A stretch of DNA of 64,000 bases from Methanomassiliicoccales archaeon LGM-RCC1 (GTDB lineage Archaea; Thermoplasmatota; Thermoplasmata; Methanomassiliicoccales; Methanomethylophilaceae), in assembly GCA_030168575.1 (NCBI GenBank), contig CP115555.1, forward strand, positions 1,302,001 through 1,366,000, in the 5' to 3' direction. A model generated the notes under the pieces. It was given only the letters and a program-made list of their open reading frames with translations. It did no database searches and was not told where the DNA came from. Within the stretch, counting starts at the first letter, position 1, and each line of letters opens with the position of its first letter. Of the stretch, positions 1 through 64,000 are shown piece by piece. Both the position numbers and the translations under genes were made by a program.

Positions 1-952
1 CGGCATCTATGAACTCCTCATCCGAGAGGTTCAGTTCTGATGCCTTTGTTGGCGCTCCGATCTTCACAAGGGCATGCTTGAGCTCTTCCCAGTCTCCCTT
101 CTGGAGATATGTGGTGATTATGGAAGCGACTCCGCACTGCTCACCGTGCATCGCCCTTCCGGGATACATCATGTCGATCGTGTGGGAGATCATGTGCTCG
201 GAACCGCTGGTGGGCCTGGAACTTCCTGCTATGCACATTGAAATCCCCGATACGATGATGGGCTTGATCGCCAGCCAGACGCTCTCTTCCAGGTGAGGCC
301 TGATGTAATCCGCGGCATCCATCATGGACTCGGCGGAGAACATTGCGAAGGAGTATGCGGATCTGCTGAAGGACTCATCCTTTAGGTTGTACGCAAGCTT
401 CCAGTCGCGTAATGAACTGAAGTTGGACAGCACGTCCGCACATCCCGATGCGAGTGAGCGGTACGATGCCTTAGAAATGATGGAGGTGTCGGCGATGACC
501 CCCATAGGGGATGCTCCAGCTATGGATTTGGAGCCCTTCTCGGATTTGATCGATGCCCTGTTTGACGCTATTCCGTCGTGGGCAGCAGAAGTCGGTATGC
601 TGAGGAACGGGATGTTGAGCTGGAGCGACAGGATCTTCGCGATGTCGATCTTGCTTCCGCCTCCAACCGCAAGGATGAATGTCGAACCGTGCTCAAGGAT
701 CTGATCCTTGGTAGATTCGATGTTCTCAGCGGTGGCGTTTCCAGTTATGCAGGTGTCGATGTCGTATCCGTCCAGATAGCTTCTCACAGCTTTCCCGGCG
801 GCGATATCGGTGTTCTCTCCGGTAATGATGGTCCCTGTGGTCCCCGAGTGGATGTTGACGCAGATGTCCCTGACGCTGCTCAGCACGTCATGCCCTGCTA
901 TCACATTGCGTGGGAACTCCACCATCTTGGCCTTCAAGAAGTCCTTTTCCAT
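1..952 (-). CDS. egsA: sn-glycerol-1-phosphate dehydrogenase (3' end beyond window)
   Basis: Makes sn-glycerol-1-phosphate from dihydroxyacetone phosphate with NAD(P)H, the first step of the archaeal lipid backbone. The reading frame is open from ATG 952 to the window edge, about 317 codons of a family that is usually near 350, so only the C-terminus is missing. Visible signatures are the nucleotide-binding AVGGGSKIDIAK, the PTSAAHDGIAS segment typical of the AraM/EgsA branch, and two candidate metal ligands in SEHMISH and MHGEQCG. It is transcribed divergently from the flavoprotein gene at 1036. The EgsA reading is strong; the bacterial homologue AraM is the only close alternative. Confidence 0.93.
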   Translation of the reverse strand, partial: MEKDFLKAKMVEFPRNVIAGHDVLSSVRDICVNIHSGTTGTIITGENTDIAAGKAVRSYLDGYDIDTCITGNATAENIESTKDQILEHGSTFILAVGGGSKIDIAKILSLQLNIPFLSIPTSAAHDGIASNRASIKSEKGSKSIAGASPMGVIADTSIISKASYRSLASGCADVLSNFSSLRDWKLAYNLKDESFSRSAYSFAMFSAESMMDAADYIRPHLEESVWLAIKPIIVSGISMCIAGSSRPTSGSEHMISHTIDMMYPGRAMHGEQCGVASIITTYLQKGDWEELKHALVKIGAPTKASELNLSDEEFIDA

Positions 953-1035
953 CGATCCACCTATGTTTCAGGAAATGCCCACTAATCATAAAATGCTATG
1001 CCAGCCCTTAATATCGGAGAAGATGATGCAATACT

Positions 1036-1572
1036 ATGGCCAGAGTGTCTATAATCTGCGGTACAGCAGACAGGTCAGGGACCACGCATTCCATGTGCTT
1101 CCATGCTTCCAGATTCCTGAAGGGGAAGGGTTTCGATGTGGACATGCTGCTTCCTTCGGAGATGGACATCGGCCACTGCCGCGATTGCGACAGCTGCAGT
1201 TCCGGGGAATGCATAATCCAAGACGATATGGCCAGGATATATTCGTCGGTGTCTTCCGCGGATCTCCTGATTCTCGCGACACCTATCCATTTCAGCGGAC
1301 CATCGTCCATATTGAAGACCGTAATGGACCGCTTCCAGCCCTATTGGAGCAACAAGTCCCTGCCCCATCCGGAATACTGTCTTCTGATGATGTGCGGCGG
1401 TAGCGAGAATCCGGATTTTTCGATCACAGAGAAGATCGTCCGTGCATTCTGCATAACCATGGGCATGGAGCTGCTAGGAAATCTGGGGATCCCCCACACA
1501 GATAAGGGTGTGGAAGATCTGCAGGAGAAGGTCGAATCCTTCCTGAGGATCACAGAAGATATGGAGATATGA
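1036..1572 (+). CDS. Flavodoxin-family NAD(P)H-dependent FMN reductase / iron-sulfur flavoprotein-like
   Basis: Predicted cytoplasmic flavoprotein of 178 residues. The N-terminal strand plus phosphate loop (IICGTADRSGTTHS) fits the NADPH-dependent FMN reductase fold. A compact cysteine cluster CRDCDSCSSGEC at about residues 48-59 resembles the cluster-binding motif of Isf-type iron-sulfur flavoproteins, which pass electrons from ferredoxin to acceptors in methanogens. TPIHFSGPSSILKTVMDR is the usual flavin-contact segment. The last 23 bases overlap the convergent gene on the other strand. The redox partner cannot be told from sequence. Confidence 0.82.
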   Translation: MARVSIICGTADRSGTTHSMCFHASRFLKGKGFDVDMLLPSEMDIGHCRDCDSCSSGECIIQDDMARIYSSVSSADLLILATPIHFSGPSSILKTVMDRFQPYWSNKSLPHPEYCLLMMCGGSENPDFSITEKIVRAFCITMGMELLGNLGIPHTDKGVEDLQEKVESFLRITEDMEI

Positions 1573-2173
1573 AGTTCTCGAATCCTTCCGGGCCGTTCGC
1601 TGAATCGATGAACGGGATCGTCGAAGGATAGTCCTCTGCGATCACTGACCATGTGTAGGCATCCAGGCTACGGTCGGTATCCAATACGCAGTTCTTGTAG
1701 AACCCTAATCCGACCAGCTTCTCGAGCACCTTCACCACATCACCTTTCTTCCCTCCGGGAAGCACGGCTTTGCCCTTATGGATGAACACCGTGGGGATAA
1801 CCGAATCGGAGACGTCGCAGATGTCCTTCAGCTCGTAATCCGATGCAACGAAATGGTACGGTGCGAAGACGAATTCGGCATCCTTGTTGAAAGCATCGAA
1901 CACATCCTCAACCGTCTCGATGTAGGTCATGAACCAAATCGGGGTGCCCTTGATCACGAGATGCTTCATCACCTTCTCTGAGAATTCGCGTACCTCGAAG
2001 CTATTGCAGTCGATTATGACAACCGGAGGCTTGACACCAGTATCCTGAGCGGATGTAAAGTAGGTGATGGGTTTCACCCTGTCCCCTCTCCTGGGCGAGG
2101 CGGAGGAGAAGTAACCGTCGGTTATCCTGATCTCCTTATCCTCGTAGAATGTGAACAGAGCGGGGATTTCCAT
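1550..2173 (-). CDS. Conserved hypothetical protein, possible TIM-barrel-like fold
   Basis: About 207 residues from the ATG at 2173 (MEIPALFTF); the frame is open upstream to 2209 but nothing supports the longer start. I do not recognise the family with confidence. Alternating hydrophobic strands and helices (VVIIDCNS, GTPIWFMTYIETVEDVF, EFVFAPYHF, VIPTVFIHKGKAVLPGGKKGD) suggest an alpha/beta barrel of the HisA kind, without a clear catalytic signature. No signal peptide or membrane segment. The 3' end overlaps the convergent flavoprotein gene by 23 bases. It is transcribed away from desulfoferrodoxin, sharing a short divergent promoter region at 2174-2283. Confidence 0.6.
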   Translation of the reverse strand: MEIPALFTFYEDKEIRITDGYFSSASPRRGDRVKPITYFTSAQDTGVKPPVVIIDCNSFEVREFSEKVMKHLVIKGTPIWFMTYIETVEDVFDAFNKDAEFVFAPYHFVASDYELKDICDVSDSVIPTVFIHKGKAVLPGGKKGDVVKVLEKLVGLGFYKNCVLDTDRSLDAYTWSVIAEDYPSTIPFIDSANGPEGFENFISPYLL

Positions 2174-2283
2174 GAAGGTCTGGATGATGATCGCTCTATA
2201 AACAATCATCTTCGCTTCAATTCAGCCATGCGGGAGCGAACTATAATAACGGCAGCAGTCGATTCGGTGTCTGAGGTGCAATA

Positions 2284-2655
2284 ATGGTAATCTACAAATG
2301 CGCAAAATGCCCCAACGCAGTCGAGGTCATCTTCAAGGCCGCATGCACACCCCAGTGCTGCGGAGAGCCCATGATCGCTCTCGAGCCCAAGACGGACGAC
2401 TTCAAGAATGAGAAGCATGTGCCCTACATCGAGAAGCAGGACGGAGGATTCCTGGTCAAGGTTGGAAAGGAGACCGCACATCCGATGGAAGAGGATCACT
2501 ACATCGTCTACATTCAGATATGCGCTGACGGCGTTATGATGAGGAAGTACCTCAAACCCGGAGACAAGCCCGAGGCATTCTTCAAGACAGATGCCAAGGA
2601 AGTCAGGGCCTGGGAGTACTGCAACAAGCACGGACTCTGGAAATCCAACCAGTGA
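2284..2655 (+). CDS. dfx: Desulfoferrodoxin (superoxide reductase)
   Basis: Reduces superoxide to hydrogen peroxide without producing oxygen, a protective role typical of strict anaerobes. The 123-residue protein has an N-terminal desulforedoxin-type iron site (CAKC and CC near residues 6-26). The catalytic iron centre follows, with histidines in EKHVPYIE and HPMEEDHY and the C-terminal Cys and His of EYCNKHG. So both centres of a 2Fe enzyme look intact. The start at 2284 is preceded by GAGGTG with about 6 bases spacing. A UUCG-capped terminator follows directly. Confidence 0.95.
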   Translation: MVIYKCAKCPNAVEVIFKAACTPQCCGEPMIALEPKTDDFKNEKHVPYIEKQDGGFLVKVGKETAHPMEEDHYIVYIQICADGVMMRKYLKPGDKPEAFFKTDAKEVRAWEYCNKHGLWKSNQ

Positions 2656-2674
2656 AGTTCACATAAAACACATT

Positions 2675-2698
2675 CTCCCCTTCGGGGGAGTACCTTTT
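2675..2698 (+). terminator. Intrinsic-type terminator after desulfoferrodoxin
   Basis: A perfect 6-bp stem (CTCCCC/GGGGAG) closes a TTCG tetraloop and is followed within five bases by TTTT. It lies 19 bases after the desulfoferrodoxin stop. Confidence 0.75.
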
Positions 2699-2706
2699 CA
2701 AAAAAG

Positions 2707-2737
2707 AACGGCACCGGTACACCGTACCGATGCCGTT
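2707..2737 (-). terminator. Terminator hairpin for the purA operon
   Basis: An inverted repeat with 13-base arms (AACGGCACCGGTA against TACCGATGCCGTT, one G-U pair) and a 5-base loop lies just past the stop of the 2743 gene. On the minus strand it runs straight into a T-rich tract. It faces the desulfoferrodoxin terminator, so the convergent units are insulated from each other. Confidence 0.75.
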
Positions 2738-2742
2738 TGATC

Positions 2743-3057
2743 TCACTCGAAAGTGATGCTGACGGGTTTCTTCAGCCCAAGTCCAGCCTCGGCCTCGATG
2801 GCCTTGATGACTCCGCAGGGCACGGGGCATGCCGTGTGACGGAGGCATGTCGCTGCCTTCTTGTACACCTCGGACTCGGTGAAAGGCTCGCCTACAGCCG
2901 AGAATGTTGCCACGTTCTCTATGGGGGACAGCTTCTGCACCATGGGGCAGTTGCTCTCGATGACCACGTTAGCGGACATCATGTCATCATTCATTGTAGC
3001 GGTGATCTTGGAGACCATTCCGCAGACTCCAGCCTGTACGTTTACCACTGTTGCCAT
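2743..3057 (-). CDS. Small conserved methanogen protein, cysteine-containing (DUF6951-like)
   Basis: A 104-residue cytoplasmic protein with four conserved-looking cysteines (GVCGM, ESNCPMV, TCLRHTACPVPCG). The layout resembles small uncharacterised methanogen proteins with a CPVPxGIIKAIE-like C-terminus; the DUF6951 assignment is from memory and tentative. GAGGTAAT lies six bases before the ATG. The gene follows purA by about ten bases on the same strand, so they probably form one transcript ending at the 2707-2737 hairpin. The cysteines could hold a metal or cluster; no function can be given. Confidence 0.7.
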   Translation of the reverse strand: MATVVNVQAGVCGMVSKITATMNDDMMSANVVIESNCPMVQKLSPIENVATFSAVGEPFTESEVYKKAATCLRHTACPVPCGVIKAIEAEAGLGLKKPVSITFE

Positions 3058-3066
3058 GATATTACC

Positions 3067-4371
3067 TCAGTTCCACCAATCCTTCTTGCGGTCGATGGTC
3101 TCATCCCTGTCAGGTCCGAGGCTGATGAGATCAGCGGGTACCTTCAGGTACTTCTCGATGAATTCGATGTACTCCCTCATCTCGCCGGGGAGGTTGTCGT
3201 AGCCTGCCTTGACTACATCCATAGTGTTGCTCCAGCCCTTCCATCCCTTGAAGTTCTCGTAGATGGGCTTGGCTCTGTTGAGCTTGGCGATGGAAGCGGG
3301 GAAGTGCTTGACCTCCTCTCCATCGATCTCGTATGCGACGCAGACGGGAAGCTCGGGGATGTCGTTGAGGACATCGATCTTGGTGATTCCGAGGGATGTG
3401 AATCCGCAGAGCCTGGAAGCATGCTCGACGACAACGAGGTCCAGCCATCCGCATCTCCTTCCCCTGCCGGTTGTGACTCCGAACTCTCCTCCTTTCTTCT
3501 GGAGCTCGACTCCGAAGTCGTCGTGGATCTCCGATACGAACGGTCCCTCACCGACACGGGTGGTGTATGCCTTCACGATTCCTACGACTTTGTCGATCCT
3601 GTTGGGTGCCACTCCGGATCCGGTGCAGATTCCTCCTCCGCATGTAGCCGAGGATGTAACGTAGGGGTATGTTCCGTGGTCGATGTCCAGCATAGCTCCC
3701 TGAGCGCCTTCGAACACGACCTTCTTGTTGGCATCGAGTGCCTCGTTGATCAGAACGGATGTGTCGCAGATGTACTTGCCTATCTGATCCCTCCATCCGA
3801 CCATCTTGTTGTACAGGGATTCTGTTGTGCAGCAGCACTGCTCGGCGTCCATCATCTTCATGAGGTCCTTCTTGTAAGGGAGGATGAATGAGATCTTCTC
3901 CTTCAGGAGATCGTCCTCCAGCAGGTCGCCGGCCCTGAATCCGATCCTCGCTATCTTGTCCTGGTAGGTCGGACCGATTCCCTTCTTGGTGGTACCGACG
4001 TTGTTCTTTCCGCGATACTTCTCCTCGGCTCCGTCCAGCTTCTTGTGGTATCCCATGATGAGGTGGGCCCTGTCCGAGATCCTCAGCCCGTCGATGGATC
4101 CGCCGTTCTCGATGACCTGGTTGATCTCGTCGCTGAGCTCCTCCAGGTTGACGACGACACCGTTTCCGATGACCGCGAGCTTTCCCGGCCTCACGACACC
4201 CGAGGGGAGTCCGTGCAGCTTGAACACCTTGTCATCGACGATGATTGTGTGTCCCGCGTTGTTCCCGCCCTGGAAACGTACGATGAGGTCCGATTTCTCG
4301 TCCAAATAATCTGTGAGCTTTCCTTTCCCTTCGTCTCCCCACTGGGAGCCGATGATAGCTAGACTCGGCAT
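3067..4371 (-). CDS. purA: Adenylosuccinate synthetase
   Basis: Joins IMP and aspartate using GTP to give adenylosuccinate, the committed step to AMP. The 434-residue length matches the family. The N-terminal GSQWGDEGKGK GTP-binding loop, FQGGNNAGHT and the IMP-site stretch GTTKKGIGPTYQDK are present. The C-terminal half holds TTGRGRRCGWLD, also diagnostic. The gene is upstream of the small cysteine protein at 2743 on the same strand, about 55 bases from the trm1 gene behind it. Confidence 0.98.
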   Translation of the reverse strand: MPSLAIIGSQWGDEGKGKLTDYLDEKSDLIVRFQGGNNAGHTIIVDDKVFKLHGLPSGVVRPGKLAVIGNGVVVNLEELSDEINQVIENGGSIDGLRISDRAHLIMGYHKKLDGAEEKYRGKNNVGTTKKGIGPTYQDKIARIGFRAGDLLEDDLLKEKISFILPYKKDLMKMMDAEQCCCTTESLYNKMVGWRDQIGKYICDTSVLINEALDANKKVVFEGAQGAMLDIDHGTYPYVTSSATCGGGICTGSGVAPNRIDKVVGIVKAYTTRVGEGPFVSEIHDDFGVELQKKGGEFGVTTGRGRRCGWLDLVVVEHASRLCGFTSLGITKIDVLNDIPELPVCVAYEIDGEEVKHFPASIAKLNRAKPIYENFKGWKGWSNTMDVVKAGYDNLPGEMREYIEFIEKYLKVPADLISLGPDRDETIDRKKDWWN

Positions 4372-4426
4372 GTGATAGGCACCTAGTCTGGGGAAGGGCG
4401 ATGAACGATATAAGGAATTACGTGCC

Positions 4427-5536
4427 TCACTTCTTCGAATCGGGGCTGCACTCCTTGTAGAGCGCTATGATGTCCTTCAGTGGGAGGTCTGTCTTGAAAG
4501 AAGTTGGGCAGATGTGGGTGAAGGAGGCCTTTCCGTTGGTGTTCATGAGGTCGATGAAGTCCGCCAGTTTAGCCGGGGACATCTTGATGTGGGAGGACAG
4601 TTCGCTCATGTCGTAGACGAATACCTCGGAATCGAGCTCGTTCTTCCAAAGGTCCAGGTACTTTGTGCATCTCTTCTCCGCAGCCATGCCTGTAGGGTCC
4701 ATCTTCGAGACGAATTCCTGGTCGTGCAGTGGGCCCAACCAGAACGGGCCGTACTTATGGGTCGGGTCGTAATGCTGGGAGGTGGACCTCTCCAGAGTCT
4801 CCATGTTGTACTCCATGTATCCGAGCTGCGACATCATCTGGTCGGCCTTCTCGGCTCCTTCTTCGACCTGGATGTATGTGCGGAAGTAGTGGTCCGCATA
4901 GAACGAAAGCAGCGGTTTCATGCCCCTGTCGAACTTGGCGAGCTCCCTGGCGATGGAACTCATTAGGATGCGCAGGCCGCCTTCATGGCACATGTAGCCC
5001 CTAACAGGCTCTGACTGGTATCTGCGCCTGCATTTGGGCGCATGTGCGCCGGCAAGAGGAGCGGTATCCGTAGCGGTGATTGCTAGAATCCCTCTTTTCC
5101 TACATCCAAGGATAGCCGATTGAACGAACGGGGCAGGTGAGCCGAAGGGATCTAGATCGACATAGTCGAACGTCTCCTCCGCGAAGAGCGAATGTAGGTT
5201 GCGGTTTGATGACCAGCAGTTGTCCAGATTGTTCAGACCGATGTTGGCAGTTATGAAAGGGATGGCGTCGGGGCTGATGTCGTTGGCCGTTACCTGCGTA
5301 CCTTTGACCTCGTTAGCTATCCTCACTGCTCTGGAGCCTGTAGCCGTCATTGCATCGGCTACTGTCAGATCCCTTCCGACAGCGCGAAGGAGCATTACGC
5401 TCACGTCGCGATTGAATGCCATCTGTTCGTTGAAGAAAACTCCGCCCTGTATCTTGCCTGGGCCTCCGGCAGAATGCAATTCCGGCACCAGGATATCTGT
5501 GGATCCTTCGTGGATGATGATACCGTCAGGCATCAA
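4427..5536 (-). CDS. trm1: tRNA (guanine26-N2)-dimethyltransferase
   Basis: Methylates guanine 26 at the hinge between the D and anticodon stems of tRNA. The 369-residue protein carries NEQMAFNRDVSV, the SAM-binding region DAMTATGSRAVRIANEV, the DLDPFGSPAPF active-site signature and TATDTAPLAG, all characteristic of archaeal/eukaryal Trm1. A cysteine-bearing C-terminal domain follows. The ATG overlaps the stop of the THEP1 gene (ATGA), implying translational coupling. Confidence 0.96.
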   Translation of the reverse strand: MMPDGIIIHEGSTDILVPELHSAGGPGKIQGGVFFNEQMAFNRDVSVMLLRAVGRDLTVADAMTATGSRAVRIANEVKGTQVTANDISPDAIPFITANIGLNNLDNCWSSNRNLHSLFAEETFDYVDLDPFGSPAPFVQSAILGCRKRGILAITATDTAPLAGAHAPKCRRRYQSEPVRGYMCHEGGLRILMSSIARELAKFDRGMKPLLSFYADHYFRTYIQVEEGAEKADQMMSQLGYMEYNMETLERSTSQHYDPTHKYGPFWLGPLHDQEFVSKMDPTGMAAEKRCTKYLDLWKNELDSEVFVYDMSELSSHIKMSPAKLADFIDLMNTNGKASFTHICPTSFKTDLPLKDIIALYKECSPDSKK

Positions 5537-6081
5537 ACATTCTCTCCGTGCATCAGGCGGACGATTTTGTAGGGAAGGAGGTTCCTGTTCGTAGGGGTGA
5601 CCTCCAGAATCCTGACGTCATCCCTCCTCCTTATGTCCTGAAGGAGGGGGTTCCTGGATTTCTTGTGGAGAGTGATGATCATCGGTTTGTCGACCTCGAG
5701 GGACTCTTTGACGATGTTGACGAATGCCTCGCTCTCGACCTCCATCTTTCCGACTTCGTCGATGACGATGACATCGCATTGCTCCATGGCATCCCTGATG
5801 GCCTGGACTCCGACCTCTTCCAGTTTGGCCAGGTCCACTCCTATCTTCCCCACCATGATCTTGCTTTCAATTTCGGTGCTGGCGAAGACCTGTTGCTGTC
5901 CAGTTAGAAGATTCCTGACGGTGAAACCCACCTTTTTCCTATCTTTTTGGATGGGCTCATCGACCATGCCGCCGATAGAAATCTCCTCTTCCGACCTTAG
6001 CATGTCCACTACACGCAGAAGAGCATAGGTCTTTCCCGATCCGGGAAGTCCTGTTATACCAATTTTGATATCGGTGATCAT
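5533..6081 (-). CDS. THEP1-family nucleoside-triphosphatase
   Basis: A 182-residue P-loop NTPase of the THEP1 family, which hydrolyses ATP, GTP and other NTPs in vitro; its cellular role is unclear. Walker A is GLPGSGKT at residues 10-17 and Walker B is VIVIDEVGKME near 105-115. ITLHKKSRNPLLQDI is typical of the family. It heads a two-gene operon with trm1 (ATGA overlap). Its promoter carries a perfect 16-bp palindrome between the TATA box and the expected transcription start, so this operon is probably regulated. Confidence 0.92.
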   Translation of the reverse strand: MITDIKIGITGLPGSGKTYALLRVVDMLRSEEEISIGGMVDEPIQKDRKKVGFTVRNLLTGQQQVFASTEIESKIMVGKIGVDLAKLEEVGVQAIRDAMEQCDVIVIDEVGKMEVESEAFVNIVKESLEVDKPMIITLHKKSRNPLLQDIRRRDDVRILEVTPTNRNLLPYKIVRLMHGENV

Positions 6082-6091
6082 GGTAACCTGA

Positions 6092-6119
6092 CTAGTCTAT
6101 AGACTAGCTACGTATATAT
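6092..6119 (-). promoter_or_regulatory. TATA box and 16-bp palindromic operator of the thep1-trm1 operon
   Basis: CTAGTCTATAGACTAG (6092-6107) is a perfect palindrome ending 11 bases before the ATG at 6081. The minus-strand TATA box GATATATA lies at 6113-6120, which puts the transcription start within or next to the palindrome. This is classic repressor-site geometry in archaea. Confidence 0.6.
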
Positions 6120-6186
6120 CGTAAACAAAGTATATTAAATTTTTATGGTACCTCAGACAATCATAGCGATGTTGATTTTTCGATTC

Positions 6187-6213
6187 AAAATCCGATAGTT
6201 TTCATCGGATTTT
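6187..6213. promoter_or_regulatory. Perfect 10-bp inverted repeat upstream of the 6272 gene
   Basis: AAAATCCGAT and ATCGGATTTT are separated by seven bases and lie about 60 bases before the gene start. A TATA-like word (AAGTATATTAA) at about 6127 would place the repeat in the 5' leader. It could be an operator or a hairpin in the mRNA. Confidence 0.5.
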
Positions 6214-6271
6214 AGTTGGATGATAGGAATAACTACATCACCACCCAGAGGACAAAAATCGATGGTCAATA

Positions 6272-6868
6272 ATGTCCATTCTCACCTCCACTTCCGCAAT
6301 CAATTATTACAATCAAACAATACCAAATTACGTGCACTATACGGAATTCTCGAAGGCGTTGCTTCTCCACCCCGGCATCATCCGTCTGGAGCTGCTGACC
6401 AAGGATCTCATGGAGGAAGTGAGATCGATAGAGAATTCCCCATTAAACGTAGGATTCATGCCCATCGACCCCGTGGGCTACGGAGAGGTATGCTCCAAGA
6501 AGCTCAAGCTCATAGCTTTCTGCAGCACAGAATTCCCGATGTTCACAGAAAGGTTCATGGATATCGTGGACAGCAGAGGTATGATGGTCGGCCATGACGT
6601 GCTGGATTCCGAGAAGGCCGAATATGATTCTAAGGATTACATCTGGCTTACGAACAACCTGTTTTTCGACATGACCATGATGGGGGAGCACCATCTGAAG
6701 TGCGCAATCCACTCGCTAGCATTGAATGTCGAGGGCCTCGATGATGGCATCTGCCCAAGGGTGTACTATCCCTGTGCTGCATCGGCAGATCACCTGAATG
6801 AGAAGTTCGGTGCATCGGGAAAGGTATCGTCAACAGTGATAATCGGCGTGGACGGAATTACCTTCTGA
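6272..6868 (+). CDS. Hypothetical protein
   Basis: A 198-residue protein that I do not recognise. No signal peptide and no clear membrane segment; mixed alpha/beta composition with four cysteines (GEVCSKK, IAFCSTE, LKCAIH, GICPRVYYPC). It is monocistronic, convergent with mptD, whose stop lies six bases past its own. A 10-bp inverted repeat stands upstream. The start at 6272 has no strong ribosome site (AATAATGTCC), so a start a few codons further in cannot be excluded. Codon use matches the neighbours, so the gene looks resident. Confidence 0.6.
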   Translation: MSILTSTSAINYYNQTIPNYVHYTEFSKALLLHPGIIRLELLTKDLMEEVRSIENSPLNVGFMPIDPVGYGEVCSKKLKLIAFCSTEFPMFTERFMDIVDSRGMMVGHDVLDSEKAEYDSKDYIWLTNNLFFDMTMMGEHHLKCAIHSLALNVEGLDDGICPRVYYPCAASADHLNEKFGASGKVSSTVIIGVDGITF

Positions 6869-6873
6869 TCGGT

Positions 6874-7257
6874 TCATTCGATCTTAGAGACGTACATGAG
6901 AGGGTACTCAAGATCCTCGTCGTATCTCATCTCGGCGGTCACCCTAGAGTCACCGAGGGCTATGACGACCTTGGCATCGATCATGTCCCCTGTCAGGGAA
7001 ACATAAGAGTAGGTGTCCCCGTCGGAGACGAATGAATCGCGATCGATCTTGATCTTCGCGCATTCTACGTACGGCTGTACCTCGATGGTCCTGGAGATGG
7101 TGTCCTCGAGCTGTTTCACCGTATCGATGTTCACCGGAGTGCCCACGAACTGATGGTAGACCGTTGCGAGCTTGATACCGGCTTCGAAGATCGCGCGCTC
7201 CCTCTCGGTGCAGGAGAACTTGTCGTTGGCGGTTTTCTCTCTGGACGTCATCGTCAT
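6874..7257 (-). CDS. mptD: Archaeal dihydroneopterin aldolase (MptD family)
   Basis: Splits 7,8-dihydroneopterin to 6-hydroxymethyl-dihydropterin on the path to tetrahydromethanopterin or a related pterin. The 127-residue length and the stretch ERAIFEAGIKLATVYHQFVG near residue 20-40 match the archaeal MptD (old DUF372) family, as does QPYVECAKIKID. The ATG overlaps the stop of citrate synthase (ATGA), so it is the second gene of that operon. This pairing of central metabolism with pterin synthesis has no obvious biochemical link. Confidence 0.88.
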   Translation of the reverse strand: MTMTSREKTANDKFSCTERERAIFEAGIKLATVYHQFVGTPVNIDTVKQLEDTISRTIEVQPYVECAKIKIDRDSFVSDGDTYSYVSLTGDMIDAKVVIALGDSRVTAEMRYDEDLEYPLMYVSKIE

Positions 7258-8603
7258 CTCTTCTCGAGGGGGATGTAGTCGCGGGGTTCGTGGATGTTGA
7301 CATAGGCGGGCCTGAGGATCTTGTTGGAGGTGATGAGCTCCTCAATGCGGTGGGCGCTCCATCCGATGATCCTAGCCGTGGCGAACAGAGGGGTATAGAC
7401 CTCCTTCGGGATGTTCAGCATATCATAGACGAAACCGCTGTAGAAATCCACGTTCGCACAGACGCTCTTGTTGTTGTGCTTGTGCTCCATGATGAGCCCG
7501 GGTGCGATCTCCTCGATGTTGTGGTAGTACTTGAAGTCCCTGAGGCGGCCCTTCTCCTTGGCCAGGTCCTGGACGAATGATTTGAATACGTTGGCACGGG
7601 GATCCGATTTGGTGTAGATCGCGTGGCCCATACCATAGATGAGTCCGGATTTGTCGAAGGCCTCTTTGTCGAGTATCTTGTTCAGATATGCTTTGAGGGC
7701 CTCTTTGTCGTCAGGATCCTTCACGTGCTTCCTGATGTCGGACATCATGTCCATGACCTTCAGGTTGGCTCCTCCGTGTTTGGGGCCTTTGAGAGAGGAC
7801 ATCGCCGCGGCTATGACAGCATAAGTGTCGGAACCGCTGGAAGTTGTCACCCTGGTTGTGAATGTCGAGTTATTCCCTCCGCCGTGCTCCATGTGCAGAA
7901 CAAGAGCGAGATCGAGGACGGTGGCCTCGAGCTGAGTGTACTTCTTGTCAGGCCTCAACATGCGCAGGAAGTTCTCGGCCGCGGAGAGCTTTGGATCGGG
8001 GTGATGGATGTACATGCTCTGGCCGTTGAGGTAGTGGTTGTAGGCGTGATAGCTGTACACCGTGAGCATGGGGAATACCGTGATAAGGTAGAGACACTGC
8101 CTCAAGACGTTCTCGAGGTCGTTGTTGAGAGCATCCTCATCATAGGATGCGAGGAACAGCACTTCTCTGGAGATGGCGTTCATGACGTCCTTGCTGGCCG
8201 CCTTCATGATGACGTCCCTGGTGAAAGTCCTGGGGAGTTTGCGGTTCTTGTTCAGGATGTCCTTGAACTCCGAGAGCTCCTTCTCTGTAGGCAGTTTGCC
8301 GAACAGGACCAGGAATGCGACCTCTTCGAACCCGTACCTCTTCCTGAGGAATCCGTTGGTGAGGTCCTCGATCGAGTATCCGCGGTAGCGGAGGATTCCT
8401 TCGCATTCGGTCTTGACACCATCGACCATGATGGTTCCGTCGACCTGGGAGACCTCGGTGAGACCTACGATGACTCCGTTCCCGTTAGCGTCACGAAGAC
8501 CCTTCTTGACATCATACTTGGAGTATTCGCTGACCTGGAAGCTGTCGTTCTCGACGCACAGTTTCTACTTGGACTCGATGAAATCCTGGTAAACCTTTTT
8601 CAC
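7254..8603 (-). CDS. gltA: Citrate synthase with in-frame TAG at codon 13
   Basis: Condenses acetyl-CoA and oxaloacetate to citrate. Read from GTG 8603 through an in-frame TAG (8565-8567) the protein is 449 residues, the length of the citrate synthase subtype whose N-terminus reads YxKYDVKxGLRDxNGxGVxVGLT; here SKYDVKKGLRDANGNGVIVG follows the TAG. The strong ribosome site GGAGGTGA sits four bases before the GTG, and no such site precedes the internal ATG at 8429. That ATG would remove conserved N-terminal sequence. Core signatures FRYRGY-like ILRYRGYSIEDL, EHGGGNNSTFTTR and GPKHGGAN are intact. TAG probably encodes pyrrolysine. mptD follows with an ATGA overlap. Confidence 0.93.
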
Positions 8604-8607
8604 GCAG

Positions 8608-8653
8608 TCACCTCCGTTATCGACCTGGTGAATAAATGGATGACATTATAAAA
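8608..8653 (-). promoter_or_regulatory. Citrate synthase promoter and ribosome binding site that fix the start upstream of the TAG
   Basis: On the minus strand CTTTTATAATG (8645-8653) is a good TATA box and GGAGGTGA (8608-8615) an excellent ribosome site four bases from GTG 8603. Together they show that translation begins 12 codons before the in-frame TAG. Confidence 0.75.
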
Positions 8654-8800
8654 GACTATTATCGGAAACCAATGCCATATAGTATGTTCGCTTTCAACAT
8701 GTTTGTTTGAGAACATCTGTGTTTCATATCAGACACTGCATAGTCTGGACAGATGAAGTTTTACATCCGACCGTTGACTGATAGGCGATCATCGTCCTCA

Positions 8801-8816
8801 ATCGGTTTATACCGAT
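8801..8816 (+). promoter_or_regulatory. Inverted repeat embracing the TATA box of the SAMP/ThiS-like gene
   Basis: ATCGGT-TTAT-ACCGAT is a perfect 6-bp inverted repeat. Its 4-base centre is the TATA-like core, about 18 bases before the ATG at 8834. A regulator bound here would block TBP. Confidence 0.5.
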
Positions 8817-8833
8817 AGGGGAATCACTCAGTC

Positions 8834-9025
8834 ATGGGAACGATCAAGATAGCAGGTCAGGAGATCGATGCTGGTAACGGAATCACGATAGAGGACGCCA
8901 TGCACCAGAACGGTTTCCATCCGGATTCGTTCCTCTATCTTGTCGATGGGAAGCCTGTTCCTATGGACACCCTTATTCAGGACAGCATGGTCATAAAGGC
9001 CGTTAAGGTTGCCTCCGGCGGATGA
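8834..9025 (+). CDS. Ubiquitin-like small modifier / sulfur carrier (SAMP, ThiS/MoaD-like)
   Basis: A 63-residue beta-grasp protein ending in a di-glycine (VASGG), the hallmark of proteins activated as C-terminal adenylates or thiocarboxylates by an E1-like enzyme. It could serve as a sulfur carrier for thiamine, molybdopterin or tRNA thiolation, or as an archaeal protein modifier. The segment FLYLVDGKPVPMDT matches the conserved centre of such proteins. No E1 (ThiF/MoeB/UbaA) lies in the window. It ends directly against the convergent CobQ-like gene. Its TATA box is framed by an inverted repeat. Confidence 0.85.
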   Translation: MGTIKIAGQEIDAGNGITIEDAMHQNGFHPDSFLYLVDGKPVPMDTLIQDSMVIKAVKVASGG

Positions 9026-9862
9026 TCAGAGTCCCGCGATCTTCTTCATCGATTCGAAGTCGAATCCGTCTTCGATAGAGTGTTCGATCATCTCGTCCAG
9101 ATTCGCGATGAATGCCGAATGTACGTCTTTGCCTTCCAGCTTACCGTCCGATGATGAAAGCGAATCCTCCTCGGGGAATCTGAGGTACTCGTACCTCAGC
9201 ACGCCTAAGCACTTCATTCCTGTGAGCTCCTCGACCTTCTTGATTCCGTCGGCCAGGATGGAGCCGTCCCCTCTGAACCTGTTGATGATGAATCCTTTGA
9301 GTTGAGGTTTCAGATCATCGGGGATGAGCCTCCATGTGCCGTATATTGCAGCGAAGACGCCGCCTCTCTCTATGTCTCCCACGATGATCGAAGGGACTCC
9401 TGTGACCTTCATCAGCCCGACGTTGGCGAGATCGCTCTTCATGAGGTTGAGCTCCACAGGGGAACCCGAGCCTTCACAGAGTACCATGCTGTGCTTGGAG
9501 GTCATCCTGTCGTATGCCTTCTTCACCTCTACGATGGCCATGTCGCGGTCAAGCGGGTTGTCCTTCGTGATATCCATGTAGGGCTTTCCGTTCAGGACGA
9601 GCTGCATGACGCCTTTGCCTGACGGTTTCAAGAGCACAGGGTTCATATCCGTCTCGGGCTCGATCCCTGCCGCCCAGGCCTGGAATGCCTGTCCGATGCC
9701 TATCTCCCCTCCGTCCTTGGTCGCGATGGAGTTGAGCGATAGGTTTGATCCCTTGAACGGGGCGACATCTATGCCTGATTTGTTGAGGTACCTGCACATC
9801 ATCGCACAGACCGTGGTCTTACCGGCCCCAGAGGATGTACCGAGGAAGAGCACGCTGCTCAT
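9026..9862 (-). CDS. CobQ-like amidation-type P-loop protein lacking the glutaminase domain
   Basis: A 278-residue protein equal to the ATP-binding half of cobyric acid synthase. It has the switch loop GTSSGAGKTT at residues 8-17, FKGSNLSLNS, MNPVLLKPSG and the acidic CEGSGSPVELN motif. It lacks the class I glutamine amidotransferase domain, having no GICGGYQ-like nucleophile. Its ATG overlaps the stop of full-length cobQ immediately upstream. It may use ammonia, work with the neighbour's glutaminase, or act in another corrinoid or tetrapyrrole step. It looks intact rather than truncated. Confidence 0.8.
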   Translation of the reverse strand: MSSVLFLGTSSGAGKTTVCAMMCRYLNKSGIDVAPFKGSNLSLNSIATKDGGEIGIGQAFQAWAAGIEPETDMNPVLLKPSGKGVMQLVLNGKPYMDITKDNPLDRDMAIVEVKKAYDRMTSKHSMVLCEGSGSPVELNLMKSDLANVGLMKVTGVPSIIVGDIERGGVFAAIYGTWRLIPDDLKPQLKGFIINRFRGDGSILADGIKKVEELTGMKCLGVLRYEYLRFPEEDSLSSSDGKLEGKDVHSAFIANLDEMIEHSIEDGFDFESMKKIAGL

Positions 9863-11691
9863 TCCTTCACCCCCGCGATCTCGATGAGTTTCTCCACATC
9901 CATGTTCTCGGCGAAGACATCCGCCAGCTTCTGGAGGTTCTCCTCTAAGATTGCCTCGTAGTCCTCAGCACCCTCGGTGTTGACGGGCTCTCCATTGTGC
10001 TTCACGAACGAAAGGAAGTACTTCCTGAAGGCGGGCTTGTCGAATATTCCGTGCTGATAGGTTCCGAACGTCAGATCCTCTTCCCTGACGGAGCCTTCTG
10101 GCAGTGGGTCCGCATGGAATCTGTCCAGGAGGACAAGGGGCTGTTTCTCCCTGACCTCGGAAATGCCCATGTGGAGCTCGTATCCCGTGATCTCCCCGCC
10201 GTCGCCAACCGCCAGTTTGCCCTCGTTCTGGATGATCTGTTTGGCGTATTCGCCGAATGTCGTGGTGTTGTCGAAGAAGCCCAACCCCTCGTACACAGCC
10301 TTTTTCCCGGCTTCGATACCGTTGCTGTCGTCCAGGACCTTACCCATCATCTGGTAGCCTCCGCATATTCCGACGATAGGGATCTTCTTCCAGAGCTTCT
10401 TGATCTCTTTATCGAGTCCTTTTTCCTGCATCCACAGGTAGTCGGAGACCGTGTTCTTGGTTCCGGGCATGACGACGGCATCGACGCCTTTCAGGTCCTC
10501 GACCTTCTCCACGAACACGGTAGAAACATCTTCTAGGAAGAGTGGGTCCAGATCCGTGAAGTTGGCCATGCGCGGGAATTTGATCACTCCGATCAGCGAT
10601 TTGCCCTCGCCCTTCTTGCGCACTCCCCTCAGCGCCTCCGAATCCTCACTCGGAAGGACCACGTCCGCATGGGGGATGATTCCGATGACGGGGATGCCGG
10701 TGAGCCTCTCCAGTTCTTCGGCTCCGGGTAGCAGTTTCTCCGTGTCTCCTCTGACGTTGTTTAGGATGATTCCTTTGATGCGCTTCCTGTCATTCTCGGG
10801 GATCAGCTCGACTGTACCGATTGCGTATGCGAAGGAGCCTCCCCATTCCACATTGACGACCAGAATGACATTGGCATCCGCGATATTGGCCGCCCCCATG
10901 TTGGCGATGTCCCTATCGTAGATGTTGATCTCGGCAGGCGATCCGGCACCTTCCATGACCACGCAGTCGTATCTGTCTTTCAGGAATTCCACATGCTCCT
11001 TGACGATCCCGATGCCGGGTCCGGGAACGAATTCGTTGTAATATCCGTCGACATCGTAGTCTGCGAAAGGCTTCCCGCATACCATGACCTGCGATACCGT
11101 GTCCCCTTTCGGTTTCAGCAGAATCGGATTCATGTGCGCATCGGGATTCTTTATGCCTGCGGCCTTGGCTTGCAGGACCTGAATCATGGCGATCTCGGCC
11201 CCGGTCCTGGTGACCTTGGAGTTGAGGCTCATGTTCTGCGATTTGAACGGTGCTACCAGATATCCCTTGTTGTGAAGTATCCTGCAGATAGCCGCCACTG
11301 TGACGGATTTTCCTGCATCGGATGTAGCTCCAACCACCATCAGGGCCTTTCCTTTCTTCCAGAATTTCGCCTTGGCATCCCTGAAGATATCGTCGAAGCG
11401 CGGGTCCTTCGCATCCTTGATACCCAATCTCTCGATCTCCGAGTAGATGAACTTGACCACCGGGGTTCTGTGAATGAACAGGCAGTCGGAGCAGTTCCAA
11501 ACCGGTCCGTGCCTGCCCTGGAGCTCCCAGCCGAAAGTCTTGTCGTTGCATGGGAAGAATGGGCAGTAACAGAAGGAACAGTCCTGTCCTGTGAAGTGGG
11601 CAGGGTGATAAGGGCATGAAAGGTTAGGTCCGAGCCATCCCCTCTGAATCTCCTCGTTGACCTTCTTCGCGATCTTCTCCATGGGTATCAT
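9859..11691 (-). CDS. cobQ: Cobyric acid synthase with N-terminal cysteine-rich domain
   Basis: Amidates four side chains of adenosylcobyrinic a,c-diamide with glutamine and ATP in cobamide synthesis, essential for methanogens that use corrinoid methyltransferases. Residues 1-75 form a cysteine-rich small domain (SCPYHPAHF, CSFCYCPFFPC, NCSDCLF) that in other archaea is a separate protein in cobalamin operons. A P-loop ATPase follows (GATSDAGKS, FKSQNMSLNS, MEGAGSPAEIN), then a glutaminase with nucleophile Cys in GICGGYQMMG and a histidine in TYQHGIF. The 610-residue length reflects the fusion. Divergent from mre11 with a repeat-rich shared promoter. Confidence 0.93.
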   Translation of the reverse strand: MIPMEKIAKKVNEEIQRGWLGPNLSCPYHPAHFTGQDCSFCYCPFFPCNDKTFGWELQGRHGPVWNCSDCLFIHRTPVVKFIYSEIERLGIKDAKDPRFDDIFRDAKAKFWKKGKALMVVGATSDAGKSVTVAAICRILHNKGYLVAPFKSQNMSLNSKVTRTGAEIAMIQVLQAKAAGIKNPDAHMNPILLKPKGDTVSQVMVCGKPFADYDVDGYYNEFVPGPGIGIVKEHVEFLKDRYDCVVMEGAGSPAEINIYDRDIANMGAANIADANVILVVNVEWGGSFAYAIGTVELIPENDRKRIKGIILNNVRGDTEKLLPGAEELERLTGIPVIGIIPHADVVLPSEDSEALRGVRKKGEGKSLIGVIKFPRMANFTDLDPLFLEDVSTVFVEKVEDLKGVDAVVMPGTKNTVSDYLWMQEKGLDKEIKKLWKKIPIVGICGGYQMMGKVLDDSNGIEAGKKAVYEGLGFFDNTTTFGEYAKQIIQNEGKLAVGDGGEITGYELHMGISEVREKQPLVLLDRFHADPLPEGSVREEDLTFGTYQHGIFDKPAFRKYFLSFVKHNGEPVNTEGAEDYEAILEENLQKLADVFAENMDVEKLIEIAGVKE

Positions 11692-11726
11692 TGGCAGTAT
11701 CGTCGAATTCAGTTATAGGGGATTCG

Positions 11727-11809
11727 GTCCACTTTCGGCGACACTTTTCCCATCCAGATGTTGAAGTGGACAGTCCACTTTCGGCGACCTCCCTTTCAAG
11801 TTCTTATAG
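11727..11809. promoter_or_regulatory. Divergent cobQ/mre11 promoter with repeated GTCCACTTTCGGCGAC sites
   Basis: Two identical 16-bp copies of GTCCACTTTCGGCGAC lie at 11727-11742 and 11773-11788, 46 bases apart. The second forms a palindrome with an upstream half-site (AAGTGGAC-A-GTCCACTT, 11764-11780). A TATA-like CTTATAG follows at 11803-11809 for mre11, and TATAACT at about 11712-11718 faces cobQ. The core CCACTTTCGG recurs before hjc. Confidence 0.65.
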
Positions 11810-11831
11810 TCACAACACGTAGCGCCTGCCG

Positions 11832-13010
11832 ATGGGAAAACTCTTCAGATTCGTTCACTGCGCAGACCTGCATCTCGAGTCTCGTTTCAAAGGGTTGGAG
11901 ATAGACGACCCTACCTTGGCAAGAAGGCTCAGGGAATCGGTGTTCGAATCCTTCGCCAGGATAGTCGATATCGCTATCGATAAGCAGGCGGATGCCCTGA
12001 TCATCTCCGGCGACCTGTACGATGACAGCAACGAGCTCCCATCCACGAGGCTATGGCTTTCTCAGCAGTTCTCCAGGCTGAGCATCCCCGTGTACATCTG
12101 CAGGGGAAACCACGATTCGGAGACCGCTTGGGATTCTGCAATCCCCTATCCAGAGAATGTCAAGGAGTTCGGAACCGAGCCCGAAAAGGTGGTCCTTGAC
12201 GATGTGGAGATCATCGGAGTCAGCTACTCCACCCCGCACGAGACCCGCAATCTCGTATCCATGATCGAGGGGGATCCGGAGAGATTCACCATAGCATGCG
12301 TGCATTGCGACATAGATTCCTATTCAGAGGGTTACCCATACGCCCCTTGTTCGGGCAGCGATCTCCAGGGGAGGTCCGTGGACTACTGGGCCTTAGGGCA
12401 CATACACAGAAGGAATGTGGTCTCCACCACACCGTATGTCGTCTATCCCGGGAACATCCAAGGACGCAGCTTCAAGGAGACTGGCGAGAAGGGATGCTAC
12501 CTGATAACCGTAGACTCGGGCAGGATCCGTTCAGCCGATTTCATCCCGACACAGGGATTCGTGTGGAAGGACCTCAACGTGAACATAGCCGGATGGGATC
12601 TGAACGACGTGGTCAACACTCTGAAGGGAAGCCTCAATGGCTCATCGCTGGCCAGGGTCACGTTCAGAGGATCAGGGAAGCTGGACACCATGCTCCGTTC
12701 CAATCCATCGGACGTCAGCAGGGCCATTTCCGATGCTACCGGAAGCATAATCTCATCAATCGTAGTCGACACGAGTCCGGAGGTCGATCTGGATTCCAGA
12801 GCCGGCGGTAAGGACATGGCCTCGGCCGTCATACGTACCGGCGACAGGTTCAGCTCCCTTTCCAAGGATGAGCTGCTAGACATCATCTGCACGAACAAGA
12901 TCGCCGCTAGGTACCGCGACCGTTATTCCGCTCTCTCGGAAGATGAACTCAAGAATATGGTCAGGCAGGCAGTCAGGAACGTTATCGTCATGATGGAGGC
13001 TTCCAGATGA
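11832..13010 (+). CDS. Mre11/SbcD-type DNA repair nuclease (YhaO-like)
   Basis: Calcineurin-like phosphoesterase that should act as a Mn-dependent DNA nuclease with its downstream ATPase. All metal motifs are visible in order: HCADLHL (about residue 9), SGDLYDD, CRGNHDS, ACVHCD and LGHIHRR. At 392 residues with a long C-terminal capping region it resembles the bacterial YhaO/SbcD branch. The stop overlaps the ATG of the partner gene (ATGA). The promoter has paired 16-bp repeats whose core is also found before the Holliday junction resolvase gene, which supports a repair role. Confidence 0.88.
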   Translation: MGKLFRFVHCADLHLESRFKGLEIDDPTLARRLRESVFESFARIVDIAIDKQADALIISGDLYDDSNELPSTRLWLSQQFSRLSIPVYICRGNHDSETAWDSAIPYPENVKEFGTEPEKVVLDDVEIIGVSYSTPHETRNLVSMIEGDPERFTIACVHCDIDSYSEGYPYAPCSGSDLQGRSVDYWALGHIHRRNVVSTTPYVVYPGNIQGRSFKETGEKGCYLITVDSGRIRSADFIPTQGFVWKDLNVNIAGWDLNDVVNTLKGSLNGSSLARVTFRGSGKLDTMLRSNPSDVSRAISDATGSIISSIVVDTSPEVDLDSRAGGKDMASAVIRTGDRFSSLSKDELLDIICTNKIAARYRDRYSALSEDELKNMVRQAVRNVIVMMEASR

Positions 13011-15076
13011 GGATCTCCAGAGTCAATATCGCATCATTCGGCAAGCTGAGGGACAGGACTTTCGAGCTCGATCCCAAGCTGAATGTTTTCTACGGCCCTA
13101 ACGAATCCGGCAAGACCACTACCATGGAGTTCATACGCTCCGTACTGGTCCCGTCAAACGGAAGGAAGCTCTATCCCGAGAGGAACAAGAGGGATGAAGG
13201 TTACATCGAATATACCGAGGACGATGTGCAGTGCAAGGCAGAATTGGGGTCCGCTCAAGGGATCCCGAAGTGCCTGGTAGGCATGGAGCCGGAGCTCTAC
13301 CGCAATATTTTCGCCATGAACACATCCGGGCTTGACAATCAGGTCCCGCTTTCCAGCGGAGACATCCGCTCCAGGTTCCTGACGATACCCGGCGGGGAGG
13401 AGATGCCCAAGGTGATTGATTCCTTAGAGGATGAGGTGGCCTCGTTGCTGGGGAAGACCAGCAGCTCACCTTCGAAGGTCAACGGGCTTCAGGATTCGGA
13501 GCAGGAAGTGATGGAGAGCATATCCTCGATGCGTTCCAATGCTGAATCCTATTCTGCTCTAACCGAGAAGAAGGAGCGCCTCGAATCCGAACTGGAGGCC
13601 ATCAACAAGGAGAACAGCTCGGCGATAGAGAACAATCAGCTCTATGCGAAGATCGAATCGCAGAAGGGAGCTTACAGCAGTCTGCAGCAGAACCGTCAAA
13701 GGAAGAAGGAGCTCTCCGCTTCGAAGCTACCGACACCTGAGGACATCAGGGAGCATGACCGTCTGGTGAGCGATTCTCAGATCAAGAAGGGAACATTCAG
13801 CAGCTTCGAGGAATCCAGGCGCGCAGCCGTCGCTGAACTCGGTTCGGACGAGAAGACCGTCAGGGAGCAAATCCCGCTGATGAGGGAATTGATCTCCAAA
13901 CGCCCGGAATACGATGCGAGGCTCAACCGTCCAGCTCCGGTGAACACAACTGTGCCGATAGTGCGCATAATCGTGTCCCTGCTTCTGATCGCCGTGGCAG
14001 TCGTCGCCCTGATCATTCCCGGTTTGGATGACATCGTGCGCTACGCTGTGGCCGGAGCCATGGTTGCCGGAATCATCGTTTTCTTGCTATTCACCCGTAA
14101 ACTCGAACCTGCTGTTGACTACGGGAATCTGGAATGGATCGAGGCATACGAAAGGGATGTAACCTCGGAGGCGAGATTATTCGGAGGCAGTCTGGGCTCG
14201 GTTCATTCGGACCTGCAGCATTTCGAGCAGCTGATCAGGAAGATAGACGACCTGGACAGGACTTCGATAAAGCGCAATGAGCTACATGGGCAATCTATGC
14301 AGGCTGAAAACAATCTTCTGAGGTTCCTCTCAGCATACGGCGGCGAACAGGGATACAGGACAGCGGTCTCGAACGCCGATGAGATGAAGAAAGTCGATGC
14401 GAACATCAGCATGCTCTGCAACAACATCCGTACTGCCGGTTTCGATCCCGATCAGCCTCTTCCAGTAGTCGAGAAGATCTATCTAGACACCACTTTACAG
14501 ACCTCCATCGCCTCCGAACTGGGAACCGTCGAGGAGAAGATGAAGGCGGTCCTGGACACTGCAGAGCTAGATGCTCTGATCGATAGGTCATATGCGATTC
14601 ATGACGAGATGGAGATGGCATTGAGGGAAGGGGCAACAGCAGTCCTCGCATCCGCCATAGTGCAGGAGGCATGCACCGAACTTTATGAGAACGTACATCC
14701 CGAGGTGGTCACCACCGCTGACAGTTATCTTTCTCTTATGACCAAAGGCACATGCCGTTTGGATCTCGATCCGAGGAACACCGACCTATCGGTTATCTCC
14801 AACGGAGAGGCCAAGGGCCCCAGGCAGTGGAGCACCGGGCTGAGAGCCCAGATATTGCTATCACTGAAACTGGCGGTGGCCAGGGAGATGGGTGACGGCG
14901 ATATCCCGATGATATTGGATGATGTGTTGCTCCCATTCGACTCGGAGAGGAAGGAGGGAGCCATGGAGGCTCTAATGCAGGTCTCATCGGATATGCAGGT
15001 GCTGCTCTTCACCTGCGACGACGATATCGCTGAGATGGCAGAACGTATCGATGGATGCAATCTGATAAGGATGTGA
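13007..15076 (+). CDS. SMC-like ATPase with central membrane hairpin (YhaN-like partner of Mre11-type nuclease)
   Basis: A 689-residue protein with an N-terminal Walker A (YGPNESGKTTTMEF, about residues 28-41) and a coiled coil. Two hydrophobic helices follow at about residues 314-364 (VRIIVSLLLIAVAVVALII, AGAMVAGIIVFLLF), then more coiled coil and a C-terminal signature/Walker B region (STGLRAQILLSLK, IPMILDDVLLPFD). The order matches bacterial YhaN rather than canonical Rad50: there is no zinc hook and the coil is anchored in the membrane. It is co-translated with the nuclease gene. This suggests DNA-end processing at the cell membrane. Confidence 0.86.
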   Translation: MRISRVNIASFGKLRDRTFELDPKLNVFYGPNESGKTTTMEFIRSVLVPSNGRKLYPERNKRDEGYIEYTEDDVQCKAELGSAQGIPKCLVGMEPELYRNIFAMNTSGLDNQVPLSSGDIRSRFLTIPGGEEMPKVIDSLEDEVASLLGKTSSSPSKVNGLQDSEQEVMESISSMRSNAESYSALTEKKERLESELEAINKENSSAIENNQLYAKIESQKGAYSSLQQNRQRKKELSASKLPTPEDIREHDRLVSDSQIKKGTFSSFEESRRAAVAELGSDEKTVREQIPLMRELISKRPEYDARLNRPAPVNTTVPIVRIIVSLLLIAVAVVALIIPGLDDIVRYAVAGAMVAGIIVFLLFTRKLEPAVDYGNLEWIEAYERDVTSEARLFGGSLGSVHSDLQHFEQLIRKIDDLDRTSIKRNELHGQSMQAENNLLRFLSAYGGEQGYRTAVSNADEMKKVDANISMLCNNIRTAGFDPDQPLPVVEKIYLDTTLQTSIASELGTVEEKMKAVLDTAELDALIDRSYAIHDEMEMALREGATAVLASAIVQEACTELYENVHPEVVTTADSYLSLMTKGTCRLDLDPRNTDLSVISNGEAKGPRQWSTGLRAQILLSLKLAVAREMGDGDIPMILDDVLLPFDSERKEGAMEALMQVSSDMQVLLFTCDDDIAEMAERIDGCNLIRM

Positions 15077-15132
15077 GTGTAGCACACAGAGAATCGTTCT
15101 TTGCCTGGTAGTCAAGTGTCGTCTGCATTCTC

Positions 15133-15385
15133 TTTATATATAGGATTTTAAATGTCGATAGCAGGGAGACGCAGTGTTCCCTGTTCACACATAACAATAT
15201 CACGATCATCACTCGCCTATGATGGCGAAAGCCGAGATATCCGGGCAACGGAGCGCCGACCCGACATACGAAAGATCTTCTCGGTTTGGTTAAAATTGGG
15301 ACGTAGCCCGAAGGACAGTAGGGCTGCGAAAGGGATGCGCAGAGCAGGGACAAGGTTCTACCCATCAGCCCCATGGAGGGTACAA
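15133..15385 (+). promoter_or_regulatory. dnaG promoter and unusually long structured 5' leader or small RNA
   Basis: TATA box TTTATATATA at 15133-15142 predicts a transcript start near 15163, leaving about 220 bases before the dnaG ATG. This stretch holds four stem-loops. They are CAGGGA/TCCCTG (15162-15183), TCGCC/GGCGA (15213-15228), CCGAGA/TCTCGG (15232-15284, enclosing nested CGGG/CCCG and CGG/CCG), and GTAGCCC/GGGCTGC (15303-15327). No open frame of note. It may be an independent RNA gene or a regulatory leader; I cannot match it to RNase P or SRP RNA. Confidence 0.5.
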
Positions 15386-17113
15386 ATGAACATTGATCCT
15401 AATGCAACGAAATACATGGTCAAGGCTAAGATTAGCGCTGACGGAGTTATAGACAGGCCCGACGTCGTCGGAGCCATTTTTGGTCAAACCGAGGGACTCC
15501 TCGGTGACGAGCTTGACCTGAGAGACCTCCAGAAATCCGGAAGGATCGGAAGGATAGAGGTCGAGACAGTAACCAAGGGCGGAAAGTCCGAGGGAATCAT
15601 CTACATGTCATCGAGCCTGGACCAGGTCGAGACCGTCATCCTCGCTTCAGCGTTGGAGACCGTCGACCGCGTAGGTCCCTGCAAGGCATCCGTCCACGTC
15701 CTCGGGATAGAGGATGTCCGTGTGACCAAGAGGGAGAAGGTAGTCGAGCGTGCAAAGGAGCTTCTCAACGAGCTCATGAAGCAGTCCGAGGGATCCAGCA
15801 CCAACCTGATGAACAGCGTCAAGCAGAGCGTCCAGGTCGAGGAGATCACCACCTACGGACCTGACAGATGCCCTGCCGGACCCAACGTAAGGGACTCCGA
15901 GGCAATCATCATAGTGGAGGGAAGGTCGGATGTCCTCAATCTCCTCAAGGCAGGAATCAAGAACGCCATCGCAGTCGAGGGAACCAACATCCCCAAGACA
16001 GTCCAGGAACTCTCCAAGGAGAGGGTCGTCACAGCCTTCACAGACGGTGACAGAGGAGGAGAGCTCATCCTCAGGGAGCTCTTTCAGGTGGCAGAGGTCG
16101 ACTTCGTCGCCCGTGCACCCCGCGCGCACGAGGTCGAGGAGCTGTCCTCCAAGCAGATCATCAAGTGTCTCCGCAACAAGGTCCCCGGCGACCAGTACAT
16201 GGAGATGAACAACCTCAACTTCGAGGAGAGGTCTTTCGACGAGCTCGACAACTTCGAGCCCGAATCAGACTACAGGTCTGACAGGCGCGACAGGAAGGAC
16301 CGCGACAACAGGCGCGACCGCGATGAGCGCCGTGACAGGAAGGACCGCGACAACAGGCGTGACCGTGACGAAAGGCGTGAGGAGCGCCAGAAGGACCGTG
16401 ATGAGCGCCGCAAGGAGCGTTTCAACAACGAGGCCCTCGACAAGTACAGGAAGAAGCGCGAGGAGCGCCAGGAGCGCGAGGAGAGGTCATACGAGGCACC
16501 CGAGGCCGAAGTGACCGAGCCCGAGGTCCCCCAGAGGTACGAGGAGTCCGAGGAAGTCAAGGTCTCCGAGGAGATCGTCGCAGAGGAGCCCTCCGAGGAG
16601 GAGAAGCCCAAGAAGTCCACCAAGAGGAAGAAGGACGCCGAGGACAAGCCCAAGAAGTCCACCAAGAGGAAGAAGGACGAGGAGCCCGCAGAGGAGCCCG
16701 AGCCCGCCGAGGAACCCGCTGAGGAGGAGAAGCCCAAAGAGACCAAGACCAAGGAGGAGAAACCCGCCAAGGCAAGGTCGCTGAAGGGAAAGAAGCTCAT
16801 CACCGACAAGGTCCTCACTGCAGAGCAGGAATCCTACCGCGACATGCTCCTGGAGCTCTCCACGACCCACAACGCCAAGGTCCTGGATGCCTCGAACGAA
16901 GTCATCAGGCAGGTCGCCGTAAAGAGCCTCGTCAACTCCCTGAAGGAGGATGGGGACAACGTCGCTGCCATCGTCTTCGACGGAGTCATCTCCCAGAGGA
17001 TCATCGATGTCTCTTCCGAGAAGGGAATCAAGACCGTCGTCGGAACCCGCAAGGGAAACATCTCCAAGATGCCTGCCGACATAACCATCTGGACTAAGGA
17101 AGACCTCGTCTGA
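15386..17113 (+). CDS. dnaG: Archaeal DnaG-type protein (TOPRIM primase / exosome-associated)
   Basis: Archaeal DnaG binds the RNA-degrading exosome and has primase activity in vitro. The start is ATG 15386 with GGAGGG five bases upstream; the frame is open to 15152 but that part is non-coding leader. The 575-residue protein has a conserved N-terminal domain and a TOPRIM domain (IIVEGRSDVLNLL, FTDGDRGGELIL). A very long charged linker follows, then a conserved C-terminal domain (FDGVISQRIID). The linker includes two 15-residue Arg/Asp repeats and two 14-residue Lys-rich repeats. A Lon-like AAA gene follows five bases later. Confidence 0.93.
   Translation: MNIDPNATKYMVKAKISADGVIDRPDVVGAIFGQTEGLLGDELDLRDLQKSGRIGRIEVETVTKGGKSEGIIYMSSSLDQVETVILASALETVDRVGPCKASVHVLGIEDVRVTKREKVVERAKELLNELMKQSEGSSTNLMNSVKQSVQVEEITTYGPDRCPAGPNVRDSEAIIIVEGRSDVLNLLKAGIKNAIAVEGTNIPKTVQELSKERVVTAFTDGDRGGELILRELFQVAEVDFVARAPRAHEVEELSSKQIIKCLRNKVPGDQYMEMNNLNFEERSFDELDNFEPESDYRSDRRDRKDRDNRRDRDERRDRKDRDNRRDRDERREERQKDRDERRKERFNNEALDKYRKKREERQEREERSYEAPEAEVTEPEVPQRYEESEEVKVSEEIVAEEPSEEEKPKKSTKRKKDAEDKPKKSTKRKKDEEPAEEPEPAEEPAEEEKPKETKTKEEKPAKARSLKGKKLITDKVLTAEQESYRDMLLELSTTHNAKVLDASNEVIRQVAVKSLVNSLKEDGDNVAAIVFDGVISQRIIDVSSEKGIKTVVGTRKGNISKMPADITIWTKEDLV
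16283..16372 (+). repeat. Tandem 45-bp coding repeat in dnaG
   Basis: Two adjacent 45-bp units (16283-16327 and 16328-16372) both encode RRDRKDRDNRRDRDE. They are near identical in DNA, which suggests recent duplication or slippage in the disordered linker. Confidence 0.85.
16604..16687 (+). repeat. Tandem 42-bp coding repeat in dnaG
   Basis: Two adjacent 42-bp units (16604-16645 and 16646-16687) encode KPKKSTKRKKDAED and KPKKSTKRKKDEEP, a basic stretch inside an otherwise Glu/Pro-rich linker. Confidence 0.8.
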
Positions 17114-17118
17114 TTACC

Positions 17119-18636
17119 ATGGCCAAGCAGAAGCATGTTGAAACCTGGGAAGACGTCCAGGAACTGAAATCGACAGCCGAGATCCAGATTCCCAAGGATC
17201 CTCTCGACAGGGTCCTCGGTCAGGAGGAGGCCATCGAGCTTGCCAAGATCGCCGCCAAACAGCGCAGGCATCTGCTGCTCGTCGGTCCCCCGGGAACCGG
17301 TAAGTCGATGATCGCCCGTGCGCTCTCCATGAACCTCCCTGCCCCAAAGCAGGAGGTCCGCGTGGTCAAGAACCCGGAGAACCCCGAGCGTCCCCTGCTG
17401 TCGGTGCTCGACGCCAAAGAGGTCCTCAAGGAGGAGGACATCAAGGCAGCATCCATAGGCATCCTGCTCACACCCGAGGAGGCTCCGGCCAATGTCGCTG
17501 AGCACCTCGGATACAAGTGCAAGAACTGCGGAGGATACTCCCTCCCTACGGACACGGTCTGCCCTCACTGCAACCAGTCCAAGCTGGATTCCACAGCGAA
17601 CAAGAGCAATCCGTTCCAGGACATCCTCAGCAACCTCAGCGGCATGCTGGATGTCCCCATGCAGGAGATCACCGCAGGAAAGGAGAAGGTCACCACACGC
17701 GACAGGAACGACGAACAGGTCATCTTCGAGCGTGCCGGAGACAAGATCCGCAAGCTGGACCAGGCCGCTCTCGAGAAGAGGGCCGAGCTCCAGAGCACCA
17801 GCAATGAGAAGGTTCTGGTGAAGCTCAGGAGGAACCCGTTCGTCCTGGCGACAGGAGCATCCGAGACGGAGCTTCTGGGAGATGTCCGTCACGACCCCTA
17901 CGGAGGGCACGAGAAGCTCGGGTCCCCCGCATACGAGAGGATCGTCGCGGGATCCATCCACGAGGCACACGAGGGAGTCCTATTCATCGATGAGATATCC
18001 CATCTGAAGGAGCTCCAGAGATACATCCTGACCGCCATGCAGGACAAGGTGTTCCCCATCACTGGAAGGAACCCCCAGTCCGCCGGAGCAAGCGTCAAGG
18101 TGGACAACGTCCCCTGCGACTTCATCCTGGTGGCCGCTTGTAACATACAGGATCTTGAGAACATCCTCTCTCCGCTCAGGTCGAGGATCATCGGAAACGG
18201 TTACGAGGTACTTGTCGACATCGCCATGCCTGACAATTCCCACAACCGCGCCAGGTACGCCCAGTTCGTAGCCCAGGAGATTCAGCTCGACGGGCACATA
18301 CCTCATGCTTCGATCGAGGCTGTCGAGAAGATCATCGCCGAAGGAAAGAGGCGTGCGAAGCTGGACAACCAGAACAACGCCCTGACCCTCAGGCTGAGGG
18401 AGCTCGGAGGACTCATAAGATCCGCCGGGGACATCGCGGTCCTGGAAGGCGCCAAGCTGATCACCGGCGAGCACATCGACAGGGCCCTCAGGAGATCCCG
18501 CAGCGTCGAGGAGCAGATCAAGGACCGCTACGGATCCTACAACAAAGGTCTCTCCAAGGATGTCTCTTCCGCTCAGAAGGAGCGCTCCAGCTACTACTTC
18601 GAGACAGAGCACTTGGACGACTCCATGTTCTCTTGA
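17119..18636 (+). CDS. LonB-like AAA+ ATPase with zinc ribbon, lacking the protease domain
   Basis: A 505-residue AAA+ protein most like the ATPase part of archaeal LonB: DPLDRVLGQEEAIELAKIAA, Walker A VGPPGTGKS (about residue 55), Walker B GVLFIDEISHL, sensor VAACNIQD and a C-terminal lid. Between Walker A and B a four-cysteine ribbon (CKNCGG...CPHC, about residues 134-153) takes the place where LonB has membrane helices. The chain ends after the lid: no S16 protease domain or catalytic Ser/Lys is present. It may unfold or remodel substrates without cutting. Same strand as dnaG, with five bases between them. Confidence 0.8.
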   Translation: MAKQKHVETWEDVQELKSTAEIQIPKDPLDRVLGQEEAIELAKIAAKQRRHLLLVGPPGTGKSMIARALSMNLPAPKQEVRVVKNPENPERPLLSVLDAKEVLKEEDIKAASIGILLTPEEAPANVAEHLGYKCKNCGGYSLPTDTVCPHCNQSKLDSTANKSNPFQDILSNLSGMLDVPMQEITAGKEKVTTRDRNDEQVIFERAGDKIRKLDQAALEKRAELQSTSNEKVLVKLRRNPFVLATGASETELLGDVRHDPYGGHEKLGSPAYERIVAGSIHEAHEGVLFIDEISHLKELQRYILTAMQDKVFPITGRNPQSAGASVKVDNVPCDFILVAACNIQDLENILSPLRSRIIGNGYEVLVDIAMPDNSHNRARYAQFVAQEIQLDGHIPHASIEAVEKIIAEGKRRAKLDNQNNALTLRLRELGGLIRSAGDIAVLEGAKLITGEHIDRALRRSRSVEEQIKDRYGSYNKGLSKDVSSAQKERSSYYFETEHLDDSMFS

Positions 18637-18643
18637 AAACCAA

Positions 18644-18672
18644 GGGGGATCATCCCCCGTTTTTCCTTTTTT
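18644..18672 (+). terminator. Terminator after the Lon-like gene
   Basis: GGGGGA/TCCCCC stem with a three-base loop (18644-18658) followed by two long T tracts through 18672; it begins eight bases past the stop. Confidence 0.8.
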
Positions 18673-18720
18673 TCCGACCATTCACCGAAAACCGTCATAT
18701 ACGATCCCATTGTTCTATTC

Positions 18721-20661
18721 ATGATGAGCAGTAAATGGGGCTTGTTGGCGCTGTTCACGCTAGTGCTTGTTTCAGCCTCAGCTATCGTCATCGACCCCAT
18801 CGATGCCGCCGATCCGCCCAAGGATCCATTGCCCCAGGATCTTTATCCTTATGCTGATATCATCCTGACCGCTGACGCCAAGGGCAATACCCTGATGACG
18901 TTCAAGGCCTACGGGGATTACGTGGTCACGAAGGACCATCCTTCCGAATGGTTCACCCACACCTATTCTCAGAACACCGACATCATCCTCAGGAACCTCT
19001 CCCAAGCGGGAGATTACATGGAGATTGTGTACGACGGTGCTAATGTGAGGAAGCTCACGATCTTCAGCGTCGATACCAAGGAGTCGCTGAATTCGGCCAA
19101 CTCCGTCCATTTCACCATGTACAGCGGATCCATCCAGACGCTTGCGATGCTGACAGCTTCCAATCAGGTGAAGCAGTACATCGGGAATTCATATGATTCG
19201 ATCCCGACTACACTCCGCAACGTAACGCTGGACATGAAGGGAGGCAGCGTCAACCTCCTGAACCCTACGACCGAGATGCTGGGCATCACAAACTACACCG
19301 TCCATCTGGACTACGGTCTGTCCGTTAACCGCATGTACACCACCGGTGAGAACGGGAAGTACTCCAGCGTCCACATCGATATGAACGGTGCGGCAGTCGG
19401 ATACATGTCCAACATCGCATCCAGGATCGGTCACCTCATCTACGATATCAATTCCGGAAGCATCGATTACTTCTGCATCGGTGCCAACACCGAGCATAGC
19501 TACAACAGGAACATCGGGGATCTGGCCACATCCTGCGTCACAGGCGATGTGAAGGTCCACATAGGCTCCAGCGCCACCATCGGCAAGTGCATCATGGGAG
19601 GCGGCATTCTCAACATGCCCAGGATCCTCCGCAACGGTGCCCTTGTATCAGAGGAGATAGTGCATATGGTCGTCATCGATGCCCAGAACACAACGGTCTC
19701 CAACGATTCCGCATTCCTTGCAGAGAGGAGGACATCAGCATACCATTTCGGTAACTACAAGATAGGCGGCAACCCTTCAGCCAGCTCCATATCGGATTCC
19801 TTCTCCTATCTCAAAACCACCATGAAGGTCTATGCAGAGGACGGTGTCTGGACGTCATTTTCCTCCTGTACCATCCCGGTGGGAGGGATCGTGTCCCTTA
19901 ACACCGAGTACATCGTCCAGACCGACGGTTACCTGAACATCTCAAAAGGCGCAACGCTCTACAACTCGGACAACATGGTCATCAGCGGTTCGCTATACAT
20001 TGGCGGTACGCTGATCAACAATTCCGTCATCCAGTGCAGGTCCGGATCCGAGATAGGGGGTACGCCTGAAGGGATCGGCTATCTCGCTGATTACGTCCAT
20101 TATTCCAGCCCCACATCGTCCCTGAACGTCATGTCGCAGAGGAACGCCGTGGTGATAGACCAGGAGACGCAATACCCTGTGGAGAGCATCTCGACCATCC
20201 TGGCGGAGGATAACCTCACCGTCACCATCACCATCGAGGGTTCGCAGCGTATCTACGGAGACGAGTTCATGATAGCCCTCAACCCTGTGGATCCTCCGGA
20301 GAACTTCGACGGAATGTACAGACTGGACATCAAGGGAATCGACAGGGACCTCCTCGCAATCTGCACTGTCGAGGTTACCTTGCCCACAGATCACAACCAG
20401 TGCACCGCGGTATACGTCTTCGATGAGGCGGAGGGACAGTACAAGATGATCTCCGCTGCCGAGTACGAGTCGCAGGTCTTCATCACCGCAGGCACTTACA
20501 ACGACTTCTACCTCTTGAACTACACATCCGAGAGGCCAATCCCTCCTCAGCCTATCGTCATCAACACAGACATGACCTGGTTCGACTACGTTCTGATAGC
20601 TGCGATCATAGGCGTATTGGCGGTGACCGTGTACTCGCTCGTCACGATGAAACGTGATTGA
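18721..20661 (+). CDS. Exported, C-terminally membrane-anchored surface protein
   Basis: A 646-residue protein with an N-terminal signal peptide (GLLALFTLVLVSASAIV, about residues 7-24) and a single C-terminal membrane helix (DYVLIAAIIGVLAVTVYSLV) before a short basic tail (MKRD). The body is rich in Asn, Ser, Thr and Gly with beta-strand character and several sequons for N-glycosylation (NLS, NVT, NYT, NIS). This fits a cell-surface protein in an archaeon without a known enzymatic motif. The 3' end overlaps the convergent acetyltransferase gene by 20 bases. Confidence 0.7.
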   Translation: MMSSKWGLLALFTLVLVSASAIVIDPIDAADPPKDPLPQDLYPYADIILTADAKGNTLMTFKAYGDYVVTKDHPSEWFTHTYSQNTDIILRNLSQAGDYMEIVYDGANVRKLTIFSVDTKESLNSANSVHFTMYSGSIQTLAMLTASNQVKQYIGNSYDSIPTTLRNVTLDMKGGSVNLLNPTTEMLGITNYTVHLDYGLSVNRMYTTGENGKYSSVHIDMNGAAVGYMSNIASRIGHLIYDINSGSIDYFCIGANTEHSYNRNIGDLATSCVTGDVKVHIGSSATIGKCIMGGGILNMPRILRNGALVSEEIVHMVVIDAQNTTVSNDSAFLAERRTSAYHFGNYKIGGNPSASSISDSFSYLKTTMKVYAEDGVWTSFSSCTIPVGGIVSLNTEYIVQTDGYLNISKGATLYNSDNMVISGSLYIGGTLINNSVIQCRSGSEIGGTPEGIGYLADYVHYSSPTSSLNVMSQRNAVVIDQETQYPVESISTILAEDNLTVTITIEGSQRIYGDEFMIALNPVDPPENFDGMYRLDIKGIDRDLLAICTVEVTLPTDHNQCTAVYVFDEAEGQYKMISAAEYESQVFITAGTYNDFYLLNYTSERPIPPQPIVINTDMTWFDYVLIAAIIGVLAVTVYSLVTMKRD

Positions 20662-21106
20662 TTCTTGAGAGCTTCAGGACCATCCTGTAACCGTCCTCTC
20701 CTGGGGCATAGAGCGAAGGCAGAGTCTCCTCGATGGCGAATCCCTGTCTTTTGTAGAAATCTATGGCCCTGCCGTTCGTCACACGGACCTCCAGCTGAAC
20801 CTCTGAGAAACCTTCCATATAGCACCTGGTGCGGTAATTGTCCAGGAGCTTGGTCCCTATTCCCTGTCCTCTGTACTTGGAATCCACGGCATAGAGCGCT
20901 ATGGAGGCTCTTCCCGGTTTTACCCTGGTCCCGCATATGGCGCCAACAATGTTGCCGAAGATATCCTCAGCCACGATCTGTCCCTCGGGCCAGCAGAGGA
21001 AGAAGTACTCAATCACGTCCAGGGAGAAGGAGCCGTCCAGATTGCTGTTGAAAAGGGCGTAGATCCTGATGGAATCCTCAGCCTTCATGGCCCTATAGAT
21101 AATCAA
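20642..21106 (-). CDS. GNAT-family N-acetyltransferase (RimI-like)
   Basis: A 154-residue acetyl-CoA-dependent transferase. The acetyl-CoA loop appears as SKYRGQGIGTKLLDNY at about residues 77-92, followed by EVRVTNGRAIDFYKRQGF, the usual fourth motif. RimI-type enzymes acetylate protein N-termini; the substrate here is uncertain. Its ATG overlaps the stop of the PLD-domain surface protein gene upstream (ATGA), so the two are co-translated. Confidence 0.85.
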   Translation of the reverse strand: MIIYRAMKAEDSIRIYALFNSNLDGSFSLDVIEYFFLCWPEGQIVAEDIFGNIVGAICGTRVKPGRASIALYAVDSKYRGQGIGTKLLDNYRTRCYMEGFSEVQLEVRVTNGRAIDFYKRQGFAIEETLPSLYAPGEDGYRMVLKLSRINHVSS

Positions 21107-23082
21107 GCGGAACGCCCCCTGAATATCTTGATCGCTGCGATCATTATGGCTAGAAGCACAAACGCCACAGGTGCGGCATACGGGAGGATCGATTCCACGG
21201 AATCAGACGAATCCTCATCAACGGTGAATTCTGCATAAATGAATCCTCTGTTCCCTATAGAGTCGGTCGCAATAACACCCAGGACATGTCTGCCTGAGGA
21301 TACCTCTAGAACCTTGCGAGGGATCGATGAATCGGAGACGGCCCCATCAAGGTTCCATCTATAGGTGTAGTTTCCAGGTTGCTTGACCGCCACGGTGATA
21401 GTGATCTTCCCCGGGGAGCTATAGTGACTGGAGAATTCCGTGAAGGACAGTGTGAGCCCGGAGGACCTGTCGTTCGTCTCGAAATCGTCTATGAATGCGC
21501 CCGCGAAGAATCCGGAGACCTCCTTGGAATCGATGGCGACCATGACCTCTCTGTTGTTCTCCAGGGAATTATAGGTCCAGTTTATGGATCCCACGAGAAC
21601 GGTATCATCGCAGACGATCCCTTTGTTATGCACGTATGGAGTGTCCATAACTATGCAGCTGATCCCGCTGGACACTTGGACCGATGCGACTGTTCTGCTG
21701 TCCACATTATTGCTGAGGATCAGCTTGCAATCAACGCCACCGGAATCCTTTGAGACCATCGCCGAATAGGGGTTGTCCGTTCTGCTGAGGAAATCATTGT
21801 CGAGACTCTGTTGCTGTGAATAGACTCTGTAAGTGGAGTTGGAAATGTAGTAGATCTGGGCCTGCTGAGCGTTGTCCGGGGAGAGTATGGGGGTGACCTT
21901 GCATCTGTAGCTGGGCAGCTGCACTTTCTTCGTCGGAGCAGTATAGGTCAGTGTCTTCGCCTTCGCATAGGGGGCAGTATCGCTGAAATCGATGACATCT
22001 CCGTATTCACCGTTGATGTCATTCTCGAAGACGTCCATCATGTATGACGCATAGGACGGGCTGTCGATCAGGACTCCCCAGCCGCGGTTCCCCTGACCTT
22101 CCATAGGATCGGTCATCACCTCCATGTTCAAATTGCCCCAGGTCCAGTTCTCGGATGTGACGATCACCCTGGTGCCGTCGATGATGCAGTACTTCGCATG
22201 GACAAGGTTGTATCTGTCGCCTGATACGCCGCCTATGAGCTTCACGGTGCATCCCGCATCGACAAGCGATTTTGCCGGTGAAGGGGATTGTGTTGTGTAG
22301 CCCTGCGATTCCTCCAGCAGGACGGTGACATCTACGCCTTTCAAGGAAAGCTTCTGCAACAGCGCATAGACGTTGTCGCAGGATAGTTGATACATCGTAA
22401 GGCAAACGGACTTCTTCGCGTCCTCTAGGGCGTTATAGATAGGTATTCCGCCGGATTCGGGGAACAGGAACGGATGCACAGTGGCATCGATCTGGAGTTC
22501 CGGGTCGAATTGGAGATTAGTCTGTCCGATCCTGTAGTTGGTCCAGCAGGATGCAGACTCCCCTTCCGCGGACACCCTCACTGCGAAACTGTTCTTCTTA
22601 GGGGTGAACGTGTCCCCGGACCACAAGTTCTTGTCCGTGATCTCGACGTCACCGTAGAAGAAGGCGTCGATTATGTTGTTCCCGTAGAACAGGTAGACAT
22701 CGTCCTTGGAGTTGTTCAATGCGAAGTTGTTCGATATGGTTACTCCGGACTCGCCGTTCCTGTAGGTAGTATGGCGTCCCGGAAAGCCCGAATCCGCGGA
22801 CTTATCCTTCACGAAGGTAAGTGTCTCTCCCGAATGGATTATCAGAGATTGTGAGAAGCCTATGGAGCCTTCGGACGAGCTCTTCTGAGGATTGTCGGTG
22901 ATGCAGAAATCCTTCAGATCTATGTCGTACGAGCTGTAGTTGTGCAGCGAAACTCCCTCGTCTTCGTTGAAGATATTGACCTCGTAGAGAACAATGCCTG
23001 TGTTCGCAGCATCATATTCCGAGGCCAGCGGCACGAATGCGCAAACCAGAAACAGCAGCGATACAGCCAGCACTGACCTCAT
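21103..23082 (-). CDS. Exported phospholipase D-like protein with lamin-tail-like domain
   Basis: A 659-residue protein with signal peptide (VLAVSLLFLVCAFVPL), a lamin-tail-like beta domain near residues 25-180, and two PLD half-sites. The first has HAKYCIID plus a downstream SENWTWGN; the second has HNKGIVCD plus GSINWTYNS. Both catalytic His/Lys/Asp sets look intact. A C-terminal helix (ILPYAAPVAFVLLAIMIAAI) and basic tail anchor it outside the cell. It probably cuts a phosphodiester, either lipid or extracellular DNA. Its stop overlaps the start of the GNAT gene. Confidence 0.85.
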   Translation of the reverse strand: MRSVLAVSLLFLVCAFVPLASEYDAANTGIVLYEVNIFNEDEGVSLHNYSSYDIDLKDFCITDNPQKSSSEGSIGFSQSLIIHSGETLTFVKDKSADSGFPGRHTTYRNGESGVTISNNFALNNSKDDVYLFYGNNIIDAFFYGDVEITDKNLWSGDTFTPKKNSFAVRVSAEGESASCWTNYRIGQTNLQFDPELQIDATVHPFLFPESGGIPIYNALEDAKKSVCLTMYQLSCDNVYALLQKLSLKGVDVTVLLEESQGYTTQSPSPAKSLVDAGCTVKLIGGVSGDRYNLVHAKYCIIDGTRVIVTSENWTWGNLNMEVMTDPMEGQGNRGWGVLIDSPSYASYMMDVFENDINGEYGDVIDFSDTAPYAKAKTLTYTAPTKKVQLPSYRCKVTPILSPDNAQQAQIYYISNSTYRVYSQQQSLDNDFLSRTDNPYSAMVSKDSGGVDCKLILSNNVDSRTVASVQVSSGISCIVMDTPYVHNKGIVCDDTVLVGSINWTYNSLENNREVMVAIDSKEVSGFFAGAFIDDFETNDRSSGLTLSFTEFSSHYSSPGKITITVAVKQPGNYTYRWNLDGAVSDSSIPRKVLEVSSGRHVLGVIATDSIGNRGFIYAEFTVDEDSSDSVESILPYAAPVAFVLLAIMIAAIKIFRGRSA

Positions 23083-23120
23083 GGCTGATGGTAATAGTTA
23101 CTCGTAGAAAATAGCGATGC

Positions 23121-23792
23121 TCAGATGTTGCGGATCAGGTCTCTGATGACAGCTTCAGGATCCGCAGCTTTGACTACGCCTGATGCAAGCAGAACTCCCT
23201 CCGCACCCAAGTCAACAGCGGTCTTCACATCCCCTCCGTTCTTGACACCGGCCCCGCACAGGACCTTGATCTTCTTGTCGACGGATTTCACCGCTTCCAC
23301 GGTACCGGAGACGATGCCGGGGTTGGCGGTGGTGACGGATATGTCCCCTCCTATCAGCTCAGGAGGCTCAACTGCGATGTAATCAGGTGAGAATTGGGCG
23401 AGATCCTTCGCGACGTCAACGGTGTCCGCGCAGACGCAGGTGACAAGGTCCAGATCCTTGCATAATTGGACACAAGAGCCCACGTCGGACGCGGGCTGCT
23501 TGTGCTCCGAATGGTTTATCAGGGTGCCTGAGGCACCCGCTGATTTGACCAGCGACGGTGTGGTGAATCCAGTTCCGGAACCGGGCTTGCGGGGGTCCAC
23601 GTTCTGCGAGTAGACGGGTATCTCTACCTGGTCCGCTACGTAGGACAGCTCCACCATGGGAGGGCAAACCACCAGGTTCGCTCCGGTCTCCTCGGCAACC
23701 TTGGCGCAGATTTCCGCCAGTTCGAGGGCCTTTACTCCCTCGACCTCGGAGTACATCTTGAAGTTGACGATGACCGCTGGATTCGATTTCAT
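23121..23792 (-). CDS. tpiA: Triosephosphate isomerase
   Basis: Interconverts glyceraldehyde-3-phosphate and dihydroxyacetone phosphate. About 223 residues, the short archaeal form. VNFKMY holds the catalytic lysine, INHSEH the catalytic histidine, and AVEPPELIGG the catalytic glutamate. The ATG at 23792 is preferred; a GTG at 23801 overlapping the fbp stop would add three residues. It follows fbp directly, so both enzymes act in the same gluconeogenic stretch. Confidence 0.96.
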   Translation of the reverse strand: MKSNPAVIVNFKMYSEVEGVKALELAEICAKVAEETGANLVVCPPMVELSYVADQVEIPVYSQNVDPRKPGSGTGFTTPSLVKSAGASGTLINHSEHKQPASDVGSCVQLCKDLDLVTCVCADTVDVAKDLAQFSPDYIAVEPPELIGGDISVTTANPGIVSGTVEAVKSVDKKIKVLCGAGVKNGGDVKTAVDLGAEGVLLASGVVKAADPEAVIRDLIRNI

Positions 23793-23797
23793 CGAGA

Positions 23798-32865: not shown

Positions 32866-34128
32866 ATGGAAGGATACATGCCGCGTATCATCGACAATGA
32901 GCTCGAATTCTATTTGGATTCATTTGGAGCAGTACTTCTCAGAGGGCCAAAATGGTGTGGAAAAACTACAACAGCATCCAATATTGCAGCCAGTACCATA
33001 AAGATGCAGGATCCAAAGAAATCCAAAGACTATATAGCGGCAGCAGAAGCGGATGTATCCTTGATTCTGGAAGGGGAACAGCCCAGGCTCATCGACGAGT
33101 GGCAGGTTTCTCCTGTTATTTGGGATGCAGTGCGTAGCAATGTGGATGAAGGCGGAAAAAACGGACAATTTATACTAACCGGTTCCAGAATACCATCAGA
33201 AGATAGTATCCAACATAGCGGAGCAGGCAGAATCGGAGTTCTAGATATGTATCCTATGAGCCTGTACGAATCCAAAGACTCGAATGGAAAAGTATCTTTA
33301 AAGGCATTGTTTGATGGAGATTTTCAGAACGGAGTCAAATCAGACCTTTCTGTCAAAAAGATCGCTGAATGTCTATGTCGTGGGGGTTGGCCTGCGAATA
33401 TGGGCTTGAGTTACCGTAAATGCGCAATCAGAATCAAAAGTTATCTCGATCTGATATATGAGAGTGATGACGTCTCTTTAAGAAAATATGCTAAGGATCC
33501 CGCTACAGCCAAAGAGATTATAAGATCTTACGCAAGGAATGTCTCCTCTATGGCAACAATGAAAACGATGGTCGCTGATGTGGTCAAGAATGATGTTTCT
33601 ATCTCTTCGGACAGATTCGCCGACTATCTGGCTGCATTGAGAGGAGTCTTCCTCATAGAGGATGTTCCCGCGTGGAATCCGCAGATCAGATCGAAGGATG
33701 CAATAAGGGCGGGTCCTAAAAGGGAATTGATCGATCCATCCATCGCTGCATATTACCTGGGGATAACTCCTGATAACTTTGTAGATGATTTCAATACATT
33801 CGGTTTACTATTCGAATCGTTATGCATAAGAGACCTCAGAGTCTACTCTTCCAGTTTATCGGGTGAGGTGCTCTATTATCATGATAAATATGGGTTGGAG
33901 GCAGACGCCGTCGTCAGGTTAGATGATGGAAGATACGGAGTCATCGAAGTGAAGCTTGGAAGTAAGGATATCGATGAAGGTGCAGAGAATCTATGTAAGT
34001 TGGAATCATTGTTGGAGGAACATGAGATGAAACTGCCAAGTTTCAAAATGGTCCTGACAGGAACTGAATTGGCTTATCAAAGGGACGATGGTGTTTACGT
34101 AGTCCCTATCGGATGTCTTGGACCATAA
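32866..34128 (+). CDS. AAA_14/DUF4143 ATPase (second copy, inside the tRNA-bounded segment)
   Basis: A 420-residue ATPase from ATG 32866, with ATG 32878 (AAGGATAC before it) as alternative. Walker A is LLRGPKWCGKTTTASNIA near residue 25; PRLIDEWQVSPVIWDAVR is the typical AAA_14 Walker B segment; FILTGSR follows. The C-terminus has the DUF4143 nuclease-like pattern LEADAVVRLDDGRYGVIEVKLG (Asp, Glu-x-Lys). It is a different subgroup from the 31223 gene, with little sequence shared outside motifs. AT-rich, TAA stop (rare here), and flanked by tRNA-Ser end duplications, all pointing to acquisition. Confidence 0.87.
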   Translation: MEGYMPRIIDNELEFYLDSFGAVLLRGPKWCGKTTTASNIAASTIKMQDPKKSKDYIAAAEADVSLILEGEQPRLIDEWQVSPVIWDAVRSNVDEGGKNGQFILTGSRIPSEDSIQHSGAGRIGVLDMYPMSLYESKDSNGKVSLKALFDGDFQNGVKSDLSVKKIAECLCRGGWPANMGLSYRKCAIRIKSYLDLIYESDDVSLRKYAKDPATAKEIIRSYARNVSSMATMKTMVADVVKNDVSISSDRFADYLAALRGVFLIEDVPAWNPQIRSKDAIRAGPKRELIDPSIAAYYLGITPDNFVDDFNTFGLLFESLCIRDLRVYSSSLSGEVLYYHDKYGLEADAVVRLDDGRYGVIEVKLGSKDIDEGAENLCKLESLLEEHEMKLPSFKMVLTGTELAYQRDDGVYVVPIGCLGP

Positions 34129-34141
34129 TTGGGCGAAAAGG

Positions 34142-34224
34142 CGCGGAGGAAGGGATTTGAACCCTCGAGGAGATGCTCCACCGGTTTTCAAGACCGGCGC
34201 CGTAGGCCGCTTGGCTACCTCCGC
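34142..34224 (-). tRNA. tRNA-Ser (anticodon TGA)
   Basis: Acceptor arms GCGGAGG (5', ending at 34224) and CCTCCGC (34143-34149 on the complement) pair perfectly. The anticodon loop CTTGAAA gives TGA between CCGGT and ACCGG arms, a long class II variable arm follows, and GGTTCAAATCC is the T-loop. Discriminator G is at 34142; the full CCA is not encoded (GCC then T). Its 3' end is duplicated at 32626-32641. Confidence 0.96.
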
Positions 34225-34256
34225 TTGAGTTCTCGATAGAGCAACTACTATAAAAA

Positions 34257-35174
34257 TCAGTTTTTCTCCGTTTTCGGAGCGGGCCACAGTCTGTCGAAAG
34301 ACCCTTGCATGATCACGAACCACAGGTTCTCGACCATCAGCGAGAGCACGGCAGGCAGCAGGGCATTGGGATAGCTTACGGAGAACATCATGATGCACAG
34401 TGTCGCGGCTAGACCGGAATTCCTCCAGGTGGAGAGGGCCACGTAGACCACGCCTTTGTCCCTGTCGAAACGCATCTTCTTCAGGATGAAGATCATCGCC
34501 AGGCTGGGGATGAATATCCTGGCAAGGTTGGCCAGGAGCAGCCAAAGGGCGATATCGGGATTCTCGATGATGTAGTCCCTTCTGAAGCCGACACTGATGA
34601 AGACCATGACCATGATGACGACGTTCATAACCATCACCTTGACCTTCGGGGGGATAGTTATCCTGTTTAGAGGAATATCAACGACAACGGGGATTACGAC
34701 GAACAGCAGGACATACTCCAGTATCTTCAGCCAACTGGCAGCTTCCCCCATGAGCATATGGGTGATGAACGGTGTGAGCGCTAGAGCGCACACGTAGATC
34801 ACGGAGAATCCGAGCATGCCCAGCTTCATGTCGCCCTTCATGTAGAAGGTCATGGTCATGACGGAAATTGCGCAGGGAACGGCAGAAAGCATCACCCAAC
34901 CGTACCACAGTGCGGCATCGTCTATGAAGAGCAGTCCAGTGAGGAGGGTGATCGCCGTGTTGAATCCGAAGCATAGAAGGAGGCAGAAAAGCACCCCTTT
35001 CCTGTTTTCCTTCATATCCGAGAAGTCGAACTTCAGCCCCTGGAGGGCCAGTGTCATCTGGATCATAAGTGTGATCATGAGCATGGTGGGCGCATCTGGA
35101 TGGTCGAATCCGAGGACCAGCCCCAGGGCAATCCCTATGATGATCCATACCTTGATGTCGAATACCATGCTCAT
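34257..35174 (-). CDS. BASS-family (bile acid:sodium symporter-like) transporter
   Basis: A 305-residue membrane protein with about nine or ten hydrophobic helices. The helical layout and the segment WRNSGLAATLCIMMF, where BASS proteins have a conserved crossover region, indicate the bile acid/Na+ symporter superfamily, which in prokaryotes carries organic anions or pantoate-like acids. The substrate cannot be inferred. Its start overlaps the stop of the XPD helicase gene (ATGA), an arrangement with no obvious functional logic. Confidence 0.8.
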   Translation of the reverse strand: MSMVFDIKVWIIIGIALGLVLGFDHPDAPTMLMITLMIQMTLALQGLKFDFSDMKENRKGVLFCLLLCFGFNTAITLLTGLLFIDDAALWYGWVMLSAVPCAISVMTMTFYMKGDMKLGMLGFSVIYVCALALTPFITHMLMGEAASWLKILEYVLLFVVIPVVVDIPLNRITIPPKVKVMVMNVVIMVMVFISVGFRRDYIIENPDIALWLLLANLARIFIPSLAMIFILKKMRFDRDKGVVYVALSTWRNSGLAATLCIMMFSVSYPNALLPAVLSLMVENLWFVIMQGSFDRLWPAPKTEKN

Positions 35175-37237
35175 CTGAAGAACCTCGCTGCATCTCCGGC
35201 AGGATCATCGCTTAGCTTGGCCTCCAGCTGCTTGACGTATCTGGATGCCCTGTTGTCTAGGATCACTGCCATTCCGCGGTCGGTCTCCGTCCTTATCAAA
35301 CGGCCGATCGCCTGCTTCATCTTCCTGAGAGCCGGAACTTCGCTTGTGTATATCCAACCTTTGCCTGCTCCATATCTCTGATCGAACATCGCCGACATGG
35401 CTTTAAGCTCGGTAGACGGGGGAGGATAGGGGATTCCGACAATGATGGCGTAGCATAGCTCGTCGCCGGGGAAATCCATGCCCTCTGCGACCGATCCGCC
35501 CATGACCGAGAAGAAAACTCCGTCGCGGCCGTTGCGGAACGCAGCTAAATTCTCCATGGTCTTGCGCTGGTTGCGGGACTCCTCCCAGTAGAGCCTCTTG
35601 TTGATATGCATCTCCAGATAGGGGCGCATGCTGCGCATGAACGAGTAGGATGTGAAGAACACCAAGGTGTTCTTGTCGACGGAGTTGCAGAGCATCGTGA
35701 TGTAACGTTCTATGCGGTTCTGCATCCCAGGGTCCTTCTGCATCTCCTTCTGCTGAGTCGTGACATCGTTCACATAGAGCACTGATCTGTTCTCGGGCGG
35801 GAAGGGCGAGGGGTACATCCTGAACCTCGGGTTCCCCCTGATACCGAGAACCCTAGCGTATTGGTCCAACGGCTGCAGAGTTCCGGACATATGGATAGCC
35901 CCAGGGATGCTGTTCAGGAAGACAGAAATCTCTGCGGGATCGATGCACTTGGCGCTAAGGAACTCGCCGTCCTGATCTATCTTAAGGGACCTCACGAACC
36001 TGTCTGAAGCCGAGGAGCACCAGTCCTTCATGGCTATGCCCAGAGTCTGTATCTCGGAGACCCTGTTATCACCCTGCTCCATAAGGAGCTCTGTCCTGGC
36101 CTCACCATAGTCCATCACCCTCTCGATGGCCGCATCAAGGTCCTGAGACCTCATCCCGAACTTCTTCATCATGCGCTGCTCGATGTAGTCGTCGTTCAGA
36201 ACGACCTCCTTCTCGTTGAGGCCGAGCTTCTCTGTGGCGACATTGCGAATGCAGTTCTTGAAGAAGGATAGGAAATCCTTCAGTTCGACCTCCATCCAAA
36301 CGGTCGGGTTGCCCTTCATGGTGGAGCATTCGTCTATGGCGTTGTCCACCAGGTCCTTGGTTATCGTGAAGCTCTCCTGATCCCTTGCCGCATCCACGAG
36401 GTTATGGGCCTCGTCGACTATCAGCAGCATGCTCTCCGGACTCTCCTCGAGGCCGAGATTGGCCATGAGGGTAGTACGGATGTCCGTGGAAAGGATATGG
36501 ACGTAAGGAACAGCTACGACGTCGAACTTCTTCATGAGCTGTTTCTTCATCTCATATGGGCAGACACCTATCTTCTCGCAGTACCTGTCCAGTTCGTCAG
36601 ATGTGGGGAAGTTGTTCAGGACGTAGTTCTCTACGTTATCGATCTCAGTCTTGATCCTGTCGAAGTAGCGGCATCCGCCTGCGGATCCCTTGATGCTCTT
36701 GGAGCGCTTCTCCTCGCACATCATGGATAGAACCTTTGGCGAGAGATTCTCATAGTCCTTCGTACCTCTGAACAGAGGGCAGGATTTGTTACGGCCGGTG
36801 ATCGTGAGTCCGGATACGTTCTTGATGCGCGATATGGCCTTGAGCTCTCTCATGACCTGATCGCTCTGCGAGATCGTCCTTGTGAGATAGACGATCTTCT
36901 TCCCTGTTTTATTGGCATGCTCCAGGCCCGCGGCGAGGGATACAATAGTCTTTCCTGTGCCTGTGCCGGATTCGATTATGATGTGCCTTCCCTCGTCCAA
37001 TGCGATGCGAATATCGGATATGATATCCATCTGGCATCCGCGAGGCTTGTAAGGGAGGTAGGGAGCCTCCTTGTTCTCTTCCTGAACGTATTCAACGGAG
37101 GTCTTCTTCGGGCCGATGCCGTCAAGGGATGACTGGATGCTGATATCTCCCGGACCCAGGGTGGCTCCGCAGGACCTGCATCTACGGCTGCCAGGAGGCA
37201 TTAAACTCTTGCATCTGCTGCAGAACATCCCTTGCAT
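35171..37237 (-). CDS. XPD/Rad3-type iron-sulfur DNA helicase with N-terminal zinc ribbon
   Basis: A 688-residue superfamily 2 helicase. Residues 1-25 form a ribbon (CSRC...CRSC). Walker A is ESGTGTGKTIVSLA near residue 90 and the DEAH box is LLIVDEAHNLVDAARD. Four cysteines between them (KSCPLF, MMCEEK, GGCRYF, GVCPYE) match the 4Fe-4S cluster of XPD/DinG enzymes. Late motifs SGTLQPLDQYA and GMDFPG and the terminal IGRLIR complete the core. Likely 5'-3' unwinding in repair. The zinc ribbon is an addition to standard XPD. AT-rich AGCT-motif DNA precedes the start. Confidence 0.92.
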   Translation of the reverse strand: MQGMFCSRCKSLMPPGSRRCRSCGATLGPGDISIQSSLDGIGPKKTSVEYVQEENKEAPYLPYKPRGCQMDIISDIRIALDEGRHIIIESGTGTGKTIVSLAAGLEHANKTGKKIVYLTRTISQSDQVMRELKAISRIKNVSGLTITGRNKSCPLFRGTKDYENLSPKVLSMMCEEKRSKSIKGSAGGCRYFDRIKTEIDNVENYVLNNFPTSDELDRYCEKIGVCPYEMKKQLMKKFDVVAVPYVHILSTDIRTTLMANLGLEESPESMLLIVDEAHNLVDAARDQESFTITKDLVDNAIDECSTMKGNPTVWMEVELKDFLSFFKNCIRNVATEKLGLNEKEVVLNDDYIEQRMMKKFGMRSQDLDAAIERVMDYGEARTELLMEQGDNRVSEIQTLGIAMKDWCSSASDRFVRSLKIDQDGEFLSAKCIDPAEISVFLNSIPGAIHMSGTLQPLDQYARVLGIRGNPRFRMYPSPFPPENRSVLYVNDVTTQQKEMQKDPGMQNRIERYITMLCNSVDKNTLVFFTSYSFMRSMRPYLEMHINKRLYWEESRNQRKTMENLAAFRNGRDGVFFSVMGGSVAEGMDFPGDELCYAIIVGIPYPPPSTELKAMSAMFDQRYGAGKGWIYTSEVPALRKMKQAIGRLIRTETDRGMAVILDNRASRYVKQLEAKLSDDPAGDAARFFR

Positions 37238-37385
37238 GCGCTCGATGAAACGAGGACAGGATATAATGCTATCTCGAACCGGTTCAAGTCATTAAATTTA
37301 GTAAATAGCTTAATGAAGATAATTAATTTAGTTAATTAAGCTATTAACTTAATTAATTTACAATTATTATTGAAAAGATACGTAG
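37238..37385. repeat. AT-rich intergenic DNA with AGCT-centred motif copies
   Basis: Between the TPR-like gene and XPD, the run AATTAATTTAG / TTAATTAAGCTATTAAC repeats the word found many times in 50615-51424. It holds the XPD promoter. No gene is visible. Confidence 0.55.
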
Positions 37386-38297
37386 TCAAAATTGGCCGTT
37401 GGTCTGATTGTTCAGATAGTCTTTGGCGCCATTCACTCCCATGGTCATAGCGCGCACAAGGTGCTTTTCGGCCTCTTGGACCTTGCCTTGCGTCATCAGG
37501 GCCGAAGCTATATCCTGGTGCATGTGCACGAGGATCTCGGGATCCTCTAGCCTGTTCACCTTGAGCATCTCCTCAAGAAGCTGGATAGCCAAGTTAAGGT
37601 CCGCGATGTACATGTCGTCCAGTCCGAGCTCGCTCTCGCATTGAGATCTTGAGATTATCGGGACCACCAGTTCCTCCATATCCTCAATCTCGTTGCTGTC
37701 GACCAGGTCGGTACCTTGTGATATTGCCTCCGAATAGCATTCCATAGCTGCACGAAGGTCGCCCATACCTAGTTTGCATTCCCCTTCCAGCGTGTGGAGC
37801 TCCATAAGACGGTTTCCTGACCATTTGTCTGTCGATCTGGCGAGTAACGAAAGGCCCTTCTGAACGAATTCCTCTGCATCCTCAGGATACTCGCAGTCAA
37901 TGAGGTTCTCTGCCGATTCTATGCAGAGCCTGATGATGCCCGCCTTATCGTAGTGCTTGGAGTCGGTCTTGAGCTCCGGAAGCCTGGAGATTGCATAACC
38001 ATATTCTTCGGAGACCTCAGAACGCTGCTCATAAAGGATGGCGCCCATCGTCGCATGGGCCTTGATGTACGTTCCGGCATCAACTGAGGTGCCGTCAGAC
38101 TCGAGTTCGTCGATCATCTCTGTTGCCGCTGTCAGGTCCTCCATAGCGGATGTGAAATACCCCAACATGTAGAGGATGCAACCGCGGTTGACGTAAGCAT
38201 CGATAAGCTCGGGAGAGGTGCCGTTGGACTCCAGCATGTTGACTGTAGAATTGCACTCTGAAAGGGCCTTCTCCAAACGGATCTCCGAAACGTCCAT
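37386..38297 (-). CDS. TPR-like helical repeat protein
   Basis: A 303-residue all-helical protein from ATG 38297 (MDVSEIRLEKAL). The frame is open to 38561, but that part lies opposite the pyridoxal kinase gene and is a shadow. Repeats resembling tetratricopeptide units occur, such as AYVNRGCILYMLGYFTSAMEDLTAA, ECKLGMGDLRAAMECYSEA and ASALMTQGKVQEAEKHLVRA. It is probably a scaffold for protein-protein contacts. Divergent from the kinase-GNAT gene with a short shared promoter. Confidence 0.75.
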   Translation of the reverse strand: MDVSEIRLEKALSECNSTVNMLESNGTSPELIDAYVNRGCILYMLGYFTSAMEDLTAATEMIDELESDGTSVDAGTYIKAHATMGAILYEQRSEVSEEYGYAISRLPELKTDSKHYDKAGIIRLCIESAENLIDCEYPEDAEEFVQKGLSLLARSTDKWSGNRLMELHTLEGECKLGMGDLRAAMECYSEAISQGTDLVDSNEIEDMEELVVPIISRSQCESELGLDDMYIADLNLAIQLLEEMLKVNRLEDPEILVHMHQDIASALMTQGKVQEAEKHLVRAMTMGVNGAKDYLNNQTNGQF

Positions 38298-38403
38298 GCC
38301 GTTGGGATGTGGATGAGGGATAAAAACTATGACTTCCGAAGCCTCGGTGCAAAGAATTGTACGATAGCAATCTTTATCTTTTACTATCCTTGTGAAGTGG
38401 CCG

Positions 38404-39747
38404 ATGTCCCACGGTAGAATGTTGGCTGTGCACGATATATCATGCGTCGGCAGGTGCTCGTTGACCGTAGCCTTGCCCATCATATCGTCAATTGGTATCG
38501 AATGCTCTGTGCTGCCCACCGCAGTCCTCTCAACCCATACGGGAGGATTCCAGGGTTTCACCTACCGTGATCTGACCGAGGACATACACCCCATCCAGGA
38601 GCATTGGAGATCCTTGGGATTGGATTTCGATGCATTCTACACCGGTTTCCTCGGGTCATTCGAGCAGATTGACCTTGTCTGCGATCTGCTGGACAAGCTT
38701 TCCAACAAGAGGACCACGGCCTATGTCGACCCCGTCATGGGCGACAAGGGGAACCTGTACTCCGTGTTCGACATGGAATTTCCCAAGGAGATGAGGAAAC
38801 TCTGCGAGAGAGCGGATGTCCTCATGCCCAACCTTACAGAGCTGTCTTTCCTCCTGGGCCAGGAGTACAAGGACGGGCCTTATGAATGGGGATACATCGA
38901 ATCCATGCTGAATGCTGCTGAGGTCTTCGGACTGAAGAAGATCGTAATCACCGGTGTAAGCTTCGAGCCGGGAAAGGTCGGCGCAGTCTTCAAGGACTAC
39001 GATACAGGGGAGACTGGGCAGGTCATGAGGGACATGATAGAAGGCTACTACCACGGCACCGGCGATGTGTTCAGCTCAGCACTGGTAGGGGCACTCGAAT
39101 CGGGCATAGGCCTGAAGGATTCCGTCCGCATAGCCGTCGATTACACCGTAGGTTCCATCAAAAGGACCTATTACTCCGGTGCAGACGTCAGGTACGGAGT
39201 CGATTTCGAACAGGGCATCGGACAGTATGTACGCCAGGTGGAGGTCCTTAGGAACGGACCGGAATTTATGAAGGCTACCTCAAACATGGAGATATCCCGT
39301 GTGGCTGGACTGGCCGCCAGGATTTGGCCGGAGGCCTATGACGGGATTGTAGAAGATGAGCAGATAGACTACATGGTCACGACCATGCAGTGCTACGATG
39401 CCATCAAAGAGCAGATCTCCGACGGATACTCATACTACATCATCCGCAGCGAGGGCAACGATATCGGCTATCTCGGGATCCATCCCGATGATGGTGGCAT
39501 GTTCCTGTCCAAGTTCTACATCGACGGCCAGCACAGGGGAATGGGATTGTCATCGAGATCCATAGCTTTCCTGAAGCAGCTCTGCACGAAGCAGGACATC
39601 CACAGGATCCACCTCACCGTCAAGCGCGACAACTACCGCGCCATCGAGGCCTACAAGCACATGGGATTCAGCATAAGCGCATCCATCGACAAGCCGATAG
39701 GCAACGGTTTCGAGATGAACGATTACATAATGGAACTCTTATTCTGA
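38404..39747 (+). CDS. Pyridoxal kinase fused to a GNAT acetyltransferase
   Basis: Residues 1-280 are a PdxY/PdxK-type ribokinase-fold kinase that phosphorylates B6 vitamers. The signs are HDISCVGRCSLTVALPI, VLPTAVLSTHTGGFQG, AYVDPVMGDKG, MPNLTE and the catalytic GTGDVFSSALVGAL. Residues 290-447 are a GNAT domain with the acetyl-CoA loop QHRGMGLSSRSI and NYRAIEAYKHMGF. The chain is continuous with no frameshift, so a true two-domain fusion. The link between B6 and acetylation is unclear. ATG 38404 is chosen over GTG 38392. ygiQ follows by six bases. Confidence 0.9.
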   Translation: MSHGRMLAVHDISCVGRCSLTVALPIISSIGIECSVLPTAVLSTHTGGFQGFTYRDLTEDIHPIQEHWRSLGLDFDAFYTGFLGSFEQIDLVCDLLDKLSNKRTTAYVDPVMGDKGNLYSVFDMEFPKEMRKLCERADVLMPNLTELSFLLGQEYKDGPYEWGYIESMLNAAEVFGLKKIVITGVSFEPGKVGAVFKDYDTGETGQVMRDMIEGYYHGTGDVFSSALVGALESGIGLKDSVRIAVDYTVGSIKRTYYSGADVRYGVDFEQGIGQYVRQVEVLRNGPEFMKATSNMEISRVAGLAARIWPEAYDGIVEDEQIDYMVTTMQCYDAIKEQISDGYSYYIIRSEGNDIGYLGIHPDDGGMFLSKFYIDGQHRGMGLSSRSIAFLKQLCTKQDIHRIHLTVKRDNYRAIEAYKHMGFSISASIDKPIGNGFEMNDYIMELLF

Positions 39748-39753
39748 CCTGAG

Positions 39754-41442
39754 ATGTTCATTCCAACGACCAGGGAGGAGGTCGCCAAGAGGGGATGGGA
39801 CGCATTGGACGTCGTCATCGTCTCAGGGGACACCTACACCGACAACTCGTACAACGGCGCTGCGCTGATAGGCCATTGGCTGATCTATAACGGTTTCAGG
39901 GTCGGCATCATAGCCCAGCCGAGGATCGATGCCCCCGATGACATCACCCGTTTGGGTTTACCTGAGTTGTATTGGTCGGTTTCCGCCGGATGCGTGGATT
40001 CCATGGTCGCCAACTACACCGCAGTGAACAAGTTCCGCAAGGACGATGACTTCACTCCTGGAGGCGTGAACAACAGGCGTCCTGACAGGGCATGTATCGC
40101 ATATACAAATCTCATCAAGAAGTACGCCAAGGGCAAGCCCATAATCCTCGGCGGCATAGAGGCCAGTCTGAGAAGGGTCGCCCATTACGATTATTGGTCC
40201 GATTCTGTCAGGAGATCGGTTCTGTTCGATTCCAAAGCTGATGCGATAACCTACGGAATGACAGAGCTCAGCAATCTGGCCATCGCTAATGCCATGAAGG
40301 ACGGAGCGGATTGGAAGGGGATCAACGGTGTATGCTATGCATCGAATACCGCTCCTGAGGGATATCTGGAGATGCCCTCGTATGAGGAGTGTTCAAAGGA
40401 TCACAAGGCCTTCAACCAAGCCTTCAGTCTGTTCAGGGACAACTGCGATCCTATAACCGCCAAAGGTCTTGTTCAGAAGCACGGCGACCGTTATCTGGTG
40501 CAGAATCCGCCGTCAAGGCTGCTTACCACAGAGGAACTGGACACCATCTATGGATTGGATTTCGAGGACGAGGTGCACCCATACTATCTGAAGGACGGCC
40601 CGGTGAAGGCGATGGACACGATCAAGAACTCCATCACCACCCACAGAGGATGCTACGGCGATTGCTCCTTCTGTGCTATCGCGGTGCATCAGGGACGCAC
40701 AGTCGTATCCCGTTCTGAGGAATCCATACTGAACGAGGCCAAAGGCTTCGCCTCCAAGCCAGATTTCAACGGCGTCATAAGGGATGTCGGAGGACCGACA
40801 GCCAACATGTACGGCATAGAATGCCGTCAGAAGCTCCGCATAGGCGCATGCAAGGACAAGTCATGCCTAGGTGACAAACCATGCCCCAAGCTCTGCATAG
40901 ACCACGGAAAACAGGTGCAGTTGCTAAGGGATATCAGATCCATCCCAGGAGTGAAACGCGTCTTCGTGGGATCCGGTATCCGTTACGACATGATCCTTGC
41001 AGACGAGAAGAACGGTGAGAGGTATCTCGAGAATCTCGTCAGGCATCATGTATCCGGTCAGATGAAGATCGCCCCGGAGCATGTTAGCAGAAGGGTTTTG
41101 AAGACGATGGGCAAACCTGGGCCAGAGAAGCTTACGGAGTTCAAGGACAGGTTTGACAAGTGCACCGCCAGATGCGGGAAGGAGCTGTTCCTGACCTATT
41201 ACTTCATTGCTGCGCATCCAGGTTGCAGGAACGAGGACATGGAGGAGCTCTCGAGATTCTGCCATAGCAGGCTCAAGACCAATCCTGAGCAGGTGCAGAT
41301 ATTCACTCCCACGCCTTCAACGGCCTCCACCTCGATGTATCATACCGGAGAGGATCTGGAGGGGCACAGGGTTTTCTCGGAGCATTCGATCAAGGGCAAG
41401 CAGGCCCAGAAGAGGATACTCGTGAGGGATAAGGATGCGTGA
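39754..41442 (+). CDS. ygiQ: YgiQ-family radical SAM protein
   Basis: A 562-residue radical SAM protein of the YgiQ (UPF0313) family, whose substrate is unknown. An N-terminal B12-binding-like domain (VIVSGDTYTDNSYNGAALIG) precedes the radical SAM core with CYGDCSFCAI near residue 305. The downstream segments PEHVSRRVLKTMGKPG and FTPTPSTASTSMYHTG are typical of the family. Four extra cysteines (CKDKSCLGDKPCPKLC, about residue 370) could bind a second cluster. Its end overlaps the next gene by eight bases. Confidence 0.93.
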   Translation: MFIPTTREEVAKRGWDALDVVIVSGDTYTDNSYNGAALIGHWLIYNGFRVGIIAQPRIDAPDDITRLGLPELYWSVSAGCVDSMVANYTAVNKFRKDDDFTPGGVNNRRPDRACIAYTNLIKKYAKGKPIILGGIEASLRRVAHYDYWSDSVRRSVLFDSKADAITYGMTELSNLAIANAMKDGADWKGINGVCYASNTAPEGYLEMPSYEECSKDHKAFNQAFSLFRDNCDPITAKGLVQKHGDRYLVQNPPSRLLTTEELDTIYGLDFEDEVHPYYLKDGPVKAMDTIKNSITTHRGCYGDCSFCAIAVHQGRTVVSRSEESILNEAKGFASKPDFNGVIRDVGGPTANMYGIECRQKLRIGACKDKSCLGDKPCPKLCIDHGKQVQLLRDIRSIPGVKRVFVGSGIRYDMILADEKNGERYLENLVRHHVSGQMKIAPEHVSRRVLKTMGKPGPEKLTEFKDRFDKCTARCGKELFLTYYFIAAHPGCRNEDMEELSRFCHSRLKTNPEQVQIFTPTPSTASTSMYHTGEDLEGHRVFSEHSIKGKQAQKRILVRDKDA

Positions 41443-42121
41443 TGTCGATGTCACATCCAGGATACGCCCTTTGGACATGTATCCCTATGATTCCTACAAG
41501 GTCATCCTGAAAGGCAAGATGCATCTGCATTATGCATACCGCATCACCGGCGAGGCCATCGAGATAGAGCTCTCCGATTACCTGAAGGATGCGCCTGATA
41601 ACGTCCTGAGTGATGAATGCAAGGCTATCGTGGCGTGGTCCAGGGGCAAGAGGTACAAGCAGTCGCCCCTGCTAACCGAGTACATCCTCTCCCCGGATTT
41701 CATAGTCAAGAGCAGACCTATTTTCCTCCAACGCACCAGGTCCCTCAAGCTGACCGAGCAGGGGAAGTGCAAGAACCTTCTGGATTCAGTCGAGAGGCTA
41801 AGGGATATGGAGCTCATCTTCGATGATGACATCAGGAACTCCTATTTCTCCTGGGCAGACCATATGCAGAAGTACAAATGGGGCCAGTGCAACCAGTTCT
41901 TCAGAGTCGTATCCGTCAATCCGTTGTTGGATGACGACAGCGTCCCCGACCTGGTCCTGGATTTCGTCATCTATCATGAGATCCTTCACCTTAGGCAGGA
42001 TATGTCCAAGGCCCATCGCCCCCACAACGCTCAGTTTAGATCGTGGGAGCACTTGTTCCCGGAATACGATGCCTGCGAAGAGTACCTGAGGACGTTCTAT
42101 TCGAGGAAACGTCTACATTGA
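41435..42121 (+). CDS. SprT/WLM-like metallopeptidase-domain protein
   Basis: A 228-residue protein with an N-terminal region I do not recognise and a C-terminal zinc peptidase-like domain. VIYHEILHLRQ gives HExxH and the downstream HNAQFRSWEHLFPEY supplies the usual third ligand region of M48/SprT/WLM proteins. Such proteins cleave DNA-crosslinked proteins or act on unfolded substrates. It overlaps ygiQ by eight bases and is probably co-translated. Confidence 0.78.
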   Translation: MRDVDVTSRIRPLDMYPYDSYKVILKGKMHLHYAYRITGEAIEIELSDYLKDAPDNVLSDECKAIVAWSRGKRYKQSPLLTEYILSPDFIVKSRPIFLQRTRSLKLTEQGKCKNLLDSVERLRDMELIFDDDIRNSYFSWADHMQKYKWGQCNQFFRVVSVNPLLDDDSVPDLVLDFVIYHEILHLRQDMSKAHRPHNAQFRSWEHLFPEYDACEEYLRTFYSRKRLH

Positions 42122-42354
42122 AAACCTATGCCCATCATCGATGCTGTAATTCTCGCTGGACTTTTCTTTCCTTATCGAGACGTAAGCCCCTCGACCTCGT
42201 CGGGCTTGAATTCGAGGACAGCGGGCCCTGCACATGCTGTCAGCGTTCTGATCTCATGCATATGAGGTTCAGGTTCCGAAACTTCTATTCGATCCGACCT
42301 TCCTGGTCAAAGGTATATAAATCAGTTAAACGGATTCATATCCGGTGACTCAAA
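42122..42354. other. Intergenic region with one TATA box
   Basis: No convincing gene. A 29-codon minus-strand frame (ATG near 42265 to TAA near 42177) has coding-like composition but no ribosome site. TATA box TATATAAA at 42314-42321 serves the small gene at 42355. Confidence 0.5.
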
Positions 42355-42501
42355 ATGGGATTGAGAGAGTTCCTTAAGAAGCACGAGACGGACAATGAAG
42401 AGGCCAGATGGGAAGAAGAGCAAGATGGCGATGGACTGAACATAGACCTCGACGCTGCAGCCAAGGCCATCAAGATGTTCAAGAACCGCAACAAGCAATG
42501 A
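42355..42501 (+). CDS. 48-residue charged small protein
   Basis: Starts MGLREFLKKHETDNEEARWE and ends KMFKNRNKQ. It is highly charged, predicted helical, without a membrane segment. The gene has a strong TATA box 34 bases before the ATG and GGTGAC seven bases before it, so it is clearly expressed as its own unit. I do not know its family. A helical DNA- or protein-binding peptide is possible. Confidence 0.72.
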   Translation: MGLREFLKKHETDNEEARWEEEQDGDGLNIDLDAAAKAIKMFKNRNKQ

Positions 42502-42552
42502 AGGACAGCAGCAAACTGTCCTCCAACCCCCTTTACTTATCTCTCCAAATTT

Positions 42553-42642
42553 TCAAGCCAGAACGGACTTGTCGTCCAGATATCTCTTCGATATGACGTT
42601 GAAATCCTTATCGAACTCATACACGAGAGGTATCCCGTTGGG
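42553..42642 (-). pseudogene. 3' remnant of a phosphoglycerate mutase gene
   Basis: On the minus strand 29 codons read PNGIPLVYEFDKDFNVISKR and on to YLDDKSVLA before TGA. They align with the C-terminus of GpmA in this window ([20 protein letters not shown]). The fragment is out of frame with, and overlaps the end of, the 42617 gene. It marks a former second gpmA joined to that gene by deletion. Confidence 0.8.
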
Positions 42643-43084
42643 GGATGATCTCGATGTCGATCCCTGCGATGTTCATCTTTCCTCCGTTGAGCTTCTCGCC
42701 GGCGTTGATTATCCCGGAATCGAAAGCGGCTCCGAAGACTCCGGAAAAGTTCTGCACCAGGTGTGCTCCCTCTCCGTCGGTGTTGTATGCGACTGCTGAC
42801 TCGGTCAAATAGTTCTTGACATCAGGGAGGAAGGAGGAACCTTCCGCGTGGTAGGATACCAGCTTTCCGACGATCTCCAGCTTGTTATCGGCCAGATACT
42901 TGGTAAGCTCCGCGATGCTGTCATGGAAGCAGGGCAGTTCGATGATGATCCCCTTTCCCTGACGGTCCAGGATGATGACCTGGTCCTCGATGGCGTCCTT
43001 GGTGCTGTATACGCGGACGTTCATGTCCCCGCATGCGATCTTCGTGATTATTCCATGTTCGAGTGTCTCTATCTGTTGTGACAT
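42617..43084 (-). CDS. Metallo-beta-lactamase-like protein, probably C-terminally truncated
   Basis: A 155-residue protein resembling the start of a metallo-beta-lactamase-fold protein seen in methanogens (strands MNVRVYSTKD, DQVIILDRQGKGIIIELPCF), but lacking the HxHxDH zinc site. The last seven residues (QRDTSRV) come from reading the gpmA remnant out of frame. The original C-terminus was therefore lost at a deletion junction near 42640. It may be non-functional or a surviving shortened protein. Upstream lies an 8-bp inverted repeat. The family call is tentative. Confidence 0.55.
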   Translation of the reverse strand: MSQQIETLEHGIITKIACGDMNVRVYSTKDAIEDQVIILDRQGKGIIIELPCFHDSIAELTKYLADNKLEIVGKLVSYHAEGSSFLPDVKNYLTESAVAYNTDGEGAHLVQNFSGVFGAAFDSGIINAGEKLNGGKMNIAGIDIEIIPQRDTSRV

Positions 43085-43315
43085 GGTTTCTCACCGATAC
43101 TAGATATCGCTATGAGTATTAGTATCGAACAGAAACTAATAAGAAATAAGAAACCAGAGGGTAACATAGTTACGCTGAGGTAACTATCGGCATGAATTCG
43201 CCGCTGGCAGAACATGGAACCACTTCGAGCGGAGCAATACAGAACGGTGATCATACGGCGAATGAGTGCCAAGTATCAGGAGATCCGCATCTGATCAGGT
43301 CCTGAGCGGGTGGAA
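43085..43315. promoter_or_regulatory. Intergenic region with two separate inverted repeats
   Basis: CGATACTA/TAGTATCG (43095-43102 and 43120-43127) lies just before the 42617 gene start. Further away ATTCGCCG/CGGCGAAT (43196-43203 and 43256-43263) encloses 52 bases and could be the terminal stem of a small RNA. A GTAAC-ATA-GTTAC palindrome stands at 43161-43173. No gene is visible. Confidence 0.4.
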
Positions 43316-44212
43316 TCATTTCCTGTTCCTGACCCCGGAGTTGTTGGTCTTCCTGACCTCCTCGTGATAGAAGTAATCGACTATGACGGGATGTCCGGGT
43401 TCCGCCCTCCCGTATGGTGTCCAGTTGTCGGTGAATGGGCAACCCAATTCCTTGGCCAGGCTCTCCGCCTTCCTTTCCTGGTCGATGAAATAGGAGCGGT
43501 CCTTCTTCGTATAGATCTCCTTGTACAGCGGAACTAAGTTAGGATATCTCTCCTCTATGTACGACAGTATATCGGACTTGAATCCTCCCCTGAGATTGAG
43601 ATTCTCCAGCCAAACCAGGTCGCATTGGTCCTTTATCCTCCTTATGATTGCTTCTATATCGGTTATCCCCGGGAAGACAGGCGAGATGAAGGTGACCGTG
43701 CGTATTCTCTCGTCGTAGAGCTTCTTCATGGCATCCAGGCGCCTCTCTATACTCATGGCCTTGTCCATGTCCGATCTGAAGGAATCGTCCAGGGTGTTGA
43801 TGGAGAAGGAAACGGTCATGCGTTCGAAACTCTTCAGCAGATCCAAGTCCCTGAGAACAAGGTCCGATCTGGTGCATATGGTGATATCGGCCTTGCTCCC
43901 GGAAAGCTGTTCGAGCAGCTTCCTCGTCCTGAGATACTTCTTCTCCTGCGGGACGTAGGGGTCCGTGACGGTACCGATCAGCACGGTCTGATTGTCGTAC
44001 TTTGAGGGGTCCACCTTCGGCCAGTCCTTGACATCCAGGAACTTTCCCCAGGGCTCGGTGTGTCCTGTGAATCTCTTCATGAACGACGCATAGCAGTATC
44101 TGCATCCGTGGGTGCATCCCGTGTACGGGTTGACCGCATAACCACCCAGCGGACCGGATGATTTGGTCATGATGTTCTTCGTCTCTATCTCCTTAACCAC
44201 TATATCGCTCAT
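43316..44212 (-). CDS. SPL-like radical SAM protein
   Basis: A 298-residue radical SAM protein from ATG 44212 (MSDIVVKEIETK); longer frames upstream are shadows. The cluster motif is CTHGCRYCYASFMKR, followed by GTVTDPYVPQEKKY and CTRSDLVLRDLD, features of the spore-photoproduct-lyase-like (Rv2578c/SplB) branch. In non-sporing organisms these act on unknown, perhaps nucleic acid, substrates. The ATG overlaps the stop of the second radical SAM gene (ATGA), forming a two-gene operon. Confidence 0.88.
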   Translation of the reverse strand: MSDIVVKEIETKNIMTKSSGPLGGYAVNPYTGCTHGCRYCYASFMKRFTGHTEPWGKFLDVKDWPKVDPSKYDNQTVLIGTVTDPYVPQEKKYLRTRKLLEQLSGSKADITICTRSDLVLRDLDLLKSFERMTVSFSINTLDDSFRSDMDKAMSIERRLDAMKKLYDERIRTVTFISPVFPGITDIEAIIRRIKDQCDLVWLENLNLRGGFKSDILSYIEERYPNLVPLYKEIYTKKDRSYFIDQERKAESLAKELGCPFTDNWTPYGRAEPGHPVIVDYFYHEEVRKTNNSGVRNRK

Positions 44213-44901
44213 AATCTCCACTCTTTCTGCCTGACCAGAAGCTCCTCGTAGGCTCTGGGAAGCTCCTGTATCATGTTCTCCTCGTCCATGATGTCTTTTA
44301 CATCCTCCTTCATGAAGACGCTGACGCCCGATTCGATGGCCGAATCGGCGATGTCCTGTATCCAATCGCGCTGCGATACGGCCTTTCCTCTGCGGTTTCC
44401 AGTCTCCGTACCGAGGACTATCCAATCGACTCCTTCGAAATCAATGTCAGATATGCGGTCGAACATCGGTTCGAAAGTAATGTGGTAGCTTCCCGCACGG
44501 ACATTCCTCCGAAGCTCCCTTATCCTGCCCTTCTCGGAATCTCTTGTGATGGTCACACCAAAGCACACGTTATCCATATCGCACCTAATCCTCAATCTGT
44601 CCGGGGATTTGGTCAGGAATATGTACTGGTGCTGCGGGTTATTCCCGACGGCATCCATGGTAGTGTCTATCCATTCCCTTTTCCAATCGGAGAGGTCGCT
44701 CATCCCGGTCATGAAGTAGATGCGCGGGCGTTTTCTGTCCAGGATCCTCAGTTTTGTCGGGAAGAACTGCGGTATCGAGAAGTCCTCCGTCACATGATAT
44801 CTTCTGACGACGGTTCTCGTATAGCAATACTCGCATCCTCTGGTGCACCCTATGACCGCGTTCAGGCACTGTATCTCCGATTTCAGGCATCTTATTGACA
44901 T
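44209..44901 (-). CDS. Phage Gp37/Gp68-like radical SAM protein (DUF5131)
   Basis: A 230-residue protein with CTRGCEYCYTR at about residue 19-29, MTGMSDLSDWKREW, IFLTKSPDRL and WIVLGTETGNRRGKAV. These are features of the Gp37/Gp68 (DUF5131) group, a short radical SAM-like family often found in phages and beside a second radical SAM protein. It precedes the SPL-like gene with an ATGA overlap, so they probably work together, possibly on nucleic acid damage or modification. Confidence 0.82.
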   Translation of the reverse strand: MSIRCLKSEIQCLNAVIGCTRGCEYCYTRTVVRRYHVTEDFSIPQFFPTKLRILDRKRPRIYFMTGMSDLSDWKREWIDTTMDAVGNNPQHQYIFLTKSPDRLRIRCDMDNVCFGVTITRDSEKGRIRELRRNVRAGSYHITFEPMFDRISDIDFEGVDWIVLGTETGNRRGKAVSQRDWIQDIADSAIESGVSVFMKEDVKDIMDEENMIQELPRAYEELLVRQKEWRL

Positions 44902-45177
44902 CGATCATGATTCCATACCCATGGAGGTTAAATAACCAATTAGCCCGGCAACCGGCTCAGACCTCTCACCTACCCTTATCTATCAGTAAGACCCATCATC
45001 CATCGCAGGAACGATGGTAGCATCCGAGCAGGATGTGAGACGCATGTGGAAAAGAAAGAGGCGTTTTTCTGCACTGTTCTGACCAACAGAGTAGATTATT
45101 TATTGTGTTTTTTTGATTCATTTCCGAACTGAGCGTGACATCTGAGATGCAGATGTTTGTTGAGTTTGGGAAATCAT
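44902..45177. other. Intergenic region with two adjacent stem-loops
   Basis: CCATCG/CGATGG (45000-45017) and GCATCC/GGATGT (45020-45036) stand side by side, followed by a T-rich stretch near 45064. They could be the core of a small RNA or a terminator region. The promoters of the divergent 44209 and 45178 genes also lie here. No gene is visible. Confidence 0.4.
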
Positions 45178-46068
45178 ATGTCGGATGAAGACAAAAGAGG
45201 CTTCGTTTTCCACTCGTCTCAGGGAGAGACGGAGCTTTCGATCGAAGAGGTAAAGCAGCTCGCAGAGCGGAACGATCCGGATGGATTGTACGCGCTCGGG
45301 ATGGCATATCTCTACGGTTGGGACATCCCCCAGGATGAGGCCTTGGGGTACAAGTATCTCGAGGAGGCATCAGATAAGGGCCAGAGCGAGGCCATGACCC
45401 TTCTGGTCAGGATGTACATGCAGGGTGAGTATGACGGCATGGATCAGGAGAAGGCCGCCAAGATGTCCATCCTGGCCGCCAAAGACGGCATCCCCGATGC
45501 CCAGCTGTACGCAGGATTGGCCTACATGGACGGCATAGCCGTCAAACAGGATTACAAGGAAGCCGTAAGGTTGTTCCGTCTGGCAGCTAACCAGGGGAAT
45601 GATGAGGCCCGCACGAATCTCGCTTTCCTCTTCCAGGAAGGTCTGGGTGTCGAGAAGGACGAATCCAAGGCATTCAAGATGTACAGGACCTCGGCCAATA
45701 ACGGCAACCTCAATGCCATGTTCCATCTTGCCATCGCCTATGAGTTCGGTACCGGTACCAAAAGGGACATCTCCAAGGCAGTGGAATGGTACGCAAAAGG
45801 CTCTGATTCCAACGATCCATTCGCCGCCGAGAGGCTTGCTTACATCTATGCCGAGGGTATCGAAGGCATCGAACCCGATGCCGACAAAGCATTCGAATTG
45901 TTCTTGAAGGCAGCCAATGCAGGCATCCCCGGAGCCATGTTCATGGTCGGCTACTGTTACGTCGGAGGGCATGGCGTATCCCCCGATGTCGAAGAGGCCA
46001 AGAAGTGGCTGAAGATGGCCGCTGACAGCGATATCCCCGAGGCCAAGGAACTGTTGGCCCAACTGTGA
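45178..46068 (+). CDS. Sel1-repeat protein
   Basis: A 296-residue protein from ATG 45178 made almost wholly of Sel1-like repeats of about 36 residues. Examples are ALGMAYLYGWDIPQDEALG, YAGLAYMDGIAVKQDYKEA, NLAFLFQEGLGVEKDESKA and MVGYCYVGGHGVSPDVEEA. No signal peptide, so a cytoplasmic scaffold. It begins a five-gene run on the plus strand that continues with another Sel1 protein, the amber coiled-coil protein, a phosphoribosyltransferase and a protease. Confidence 0.9.
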   Translation: MSDEDKRGFVFHSSQGETELSIEEVKQLAERNDPDGLYALGMAYLYGWDIPQDEALGYKYLEEASDKGQSEAMTLLVRMYMQGEYDGMDQEKAAKMSILAAKDGIPDAQLYAGLAYMDGIAVKQDYKEAVRLFRLAANQGNDEARTNLAFLFQEGLGVEKDESKAFKMYRTSANNGNLNAMFHLAIAYEFGTGTKRDISKAVEWYAKGSDSNDPFAAERLAYIYAEGIEGIEPDADKAFELFLKAANAGIPGAMFMVGYCYVGGHGVSPDVEEAKKWLKMAADSDIPEAKELLAQL

Positions 46069-46102
46069 TTTATATTGTCCAATCCATAGGGGTCTCGATA
46101 AA

Positions 46103-46759
46103 ATGGACAGCGAGAACCTCAAAGCAAGCGCAGAGGCAGGAGACGTCGAATCCCAGTACAAGCTAGGACTCAACTACATCTATGGTACGGATGTCCCTAA
46201 GGACACCACCAAGGCCGCTGAGTGGTTCAAGAAGGCGGCAGATCAGGGATACCTCCCCGCACGCAGGGAACTCGCTTTGCTCCTGGCCGCCGGTGACGGT
46301 GTCGATGTTGACATGGAGAAAGCCATTCAATACCTCTCGGAGGCAGCTGACCAGCTCGATCCCAGCGCATTGTACCACCTCGGACTCATGTATGAGGTAG
46401 GAATCGGAATCCCCAAGGATCTCCAAAAGAGCGTCAGGATGCTCGCTTACGCGGCAGAGATGGGATATCCCGGAGCGGATACAGACGCTGAGAGAGTCGA
46501 TAAGATACTCTACGACGAGAGGGTCAAGAAGCTCCGCGCCAGACCTCTCTTGCACCTCCAGATTTCCGATGTGGATGTCGAGGCTGCTTGCTGCAAGCCG
46601 ATGCTGGACCATCTCATATCCGAGGATATAGTCTTCATCGACTCCAGGACAGGCCCCGCACTTCTGGGCGAGGACAAGGACGGAATGGACGCTGTACTGG
46701 ACCACTGCCCGTTCTGCGGAGCACCTATCCAGATCATACCCCGCGACACCAAGTTCTGA
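46103..46759 (+). CDS. Sel1-repeat protein with C-terminal zinc-ribbon-like motif
   Basis: A 218-residue protein with three or so Sel1 repeats (KLGLNYIYGTDVPKDTTKA, HLGLMYEVGIGIPKDLQKS) and a different C-terminal third ending in HCPFCGAPI, which looks like half a zinc ribbon, with CC at about 178. The stop overlaps the ATG of the amber-containing gene (TGATG/ATGA arrangement), so they are translationally coupled. Confidence 0.88.
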   Translation: MDSENLKASAEAGDVESQYKLGLNYIYGTDVPKDTTKAAEWFKKAADQGYLPARRELALLLAAGDGVDVDMEKAIQYLSEAADQLDPSALYHLGLMYEVGIGIPKDLQKSVRMLAYAAEMGYPGADTDAERVDKILYDERVKKLRARPLLHLQISDVDVEAACCKPMLDHLISEDIVFIDSRTGPALLGEDKDGMDAVLDHCPFCGAPIQIIPRDTKF

Positions 46760-47235
46760 TGAATATGGACGATACGGACCAGCAGATAGAGTTCCTGAAG
46801 GAGAAGCTCTCCATTCTCAGGGAGTAGATGCCCGAGACACCTCTCGATGCCGAGAAGAAGGCCATGGAGGTAGGGCTCATAGAGGAACAGCTGGCCGAGC
46901 TCTATCAGCAGAAAGGAATGCTGACAGACGATTCTCCCAAAACATCTAACGATCTCGATTCGCTCTCAGAGGAGATCGGATCCATCACGGACGAGCTGAT
47001 GGAGATCGAGATCAAGATGCTCAAAGCGGAGATGTCCGGAGACGACAGCGAGAAGATCAAGCTTCAGCTATCCGCCAACGCACTCAAATCCAGGAGGCAG
47101 GCTCTTATCGATGAGGTTAGGAACATGAACTCCCAGACCACAGACTCGTCCGGAGATCTGGAGGCCCGCATCGCCGCTCTGGAGAAGGAGGTCAGCGACC
47201 TCAAAGCATTAATCTACCAATTAATTACGAGATGA
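46759..47235 (+). CDS. Coiled-coil protein with in-frame TAG at codon 23
   Basis: From ATG 46759, which overlaps the stop of the Sel1 gene, the frame runs 22 codons (MNMDDTDQQIEFLKEKLSIL-RE), then TAG (46825-46827), then on without break to TGA 47235, giving 158 residues. Both parts are heptad-rich helix (QQIEFLKEKL before; EEQLAELYQQKGM, ELMEIEIKMLKAEM after), so one coiled coil spans the TAG. The ATG right after the TAG has only AGGGAG three bases away. Coupling to the upstream stop favours the full-length reading. TAG likely encodes pyrrolysine. The phosphoribosyltransferase gene follows five bases later. Confidence 0.83.
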
Positions 47236-47239
47236 TACC

Positions 47240-47800
47240 ATGGAAACCAATGAGTTGGAGAAGGCCTATCTGGCCTCTAAGGTCGTGATGAAGGGTGATT
47301 ATCCCTATTTCATCAACGCCATTTCGGACGGAAACCCCTCTATCTCACGCGAGCTTCTCGACCAGATAGTCGGAAACTTCCAGAGATTGACAGACCTCGA
47401 CACCGACGTCTATCTAGCTCCGGAAGCTATGGGAATCCCCATCGCAGCTGCACTTACCATGCGCACCGGAGTTCCATTCCAGATCATCCGTAAGAGAGGA
47501 CATGGCATCCCAGAGGAGATCAAGCTGAAGAAGGCCACCGGCTACGAGACCGCCGATATGTTCCTGAGCTTCATGGAGCCGGGTACAAAGGCCATACTGG
47601 TCGATGATGTTGTCAGCACTGGAGGTACTCTGGAGGCCATCGTGAACATTTTACGTGAACACGACATCATCATCGAAAAGGCCCTCTGCGTCCTGAACAA
47701 GTGCAAGGATCTTGATGCCCTTTCCGAGAAGATAGGAATACCGATCTACACGCTCATCGATGTCGCTGTCGAGGACGGAAAACCCGTTCTCAGACAATAA
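47240..47800 (+). CDS. Archaeal purine phosphoribosyltransferase (hypoxanthine/adenine type)
   Basis: Transfers ribose-phosphate from PRPP to a purine base for salvage. 186 residues with the PRPP loop AILVDDVVSTGGTLEAIV near residue 115, the PEAMGIPIAAALTMRTG base-side loop and PFQIIRKRGHGIPEE. This is the archaeal Hpt/Apt-like form. Sitting inside a run of Sel1, coiled-coil and protease genes is unusual for a housekeeping salvage enzyme. TAA stop. Confidence 0.9.
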   Translation: METNELEKAYLASKVVMKGDYPYFINAISDGNPSISRELLDQIVGNFQRLTDLDTDVYLAPEAMGIPIAAALTMRTGVPFQIIRKRGHGIPEEIKLKKATGYETADMFLSFMEPGTKAILVDDVVSTGGTLEAIVNILREHDIIIEKALCVLNKCKDLDALSEKIGIPIYTLIDVAVEDGKPVLRQ

Positions 47801-47812
47801 GGGGGAGTAGTC

Positions 47813-48694
47813 ATGTTCGCGGATGCCTGCCAGAAAGCCATGGGATACACACGTCCGGTAGCCGTCTCGACTCGTACTCTCGACGGCACATTGCGTACGG
47901 ATATCGCTTCCTTCATAGTCGTCAACAAGGACGGTTGGGCCATTACCGCGGGCCACGTATTCGATTCCTTCGCCAAATTCCAGAGCGACAGCAAGAAGAT
48001 GGAGGAGATCGATGTGATCAATTCCGGAAGATCTCAAGGCGCAGGAAAGCTCTCCGGCGAGATAAAGAAGGACAAAACCTTCCTAACCAACCATTCATTC
48101 TGGTGGGGATGGGACGGAGTCATGTTATCCACGGTCACCATCAACCGTCAGGCGGACATCGCATTGGTGAAATTGGAGAACTTTGACCCCAAGAATGTTC
48201 CCGAGTACCCCGTGTTCGCCGATTCATCCCACATGAGGATAGGCACAAGCGTTTGCCGCGGCGGCTATCCATTCATAGAGATCACTCCCAAGTTCCTTGA
48301 GGACAGGAAGGCTTTCAGCATCCCTTCCATACCTCATGACAAGTTCTTCTACCCCATAGACGGGATATTCACCCACTACGAGGACAAGGGCAAATCGAAA
48401 GACGGCAGCCTTGACCTCAAGTACATAGAGACCTCATCAATCGGTCTGAGAGGCCAGTCTGGCGGTCCGATCTTCGATGCTCAGGGAAGGATCTACGGAA
48501 TGCAGATACTCACAGAGCACCGTGTAACCGGATTCCACCCTACTGCAGAGGTCGATGGGCAGAAGTACATCGAGACTCAGTTCATGAACGTGGGTGTCGG
48601 ACTGCATGTGGACACCATCCTTCAGCTCATGGATATGAGGAACGTCAGGTATCAGAAGGAAGGCGACGAGAGCGGTTTCAGGATCGTCGACTGA
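47813..48694 (+). CDS. Cytoplasmic trypsin-like serine protease
   Basis: A 293-residue chymotrypsin-fold protein with the catalytic triad in order: His in AITAGHVFDSF (about residue 46), Asp in ADIALVKLENF, and Ser in GLRGQSGGPIFDAQGRIYGMQ (about residue 225). No signal peptide or membrane helix, so it acts inside the cell, where regulated proteases often serve quality control or defence. GGGGGAG lies seven bases before the ATG. Last of the five co-oriented genes from 45178. Confidence 0.87.
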   Translation: MFADACQKAMGYTRPVAVSTRTLDGTLRTDIASFIVVNKDGWAITAGHVFDSFAKFQSDSKKMEEIDVINSGRSQGAGKLSGEIKKDKTFLTNHSFWWGWDGVMLSTVTINRQADIALVKLENFDPKNVPEYPVFADSSHMRIGTSVCRGGYPFIEITPKFLEDRKAFSIPSIPHDKFFYPIDGIFTHYEDKGKSKDGSLDLKYIETSSIGLRGQSGGPIFDAQGRIYGMQILTEHRVTGFHPTAEVDGQKYIETQFMNVGVGLHVDTILQLMDMRNVRYQKEGDESGFRIVD

Positions 48695-49336
48695 TCAGAA
48701 TTTATCTGAAATCTCTGACGGAGAGTTGACGTATTTCAGGCCGTGCTTGACGCAGTAATCCTCGTTCAGCTCGTAGCCGTATGTGGCTGCCAGGAAGTCC
48801 GTGCCAGAGACTTTCGATGCCCTGTAATCATCCAAACCATCGCCGATCATCACTGCTTCTTCAGGCAGCACATCCACGTCGTAGATGCACATGTCTATCA
48901 GGTCCTCTTTGACGTAGGGTATCACAAAGCTCGCTCCGTGTACGGTATCGAAGTAGTCGATAATCCCATAGTTCTCCAGCGTACTCTTTGCATACTCATC
49001 TGCCATGAGAGTGGCCAGACCAATAAGGTATCCTCTTTCCTTGAGGTCTATGAGGACTTCTTTTATGCCGTCGAACAGTTCGGACATCGCCTGTCCGAAT
49101 TCTACGTAGAATTTCGTGTAGACCTTAATGGCCTCATCGATATCTATCGTAGGATCATCTAGAATCATCCTCAGATTCTCATCGAAAGGTCCGCAAAGGC
49201 CCTCGGCGATCCTGTCGTCCGTGATGTCCATCTTGCCATAATGCTCTCCAGTCCTCTTGTAGCAGTAGGCGATACCTGGGGAAGAATTGTTGACGGTACC
49301 GTCTAGATCGAAGATCAGGAGCTTAGTATCTGGCAT
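48695..49336 (-). CDS. HAD-superfamily phosphatase (phosphoglycolate phosphatase-like)
   Basis: A 213-residue haloacid dehalogenase-type hydrolase. Motif I is FDLDGTVNNSS with the nucleophile Asp, motif II is LIGLATLMADE, and the magnesium loop is VMIGDGLDDYRAS. A helical cap lies between motifs I and II. ATG 49336 (MPDTKLLIF) is chosen over an upstream frame start at 49378. Convergent with the protease gene, with adjoining stops. The substrate is unknown. Confidence 0.9.
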   Translation of the reverse strand: MPDTKLLIFDLDGTVNNSSPGIAYCYKRTGEHYGKMDITDDRIAEGLCGPFDENLRMILDDPTIDIDEAIKVYTKFYVEFGQAMSELFDGIKEVLIDLKERGYLIGLATLMADEYAKSTLENYGIIDYFDTVHGASFVIPYVKEDLIDMCIYDVDVLPEEAVMIGDGLDDYRASKVSGTDFLAATYGYELNEDYCVKHGLKYVNSPSEISDKF

Positions 49337-49463
49337 CAGCCCTCCAATCTGCACCACTAATAAAAATCTACACGCCATTAGGTAGGATGTTGAAAGGATA
49401 GATAACGAATTAGATGTAAATAATATATCTAATAAAGCTACAAGCTAAATTAATAAAGATACA

Positions 49464-49856
49464 ATGAACAACAAACCCGTATCGAAGGAAAAACTCGTGG
49501 AACTCTTCCATAACGGGGCTATCCGCAAGCTCGAGGAACATGAGATATTCGCTATGCGTGCCAATACTAATCCGGATCGCGAGAACGTGTACTCTGAACT
49601 AAGCACCTATGCGGACATCGAATCGCGCTACTACGATATGGCCGAGCATTACTATGCTGAAAACTTCTCTTATTTCGAGAATGGATCGAACGAAGATCTT
49701 CTAGAAATGACGAAGGAGAGCGAGCTGCCTCCAAGATTGTATGCAGAGTATCTGAGGGAGATCGATCCGGCCGAGAGGCTGAATGAGAAGATCACCCATG
49801 CCTACCTCACTAATCTGAAGAAGAACATCACCAAGATAAGGGACGAGATGAGATGA
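49464..49856 (+). CDS. Hypothetical helical protein, first of a two-gene unit
   Basis: A 130-residue, charge-rich and predicted helical protein that I do not recognise. It starts in AT-rich DNA containing AGCT-motif words (49430-49460) and its stop overlaps the ATG of the amber gene downstream (ATGA). The two are therefore translated together and are probably functional partners. No membrane segment or motif. Confidence 0.65.
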   Translation: MNNKPVSKEKLVELFHNGAIRKLEEHEIFAMRANTNPDRENVYSELSTYADIESRYYDMAEHYYAENFSYFENGSNEDLLEMTKESELPPRLYAEYLREIDPAERLNEKITHAYLTNLKKNITKIRDEMR

Positions 49857-50614
49857 TCTACGATTCGGATGAATGTGCTGTAATCGAATCTATCCGGAAC
49901 CGCAAGAGTTCTGAGCGCGTCATATACAACAGCATGGAGTTCCTTCCACCTTCTTTCATTTCCGCTATGGACTGTCAGATGCAACTGGATCTGTCGAGAT
50001 GCGATGCGATGCTCAGGATAGCAAAGAACGATTTCTCGAATCTTGACGAGGATCTCATTGCCCTGGCCCCTCACCCCATCTAGCTTCCTGTAGAATTGCA
50101 CCAGCATTACATGGAAAGCCTGACGGAAGAGGACATGCGTATGGAATCTGCATTCGTCGCTTACTGCAACATAGGCATCGGCGCATACTATCATTTCTCC
50201 ATGGCGCAGAAATGGTCCGAGGAGATATTGGCGGGGAGCAAAGCAGTATCATATTCCGATTTCATGGCGCTCCAGCGTCTGAGCGAATTACTGAGGATTG
50301 CAGGAGAGCGTTGCGATTTGATGAAGGATGAAACGGATCTGCCGTATGTCGAAGCAGGCCGGTATATCGAATGTATGCTCGATGAATGCAGCATCCTCAT
50401 GAGGACTCATCTGTCCAAGATAGTTACGATGGATGAGCTGTGCTATCATTTGGATTTCAGGGAGTATGTTGATGTCGATGCATTCAACAAGTTATTCCTT
50501 CCTGATTATGCACCGGAGGTACGCAGAGATATAATCGCTTTCCAGAACAAATTTGCTGCAAGAGGCGATATCTTGTATGCTTTGCTCATCGTTTCTGCTA
50601 AGATGCAGCTATAA
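49853..50614 (+). CDS. Hypothetical helical protein with in-frame TAG at codon 77
   Basis: From ATG 49853, in an ATGA overlap with the preceding gene, 76 codons are followed by TAG (50081-50083) and 176 more codons in the same frame to TAA 50614, giving 253 residues. The second part has no ribosome site and no ATG until 50111, and its composition (FSMAQKWSEEILAGSK, RLSELLRIAGERCDLM) matches the first part's helical style. A single gene read through TAG is the best model. I do not recognise the family. A long AT-rich convergent region follows. Confidence 0.75.
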
Positions 50615-51424
50615 CGTAATTAATTAAGCTGATTACTTTATTACATTAATTATTATCAAATTGCCTCTCTGTTTTGCTATTTTGTTTGAATATGTTAAAT
50701 TAATTTAGCTATTACATTAATTAGTTTAATTATTAATGCAGAAAACTGTAATGCAATGTAAATTCATAATTAATTTAGCTAATAACTAAATTGACTTTAT
50801 TTTTAATGATTAATAGTATAATGTAACGGAATTTTAAGATAGTTTGCAATTAATAAAGCTAATTGCTTTATTACATAAATTAATTGCAGATAATGCTCGT
50901 TGTATCGAAAAATTGGTTAAAATGTATATTATTATGCATTTTCAATGAAAATACATCAAAAATCGATTCATAGATCAAAAATCATCAGATTCATGGGCAA
51001 TATTCTGTCAATAACGGTCTCCCGAATATCAACTAAATTACCCTGTTTTTGACCTAAAAAGGGTGTACTTATCGTGTAGTTTAGCAGATTTCCATTATTT
51101 TGTGCTAATTGGGGCCATTTTTGTTCAAAACCATAGCGCTTGATGCCTTTGAGACTATACTTTAAGTCTAACTATTCGATATAGGGCATCTTATTGAATG
51201 GAAAATCTAAGATTGTTAGAATAACAACTGTAGACTATGCATATTCATCCCGGATTGTTTCATTTTTCACAGAAGATCTCGATGAATTCTAAAGTGCATT
51301 AATAATTATGTTAGTTTAGTTATTAGCTTAATTAATATTGATTAACTCATATTGCAAAATTTAATACATTAATTAAATTAGTTAGTTACGCTATTAGATA
51401 ATTGAATTAAGCTTAAAGCTTAAC
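50615..51424. repeat. 810-bp AT-rich non-coding region with an iterated AGCT-centred motif
   Basis: Lies between two convergent genes, so no promoter is needed for either. Words of the form AATTAATTTAGCTAATAACT recur at about 50617, 50700, 50770, 50850, 51310 and 51370. The copy at 50772-50792 is a perfect inverted repeat (AATTTAG/CTAAATT). The same word occurs at 37300-37370 and 49430-49460. No open frame or RNA is recognised. Confidence 0.6.
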
Positions 51425-52180
51425 TCAATTGAATTGCCCTTTCCAAATCCTTTCACCGAAGCCCGGGAAGTGTGTGCACATAAAAATGATCAGTTTGTTG
51501 GTTAAACCACAGACTGACCTCTTCTTGCCTTTGATAGCAGCTTTCAAAGCAGCCGCAACGACCTCTTCCTTGGATACTGCATTGGTGAACACTTTCTTGG
51601 GCACATCGGACTCGGTGAGGGTTATGTCAATGAAATCGGTTCTGACCCAACCGGGAGAGACCTCAGTTACCGTTATGCCCCTGTCCTTAAGCTCGATCCT
51701 CAATGCGCTACAGAAGTGACGCACGAAAGCTTTGGTTGATGCATATACATTCAGATCGTATAGCGGCAGATATGCAGATTCGGAGCATAGTTCAATTATG
51801 TGGCTCCCACGCTTCATGTAGGGGATGCATATGTTTGTCATCTCGACCAGAGCAGTGACGTTGAGGTCGATCATGGCCCTGGTCTGTTCCTTGGGAAGTT
51901 CCCAGGTCATACCGAACTTGCCGAACCCCGCGCAATTTACCAGGAAACAGATCTCGGGTTTCTCAGCATCGATGAGTGCCCTTATGGAGTCCAATTCTGC
52001 CCTGTCTGTTAGATCGGCAGGAATAACACGTGTAGAAGTCTTCAAAGAAGCGGCTATATCGTCCAGGAGGTCTTTCCTCCTGGCGATGAGCCAAATAGAA
52101 TCAAGATTCAGGGCATCGAGCCTGCGGCAGAATTCTGCACCCATGCCTGAGGATGCCCCGGTTACGATAGCTACAGACAT
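51425..52180 (-). CDS. Short-chain dehydrogenase/reductase
   Basis: A 251-residue NAD(P)-dependent oxidoreductase from ATG 52180 (MSVAIVTG). The dinucleotide loop is TGASSGMGAEF, NCAGFG is present, and the catalytic set is Ser in CSESAY and Tyr/Lys in YASTKAF. It resembles classical SDRs of the YqjQ/DltE type acting on lipid-like or keto substrates; the substrate is unknown. Its ATG overlaps the stop of a tiny membrane-peptide gene. It is followed by the long AT-rich region. Confidence 0.92.
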   Translation of the reverse strand: MSVAIVTGASSGMGAEFCRRLDALNLDSIWLIARRKDLLDDIAASLKTSTRVIPADLTDRAELDSIRALIDAEKPEICFLVNCAGFGKFGMTWELPKEQTRAMIDLNVTALVEMTNICIPYMKRGSHIIELCSESAYLPLYDLNVYASTKAFVRHFCSALRIELKDRGITVTEVSPGWVRTDFIDITLTESDVPKKVFTNAVSKEEVVAAALKAAIKGKKRSVCGLTNKLIIFMCTHFPGFGERIWKGQFN

Positions 52181-52275
52181 CAGATGAATACGGATGCTGC
52201 GGCTACGACGGCGACAACGACCATTATACCGACCATTAGCAGCGCGCGCCACTTGGCCTTATCTTGCTTGTTCAT
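52180..52275 (-). CDS. 31-residue single-span membrane peptide
   Basis: Reads MNKQDKAKWRALLMVGIMVV and on to VAVVAAASVFI: a basic, polar N-terminus followed by one hydrophobic helix of about 20 residues, so N-in topology is likely. The TGA overlaps the ATG of the SDR gene (TGATG), implying coupled translation. No strong ribosome site is seen at the ATG. It may anchor or modulate the SDR at the membrane. Short length limits confidence. Confidence 0.55.
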   Translation of the reverse strand: MNKQDKAKWRALLMVGIMVVVAVVAAASVFI

Positions 52276-52389
52276 ATTGGTCAGAATTTCATTCAGATAT
52301 ATAACGGTTGAATTGATTGGATAATTTGACTTCCCATCTGGGATGGTCCCGGGTTGCCCCGGGACCTAATGATATGGGTTTATGGCCGT

Positions 52390-53448
52390 TCAGCGGTTCT
52401 CTGCCTCCATTCCATCGGAATCGTGGGCCTGGTCATAGACGAAGGCCGTTGCCATGCGCTTCTCCCTCTCGTCGGTCTTCTTGGCGAATGTCTCCGGCGG
52501 GGAAGGCTGGTTGAGCACGATCTGGTTGAACGGAATCTCTATGTGGATCTCGTTGGCCATCCTATAGATCTCTCTGTTGAGGGCTCTCCTCGCAGGATAG
52601 AAGTCGACTTCTTTACATTTAGCGAGGAAAAGGAGGTTGACGCTGCTGTCCAACATGTCCTGAACCCCCTTGTAGTAGGGGCCTTCCACGATGTAGGGGA
52701 TCTTATCCTTGATCTTGGGCATGTAGTCCCTGATGAGGAGCTCGACCCTCTCGAGATCGTCAGCGTAGTTGATCGGCAACTCGCACCTGATGACAGACAG
52801 CTCCTGACTCTGGTTGACGACGGCGCTGATCGTGTTGTTGTTGAGGTACTTGATGTTGCCGCCCTCGTCCTGGATCTTGGTGGTACGGATCCCGATCTCC
52901 ATGACGGATCCCCTCCAGCCGTCCACGACGATGAAGTCGCCGACCTTGAACTCACCGTCGAACACGATGAACAGTCCGGCGATGATATCTGCGATGAGCG
53001 ATTGTGCACCAAGACCTATGATCAGTCCCAAGATTCCCGCACTTACCAGCAAAGCCTGGGTGTCAACGCCCCATGAGGATAGGATCCAAATGATGGCGAC
53101 GATGAATATCGCATACCTTGAGAAGCTCAGGATTAGCCTCAGGGCGGTCTGGAAGTGGGTGTCCGCCTTGATTCTGTTCTTTATGACGTTGAGCACAACG
53201 AACAGCAGCAACGTGACGAAGAGGATCTCGCAGGTCCTTATCAAAGCAGGGATCTCCTGATACAGCGAATCGATCACGGCGTTCCCTGTGGGGGCGTCGT
53301 TGAATATCGAGTCCGGACCGAAGATGTACTGGTCGAATACCACGGCAAGCACCGTGACGATGCCCAGCAGGGCCACCGCCACGAGCACTGCGCGACTTTC
53401 TCTCTGTTCATCGGAGAGTTCTTTGTTGTTTTCCTTTTCATTTGTCAT
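52390..53448 (-). CDS. MscS-type mechanosensitive channel
   Basis: A 352-residue small-conductance mechanosensitive channel that releases solutes during osmotic downshock. Three hydrophobic helices occur at about residues 20-45, 68-90 and 105-130, followed by the pore helix (LVSAGILGLIIGLGAQSLIADIIAG) and the beta domain start FDGEFKVGDFIVVDGWRG. ATG 53448 has GGTGAG just upstream; ATG 53460 would add four residues. The surface-protein gene on the same strand ends about 20 bases upstream. Confidence 0.93.
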   Translation of the reverse strand: MTNEKENNKELSDEQRESRAVLVAVALLGIVTVLAVVFDQYIFGPDSIFNDAPTGNAVIDSLYQEIPALIRTCEILFVTLLLFVVLNVIKNRIKADTHFQTALRLILSFSRYAIFIVAIIWILSSWGVDTQALLVSAGILGLIIGLGAQSLIADIIAGLFIVFDGEFKVGDFIVVDGWRGSVMEIGIRTTKIQDEGGNIKYLNNNTISAVVNQSQELSVIRCELPINYADDLERVELLIRDYMPKIKDKIPYIVEGPYYKGVQDMLDSSVNLLFLAKCKEVDFYPARRALNREIYRMANEIHIEIPFNQIVLNQPSPPETFAKKTDEREKRMATAFVYDQAHDSDGMEAENR

Positions 53449-53469
53449 TTTCTCACCCATATCATAATA

Positions 53470-56400
53470 TCATAACAAATTCGGTAAATCTATAGGGACG
53501 ACTATTTTTTCGTATTTAGCAGAAGAGCCTGAAGCATTCCTTACATTTATGCTCAATTCATGATCGCCAGAGACATTGCTTATTTCAATGACATATACAT
53601 TATTGTCTTTTTCACTAATACCTGGGCTAATTGATTCTCCGTCCAGATATATCGATCCTAATTCAATAGATTCAGTTGCTTTCATGGTGATCTTTACATT
53701 GAAGGACGATCCTGAAGAATTAGTATCGACATTTACTGATGATACCAATCCGACATTCTCCACATTTACGGTTTTTTGTCCGGTTTGCTTCAAGCCAGAT
53801 TCGGCAGATGCGACAATCTTCAATGAATAGGCGCCATACTCAGTGACAGGGAATCTCCCTGTATATTCTAAATCATCAGCAGATCCAAAACTCGCTGTTC
53901 CCTTTTCACCTCCATCATGATAAAGTGTTAACACCATGGGAACGGGCAAAGAGGTCTTCACAGAGTAATCGATAGTAGGTGTTAGAGTACTGCCGGAAAG
54001 TACAAAGACAACACTAGATGTCACTTTACTATCATCGAATAGTCTTTGAACCGGCATCTTCTTGATTATGTACTCGTCAAGAATCACCCCTATGTAGTAG
54101 GTGCCAGAGTCAGCTACTACAAAGTCAAGACCTGATGCTGCATCTGAGAACGGATGAACCGTACCTGATACTGGAGTAGTACATGCCGCATCTGTGTACA
54201 GACCTATAGTGATGTCTGCTGTATCAAATTTCTCGTTGTCAATATCAGCAGTTGTATGGACTACGCTTCCCTCAATTGATGCTTCAAGATTGAAATTGGC
54301 AGTTTGTAATTCCACATTCATTGTATTGTCATGGTGAACAAAGCCAGGATAATAAAAAACCTCAGAATTGACTAATATCCTTGCAGGAGACGTCGTTATC
54401 TTTACAGGTTGGAAGATGTCTGTCGACACGTACGTTGTTCTATCTTCGTCAGTGTATAGGTACATCACGAGATCGATCAGATCATTCGTATTGATTGTTA
54501 CATCATAGAATGAAAAGTCGTCAAAACTGAACCCACATACCAATGCGAACGGTGGCGTTGTCAACTCGCCTGAATAATAAGTATTCCCATTAACTCCAGC
54601 AACTTCCCAGTGATACGTTCTATCGTATTCTATTCCTCCAGAACTAGCGGTTCCGGAAGGGTGCTCCGTCAGATCCGCCTCAAACAAAACATCGCTGGTG
54701 GTTGGATCTTTAATACGGAACACGGGAATATCAGAATCACCTGTCACGGTGAAATTATATACCACGGTATTGCCATTGACACGGACATTATTCTTACTGA
54801 CTTCTGTTTTAGTACCTTCAATATACACCGTTTCAAGTGTCCAAACGTGGTCTCCGAACGTCCCTCCTATGTAATAGTACTGATTACTGAGTAGTTTCTG
54901 ATTGAACATGTACGTGTCTGATTGGCTAGTCGCTTGTTTCGAAGCGATGGTATCCGCTCCTTTCATCAGATGTATTATAACATCTTCATAGCTTCCTTCC
55001 ACTATCGTAACTTTGCACGTGATGCCTGATGTGTCGGCAGAGATTATGTCTACGGTTGCGTATTGTACGGAGATGTGTCCATAATAGCTCTGGATCTGTC
55101 CCTCATACAGTATGCCGAATGTATAACTACTATTGAAACGGACCCAATCGTCATCCAGAACCCCTGTGGTTGTGTGACTGCTAGGAGTTATGAAGTGCCC
55201 ATTCTCCATTACAGAATCCAGGCTATATTTGTCATCGATGACATATATGATCTTATCCGAGAAATCGTCGTTGATGGTGACACTATAGTGTATGGTTTCC
55301 CCAACTTGTACGAGTTCGAACTCATAATGATTCGGAATAATGAAAGACTTACTGTAATACATCCCGGTTCCTTTGATCTCGACTAGGTAACTGCAATCTC
55401 CTGAACCGTAGCTAATTGACTCGGTGACAGTATCTGTGTTCTCGCCTAAGATCAATCCTTTTGAATATACGGCCTCACCAGATTCTTCATCAGTGATTGT
55501 CAGGATCGGAACTTCAGCACCATTTGTCACAGTCACGCTGTATTCGATCATGCAATAAAGTGCATTAACATAATTGACGATGACCGCCTCTGTGGATTCC
55601 AAGGTGATTGTCTCGCTCACGAATGTTTCAGAGCCAGAAGTTACGGTCAACCGGTATTCTCTACCGGACTCCAGGTCCGTGAACGTGTCCGTATTGGTGC
55701 CTTCGGACAGCTCCTTGCTGGCGATGAGGCTCTCCTCTTCCGTCACATCGTAGAGGTATATTGTCGCTATCTCGCCTGTGCCGGTGACCTTGATCTCGTA
55801 TGAGACGGTGTTCCCCTCCACCTCCAGGCCGACGAGCTCCACGGTTATCGCTCTGGACCCAATGGTGACGGTCTGACTGACGAATGACTGTGATTCCGTG
55901 GAGACTCTGAACTCGTATGCCTTCTCGTACTCCAGTCCGCTGATCGTGCCGGTGTTAGCCCCGTCGGCCAGATCCGTAGCGTACACGGACTCTCCGGTTG
56001 GTCCGTACAGATGGGCGGTGACGGTCTCGCCGTAACCGGTGACCTGGACCGCATAGGACACGTTGTTCTCGGAGACGGTCAGGTCGGTGAGCTCGACCAC
56101 GACGGGCGAGGGCTCGGTCGTCACGCTCTCGCTGAGAAGAATCGACTCGGAGGTGGATACCGTGAACGTGTAGGTGTGCCCGTACTTGAGTTCGTTTACC
56201 GTTCCCGAATTAGCGCCCTCGGACAGCAGGGCCGAATAGACCGCGGCGGATGTCTCCGCGTCCTTCAGTTCCGCTGTAATCTCGGAATGTATGCCTTCGA
56301 CCGTCACGCTGAAGGATACGGCGTTCTTCGATGCGGACAGGCTGTCCAGGGTGATGACCGGGGACTGCGTGGATAGATCCTGCTGCATGTACGATGCAGT

Positions 56401-57201
56401 GGGCGACTCCACGGTGAGGATGTAGGTGTGCGCCTCCGCGAGTCCCGAGACCGTGGCGGAACAGCGCCCGTCGGTCAACGGTGACGAATAGAGTGTAGAA
56501 CCCGTGTCCGGATCGCTGAGCGTGGCGTATGCACCCTCATCCGTACCGTGGAGACGCACGGAGAATCCGATCGAATCGAACGTGGCGTCGTAGTACTCCA
56601 GTTCCGCCCAGACCGGCTCTCCAGGGATGGTCTGGGATGCCAGGACCAGCAACGGCGGCAGTCCTGTCCTCACTTCCACGGAATGGTCCTTCGAGCCGTC
56701 CAGGCCCGCCAGATTGCCTGACAGCTGGCCATCGGGTATCGCCTCCTGCTGGACGATCGTCCCGCCCTCGAGGAGGACGGCGTAATAGGTCTCGGATTCA
56801 ACGGCATCGACGAGCTCGATCGAGTAGCTCAGCATCCCTCCGACGAAATACGCATCCAGGTATATCTGGACATCAGCATTCTCGATGGTGGGCACGACCA
56901 CGGATGTGACCACTACCATGGCGACCATGGTGGTCGCCATGACCTGGGCCGCTGTGACGCTGGCCGCAGACGATGCGGCAGCGGATGAACTCGCCGCCGC
57001 TGAAGACGAGGCCGCCGAGGAAGAGGCGGAAGACGATGCGGATGATGATGCCGATGACGAAGAGGACGAGCCTGAGGCAGACGACAGGTCCGAGGAGGAG
57101 CTGTCGGTGCTGGGGTTATCGGAGCTCTGCTCCTGCTCGCGCTTCTGCTGGCGTTCCTCCTCCTCTTCCGTCAGTTGAAGGGGAGGTCCGTACTCCTGCA
57201 T
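53470..57201 (-). CDS. Giant repeat-containing surface protein with apparent 5' truncation
   Basis: At least 1243 residues. Residues 1-85 are charged then Ser/Ala-rich. A membrane helix (AAQVMATTMVAMVVVTSVVV) stands at about 85-108, then a long outside region of fibronectin-like beta repeats of about 85-90 residues. Repeats 3-7 are the clearest (each with EGxNTGTVxxLxYGxxYxFxV-like signatures). The 3' half (53470-55650) is clearly AT-richer than the 5' half, implying a mosaic origin. The frame stays open and coding-like for 64 codons upstream of ATG 57201 but contains no ATG, GTG or TTG, so the real start seems missing. Serine recombinase genes lie next door. Confidence 0.75.
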   Translation of the reverse strand: MQEYGPPLQLTEEEEERQQKREQEQSSDNPSTDSSSSDLSSASGSSSSSSASSSASSSASSSAASSSAAASSSAAASSAASVTAAQVMATTMVAMVVVTSVVVPTIENADVQIYLDAYFVGGMLSYSIELVDAVESETYYAVLLEGGTIVQQEAIPDGQLSGNLAGLDGSKDHSVEVRTGLPPLLVLASQTIPGEPVWAELEYYDATFDSIGFSVRLHGTDEGAYATLSDPDTGSTLYSSPLTDGRCSATVSGLAEAHTYILTVESPTASYMQQDLSTQSPVITLDSLSASKNAVSFSVTVEGIHSEITAELKDAETSAAVYSALLSEGANSGTVNELKYGHTYTFTVSTSESILLSESVTTEPSPVVVELTDLTVSENNVSYAVQVTGYGETVTAHLYGPTGESVYATDLADGANTGTISGLEYEKAYEFRVSTESQSFVSQTVTIGSRAITVELVGLEVEGNTVSYEIKVTGTGEIATIYLYDVTEEESLIASKELSEGTNTDTFTDLESGREYRLTVTSGSETFVSETITLESTEAVIVNYVNALYCMIEYSVTVTNGAEVPILTITDEESGEAVYSKGLILGENTDTVTESISYGSGDCSYLVEIKGTGMYYSKSFIIPNHYEFELVQVGETIHYSVTINDDFSDKIIYVIDDKYSLDSVMENGHFITPSSHTTTGVLDDDWVRFNSSYTFGILYEGQIQSYYGHISVQYATVDIISADTSGITCKVTIVEGSYEDVIIHLMKGADTIASKQATSQSDTYMFNQKLLSNQYYYIGGTFGDHVWTLETVYIEGTKTEVSKNNVRVNGNTVVYNFTVTGDSDIPVFRIKDPTTSDVLFEADLTEHPSGTASSGGIEYDRTYHWEVAGVNGNTYYSGELTTPPFALVCGFSFDDFSFYDVTINTNDLIDLVMYLYTDEDRTTYVSTDIFQPVKITTSPARILVNSEVFYYPGFVHHDNTMNVELQTANFNLEASIEGSVVHTTADIDNEKFDTADITIGLYTDAACTTPVSGTVHPFSDAASGLDFVVADSGTYYIGVILDEYIIKKMPVQRLFDDSKVTSSVVFVLSGSTLTPTIDYSVKTSLPVPMVLTLYHDGGEKGTASFGSADDLEYTGRFPVTEYGAYSLKIVASAESGLKQTGQKTVNVENVGLVSSVNVDTNSSGSSFNVKITMKATESIELGSIYLDGESISPGISEKDNNVYVIEISNVSGDHELSINVRNASGSSAKYEKIVVPIDLPNLL

Positions 57202-57393
57202 GGGGAACTCTGCATAATCGCAGTGATACTCGTCGACGTATGCAAAGTTACTGTAAACCTGCGGAGAGTACTCTGGGTAGACTTCGAACTCCTTGGTATG
57301 GTTGTTGTTCGGCTCCCTCAGCTGCTGAAACTCCTCTATCAGAGTAAGACCCCGCTTACCAACTGTACAGTTAACGAAGTTTAATAGTTTGTT
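57202..57393 (-). other. Open, coding-like stretch without a start codon before the surface protein
   Basis: In frame with the surface protein this reads GKRGLTLIEEFQQLREPNNN and on through EYSPQVYSNFAYVDEY, using the same codons as the gene body. No ATG, GTG or TTG occurs between the stop at 57394-57396 and ATG 57201. A perfect 12-bp palindrome AACTGTACAGTT (57361-57372) and the repeat GTAAG/CTTAC (57343-57358) lie at its 5' edge. A TATA-like TTTTTAAATA is at about 57400-57410. Confidence 0.55.
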
Positions 57394-57472
57394 TCAGGGT
57401 ATTTAAAAAGGAGACTGGGTTGTTGATCCGGGACCGAACGGTACGGTCATCTCGACGGGGTGAACGGGCGGC

Positions 57473-58378
57473 TCAATCGCCATCCTCGGACGGATCGAGT
57501 TTGCTGTCGGACGGAGGGATGCCCTCCACCTCGTCGTAGACGGGGACGTATTCGGGATTCCTCTTCAAGGGATCCCTGACCTTCTTGGCCATCTTATCCT
57601 GTATGCCGTTGAACTTTTCCGGAGATATAACGGGGGTGGCGTCATGTTTTATCAATAGTCCGTCCCAACGCATATAGCCGGCGTAAACGGGGTTGTGGAG
57701 GATGTTCCTCAGGTTGTACTTGTTCCATGGGTTCCCCTTGCGCGTCAGCAGGCCCTGCCTGTTCAGGGAATAGCAGATGGAATCCATGGTCTCGTCCTGG
57801 GCGTAGAGCTCGAAAATCAGCGATACGACGTATTGCTCGTCCATATCGTCTACAAGCTTCCCTTCGCTGATGCGGTATCCGAAGGGAGGGGTAAATCCCA
57901 TGGTCCTCTTCTCATCGTCGTTGTTCTCCAGCGTCTCTGCTTTCTGGCGCATACCGTCCTTTGTGCGTTCGCCTATCTGTCCGCTCTCGAGCTGGGCGAC
58001 GCTCTGCAATAGCTGGATGACGAAGGTGCCCATGGCGGTGTTGGTGTCCCATTTCTCCTGCTTGGAGATGAACTCCTTGTTCTTCTTCTTGAGGAGGTCC
58101 ATCATCTCCAGGAAATTGCGGCTGTTCCTGTGGATACGGTCCATCTTCAGGACCAGGATAGAATCCCAGGTGTCGATGTCCTCCAGCATCTGTTTGTATG
58201 CAGGACGTCTGGTGTTGCGGCCAGAGTAACCGTCGTCGATGTAGAACTTGACGATCTCGTAGCCAGTGTACGAGCAGTAATCCTCGAGAGCCTGTTTCTG
58301 CGCCGCTAGAGAGTATCCCTCGCGTGCCTGCTCCTCTGTGGAGACCCTGATGTATGCGGCTACCCTGCCTCTGCTCAT
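57473..58378 (-). CDS. Serine recombinase (second of tandem pair)
   Basis: A 301-residue site-specific recombinase. The resolvase domain has the catalytic serine in YIRVSTEEQAREGYS (about residue 14), YIDDGYSGRNTRRP and VLKMDRIHRNSRNF. A recombinase domain follows (GFTPPFGYRISEG, LRNILHNPVYAGYMRW). It is short for a large serine integrase, lacking most of the zinc-ribbon/coiled-coil region, and ends in an acidic tail. Its ATG overlaps the stop of the first recombinase, so they are co-expressed. A GACCG/CGGTC hairpin (57433-57449) follows. It may act on the adjacent surface-protein locus. Confidence 0.9.
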   Translation of the reverse strand: MSRGRVAAYIRVSTEEQAREGYSLAAQKQALEDYCSYTGYEIVKFYIDDGYSGRNTRRPAYKQMLEDIDTWDSILVLKMDRIHRNSRNFLEMMDLLKKKNKEFISKQEKWDTNTAMGTFVIQLLQSVAQLESGQIGERTKDGMRQKAETLENNDDEKRTMGFTPPFGYRISEGKLVDDMDEQYVVSLIFELYAQDETMDSICYSLNRQGLLTRKGNPWNKYNLRNILHNPVYAGYMRWDGLLIKHDATPVISPEKFNGIQDKMAKKVRDPLKRNPEYVPVYDEVEGIPPSDSKLDPSEDGD

Positions 58379-59148
58379 GACGATAGGTATTCGGGGTTCA
58401 CGGCCTTGAACTTATCGACAGATACTATGGCCTGAACGGCGGACTTGAGCTGGATGTTATCCCAGCGCCTCTGTCCGATGTAGAGGGGGTTGTGCAGGAT
58501 GTTCGAGATGGTCTGTCTGCTCCATCCTACTCCCTTCTTGGATTCAATGCCCGCATCGTTGAGGTGATCGCAGATCTCCTGAAGGGTCGATCCTCCGATT
58601 GCCATGTTGTAAATGGCGCGGACGATGTGCGCCTCATCGTCTACGACGACGAGCTTGCCGTTCAAATACTGATATCCGTAGGGGTGGGCTGATCCGAGGT
58701 TGCCCTCGCAGTTCTTGGCCTTGTACGTCATGGCCAGCTTAACCCTGTCCCCGATCTGCTCGCTCTCTAGCTGAGCTATACGCTGCATGATATCCATAAC
58801 GAATCTTCCCATGGTATCCTCCGTGTCGAGATTGTCATAGATGGATACGAACTTCTTGTCATTCTTGCGCAGCTGGTCCATCATGAGCGTGAAGTTCAGG
58901 CTGTTCCTGTGGATACGGTCCATCTTGAGAACGATGAGCTTGTCCCAAGAGTCCATCTCCGACATCATGCGCTGATAGGCAGGCCTGTTGCTCTTAGTAC
59001 CGGAATAACCGTCATCGATGTAGCGGTCGGCTATATCCAACCCCTCTGCCCTGCAATAGGCCTCCAACTTCTTCATCTGGGCGTCCAGAGAGAAACCTTC
59101 CAAAGCCTGGTCCTCAGTGGATACCCTGGCGTAAAGTGCTGCACGCAA
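58375..59148 (-). CDS. Serine recombinase (first of tandem pair)
   Basis: A 257-residue paralogue of the downstream recombinase. The catalytic serine is in YARVSTEDQALEGFS (about residue 10), followed by YIDDGYSGTKSNRP, VLKMDRIHRNSLNF, and a shortened recombinase domain ending ISNILHNPLYIGQRRWD. It starts at TTG 59148; no ATG or GTG lies in frame before the upstream stop. The pair shares gene order and about the same length, suggesting duplication and possibly a hetero-oligomer. Confidence 0.88.
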   Translation of the reverse strand: MRAALYARVSTEDQALEGFSLDAQMKKLEAYCRAEGLDIADRYIDDGYSGTKSNRPAYQRMMSEMDSWDKLIVLKMDRIHRNSLNFTLMMDQLRKNDKKFVSIYDNLDTEDTMGRFVMDIMQRIAQLESEQIGDRVKLAMTYKAKNCEGNLGSAHPYGYQYLNGKLVVVDDEAHIVRAIYNMAIGGSTLQEICDHLNDAGIESKKGVGWSRQTISNILHNPLYIGQRRWDNIQLKSAVQAIVSVDKFKAVNPEYLSS

Positions 59149-59256
59149 GTGCTATCCATCCCGAGAAGATTATCTGATTCTGTTTATTTAAGCATTGACC
59201 TTAATTTTTACAAAATGGACAATATAAACTCGTAGAATGCTGCAAATAAGGTGGAT

Positions 59257-59272
59257 CTGGGGATGACCCCAG
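59257..59272 (-). terminator. Hairpin after the MarR gene
   Basis: CTGGGG/CCCCAG stem with a four-base loop, just past the MarR stop on the minus strand. Only a weak T tract follows. Confidence 0.45.
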
Positions 59273-59275
59273 TCC

Positions 59276-59755
59276 TCAGTGTTTTTTGATCTTAGGATCG
59301 ACGGTCTCATGCACCATATTGCTGGTGAACGAGGCCAGGATCTTAGCCGCGTTATGGATCTCCTCCTCCGAATACTGGCTGGAGAGTTTCCTAACAGCGG
59401 AGTCAATGAGCTTCAGTTCATCGTTGCCCTCCTCGATTCTCTTGTCGGAGAGACGCAGGTTCTGACGCCTGTTGTCCTCCGGATCCTTCTCGCGGATGAT
59501 GTATCCCTTCTTCTCCATAGCGATGATGGTTTGGGATACCAGGGCTTTGGAACTGTCGAACAGATCAACTAGGTCCGTCGCTGTACAGCCCGGTCTGGAC
59601 CAAATGCTGTATAGATACAGGATCTCCTTGTGCGTGGGCCTCAGGTGCTCAGGACTGTTATTGAACAGTTTGAGCTCCATGATTGCTATGTTTGCGTAGC
59701 TCGCGAACAGGGACTGTTTGAAATCCATGTTATCGAAATCTTTTGACGCATCCAT
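59276..59755 (-). CDS. MarR-family transcription regulator
   Basis: A 159-residue winged-helix regulator with the family's helical dimer ends and DNA-binding centre (TATDLVDLFDSSKALVSQTI followed by the wing GYIIREKDPEDNRRQNLRLS, about residues 60-105). Ligand and targets are unknown. An imperfect palindrome overlaps its own promoter, suggesting autoregulation. It stands between the recombinase pair and the thermosome, transcribed in the same direction as both. Confidence 0.9.
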   Translation of the reverse strand: MDASKDFDNMDFKQSLFASYANIAIMELKLFNNSPEHLRPTHKEILYLYSIWSRPGCTATDLVDLFDSSKALVSQTIIAMEKKGYIIREKDPEDNRRQNLRLSDKRIEEGNDELKLIDSAVRKLSSQYSEEEIHNAAKILASFTSNMVHETVDPKIKKH

Positions 59756-59771
59756 ATTATTACCTGTTAAC

Positions 59772-59801
59772 GGACTTAATATGTTAGTCTGATAAAAACC
59801 C
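59772..59801 (-). promoter_or_regulatory. MarR promoter with imperfect palindrome
   Basis: GACTTAATATGTTAGTC (59772-59788) is a near-palindrome next to the minus-strand TATA-like TTTTTATCAG (59789-59801), 17 bases before the ATG: a probable autoregulatory site. Confidence 0.45.
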
Positions 59802-59892
59802 TAGCCAAACATCGTATATCTTGGAGAACAAAAATCACTATCCAGATGCCTAGCTAAAATTGAACTGTTATCTAAATGGATTAATCAATTAA

Positions 59893-59911
59893 AAGGGGGA
59901 TAAACCCCCTT
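59893..59911 (-). terminator. Terminator after the thermosome gene
   Basis: AAGGGGG/CCCCCTT perfect stem with a five-base loop, 16 bases past the thermosome stop, running into TTTAATTG on the minus strand. Confidence 0.7.
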
Positions 59912-59926
59912 GAATGGTTTTAAAAC

Positions 59927-61564
59927 TCACATCTCGCCGGCCATGCCGTGAGGGCCGTTGGCGAGAGCATCGCTTGCGGCAGGCGCCGGAGGGGCCCTGC
60001 GGGATGCGATGACATCATCGATCCTGAGGATCATGTTGGAGACTTCCTCGGCTGAGTTGATTGCCTGCGACTTAACCCTGAGGGGCTCGACGACGTTGCG
60101 TGCGAGCATGTCAACAGCCTCTCCGGTCTCGAGGTCGAGTCCGAAGTACTTGGCCTTGGCGTTCTTCTTCTCGTGGGCGTTCTTCAGCTTGATGATGCTG
60201 TCGATGGGGTCAATTCCAGCGTTCTCAGCGAGAGTCCAGGGGATGATCTCCATGGCCTTCGCGAACTTCTCGATTGCGAGCTGTTCCCTTCCGCCGACGG
60301 AGGATGCGTAATCCATGAGAGCGAGCTCGACCTCGATCTCGGGTGCACCTGCTCCTGCAACGACCTTTCCGTCCTCGAGTGCGACTCCGACAGCGCGGAT
60401 TGCGTCGTTGAGCGCCCTCTCGACTTCCTCGAGCACATGCTCGGTTCCGCCGCGGATGAAGATTGTGACTGCCTTTGCGTTCTTGCATCCGGTCACGAAG
60501 GACATTCCGTCCTCTCCGACCTTCCTCTCCTCTACGCATCCTGCGGTTCCCAGGTCCTTGCTGGAGATCTCCAGGACGTTTCCGCAGATTGTTGCACCGG
60601 TTGCCAGTGCGAGTGCGTCGAGATCGGATGCCTTGCATCTCCTGTAGGCAAGGATTCCTGCCTTTGCGAGGTAGTGCTGGACGAGCTCGTCCACTCCCTT
60701 GGAGCAGTACACGACGTTGGCTCCGGCCTTCTTGATGGCCTCGACCATGGCCTTCATGGAGTTCTCTTCCTCTGCGAGGAACGAGGACATCATTGTGGGG
60801 TCTGTGATCTGGATGGATGCATCGAACTCTGTCTTCTTGACCTCGAGGGCACAGGAGAAGAGTGCGATCTTTGCCTTGTCGACCTTGTCAGGCATCCTGC
60901 TGTGGACCTTCTCCTTGTCGACTACGATTCCGGTGACGATCTCGGTGTCTGCGATGGTTCCTCCGACCTTCTTCTGGAGGCGGACGTTCTTGGGGTCGAC
61001 GATTCCCTTCTCGACGACTGTCTTTGAAGCCTTGACGACGAGGTCTGCCAGAAGAGACTCCTCGTCTCCGACGGACTTGCCGGTGAGGGCTGTTACTGCG
61101 ACCTGCTTGAGGATCTTGTCGTTCTTTGCGTCGACTGCGATCTTGTCCAGGACCTCCATGGCCTTGGCAGCTGCCATCTTGTAACCGTTGGTGATGACTG
61201 TGGGGTGGACGTTAGCCTCGATCAGTTCCTCGGACTGCTTCAGGAGCTCTCCTGCGAGGACGACGGATGTTGTTGTACCGTCTCCGCACTCGGAGTCCTG
61301 TGTCTTAGCGACCTCGACGACCATCTTGGCTGCGGGGTGCTGGACGTCGATCTCCTTAAGGATGGTCACACCGTCGTTGGTGATGACGACATCACCGATG
61401 GTGTTGACGAGCATCTTGTCCATTCCCTTGGGTCCGAGTGTGGACCTTACCGCATCCGCGACTGCCTTGGCAGCGGAGATGTTGTTGAACTGGGCTTCTT
61501 TGTCCTTGCTTCTCTGTGTACCCTCTTTGAGTACGATGACAGGCTGATTTCCAGAACCATACAT
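59927..61564 (-). CDS. Thermosome (group II chaperonin) subunit
   Basis: ATP-driven protein folding in a double ring. 545 residues from ATG 61564 ([18 protein letters not shown]), which has AAAGGTGA five bases upstream; GTG 61573 is the alternative. Diagnostic stretches are [42 protein letters not shown] and [12 protein letters not shown]. The tail ends GPHGMAGEM, shorter than the Gly/Met-rich tails of some paralogues. A TATA box TTTATATA is at 61606-61613 and a terminator follows. Confidence 0.98.
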
Positions 61565-61605
61565 GGCTTTCACCTTTCTATGGTTCGACGATATTTTAGT
61601 TCTTC

Positions 61606-61613
61606 TATATAAA
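61606..61613 (-). promoter_or_regulatory. Thermosome TATA box
   Basis: ACTTTATATAG on the minus strand, 42-49 bases before the ATG, predicting a leader of about 20 bases that carries the GGTGA ribosome site. Confidence 0.65.
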
Positions 61614-61654
61614 GTATGCTAATAGGAATTCAGAAAGGTCGGGTGAAGCCAGCG

Positions 61655-62935
61655 TCAATAGAAGTCCTCTATGCGCCGCTGCGTCAGGTAATCCTTGAGC
61701 ACCTCCGAGTTCCTCAGCCATCTTTCCTTCTTCAGGTCCATGAACGCGTTGATCTGAGGCCAGAGTCCCTCCAGGTTCTCTGCGGTGTAGGGTTTGGTCC
61801 TGAGAGCAGCACGTACATTCTCCCTGATGTTCCAAACTCCCAGTGGGATGTCGTATCCAGGATGTATCTCCCTGAACACCAGTACGGCTGCGGAGCGTCC
61901 GATGCTTGCCAGGTATTCAGTGGCTGCCAATCTCGCGGCGTAATAGGCTCCGGTGATGTTGTCAGCGTATGATGTGCGTCCATCGAAGAACTCGTAGTCG
62001 TGGTCGAGTATCATCTCGTTAGGACTTGGGTTCCAAGAGGTCTTGGGATACCAAGCCTCGATCATCTCGTACCTCCAGGTCGTGGGCATCATGACTATGG
62101 ACCACCAGTTATCCAGTTCCTTCCATTGGAAGAGCCTGAACTCATCGATGGTCTCAAGGTACCTGACATCCTTCATCATCTCCTTGCCGATCATGTCATC
62201 GACAGCGGTGATGCTCCATCTGGTGGGGACGAACCTCCTCCTCTTTCCGATCCCCATGGTGCCGACGGAGAAGGCCTTCTCTATCTCGGAAACCAATGTA
62301 CCGTTGTTATATGCTGCCATGACGGCATCCACTGACCTCATATCGGTATCATAGAAGGATTTCTCCAGATTATGCTCGAATCTCCCGTTCTCAACACGGA
62401 TCTCGGACATCTTTCCTGAAGGTCCGAACGGCATGATCTCGTCATCCAGGACTATCCTGCCTGAGGGCCTTTTCTCGAACATAGTCTCTACGCTGACAGG
62501 TTTCTCGGTCAATGCAAGTTCCTGCACGTTGTCAACGATCCTGCCGGATTTCTGGAAATCTGTCGCATCTATCCTGTACTTTCCACGGACAAGCTGGAAT
62601 CTCATGGCGGCGATATCGTACATGGACTTGCCTCCCCAGAGCTCGGGTTTGTCCAGGACTGTGGTGTCTCCCATGTATGTGGGGAGAAGTGGACCTATCT
62701 CCACCTTTGGATAGCCGTACCTTCCCACGAAAACAGCGGGGGGTGAGCTACCAGCGATGTCGTTGCTCTTGATCTCCGGGGTGTTGAGCTTCTTGGTGTA
62801 GAACTTCACCATCAGGGGGCATCTGTCCTTTCCGCAAAGGCGTCTTGTACCCTTGCATACGTTGCAGAGACCGTTCTTCACAATGGAATCGCTATTCTCG
62901 AGTGCTTCTTCGAATAAAGTGCTCTGCTCCCCCAT
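61655..62935 (-). CDS. nreA: NreA DNA repair protein with PCNA-interaction motif
   Basis: Archaeal NreA proteins help repair DNA damage together with PCNA. The 426-residue protein has the N-terminal four-cysteine ribbon CNVCKGTRRLCGKDRC (about residues 24-39) and the conserved SSPPAVFVGRYGYPKVEIGP. It ends in QRRIEDFY, a PIP-box (Q-x4-F-Y) at the very C-terminus, as in characterised NreA. No partner gene is in the operon; the thermosome lies downstream on the same strand. Confidence 0.94.
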   Translation of the reverse strand: MGEQSTLFEEALENSDSIVKNGLCNVCKGTRRLCGKDRCPLMVKFYTKKLNTPEIKSNDIAGSSPPAVFVGRYGYPKVEIGPLLPTYMGDTTVLDKPELWGGKSMYDIAAMRFQLVRGKYRIDATDFQKSGRIVDNVQELALTEKPVSVETMFEKRPSGRIVLDDEIMPFGPSGKMSEIRVENGRFEHNLEKSFYDTDMRSVDAVMAAYNNGTLVSEIEKAFSVGTMGIGKRRRFVPTRWSITAVDDMIGKEMMKDVRYLETIDEFRLFQWKELDNWWSIVMMPTTWRYEMIEAWYPKTSWNPSPNEMILDHDYEFFDGRTSYADNITGAYYAARLAATEYLASIGRSAAVLVFREIHPGYDIPLGVWNIRENVRAALRTKPYTAENLEGLWPQINAFMDLKKERWLRNSEVLKDYLTQRRIEDFY

Positions 62936-63162
62936 GGACTTAGGTATGGGTTAGATGTTAAAATAAGGAACGAATAGGAGAGACAGTTGGATTTCTCCGG
63001 TTGCAAGGGGCTGTCTCCCACTATGATTGTGCATATGGGTTGGAGAATATAAAACCCATTGATTAACAGTAGTTAAAAGTTGGATAATGGTCAATTATCG
63101 AATGTTTTTCACAGGAGGTATTTATAAAAGATGGAAAGAACGGGGCATTGCCCCGTATGAAT
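62936..63162. other. Intergenic region upstream of nreA
   Basis: Contains the nreA promoter, an inverted repeat GAGACAG/CTGTCTC (62980-62986 and 63011-63017) and the hisD terminator. No gene is visible. Confidence 0.4.
63141..63155 (-). terminator. Terminator after hisD
   Basis: CGGGGC/GCCCCG stem with a three-base loop, followed on the minus strand by TTCTTTCCATCTTTTA; it begins eight bases past the hisD stop. Confidence 0.7.
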
Positions 63163-64000
63163 TCATTCGTCCGAATCGGATTTCCTAGCCGTGACGGATG
63201 CGCCGTGGGCATAGAGTCCCTCGGCATTCGCGAGGGTCTCGACCGTGTGAGCGAGCTCCGCCAATCCCTCTTTGGTGAGATATTGGACAGTGGATGTCTT
63301 CATGAAGGCCATCACGTTCAGTCCGGAACAGGTCTTAGCGTGCTCGGCCGTGGGCAGCACGTGGTTGGTACCCGAAGCATAATCGCCTGCGGCCACAGGG
63401 GTGTACGGGCCGACGAAGATCGAACCAGCGTTCTTGACCTTGCTGAGCGTATCCAAGGGGTCCTTGGTCTGGATGGAAAGGTGCTCCGGAGCGATCTCGT
63501 TGATGATCTCCACAGCCAGGTCCATATCGTCAGCGATGATGTATCCTGAGTTGTTCATGGCCTTCTCGATGATCTCCTTCCTGGGAGTCTCGCTGATGAA
63601 CTTCTCCATGATCTTCCAGGCCTTGTCAGGAAGTTCGGGGTCGTCTGTTACGAGTAGACAGGCTGATGATGGATCGTGCTCGGCCTGGGCCACAAGGTCC
63701 ATGGCCACGAATTCGACGTCCGCTGTCTCGTCTGCAAGGACAGCTACCTCGCTCGGTCCTGCAGGGAAGTCTATGTCCACCTTGTCCCTGAGCATCATCT
63801 TTGCCGCGGTGACGAACACGTTTCCGGGACCTACGATCTTCTGGACAGGCTCAACGCTCCCGGTACCGAGGGCCATAGCGGCAATCGCCTGGGCACCTCC
63901 GCTGTAATAGATCTCGTCCACGCCTGCGATATCGGCTGCTACGAGTGTGAGGGGGTTGGCAGGAGCCGGTGTGAACATGATGACCTCGTCGACACCAGCC
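63163..64000 (-). CDS. hisD: Histidinol dehydrogenase (5' end beyond window)
   Basis: Oxidises L-histidinol to L-histidine in two NAD-dependent steps, the last in histidine synthesis. The visible C-terminal 278 codons of a protein normally about 420-430 long include the substrate/zinc region IVGPGNVFVTAAK, DFPAGPSEVAVLAD, QAEHDPSSACLLVT and NEIAPEHLSIQT, and GTNHVLPTAEHAKTCSGL. The frame is open to position 64000, so the gene runs off the window and its start lies outside. A hairpin terminator follows the stop, so it is the last gene of its operon. Confidence 0.96.
   Translation of the reverse strand, partial: AGVDEVIMFTPAPANPLTLVAADIAGVDEIYYSGGAQAIAAMALGTGSVEPVQKIVGPGNVFVTAAKMMLRDKVDIDFPAGPSEVAVLADETADVEFVAMDLVAQAEHDPSSACLLVTDDPELPDKAWKIMEKFISETPRKEIIEKAMNNSGYIIADDMDLAVEIINEIAPEHLSIQTKDPLDTLSKVKNAGSIFVGPYTPVAAGDYASGTNHVLPTAEHAKTCSGLNVMAFMKTSTVQYLTKEGLAELAHTVETLANAEGLYAHGASVTARKSDSDE

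Follow-up and report, generated by a model that had tools for sequence, protein, structure and literature searches.

Is the in-frame TAG at positions 46825-46827 of this stretch (the window, 64,000 nucleotides in length) the end of a short peptide, or is it a sense codon inside one longer gene? The first-pass annotation had proposed a pyrrolysine (Pyl) candidate in a frame opening at ATG 46759, which overlaps the previous stop, with the TAG at codon 23. This arrangement is present in the sequence: the A of ATG 46759 is the last base of the TGA stop (46757-46759) of the upstream Sel1-repeat gene (46103-46759, forward strand; Pfam PF08238), and the frame 46759-47235 holds a single TAG, followed directly by ATG 46828, and ends at TGA 47233-47235. 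DNA alignment showed that the 3' end of the Sel1-repeat gene and its junction with the next gene are conserved with the orthologues. Downstream lie a phosphoribosyltransferase-domain gene (47240-47800, forward strand; Pfam PF00156) and a trypsin-like protease gene, and the genome is a single contig of 1,664,211 bases. Our results suggested that the TAG is read as pyrrolysine within one forward-strand gene, 46765-47235, encoding a full-length helical protein of 156 residues; from the sequence evidence we put the probability of this reading at about 0.92.

The orthologues were the first line of evidence for this reading. Family matches were observed in 25 of 60 relatives, every one within the same genus, and a genus-level search recovered them in 26 of 31 genomes. 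A full-length close orthologue is present in eight genomes, the window's own counted (L006 and L008-L011 come from the same genomes as L057, L053, L054, L055 and L056, and each genome was counted once). Sense codons at position 23, to which the first-pass annotation had looked as a check, were indeed found: the site is CAG (Gln) in six of the seven other orthologues and GAG (Glu) in the seventh. In all seven the frame is open through the site, the N-terminal segment is kept, the previous gene adjoins in the same way, and Met22 is in frame with no stop ahead of it. Orthologues starting at the equivalent of ATG 46828, an observation that the first-pass annotation had set against its own reading, were looked for and not seen; the open N-terminal frames in 7/7 relatives rule out such a start. 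The ATG at 46828-46830 codes for an invariant methionine, present in 8/8 aligned close orthologues, and is probably internal.

The closest relative, L052, shares 91% amino acid identity with the window protein and 85.4% DNA identity over 4,172 bases, and its CAG differs from the window TAG by one transition. The same genome, searched as G060 and carrying the identical protein, was labelled 'same species' by whole-genome comparison. Among the matches in the 31 genomes of the genus search, the window copy is the only one bearing TAG, so that TAG stands at this site in one genome; apart from it, the family showed a single internal stop, a TGA in a weak match from G018. The comparison also corrected the start of the gene. 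Since 7/7 orthologue starts align with 46765 and L052, whose frame begins at that equivalent, has no ATG overlapping the previous stop, the ATG at 46759-46761 was ruled out as probably not the start, and the candidate pyrrolysine becomes residue 21. As judged by codon usage, the 20 codons before the TAG, counted from 46765, score +17.2 as coding sequence, against -13.4 and -4.3 for the other frames.

In support of the previous results, the segment ahead of the TAG evolves as protein-coding sequence. Compared with L052, codons 2-20 carry six synonymous and two non-synonymous differences (pN/pS 0.08), distributed as 0, 1 and 7 over codon positions one, two and three, while codons 22-50 carry eight synonymous differences and no non-synonymous ones (pN/pS 0.00). 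Against the six other relatives pN/pS was 0.27-0.59 before the TAG and 0.09-0.20 after it, and among the seven relatives, with the window copy left aside, 0.43 and 0.16, respectively. The 19 codons before the TAG are thus under purifying selection, yet they evolve faster than the next segment, in the relatives too.

The genome also carries what is needed to read the codon. A tRNA-Pyl with anticodon cta lies in the 20 kb preceding the window (L051) and is followed there by PylS, PylB, PylC and PylD, each above its own curated cut-off (TIGR02367, TIGR03910, TIGR03909 and TIGR03911), so that the gene set for Pyl synthesis and decoding is complete; PylS was above cut-off in 7/7 genomes searched. 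A distant paralogue of the helical protein was noted in this region as well (L051:1603-2232, forward strand; match G000:C1:1283840-1284130), with mtmB and the pyl cluster a few kb away. As a positive control, both mtmB genes of the window's genome contain a single TAG. mtmB is present in 7/7 genomes, and 14/14 long matches contain exactly one TAG; of four short pieces, three have no stop and one has a TGA. None of the 56 rough window genes, called from codon usage with our own script (starts are approximate and some ORFs doubtful), ends in TAG, 52 using TGA and four TAA. Comparably, TAG makes up 1.6% of the stops of 'Ca. Methanomethylophilus alvus', for which 16 Pyl proteins besides the methyltransferases were predicted (PMC4153887), and 46 genes with in-frame amber codons were described in ISO4-H5 (PMC5011839). 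No RNA element stimulating readthrough was found downstream of the TAG (z -1.08, no covarying pair); according to PMC4153887, such an element is not obligatory. The proposal that this TAG is a pyrrolysine candidate is therefore strongly supported by the CAG and GAG orthologues, the full set of Pyl genes and a rough gene set in which no gene stops at TAG.

Where the residue would sit in the protein differs from what had been proposed. The first-pass annotation had a heptad-rich helix running unbroken through the TAG, but AlphaFold2 (7 sequences) predicted helices at residues 3-20, 26-53, 59-91, 94-125 and 129-155 (mean pLDDT 82.2; pTM 0.39, the arrangement of the helices being uncertain), which places residue 21 first in a loop, 21-25 (Pyl-Met-Pro-Glu-Thr), at a hinge between the first two helices. 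Across 19 aligned family members P23 and P26 are invariant, and this, together with the predicted loop, rules out a continuous coiled coil through the TAG. Note that L020, whose site residue is F, was left out of this alignment because its frame runs beyond the family's end, and that the weak matches L023, L025-L030 and L034 are not in it. In the 11 distant aligned members the residue at the TAG site is M, I, M, D, I, L, S, S, S, R and E. The loop, the two prolines and this variability point to a hinge that tolerates substitution, as opposed to the core of a heptad. The protein has no Pfam family above cut-off and its site is variable in the family, which sets it apart from the MtmB-type methyltransferases with catalytic Pyl; a scaffold or adaptor role would suit its helical build.

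These observations can be accommodated by a simple history. A recent C-to-T transition would have turned the Gln codon CAG at residue 21 into TAG. Because this lineage has charged tRNA-Pyl and scarcely stops at TAG, pyrrolysine would be inserted at the new codon and production of the full-length protein would continue. Since Q, E, D, M, I, L, S and R are all tolerated at the hinge position in the family, the change was probably near-neutral, and not catalytic, and the site looks like a case of near-neutral codon capture.

Could the TAG nevertheless be a true stop? Helix 1 would then be lost, and the products would be a peptide of 20 residues and, from ATG 46828 right behind it, a 135-residue protein made by reinitiation or from a start of its own. 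We consider this very unlikely. The ATG does come straight after the TAG, but the invariance of Met22 means that this ATG predates the TAG. Similarly, a GGAG located 3 bases before ATG 46828 is a better Shine-Dalgarno-like match than the one at 46765; however, L052 lacks this GGAG, which in the window stems from Arg-Glu codons, and many of 44 window starts have no Shine-Dalgarno match, so that the difference between 46765 and 46828 says little either way. A stop at this position is also at odds with the purifying selection still acting on the N-terminal 20 codons relative to L052, with the inclusion of the segment in all orthologues, with the genes to decode TAG carried by the genome, and with the 0/56 rough window genes that end in this codon. 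The first-pass annotation had found a stop with a gene on the very next codon odd. The arrangement is real, but a stop with an immediate ATG and at least 100 open codons occurs at four places in the window, both strands considered, and is by itself not rare there. A restart directly after the TAG may still give a minor product or occur when Pyl runs short.

A related idea is that TAG and ATG together form a Pyl-dependent switch, giving the 156-residue form when Pyl is available and, when it is scarce, a stop and restart that yield the 135-residue form without helix 1. We think it improbable that the site works in this way; if it did, the form of the protein would report Pyl or methylamine supply. 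A sequencing or assembly error at a true C (CAG) is less probable still: TAG is confined to one of the eight close orthologues and the nearest relative has CAG, but the third-position differences around the site are those of ordinary divergence, and other window TAGs are common to the separately assembled G060, so TAG inside genes is normal here.

Reading the TAG as pyrrolysine, we compared the gene with known cases. Pyl in the methylamine methyltransferases MtmB, MtbB and MttB is catalytic and conserved. The window gene is alike in that its TAG would be read by the same machinery, in a genome that has mtmB with TAG, but its Pyl position is variable and lies in a hinge. In Methanosarcina, Pyl reportedly occurs at a non-essential site of tRNA-His guanylyltransferase, attributed to neutral evolution and experimentally tested (Heinemann et al., 2009). 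A non-essential Pyl site would be common to both; the protein and the lineage are different. Kivenson and co-workers are said to have claimed in 2025 that all TAG codons in archaea are pyrrolysine, and their paper may already cover the window site; a paper declaring this was not found in literature searches that could have shown one.

The nearest parallel is the set of predicted Pyl proteins outside the methyltransferases of 'Ca. Methanomethylophilus alvus' (PMC4153887, Table 7). The two cases share the type of organism, the complete pyl set, an in-frame TAG against sense codons in relatives and the rare use of TAG as stop. Table 7 has no 156-residue entry, and the window gene is unrecognisable there by size or annotation, although a 148-residue hypothetical protein, AGI85290, may be the same gene. 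The method described there accepted a TAG only if BLAST hits to either side of it matched, and an upstream piece of 20 residues would probably be too short for that. Pyl use in ordinary genes of the group was thus already known, and the window gene is apparently absent from the published list of 2014.

Finally, three further genes in the window contain TAG, which relatives either have as well or replace by sense codons, in line with the pyrrolysine reading; they may be more interesting than the helical protein gene. The citrate synthase gene (7254-8603, reverse strand) has TAG at codon 13, common to G060; the site is R or C in the six other genomes searched, and in one of these, G009, a TAG occurs at another position of the protein. 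An OmdA/YdeI-type gene (30575-31177, reverse strand) has TAG at codon 52, common to G060 and, in the same column, to G009, whereas G013 and G024 have E and G024 carries its own TAG at another place. The third, a 253-residue gene with no Pfam match (49853-50614, forward strand), has TAG at codon 77, an alignment column that is TAG in five of eight genomes, and a second TAG column is common to three of the eight. The proteins sharing TAG are 88% identical for the closest relative and only 45-50% identical beyond it, and TAG was seen in 0/14 more distant genus matches; these would be long-lived Pyl sites, perhaps under selection. In the searches of these three genes in eight genomes every internal stop reported was TAG, with no TAA or TGA.

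With the site described here, the ordinary genes of this archaeal group in which TAG is read as an amino acid gain a clear and recent case of CAG-to-TAG capture. Annotations that end at TAG lose the N-terminus of such proteins, and short upstream pieces (20 codons here, 12 in citrate synthase) can slip past earlier screens. Proteomics on this gene and the neighbouring ones with TAG could test whether the codon is a plain sense codon in this organism.

Follow-up and report, generated by a model that had tools for sequence, protein, structure and literature searches.

The locus raises the question of whether an in-frame TAG separates two genes, has disabled one gene, or is read through as an amino acid within a single protein. 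The window, that is, the whole stretch of 64,000 nucleotides that was analysed (G000:C1:1302001-1366000), belongs to a genome of 1.66 Mb (1,664 kb) in a single contig. On its forward strand, an ATG-initiated frame of 76 codons (49853-50080) is followed by a TAG at codon 77 (50081..50083) and, in phase, by a frame of 176 codons (50084-50611) closed by TAA (50612-50614), which bears out the coordinates and frames given in a preliminary description made from the letters alone. If read through, this gene (49853..50614, +) would encode one 253-residue all-helical protein. Its ATG overlaps, as ATGA, the stop of an upstream gene of 130 amino acids (49464..49856, +), as the proposed translational coupling of the first frame to the preceding gene had implied. 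The gene is very probably not broken, its apparent stop being read as pyrrolysine to yield one full-length protein, because its relatives among other, apparently rumen-type methanogenic archaea have an in-frame amber codon too, at this position or at a second one. The chance of 176 open codons past a random stop is about (61/64)^176 = 2e-4, and homology and selection make a much stronger case for continuous reading than this open-frame chance.

Matches to the read-through protein were observed in 22 of the 102 genomes of the taxonomic family, all belonging to the window's own genus, and an alignment-based search across 147 genomes of the order also gave matches in 22, again all of that genus. 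A TAG lies within the match in six of these homologues and is absent from the other 16. The eight near orthologues (G000, the genome of the window, with G054, G058, G064, G062, G057, G050 and G052) show 38–88% identity to the window protein; six of them contain an in-frame TAG, and their TAGs, eight in total, are confined to columns 54 and 77, every one within the first third of the gene. Residue 77 is TAG in G000, G054, G058, G062 and G057 (5/8) and residue 54 in G062, G057 and G050 (3/8), with both columns being TAG in G062 and G057, while codon 54 of the window (50012..50014, +) is CTC, encoding leucine. The remaining codons of the near orthologues are CTC, CTC, ATG, CTG and GAG at column 54 (Leu, Met or Glu) and ACC, ATA and TCT at column 77 (Thr, Ile or Ser), lysine never occupying either column where the TAG is absent. 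Column 77 is TAG in five of the seven orthologues of the 253-codon frame, though columns 75 and 76 vary. The family is fast-evolving, with identities of 38–50% outside the G054 pair, and the TAG is common to lineages at 44–50% identity. The relatives include metagenome-assembled genomes (named as Thermoplasmata, Methanomassiliicoccaceae or Methanomethylophilaceae archaeon), one of them from roe deer omasum, and the remaining ones seem to be rumen-type, going by isolate names. No TAG interrupts two of the near orthologues or any of the 14 remoter homologues, so the search for full-length homologues that the preliminary description had proposed recovered single continuous proteins, and the outcome of two separate proteins only did not occur. 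Because of these 16 sequences, pyrrolysine is not required by the orphan helical family as a whole.

The same continuous proteins speak against the reading in which the TAG terminates a 76-residue protein and a second, coupled protein starts downstream. Since the amber-containing gene is itself coupled to the preceding gene, a further coupled gene is conceivable, and among the possible starts past the TAG in G000 (TTG 82 and ATG 87, 95 and 97), the ATG at codon 95 follows a purine-rich stretch that resembles a Shine-Dalgarno site in both G000 and G054. The earlier statement that the second frame lacks a start with a ribosome site may not hold for this codon in these two genomes; it stands in that such a start is not conserved, as G062 contains no ATG, GTG or TTG from its TAGs (codons 54 and 77) up to codon 125. 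Codons 78–86, located ahead of any ATG, are conserved, and the 22 codons between the two TAGs of G062 and G057 are likewise in frame and conserved. The AlphaFold2 model (21 sequences, run with lysine at residue 77 as O was passed as K; mean pLDDT 91.8, pTM 0.82) represents one all-helical fold running through residue 77, with residue 54 in helix 33–57 and residue 77 in the loop between helices 64–71 and 80–89, and a cut at the TAG would split this predicted fold. Because G062 offers no start before codon 125, synthesis of two separate proteins by downstream restart is unlikely, and a pair of coupled genes is, on all of this evidence, a very improbable account of the locus.

The integrity of the reading frame was also observed across the near orthologues, none of which contains an in-frame TAA or TGA past codon 77 before the terminal stop (8/8), compared with 5–18 such stops in each other forward frame. 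Between G000 and G054, where the TAG is kept, dN/dS is 0.033 for codons 1–76 and 0.064 from codon 78 onward (dS 0.86 and 1.2), indicating that purifying selection acts on both sides of the TAG; more distant pairs are close to synonymous saturation, and their pairwise values were not used. A decaying gene, with the TAG as a disabling mutation, might be suggested by the fast evolution of this orphan family and by the codon-usage scores of the amber-containing gene (0.15 and 0.13, near the threshold of 0.12), but the low dN/dS values, the TAG common to divergent lineages and the frames free of TAA and TGA make this extremely improbable. The decay in close relatives that the preliminary description had named as counter-evidence was not seen, gene order being conserved as well. 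G000 and G054 share about 98% identity across most of the region compared and only 86.7% over window positions 45066-53465, which suggests that the two alleles probably separated before the strains did, with the TAG kept in both. These roughly 8.4 kb, flanked by sequence at about 95–98% identity to the same-species G054, likely represent a divergent allele brought by recombination. No conserved RNA structure was found 3' of the TAG (z-score -0.09; consensus hairpin weak at -2.92 kcal/mol, some of its pairs being broken), nor was a PYLIS-type structured RNA element recognized in the amber-containing gene.

The machinery for decoding TAG is encoded nearby. A tRNA-Pyl with anticodon CTA (read as CUA) is located at L029:6439-6509 and is followed by PylS, which scores over the curated cut-off, and then by PylB-, PylC- and PylD-like ORFs named from their order and sequence rather than by family search, so that a pylT(CUA)-pylS-pylB-pylC-pylD cluster lies 7.6–11.6 kb before the window. 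Of 34 related genomes tested, 32 gave a PylS, among them every one of the 20 that are of good quality. The use of TAG was assessed in 242 kb of the 1,664 kb, made up of 82 kb surrounding the window plus eight samples of 20 kb each. Heuristic gene calls shorter than 70 codons, or with a codon-usage score that was low (threshold 0.12), were removed before counting. Of 179 gene calls, 156 end in TGA, 17 in TAA and six in TAG. Three of the six TAG calls (MtmB, aconitase and ThiF) have a Pfam match on either side of the TAG or a whole one only when read through, and the others are the amber-containing gene of the window, one call antisense to pylS and one at C1:319542-319937. The last of these (G000:C1:319542-319937) spans 131 codons up to its TAG, beyond which the frame extends for 21 low-scoring codons, and it possibly represents a genuine TAG stop. 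True TAG terminators would thus number at most one or two among the 179 calls of the 242 kb sample, and annotating with the standard code breaks up real genes of this genome, aconitase included.

It might still be supposed that the TAG is read as a standard amino acid, by another amber-suppressing tRNA or by near-cognate read-through, which would accord with the Leu, Met or Glu at column 54 and the Thr, Ile or Ser at column 77, never Lys, of near orthologues without the TAG, and with a tRNA scan covering 18 kb of the genome. The tRNA-Pyl, PylS and PylB/C/D-like ORFs, together with an MtmB that carries a TAG in this genome, leave this account only a slight chance. Homologues, the intact locus, the pyl genes and the rarity of TAG terminators all support the initial view of the TAG as a pyrrolysine candidate, and we infer both that the inserted residue is pyrrolysine and that its insertion outcompetes termination. 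It is highly probable that 49853-50614 is an intact gene in which the organism's own PylRS would charge tRNA-Pyl(CUA) and this tRNA would decode the internal TAG, placing pyrrolysine at residue 77 of a 253-residue all-helical protein that would be co-translated with the preceding 130-residue protein.

Differential patterns were observed for the TAGs of other genes. The aconitase gene (G000:C1:1206211-1209033, minus strand; L082:6211-9033) has a TAG at residue 175 in one of 14 genomes, with AAG in most relatives, and the aconitase of G050 has its own, different TAG at residue 656; the ThiF-family gene (G000:C1:1299884-1300504; L029:15884-16504) has a TAG at residue 112 in one of 14 genomes, with GAG in most relatives. 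Outside methylamine metabolism, proteins proposed to contain pyrrolysine can resemble passing accidents, like these two TAGs. In the eight orthologues, two TAGs occur in 13,568 codons of flanking genes versus eight in 2,020 codons of the amber family, a contrast that is descriptive, as TAGs inherited together are not independent. Single-species TAGs of flanking genes were seen at residue 67 of a HAD gene (G057, L063) and at residue 61 of an SDR gene (G062, L061). Because the aconitase and ThiF TAGs are strain-private and the flanking genes are TAG-poor, the recurrence of TAG in the amber family appears unusual.

Parsimony places two to three changes of TAG state per column on both trees, whose deep nodes are poorly supported (40–88 in the flanking-gene tree and 20–76 in the family tree), and owing to this poor support an ancient gain followed by losses and a repeated gain are not separable; two unrelated gains in one given pair would fall on the same column of 253 with a chance of about 0.004. 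The default explanation for the origin of the TAGs is that a sense codon mutated neutrally to TAG and was then kept for a long time. It may be proposed, tentatively, that the TAGs are held by selection, either as pyrrolysine acts at residue 54 or 77 or as the early TAG ties synthesis to the pyrrolysine supply; if true, this family would be among the few proteins outside methylamine metabolism keeping either the 22nd amino acid or the codon for it across species. A gate, in which the protein would be completed only with pyrrolysine in supply and would in this way be tied to methylamine metabolism, adds to pyrrolysine decoding and could fit the confinement of all TAGs to the gene's first third, the orthologues with one column, the other or both, and the density of TAG relative to the neighbouring genes. 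Such a gate is nevertheless unlikely, given the two near orthologues without any TAG, the shared inheritance behind the TAG counts, and the pyl system of the related Ca. Methanomethylophilus alvus, which is argued in passages of Borrel et al. 2014 (PMC4153887) to be constitutive.

Searches of Pfam, NCBIfam, PHROGs and PADLOC returned no family for either the 253-residue or the 130-residue protein, and no match to a methylamine methyltransferase (MtmB, MtbB or MttB) was found in Pfam or NCBIfam. The 76-codon piece alone gave one sub-cut-off Pfam match (DUF7844, E 0.16), and all 21 family members gave scattered weak Pfam matches only. A profile search of solved structures yielded weak partial matches, the best being to Cyclin-Y (E 0.0054, 52 positions), and Foldseek with the predicted fold returned no match at E <= 0.001. 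Assignment of a fold from the best VIA-align match (Z 7.0, rmsd 4.8, 109 residues) was dropped, as this Z lies in the range that VIA-align itself regards as a common arrangement of helices. On these searches, the family matches none of the libraries. The order of genes leading to the locus is Sel1, Sel1, coiled-coil, phosphoribosyltransferase, trypsin-like, HAD, the 130-residue gene and the amber-containing gene, with names assigned from sequence save for a weak protease match, and this order is largely kept in six named loci and partly in others. After the amber-containing gene, window positions 50615-51430 form an intergenic stretch rich in A+T, in which a TTAATTA-like motif recurs, as judged by eye, in many near-repeats. 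The 130-residue gene and the amber-containing gene stand side by side in 12 of the 14 loci with long flanks; of the other two, L074 gave no match and L075 a match to the 130-residue gene only, where the alignment-based search nonetheless places a family member right beside it. The N-terminal half of the amber-containing protein resembles the 130-residue family in a single hhalign comparison (P 2e-4, 98 columns, 46% probability), the BLASTP comparison of the two window proteins being insignificant. Because this half resembles the family of its co-translated neighbour, the two proteins might form a helical complex or scaffold, a suggestion that we regard as doubtful. An internal duplication, with the N-terminal half set against the C-terminal half, received no support from profile comparison.

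Topic-word searches, which cannot show absence, found no paper on the amber-containing family. Pyrrolysine in the tRNA-His guanylyltransferase of Methanosarcina, which Heinemann et al. reportedly argued in 2009 to be neutral, is also a case of TAG in a non-methyltransferase gene, and the present family would differ from it in keeping its TAG in divergent species, at one or other of two sites. Kivenson et al. are reported to have described, in 2025, an archaeal code that assigns all TAGs to pyrrolysine, under which each TAG of such a genome should be a sense codon. The kind of protein considered here is already known, as passages of Borrel et al. 2014 (PMC4153887) predict pyrrolysine in non-methyltransferase proteins of these archaea, listing for Ca. 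M. alvus 16 putative Pyl proteins other than the methylamine methyltransferases. TAG stops are rare in that genome (1.6%), and the authors argue that a permanently active tRNA-Pyl allows TAGs to appear and to be retained. The window agrees with that system in the methanogen order, in non-methyltransferase genes with an in-frame TAG and in rare TAG stops, whereas the prediction for Ca. M. alvus concerns one genome and the TAG of this family is found repeatedly, at two columns, in several species. Conserved iORF clusters, which in the parts of PMC3639795 concerned include a TetR regulator, transposases and a histidine kinase, are likewise non-methyltransferase TAG genes kept within or between genomes, and cluster 16 spans three archaea and is termed less neutral; their families and organisms differ from those described here, and these parts make no mention of a second TAG column. 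The part worth following is this recurrent two-column TAG in an orphan family, as its presence at one fixed column, the other or both, in species about 45% identical, offers a direct natural test of selection for pyrrolysine outside the methylamine methyltransferases.
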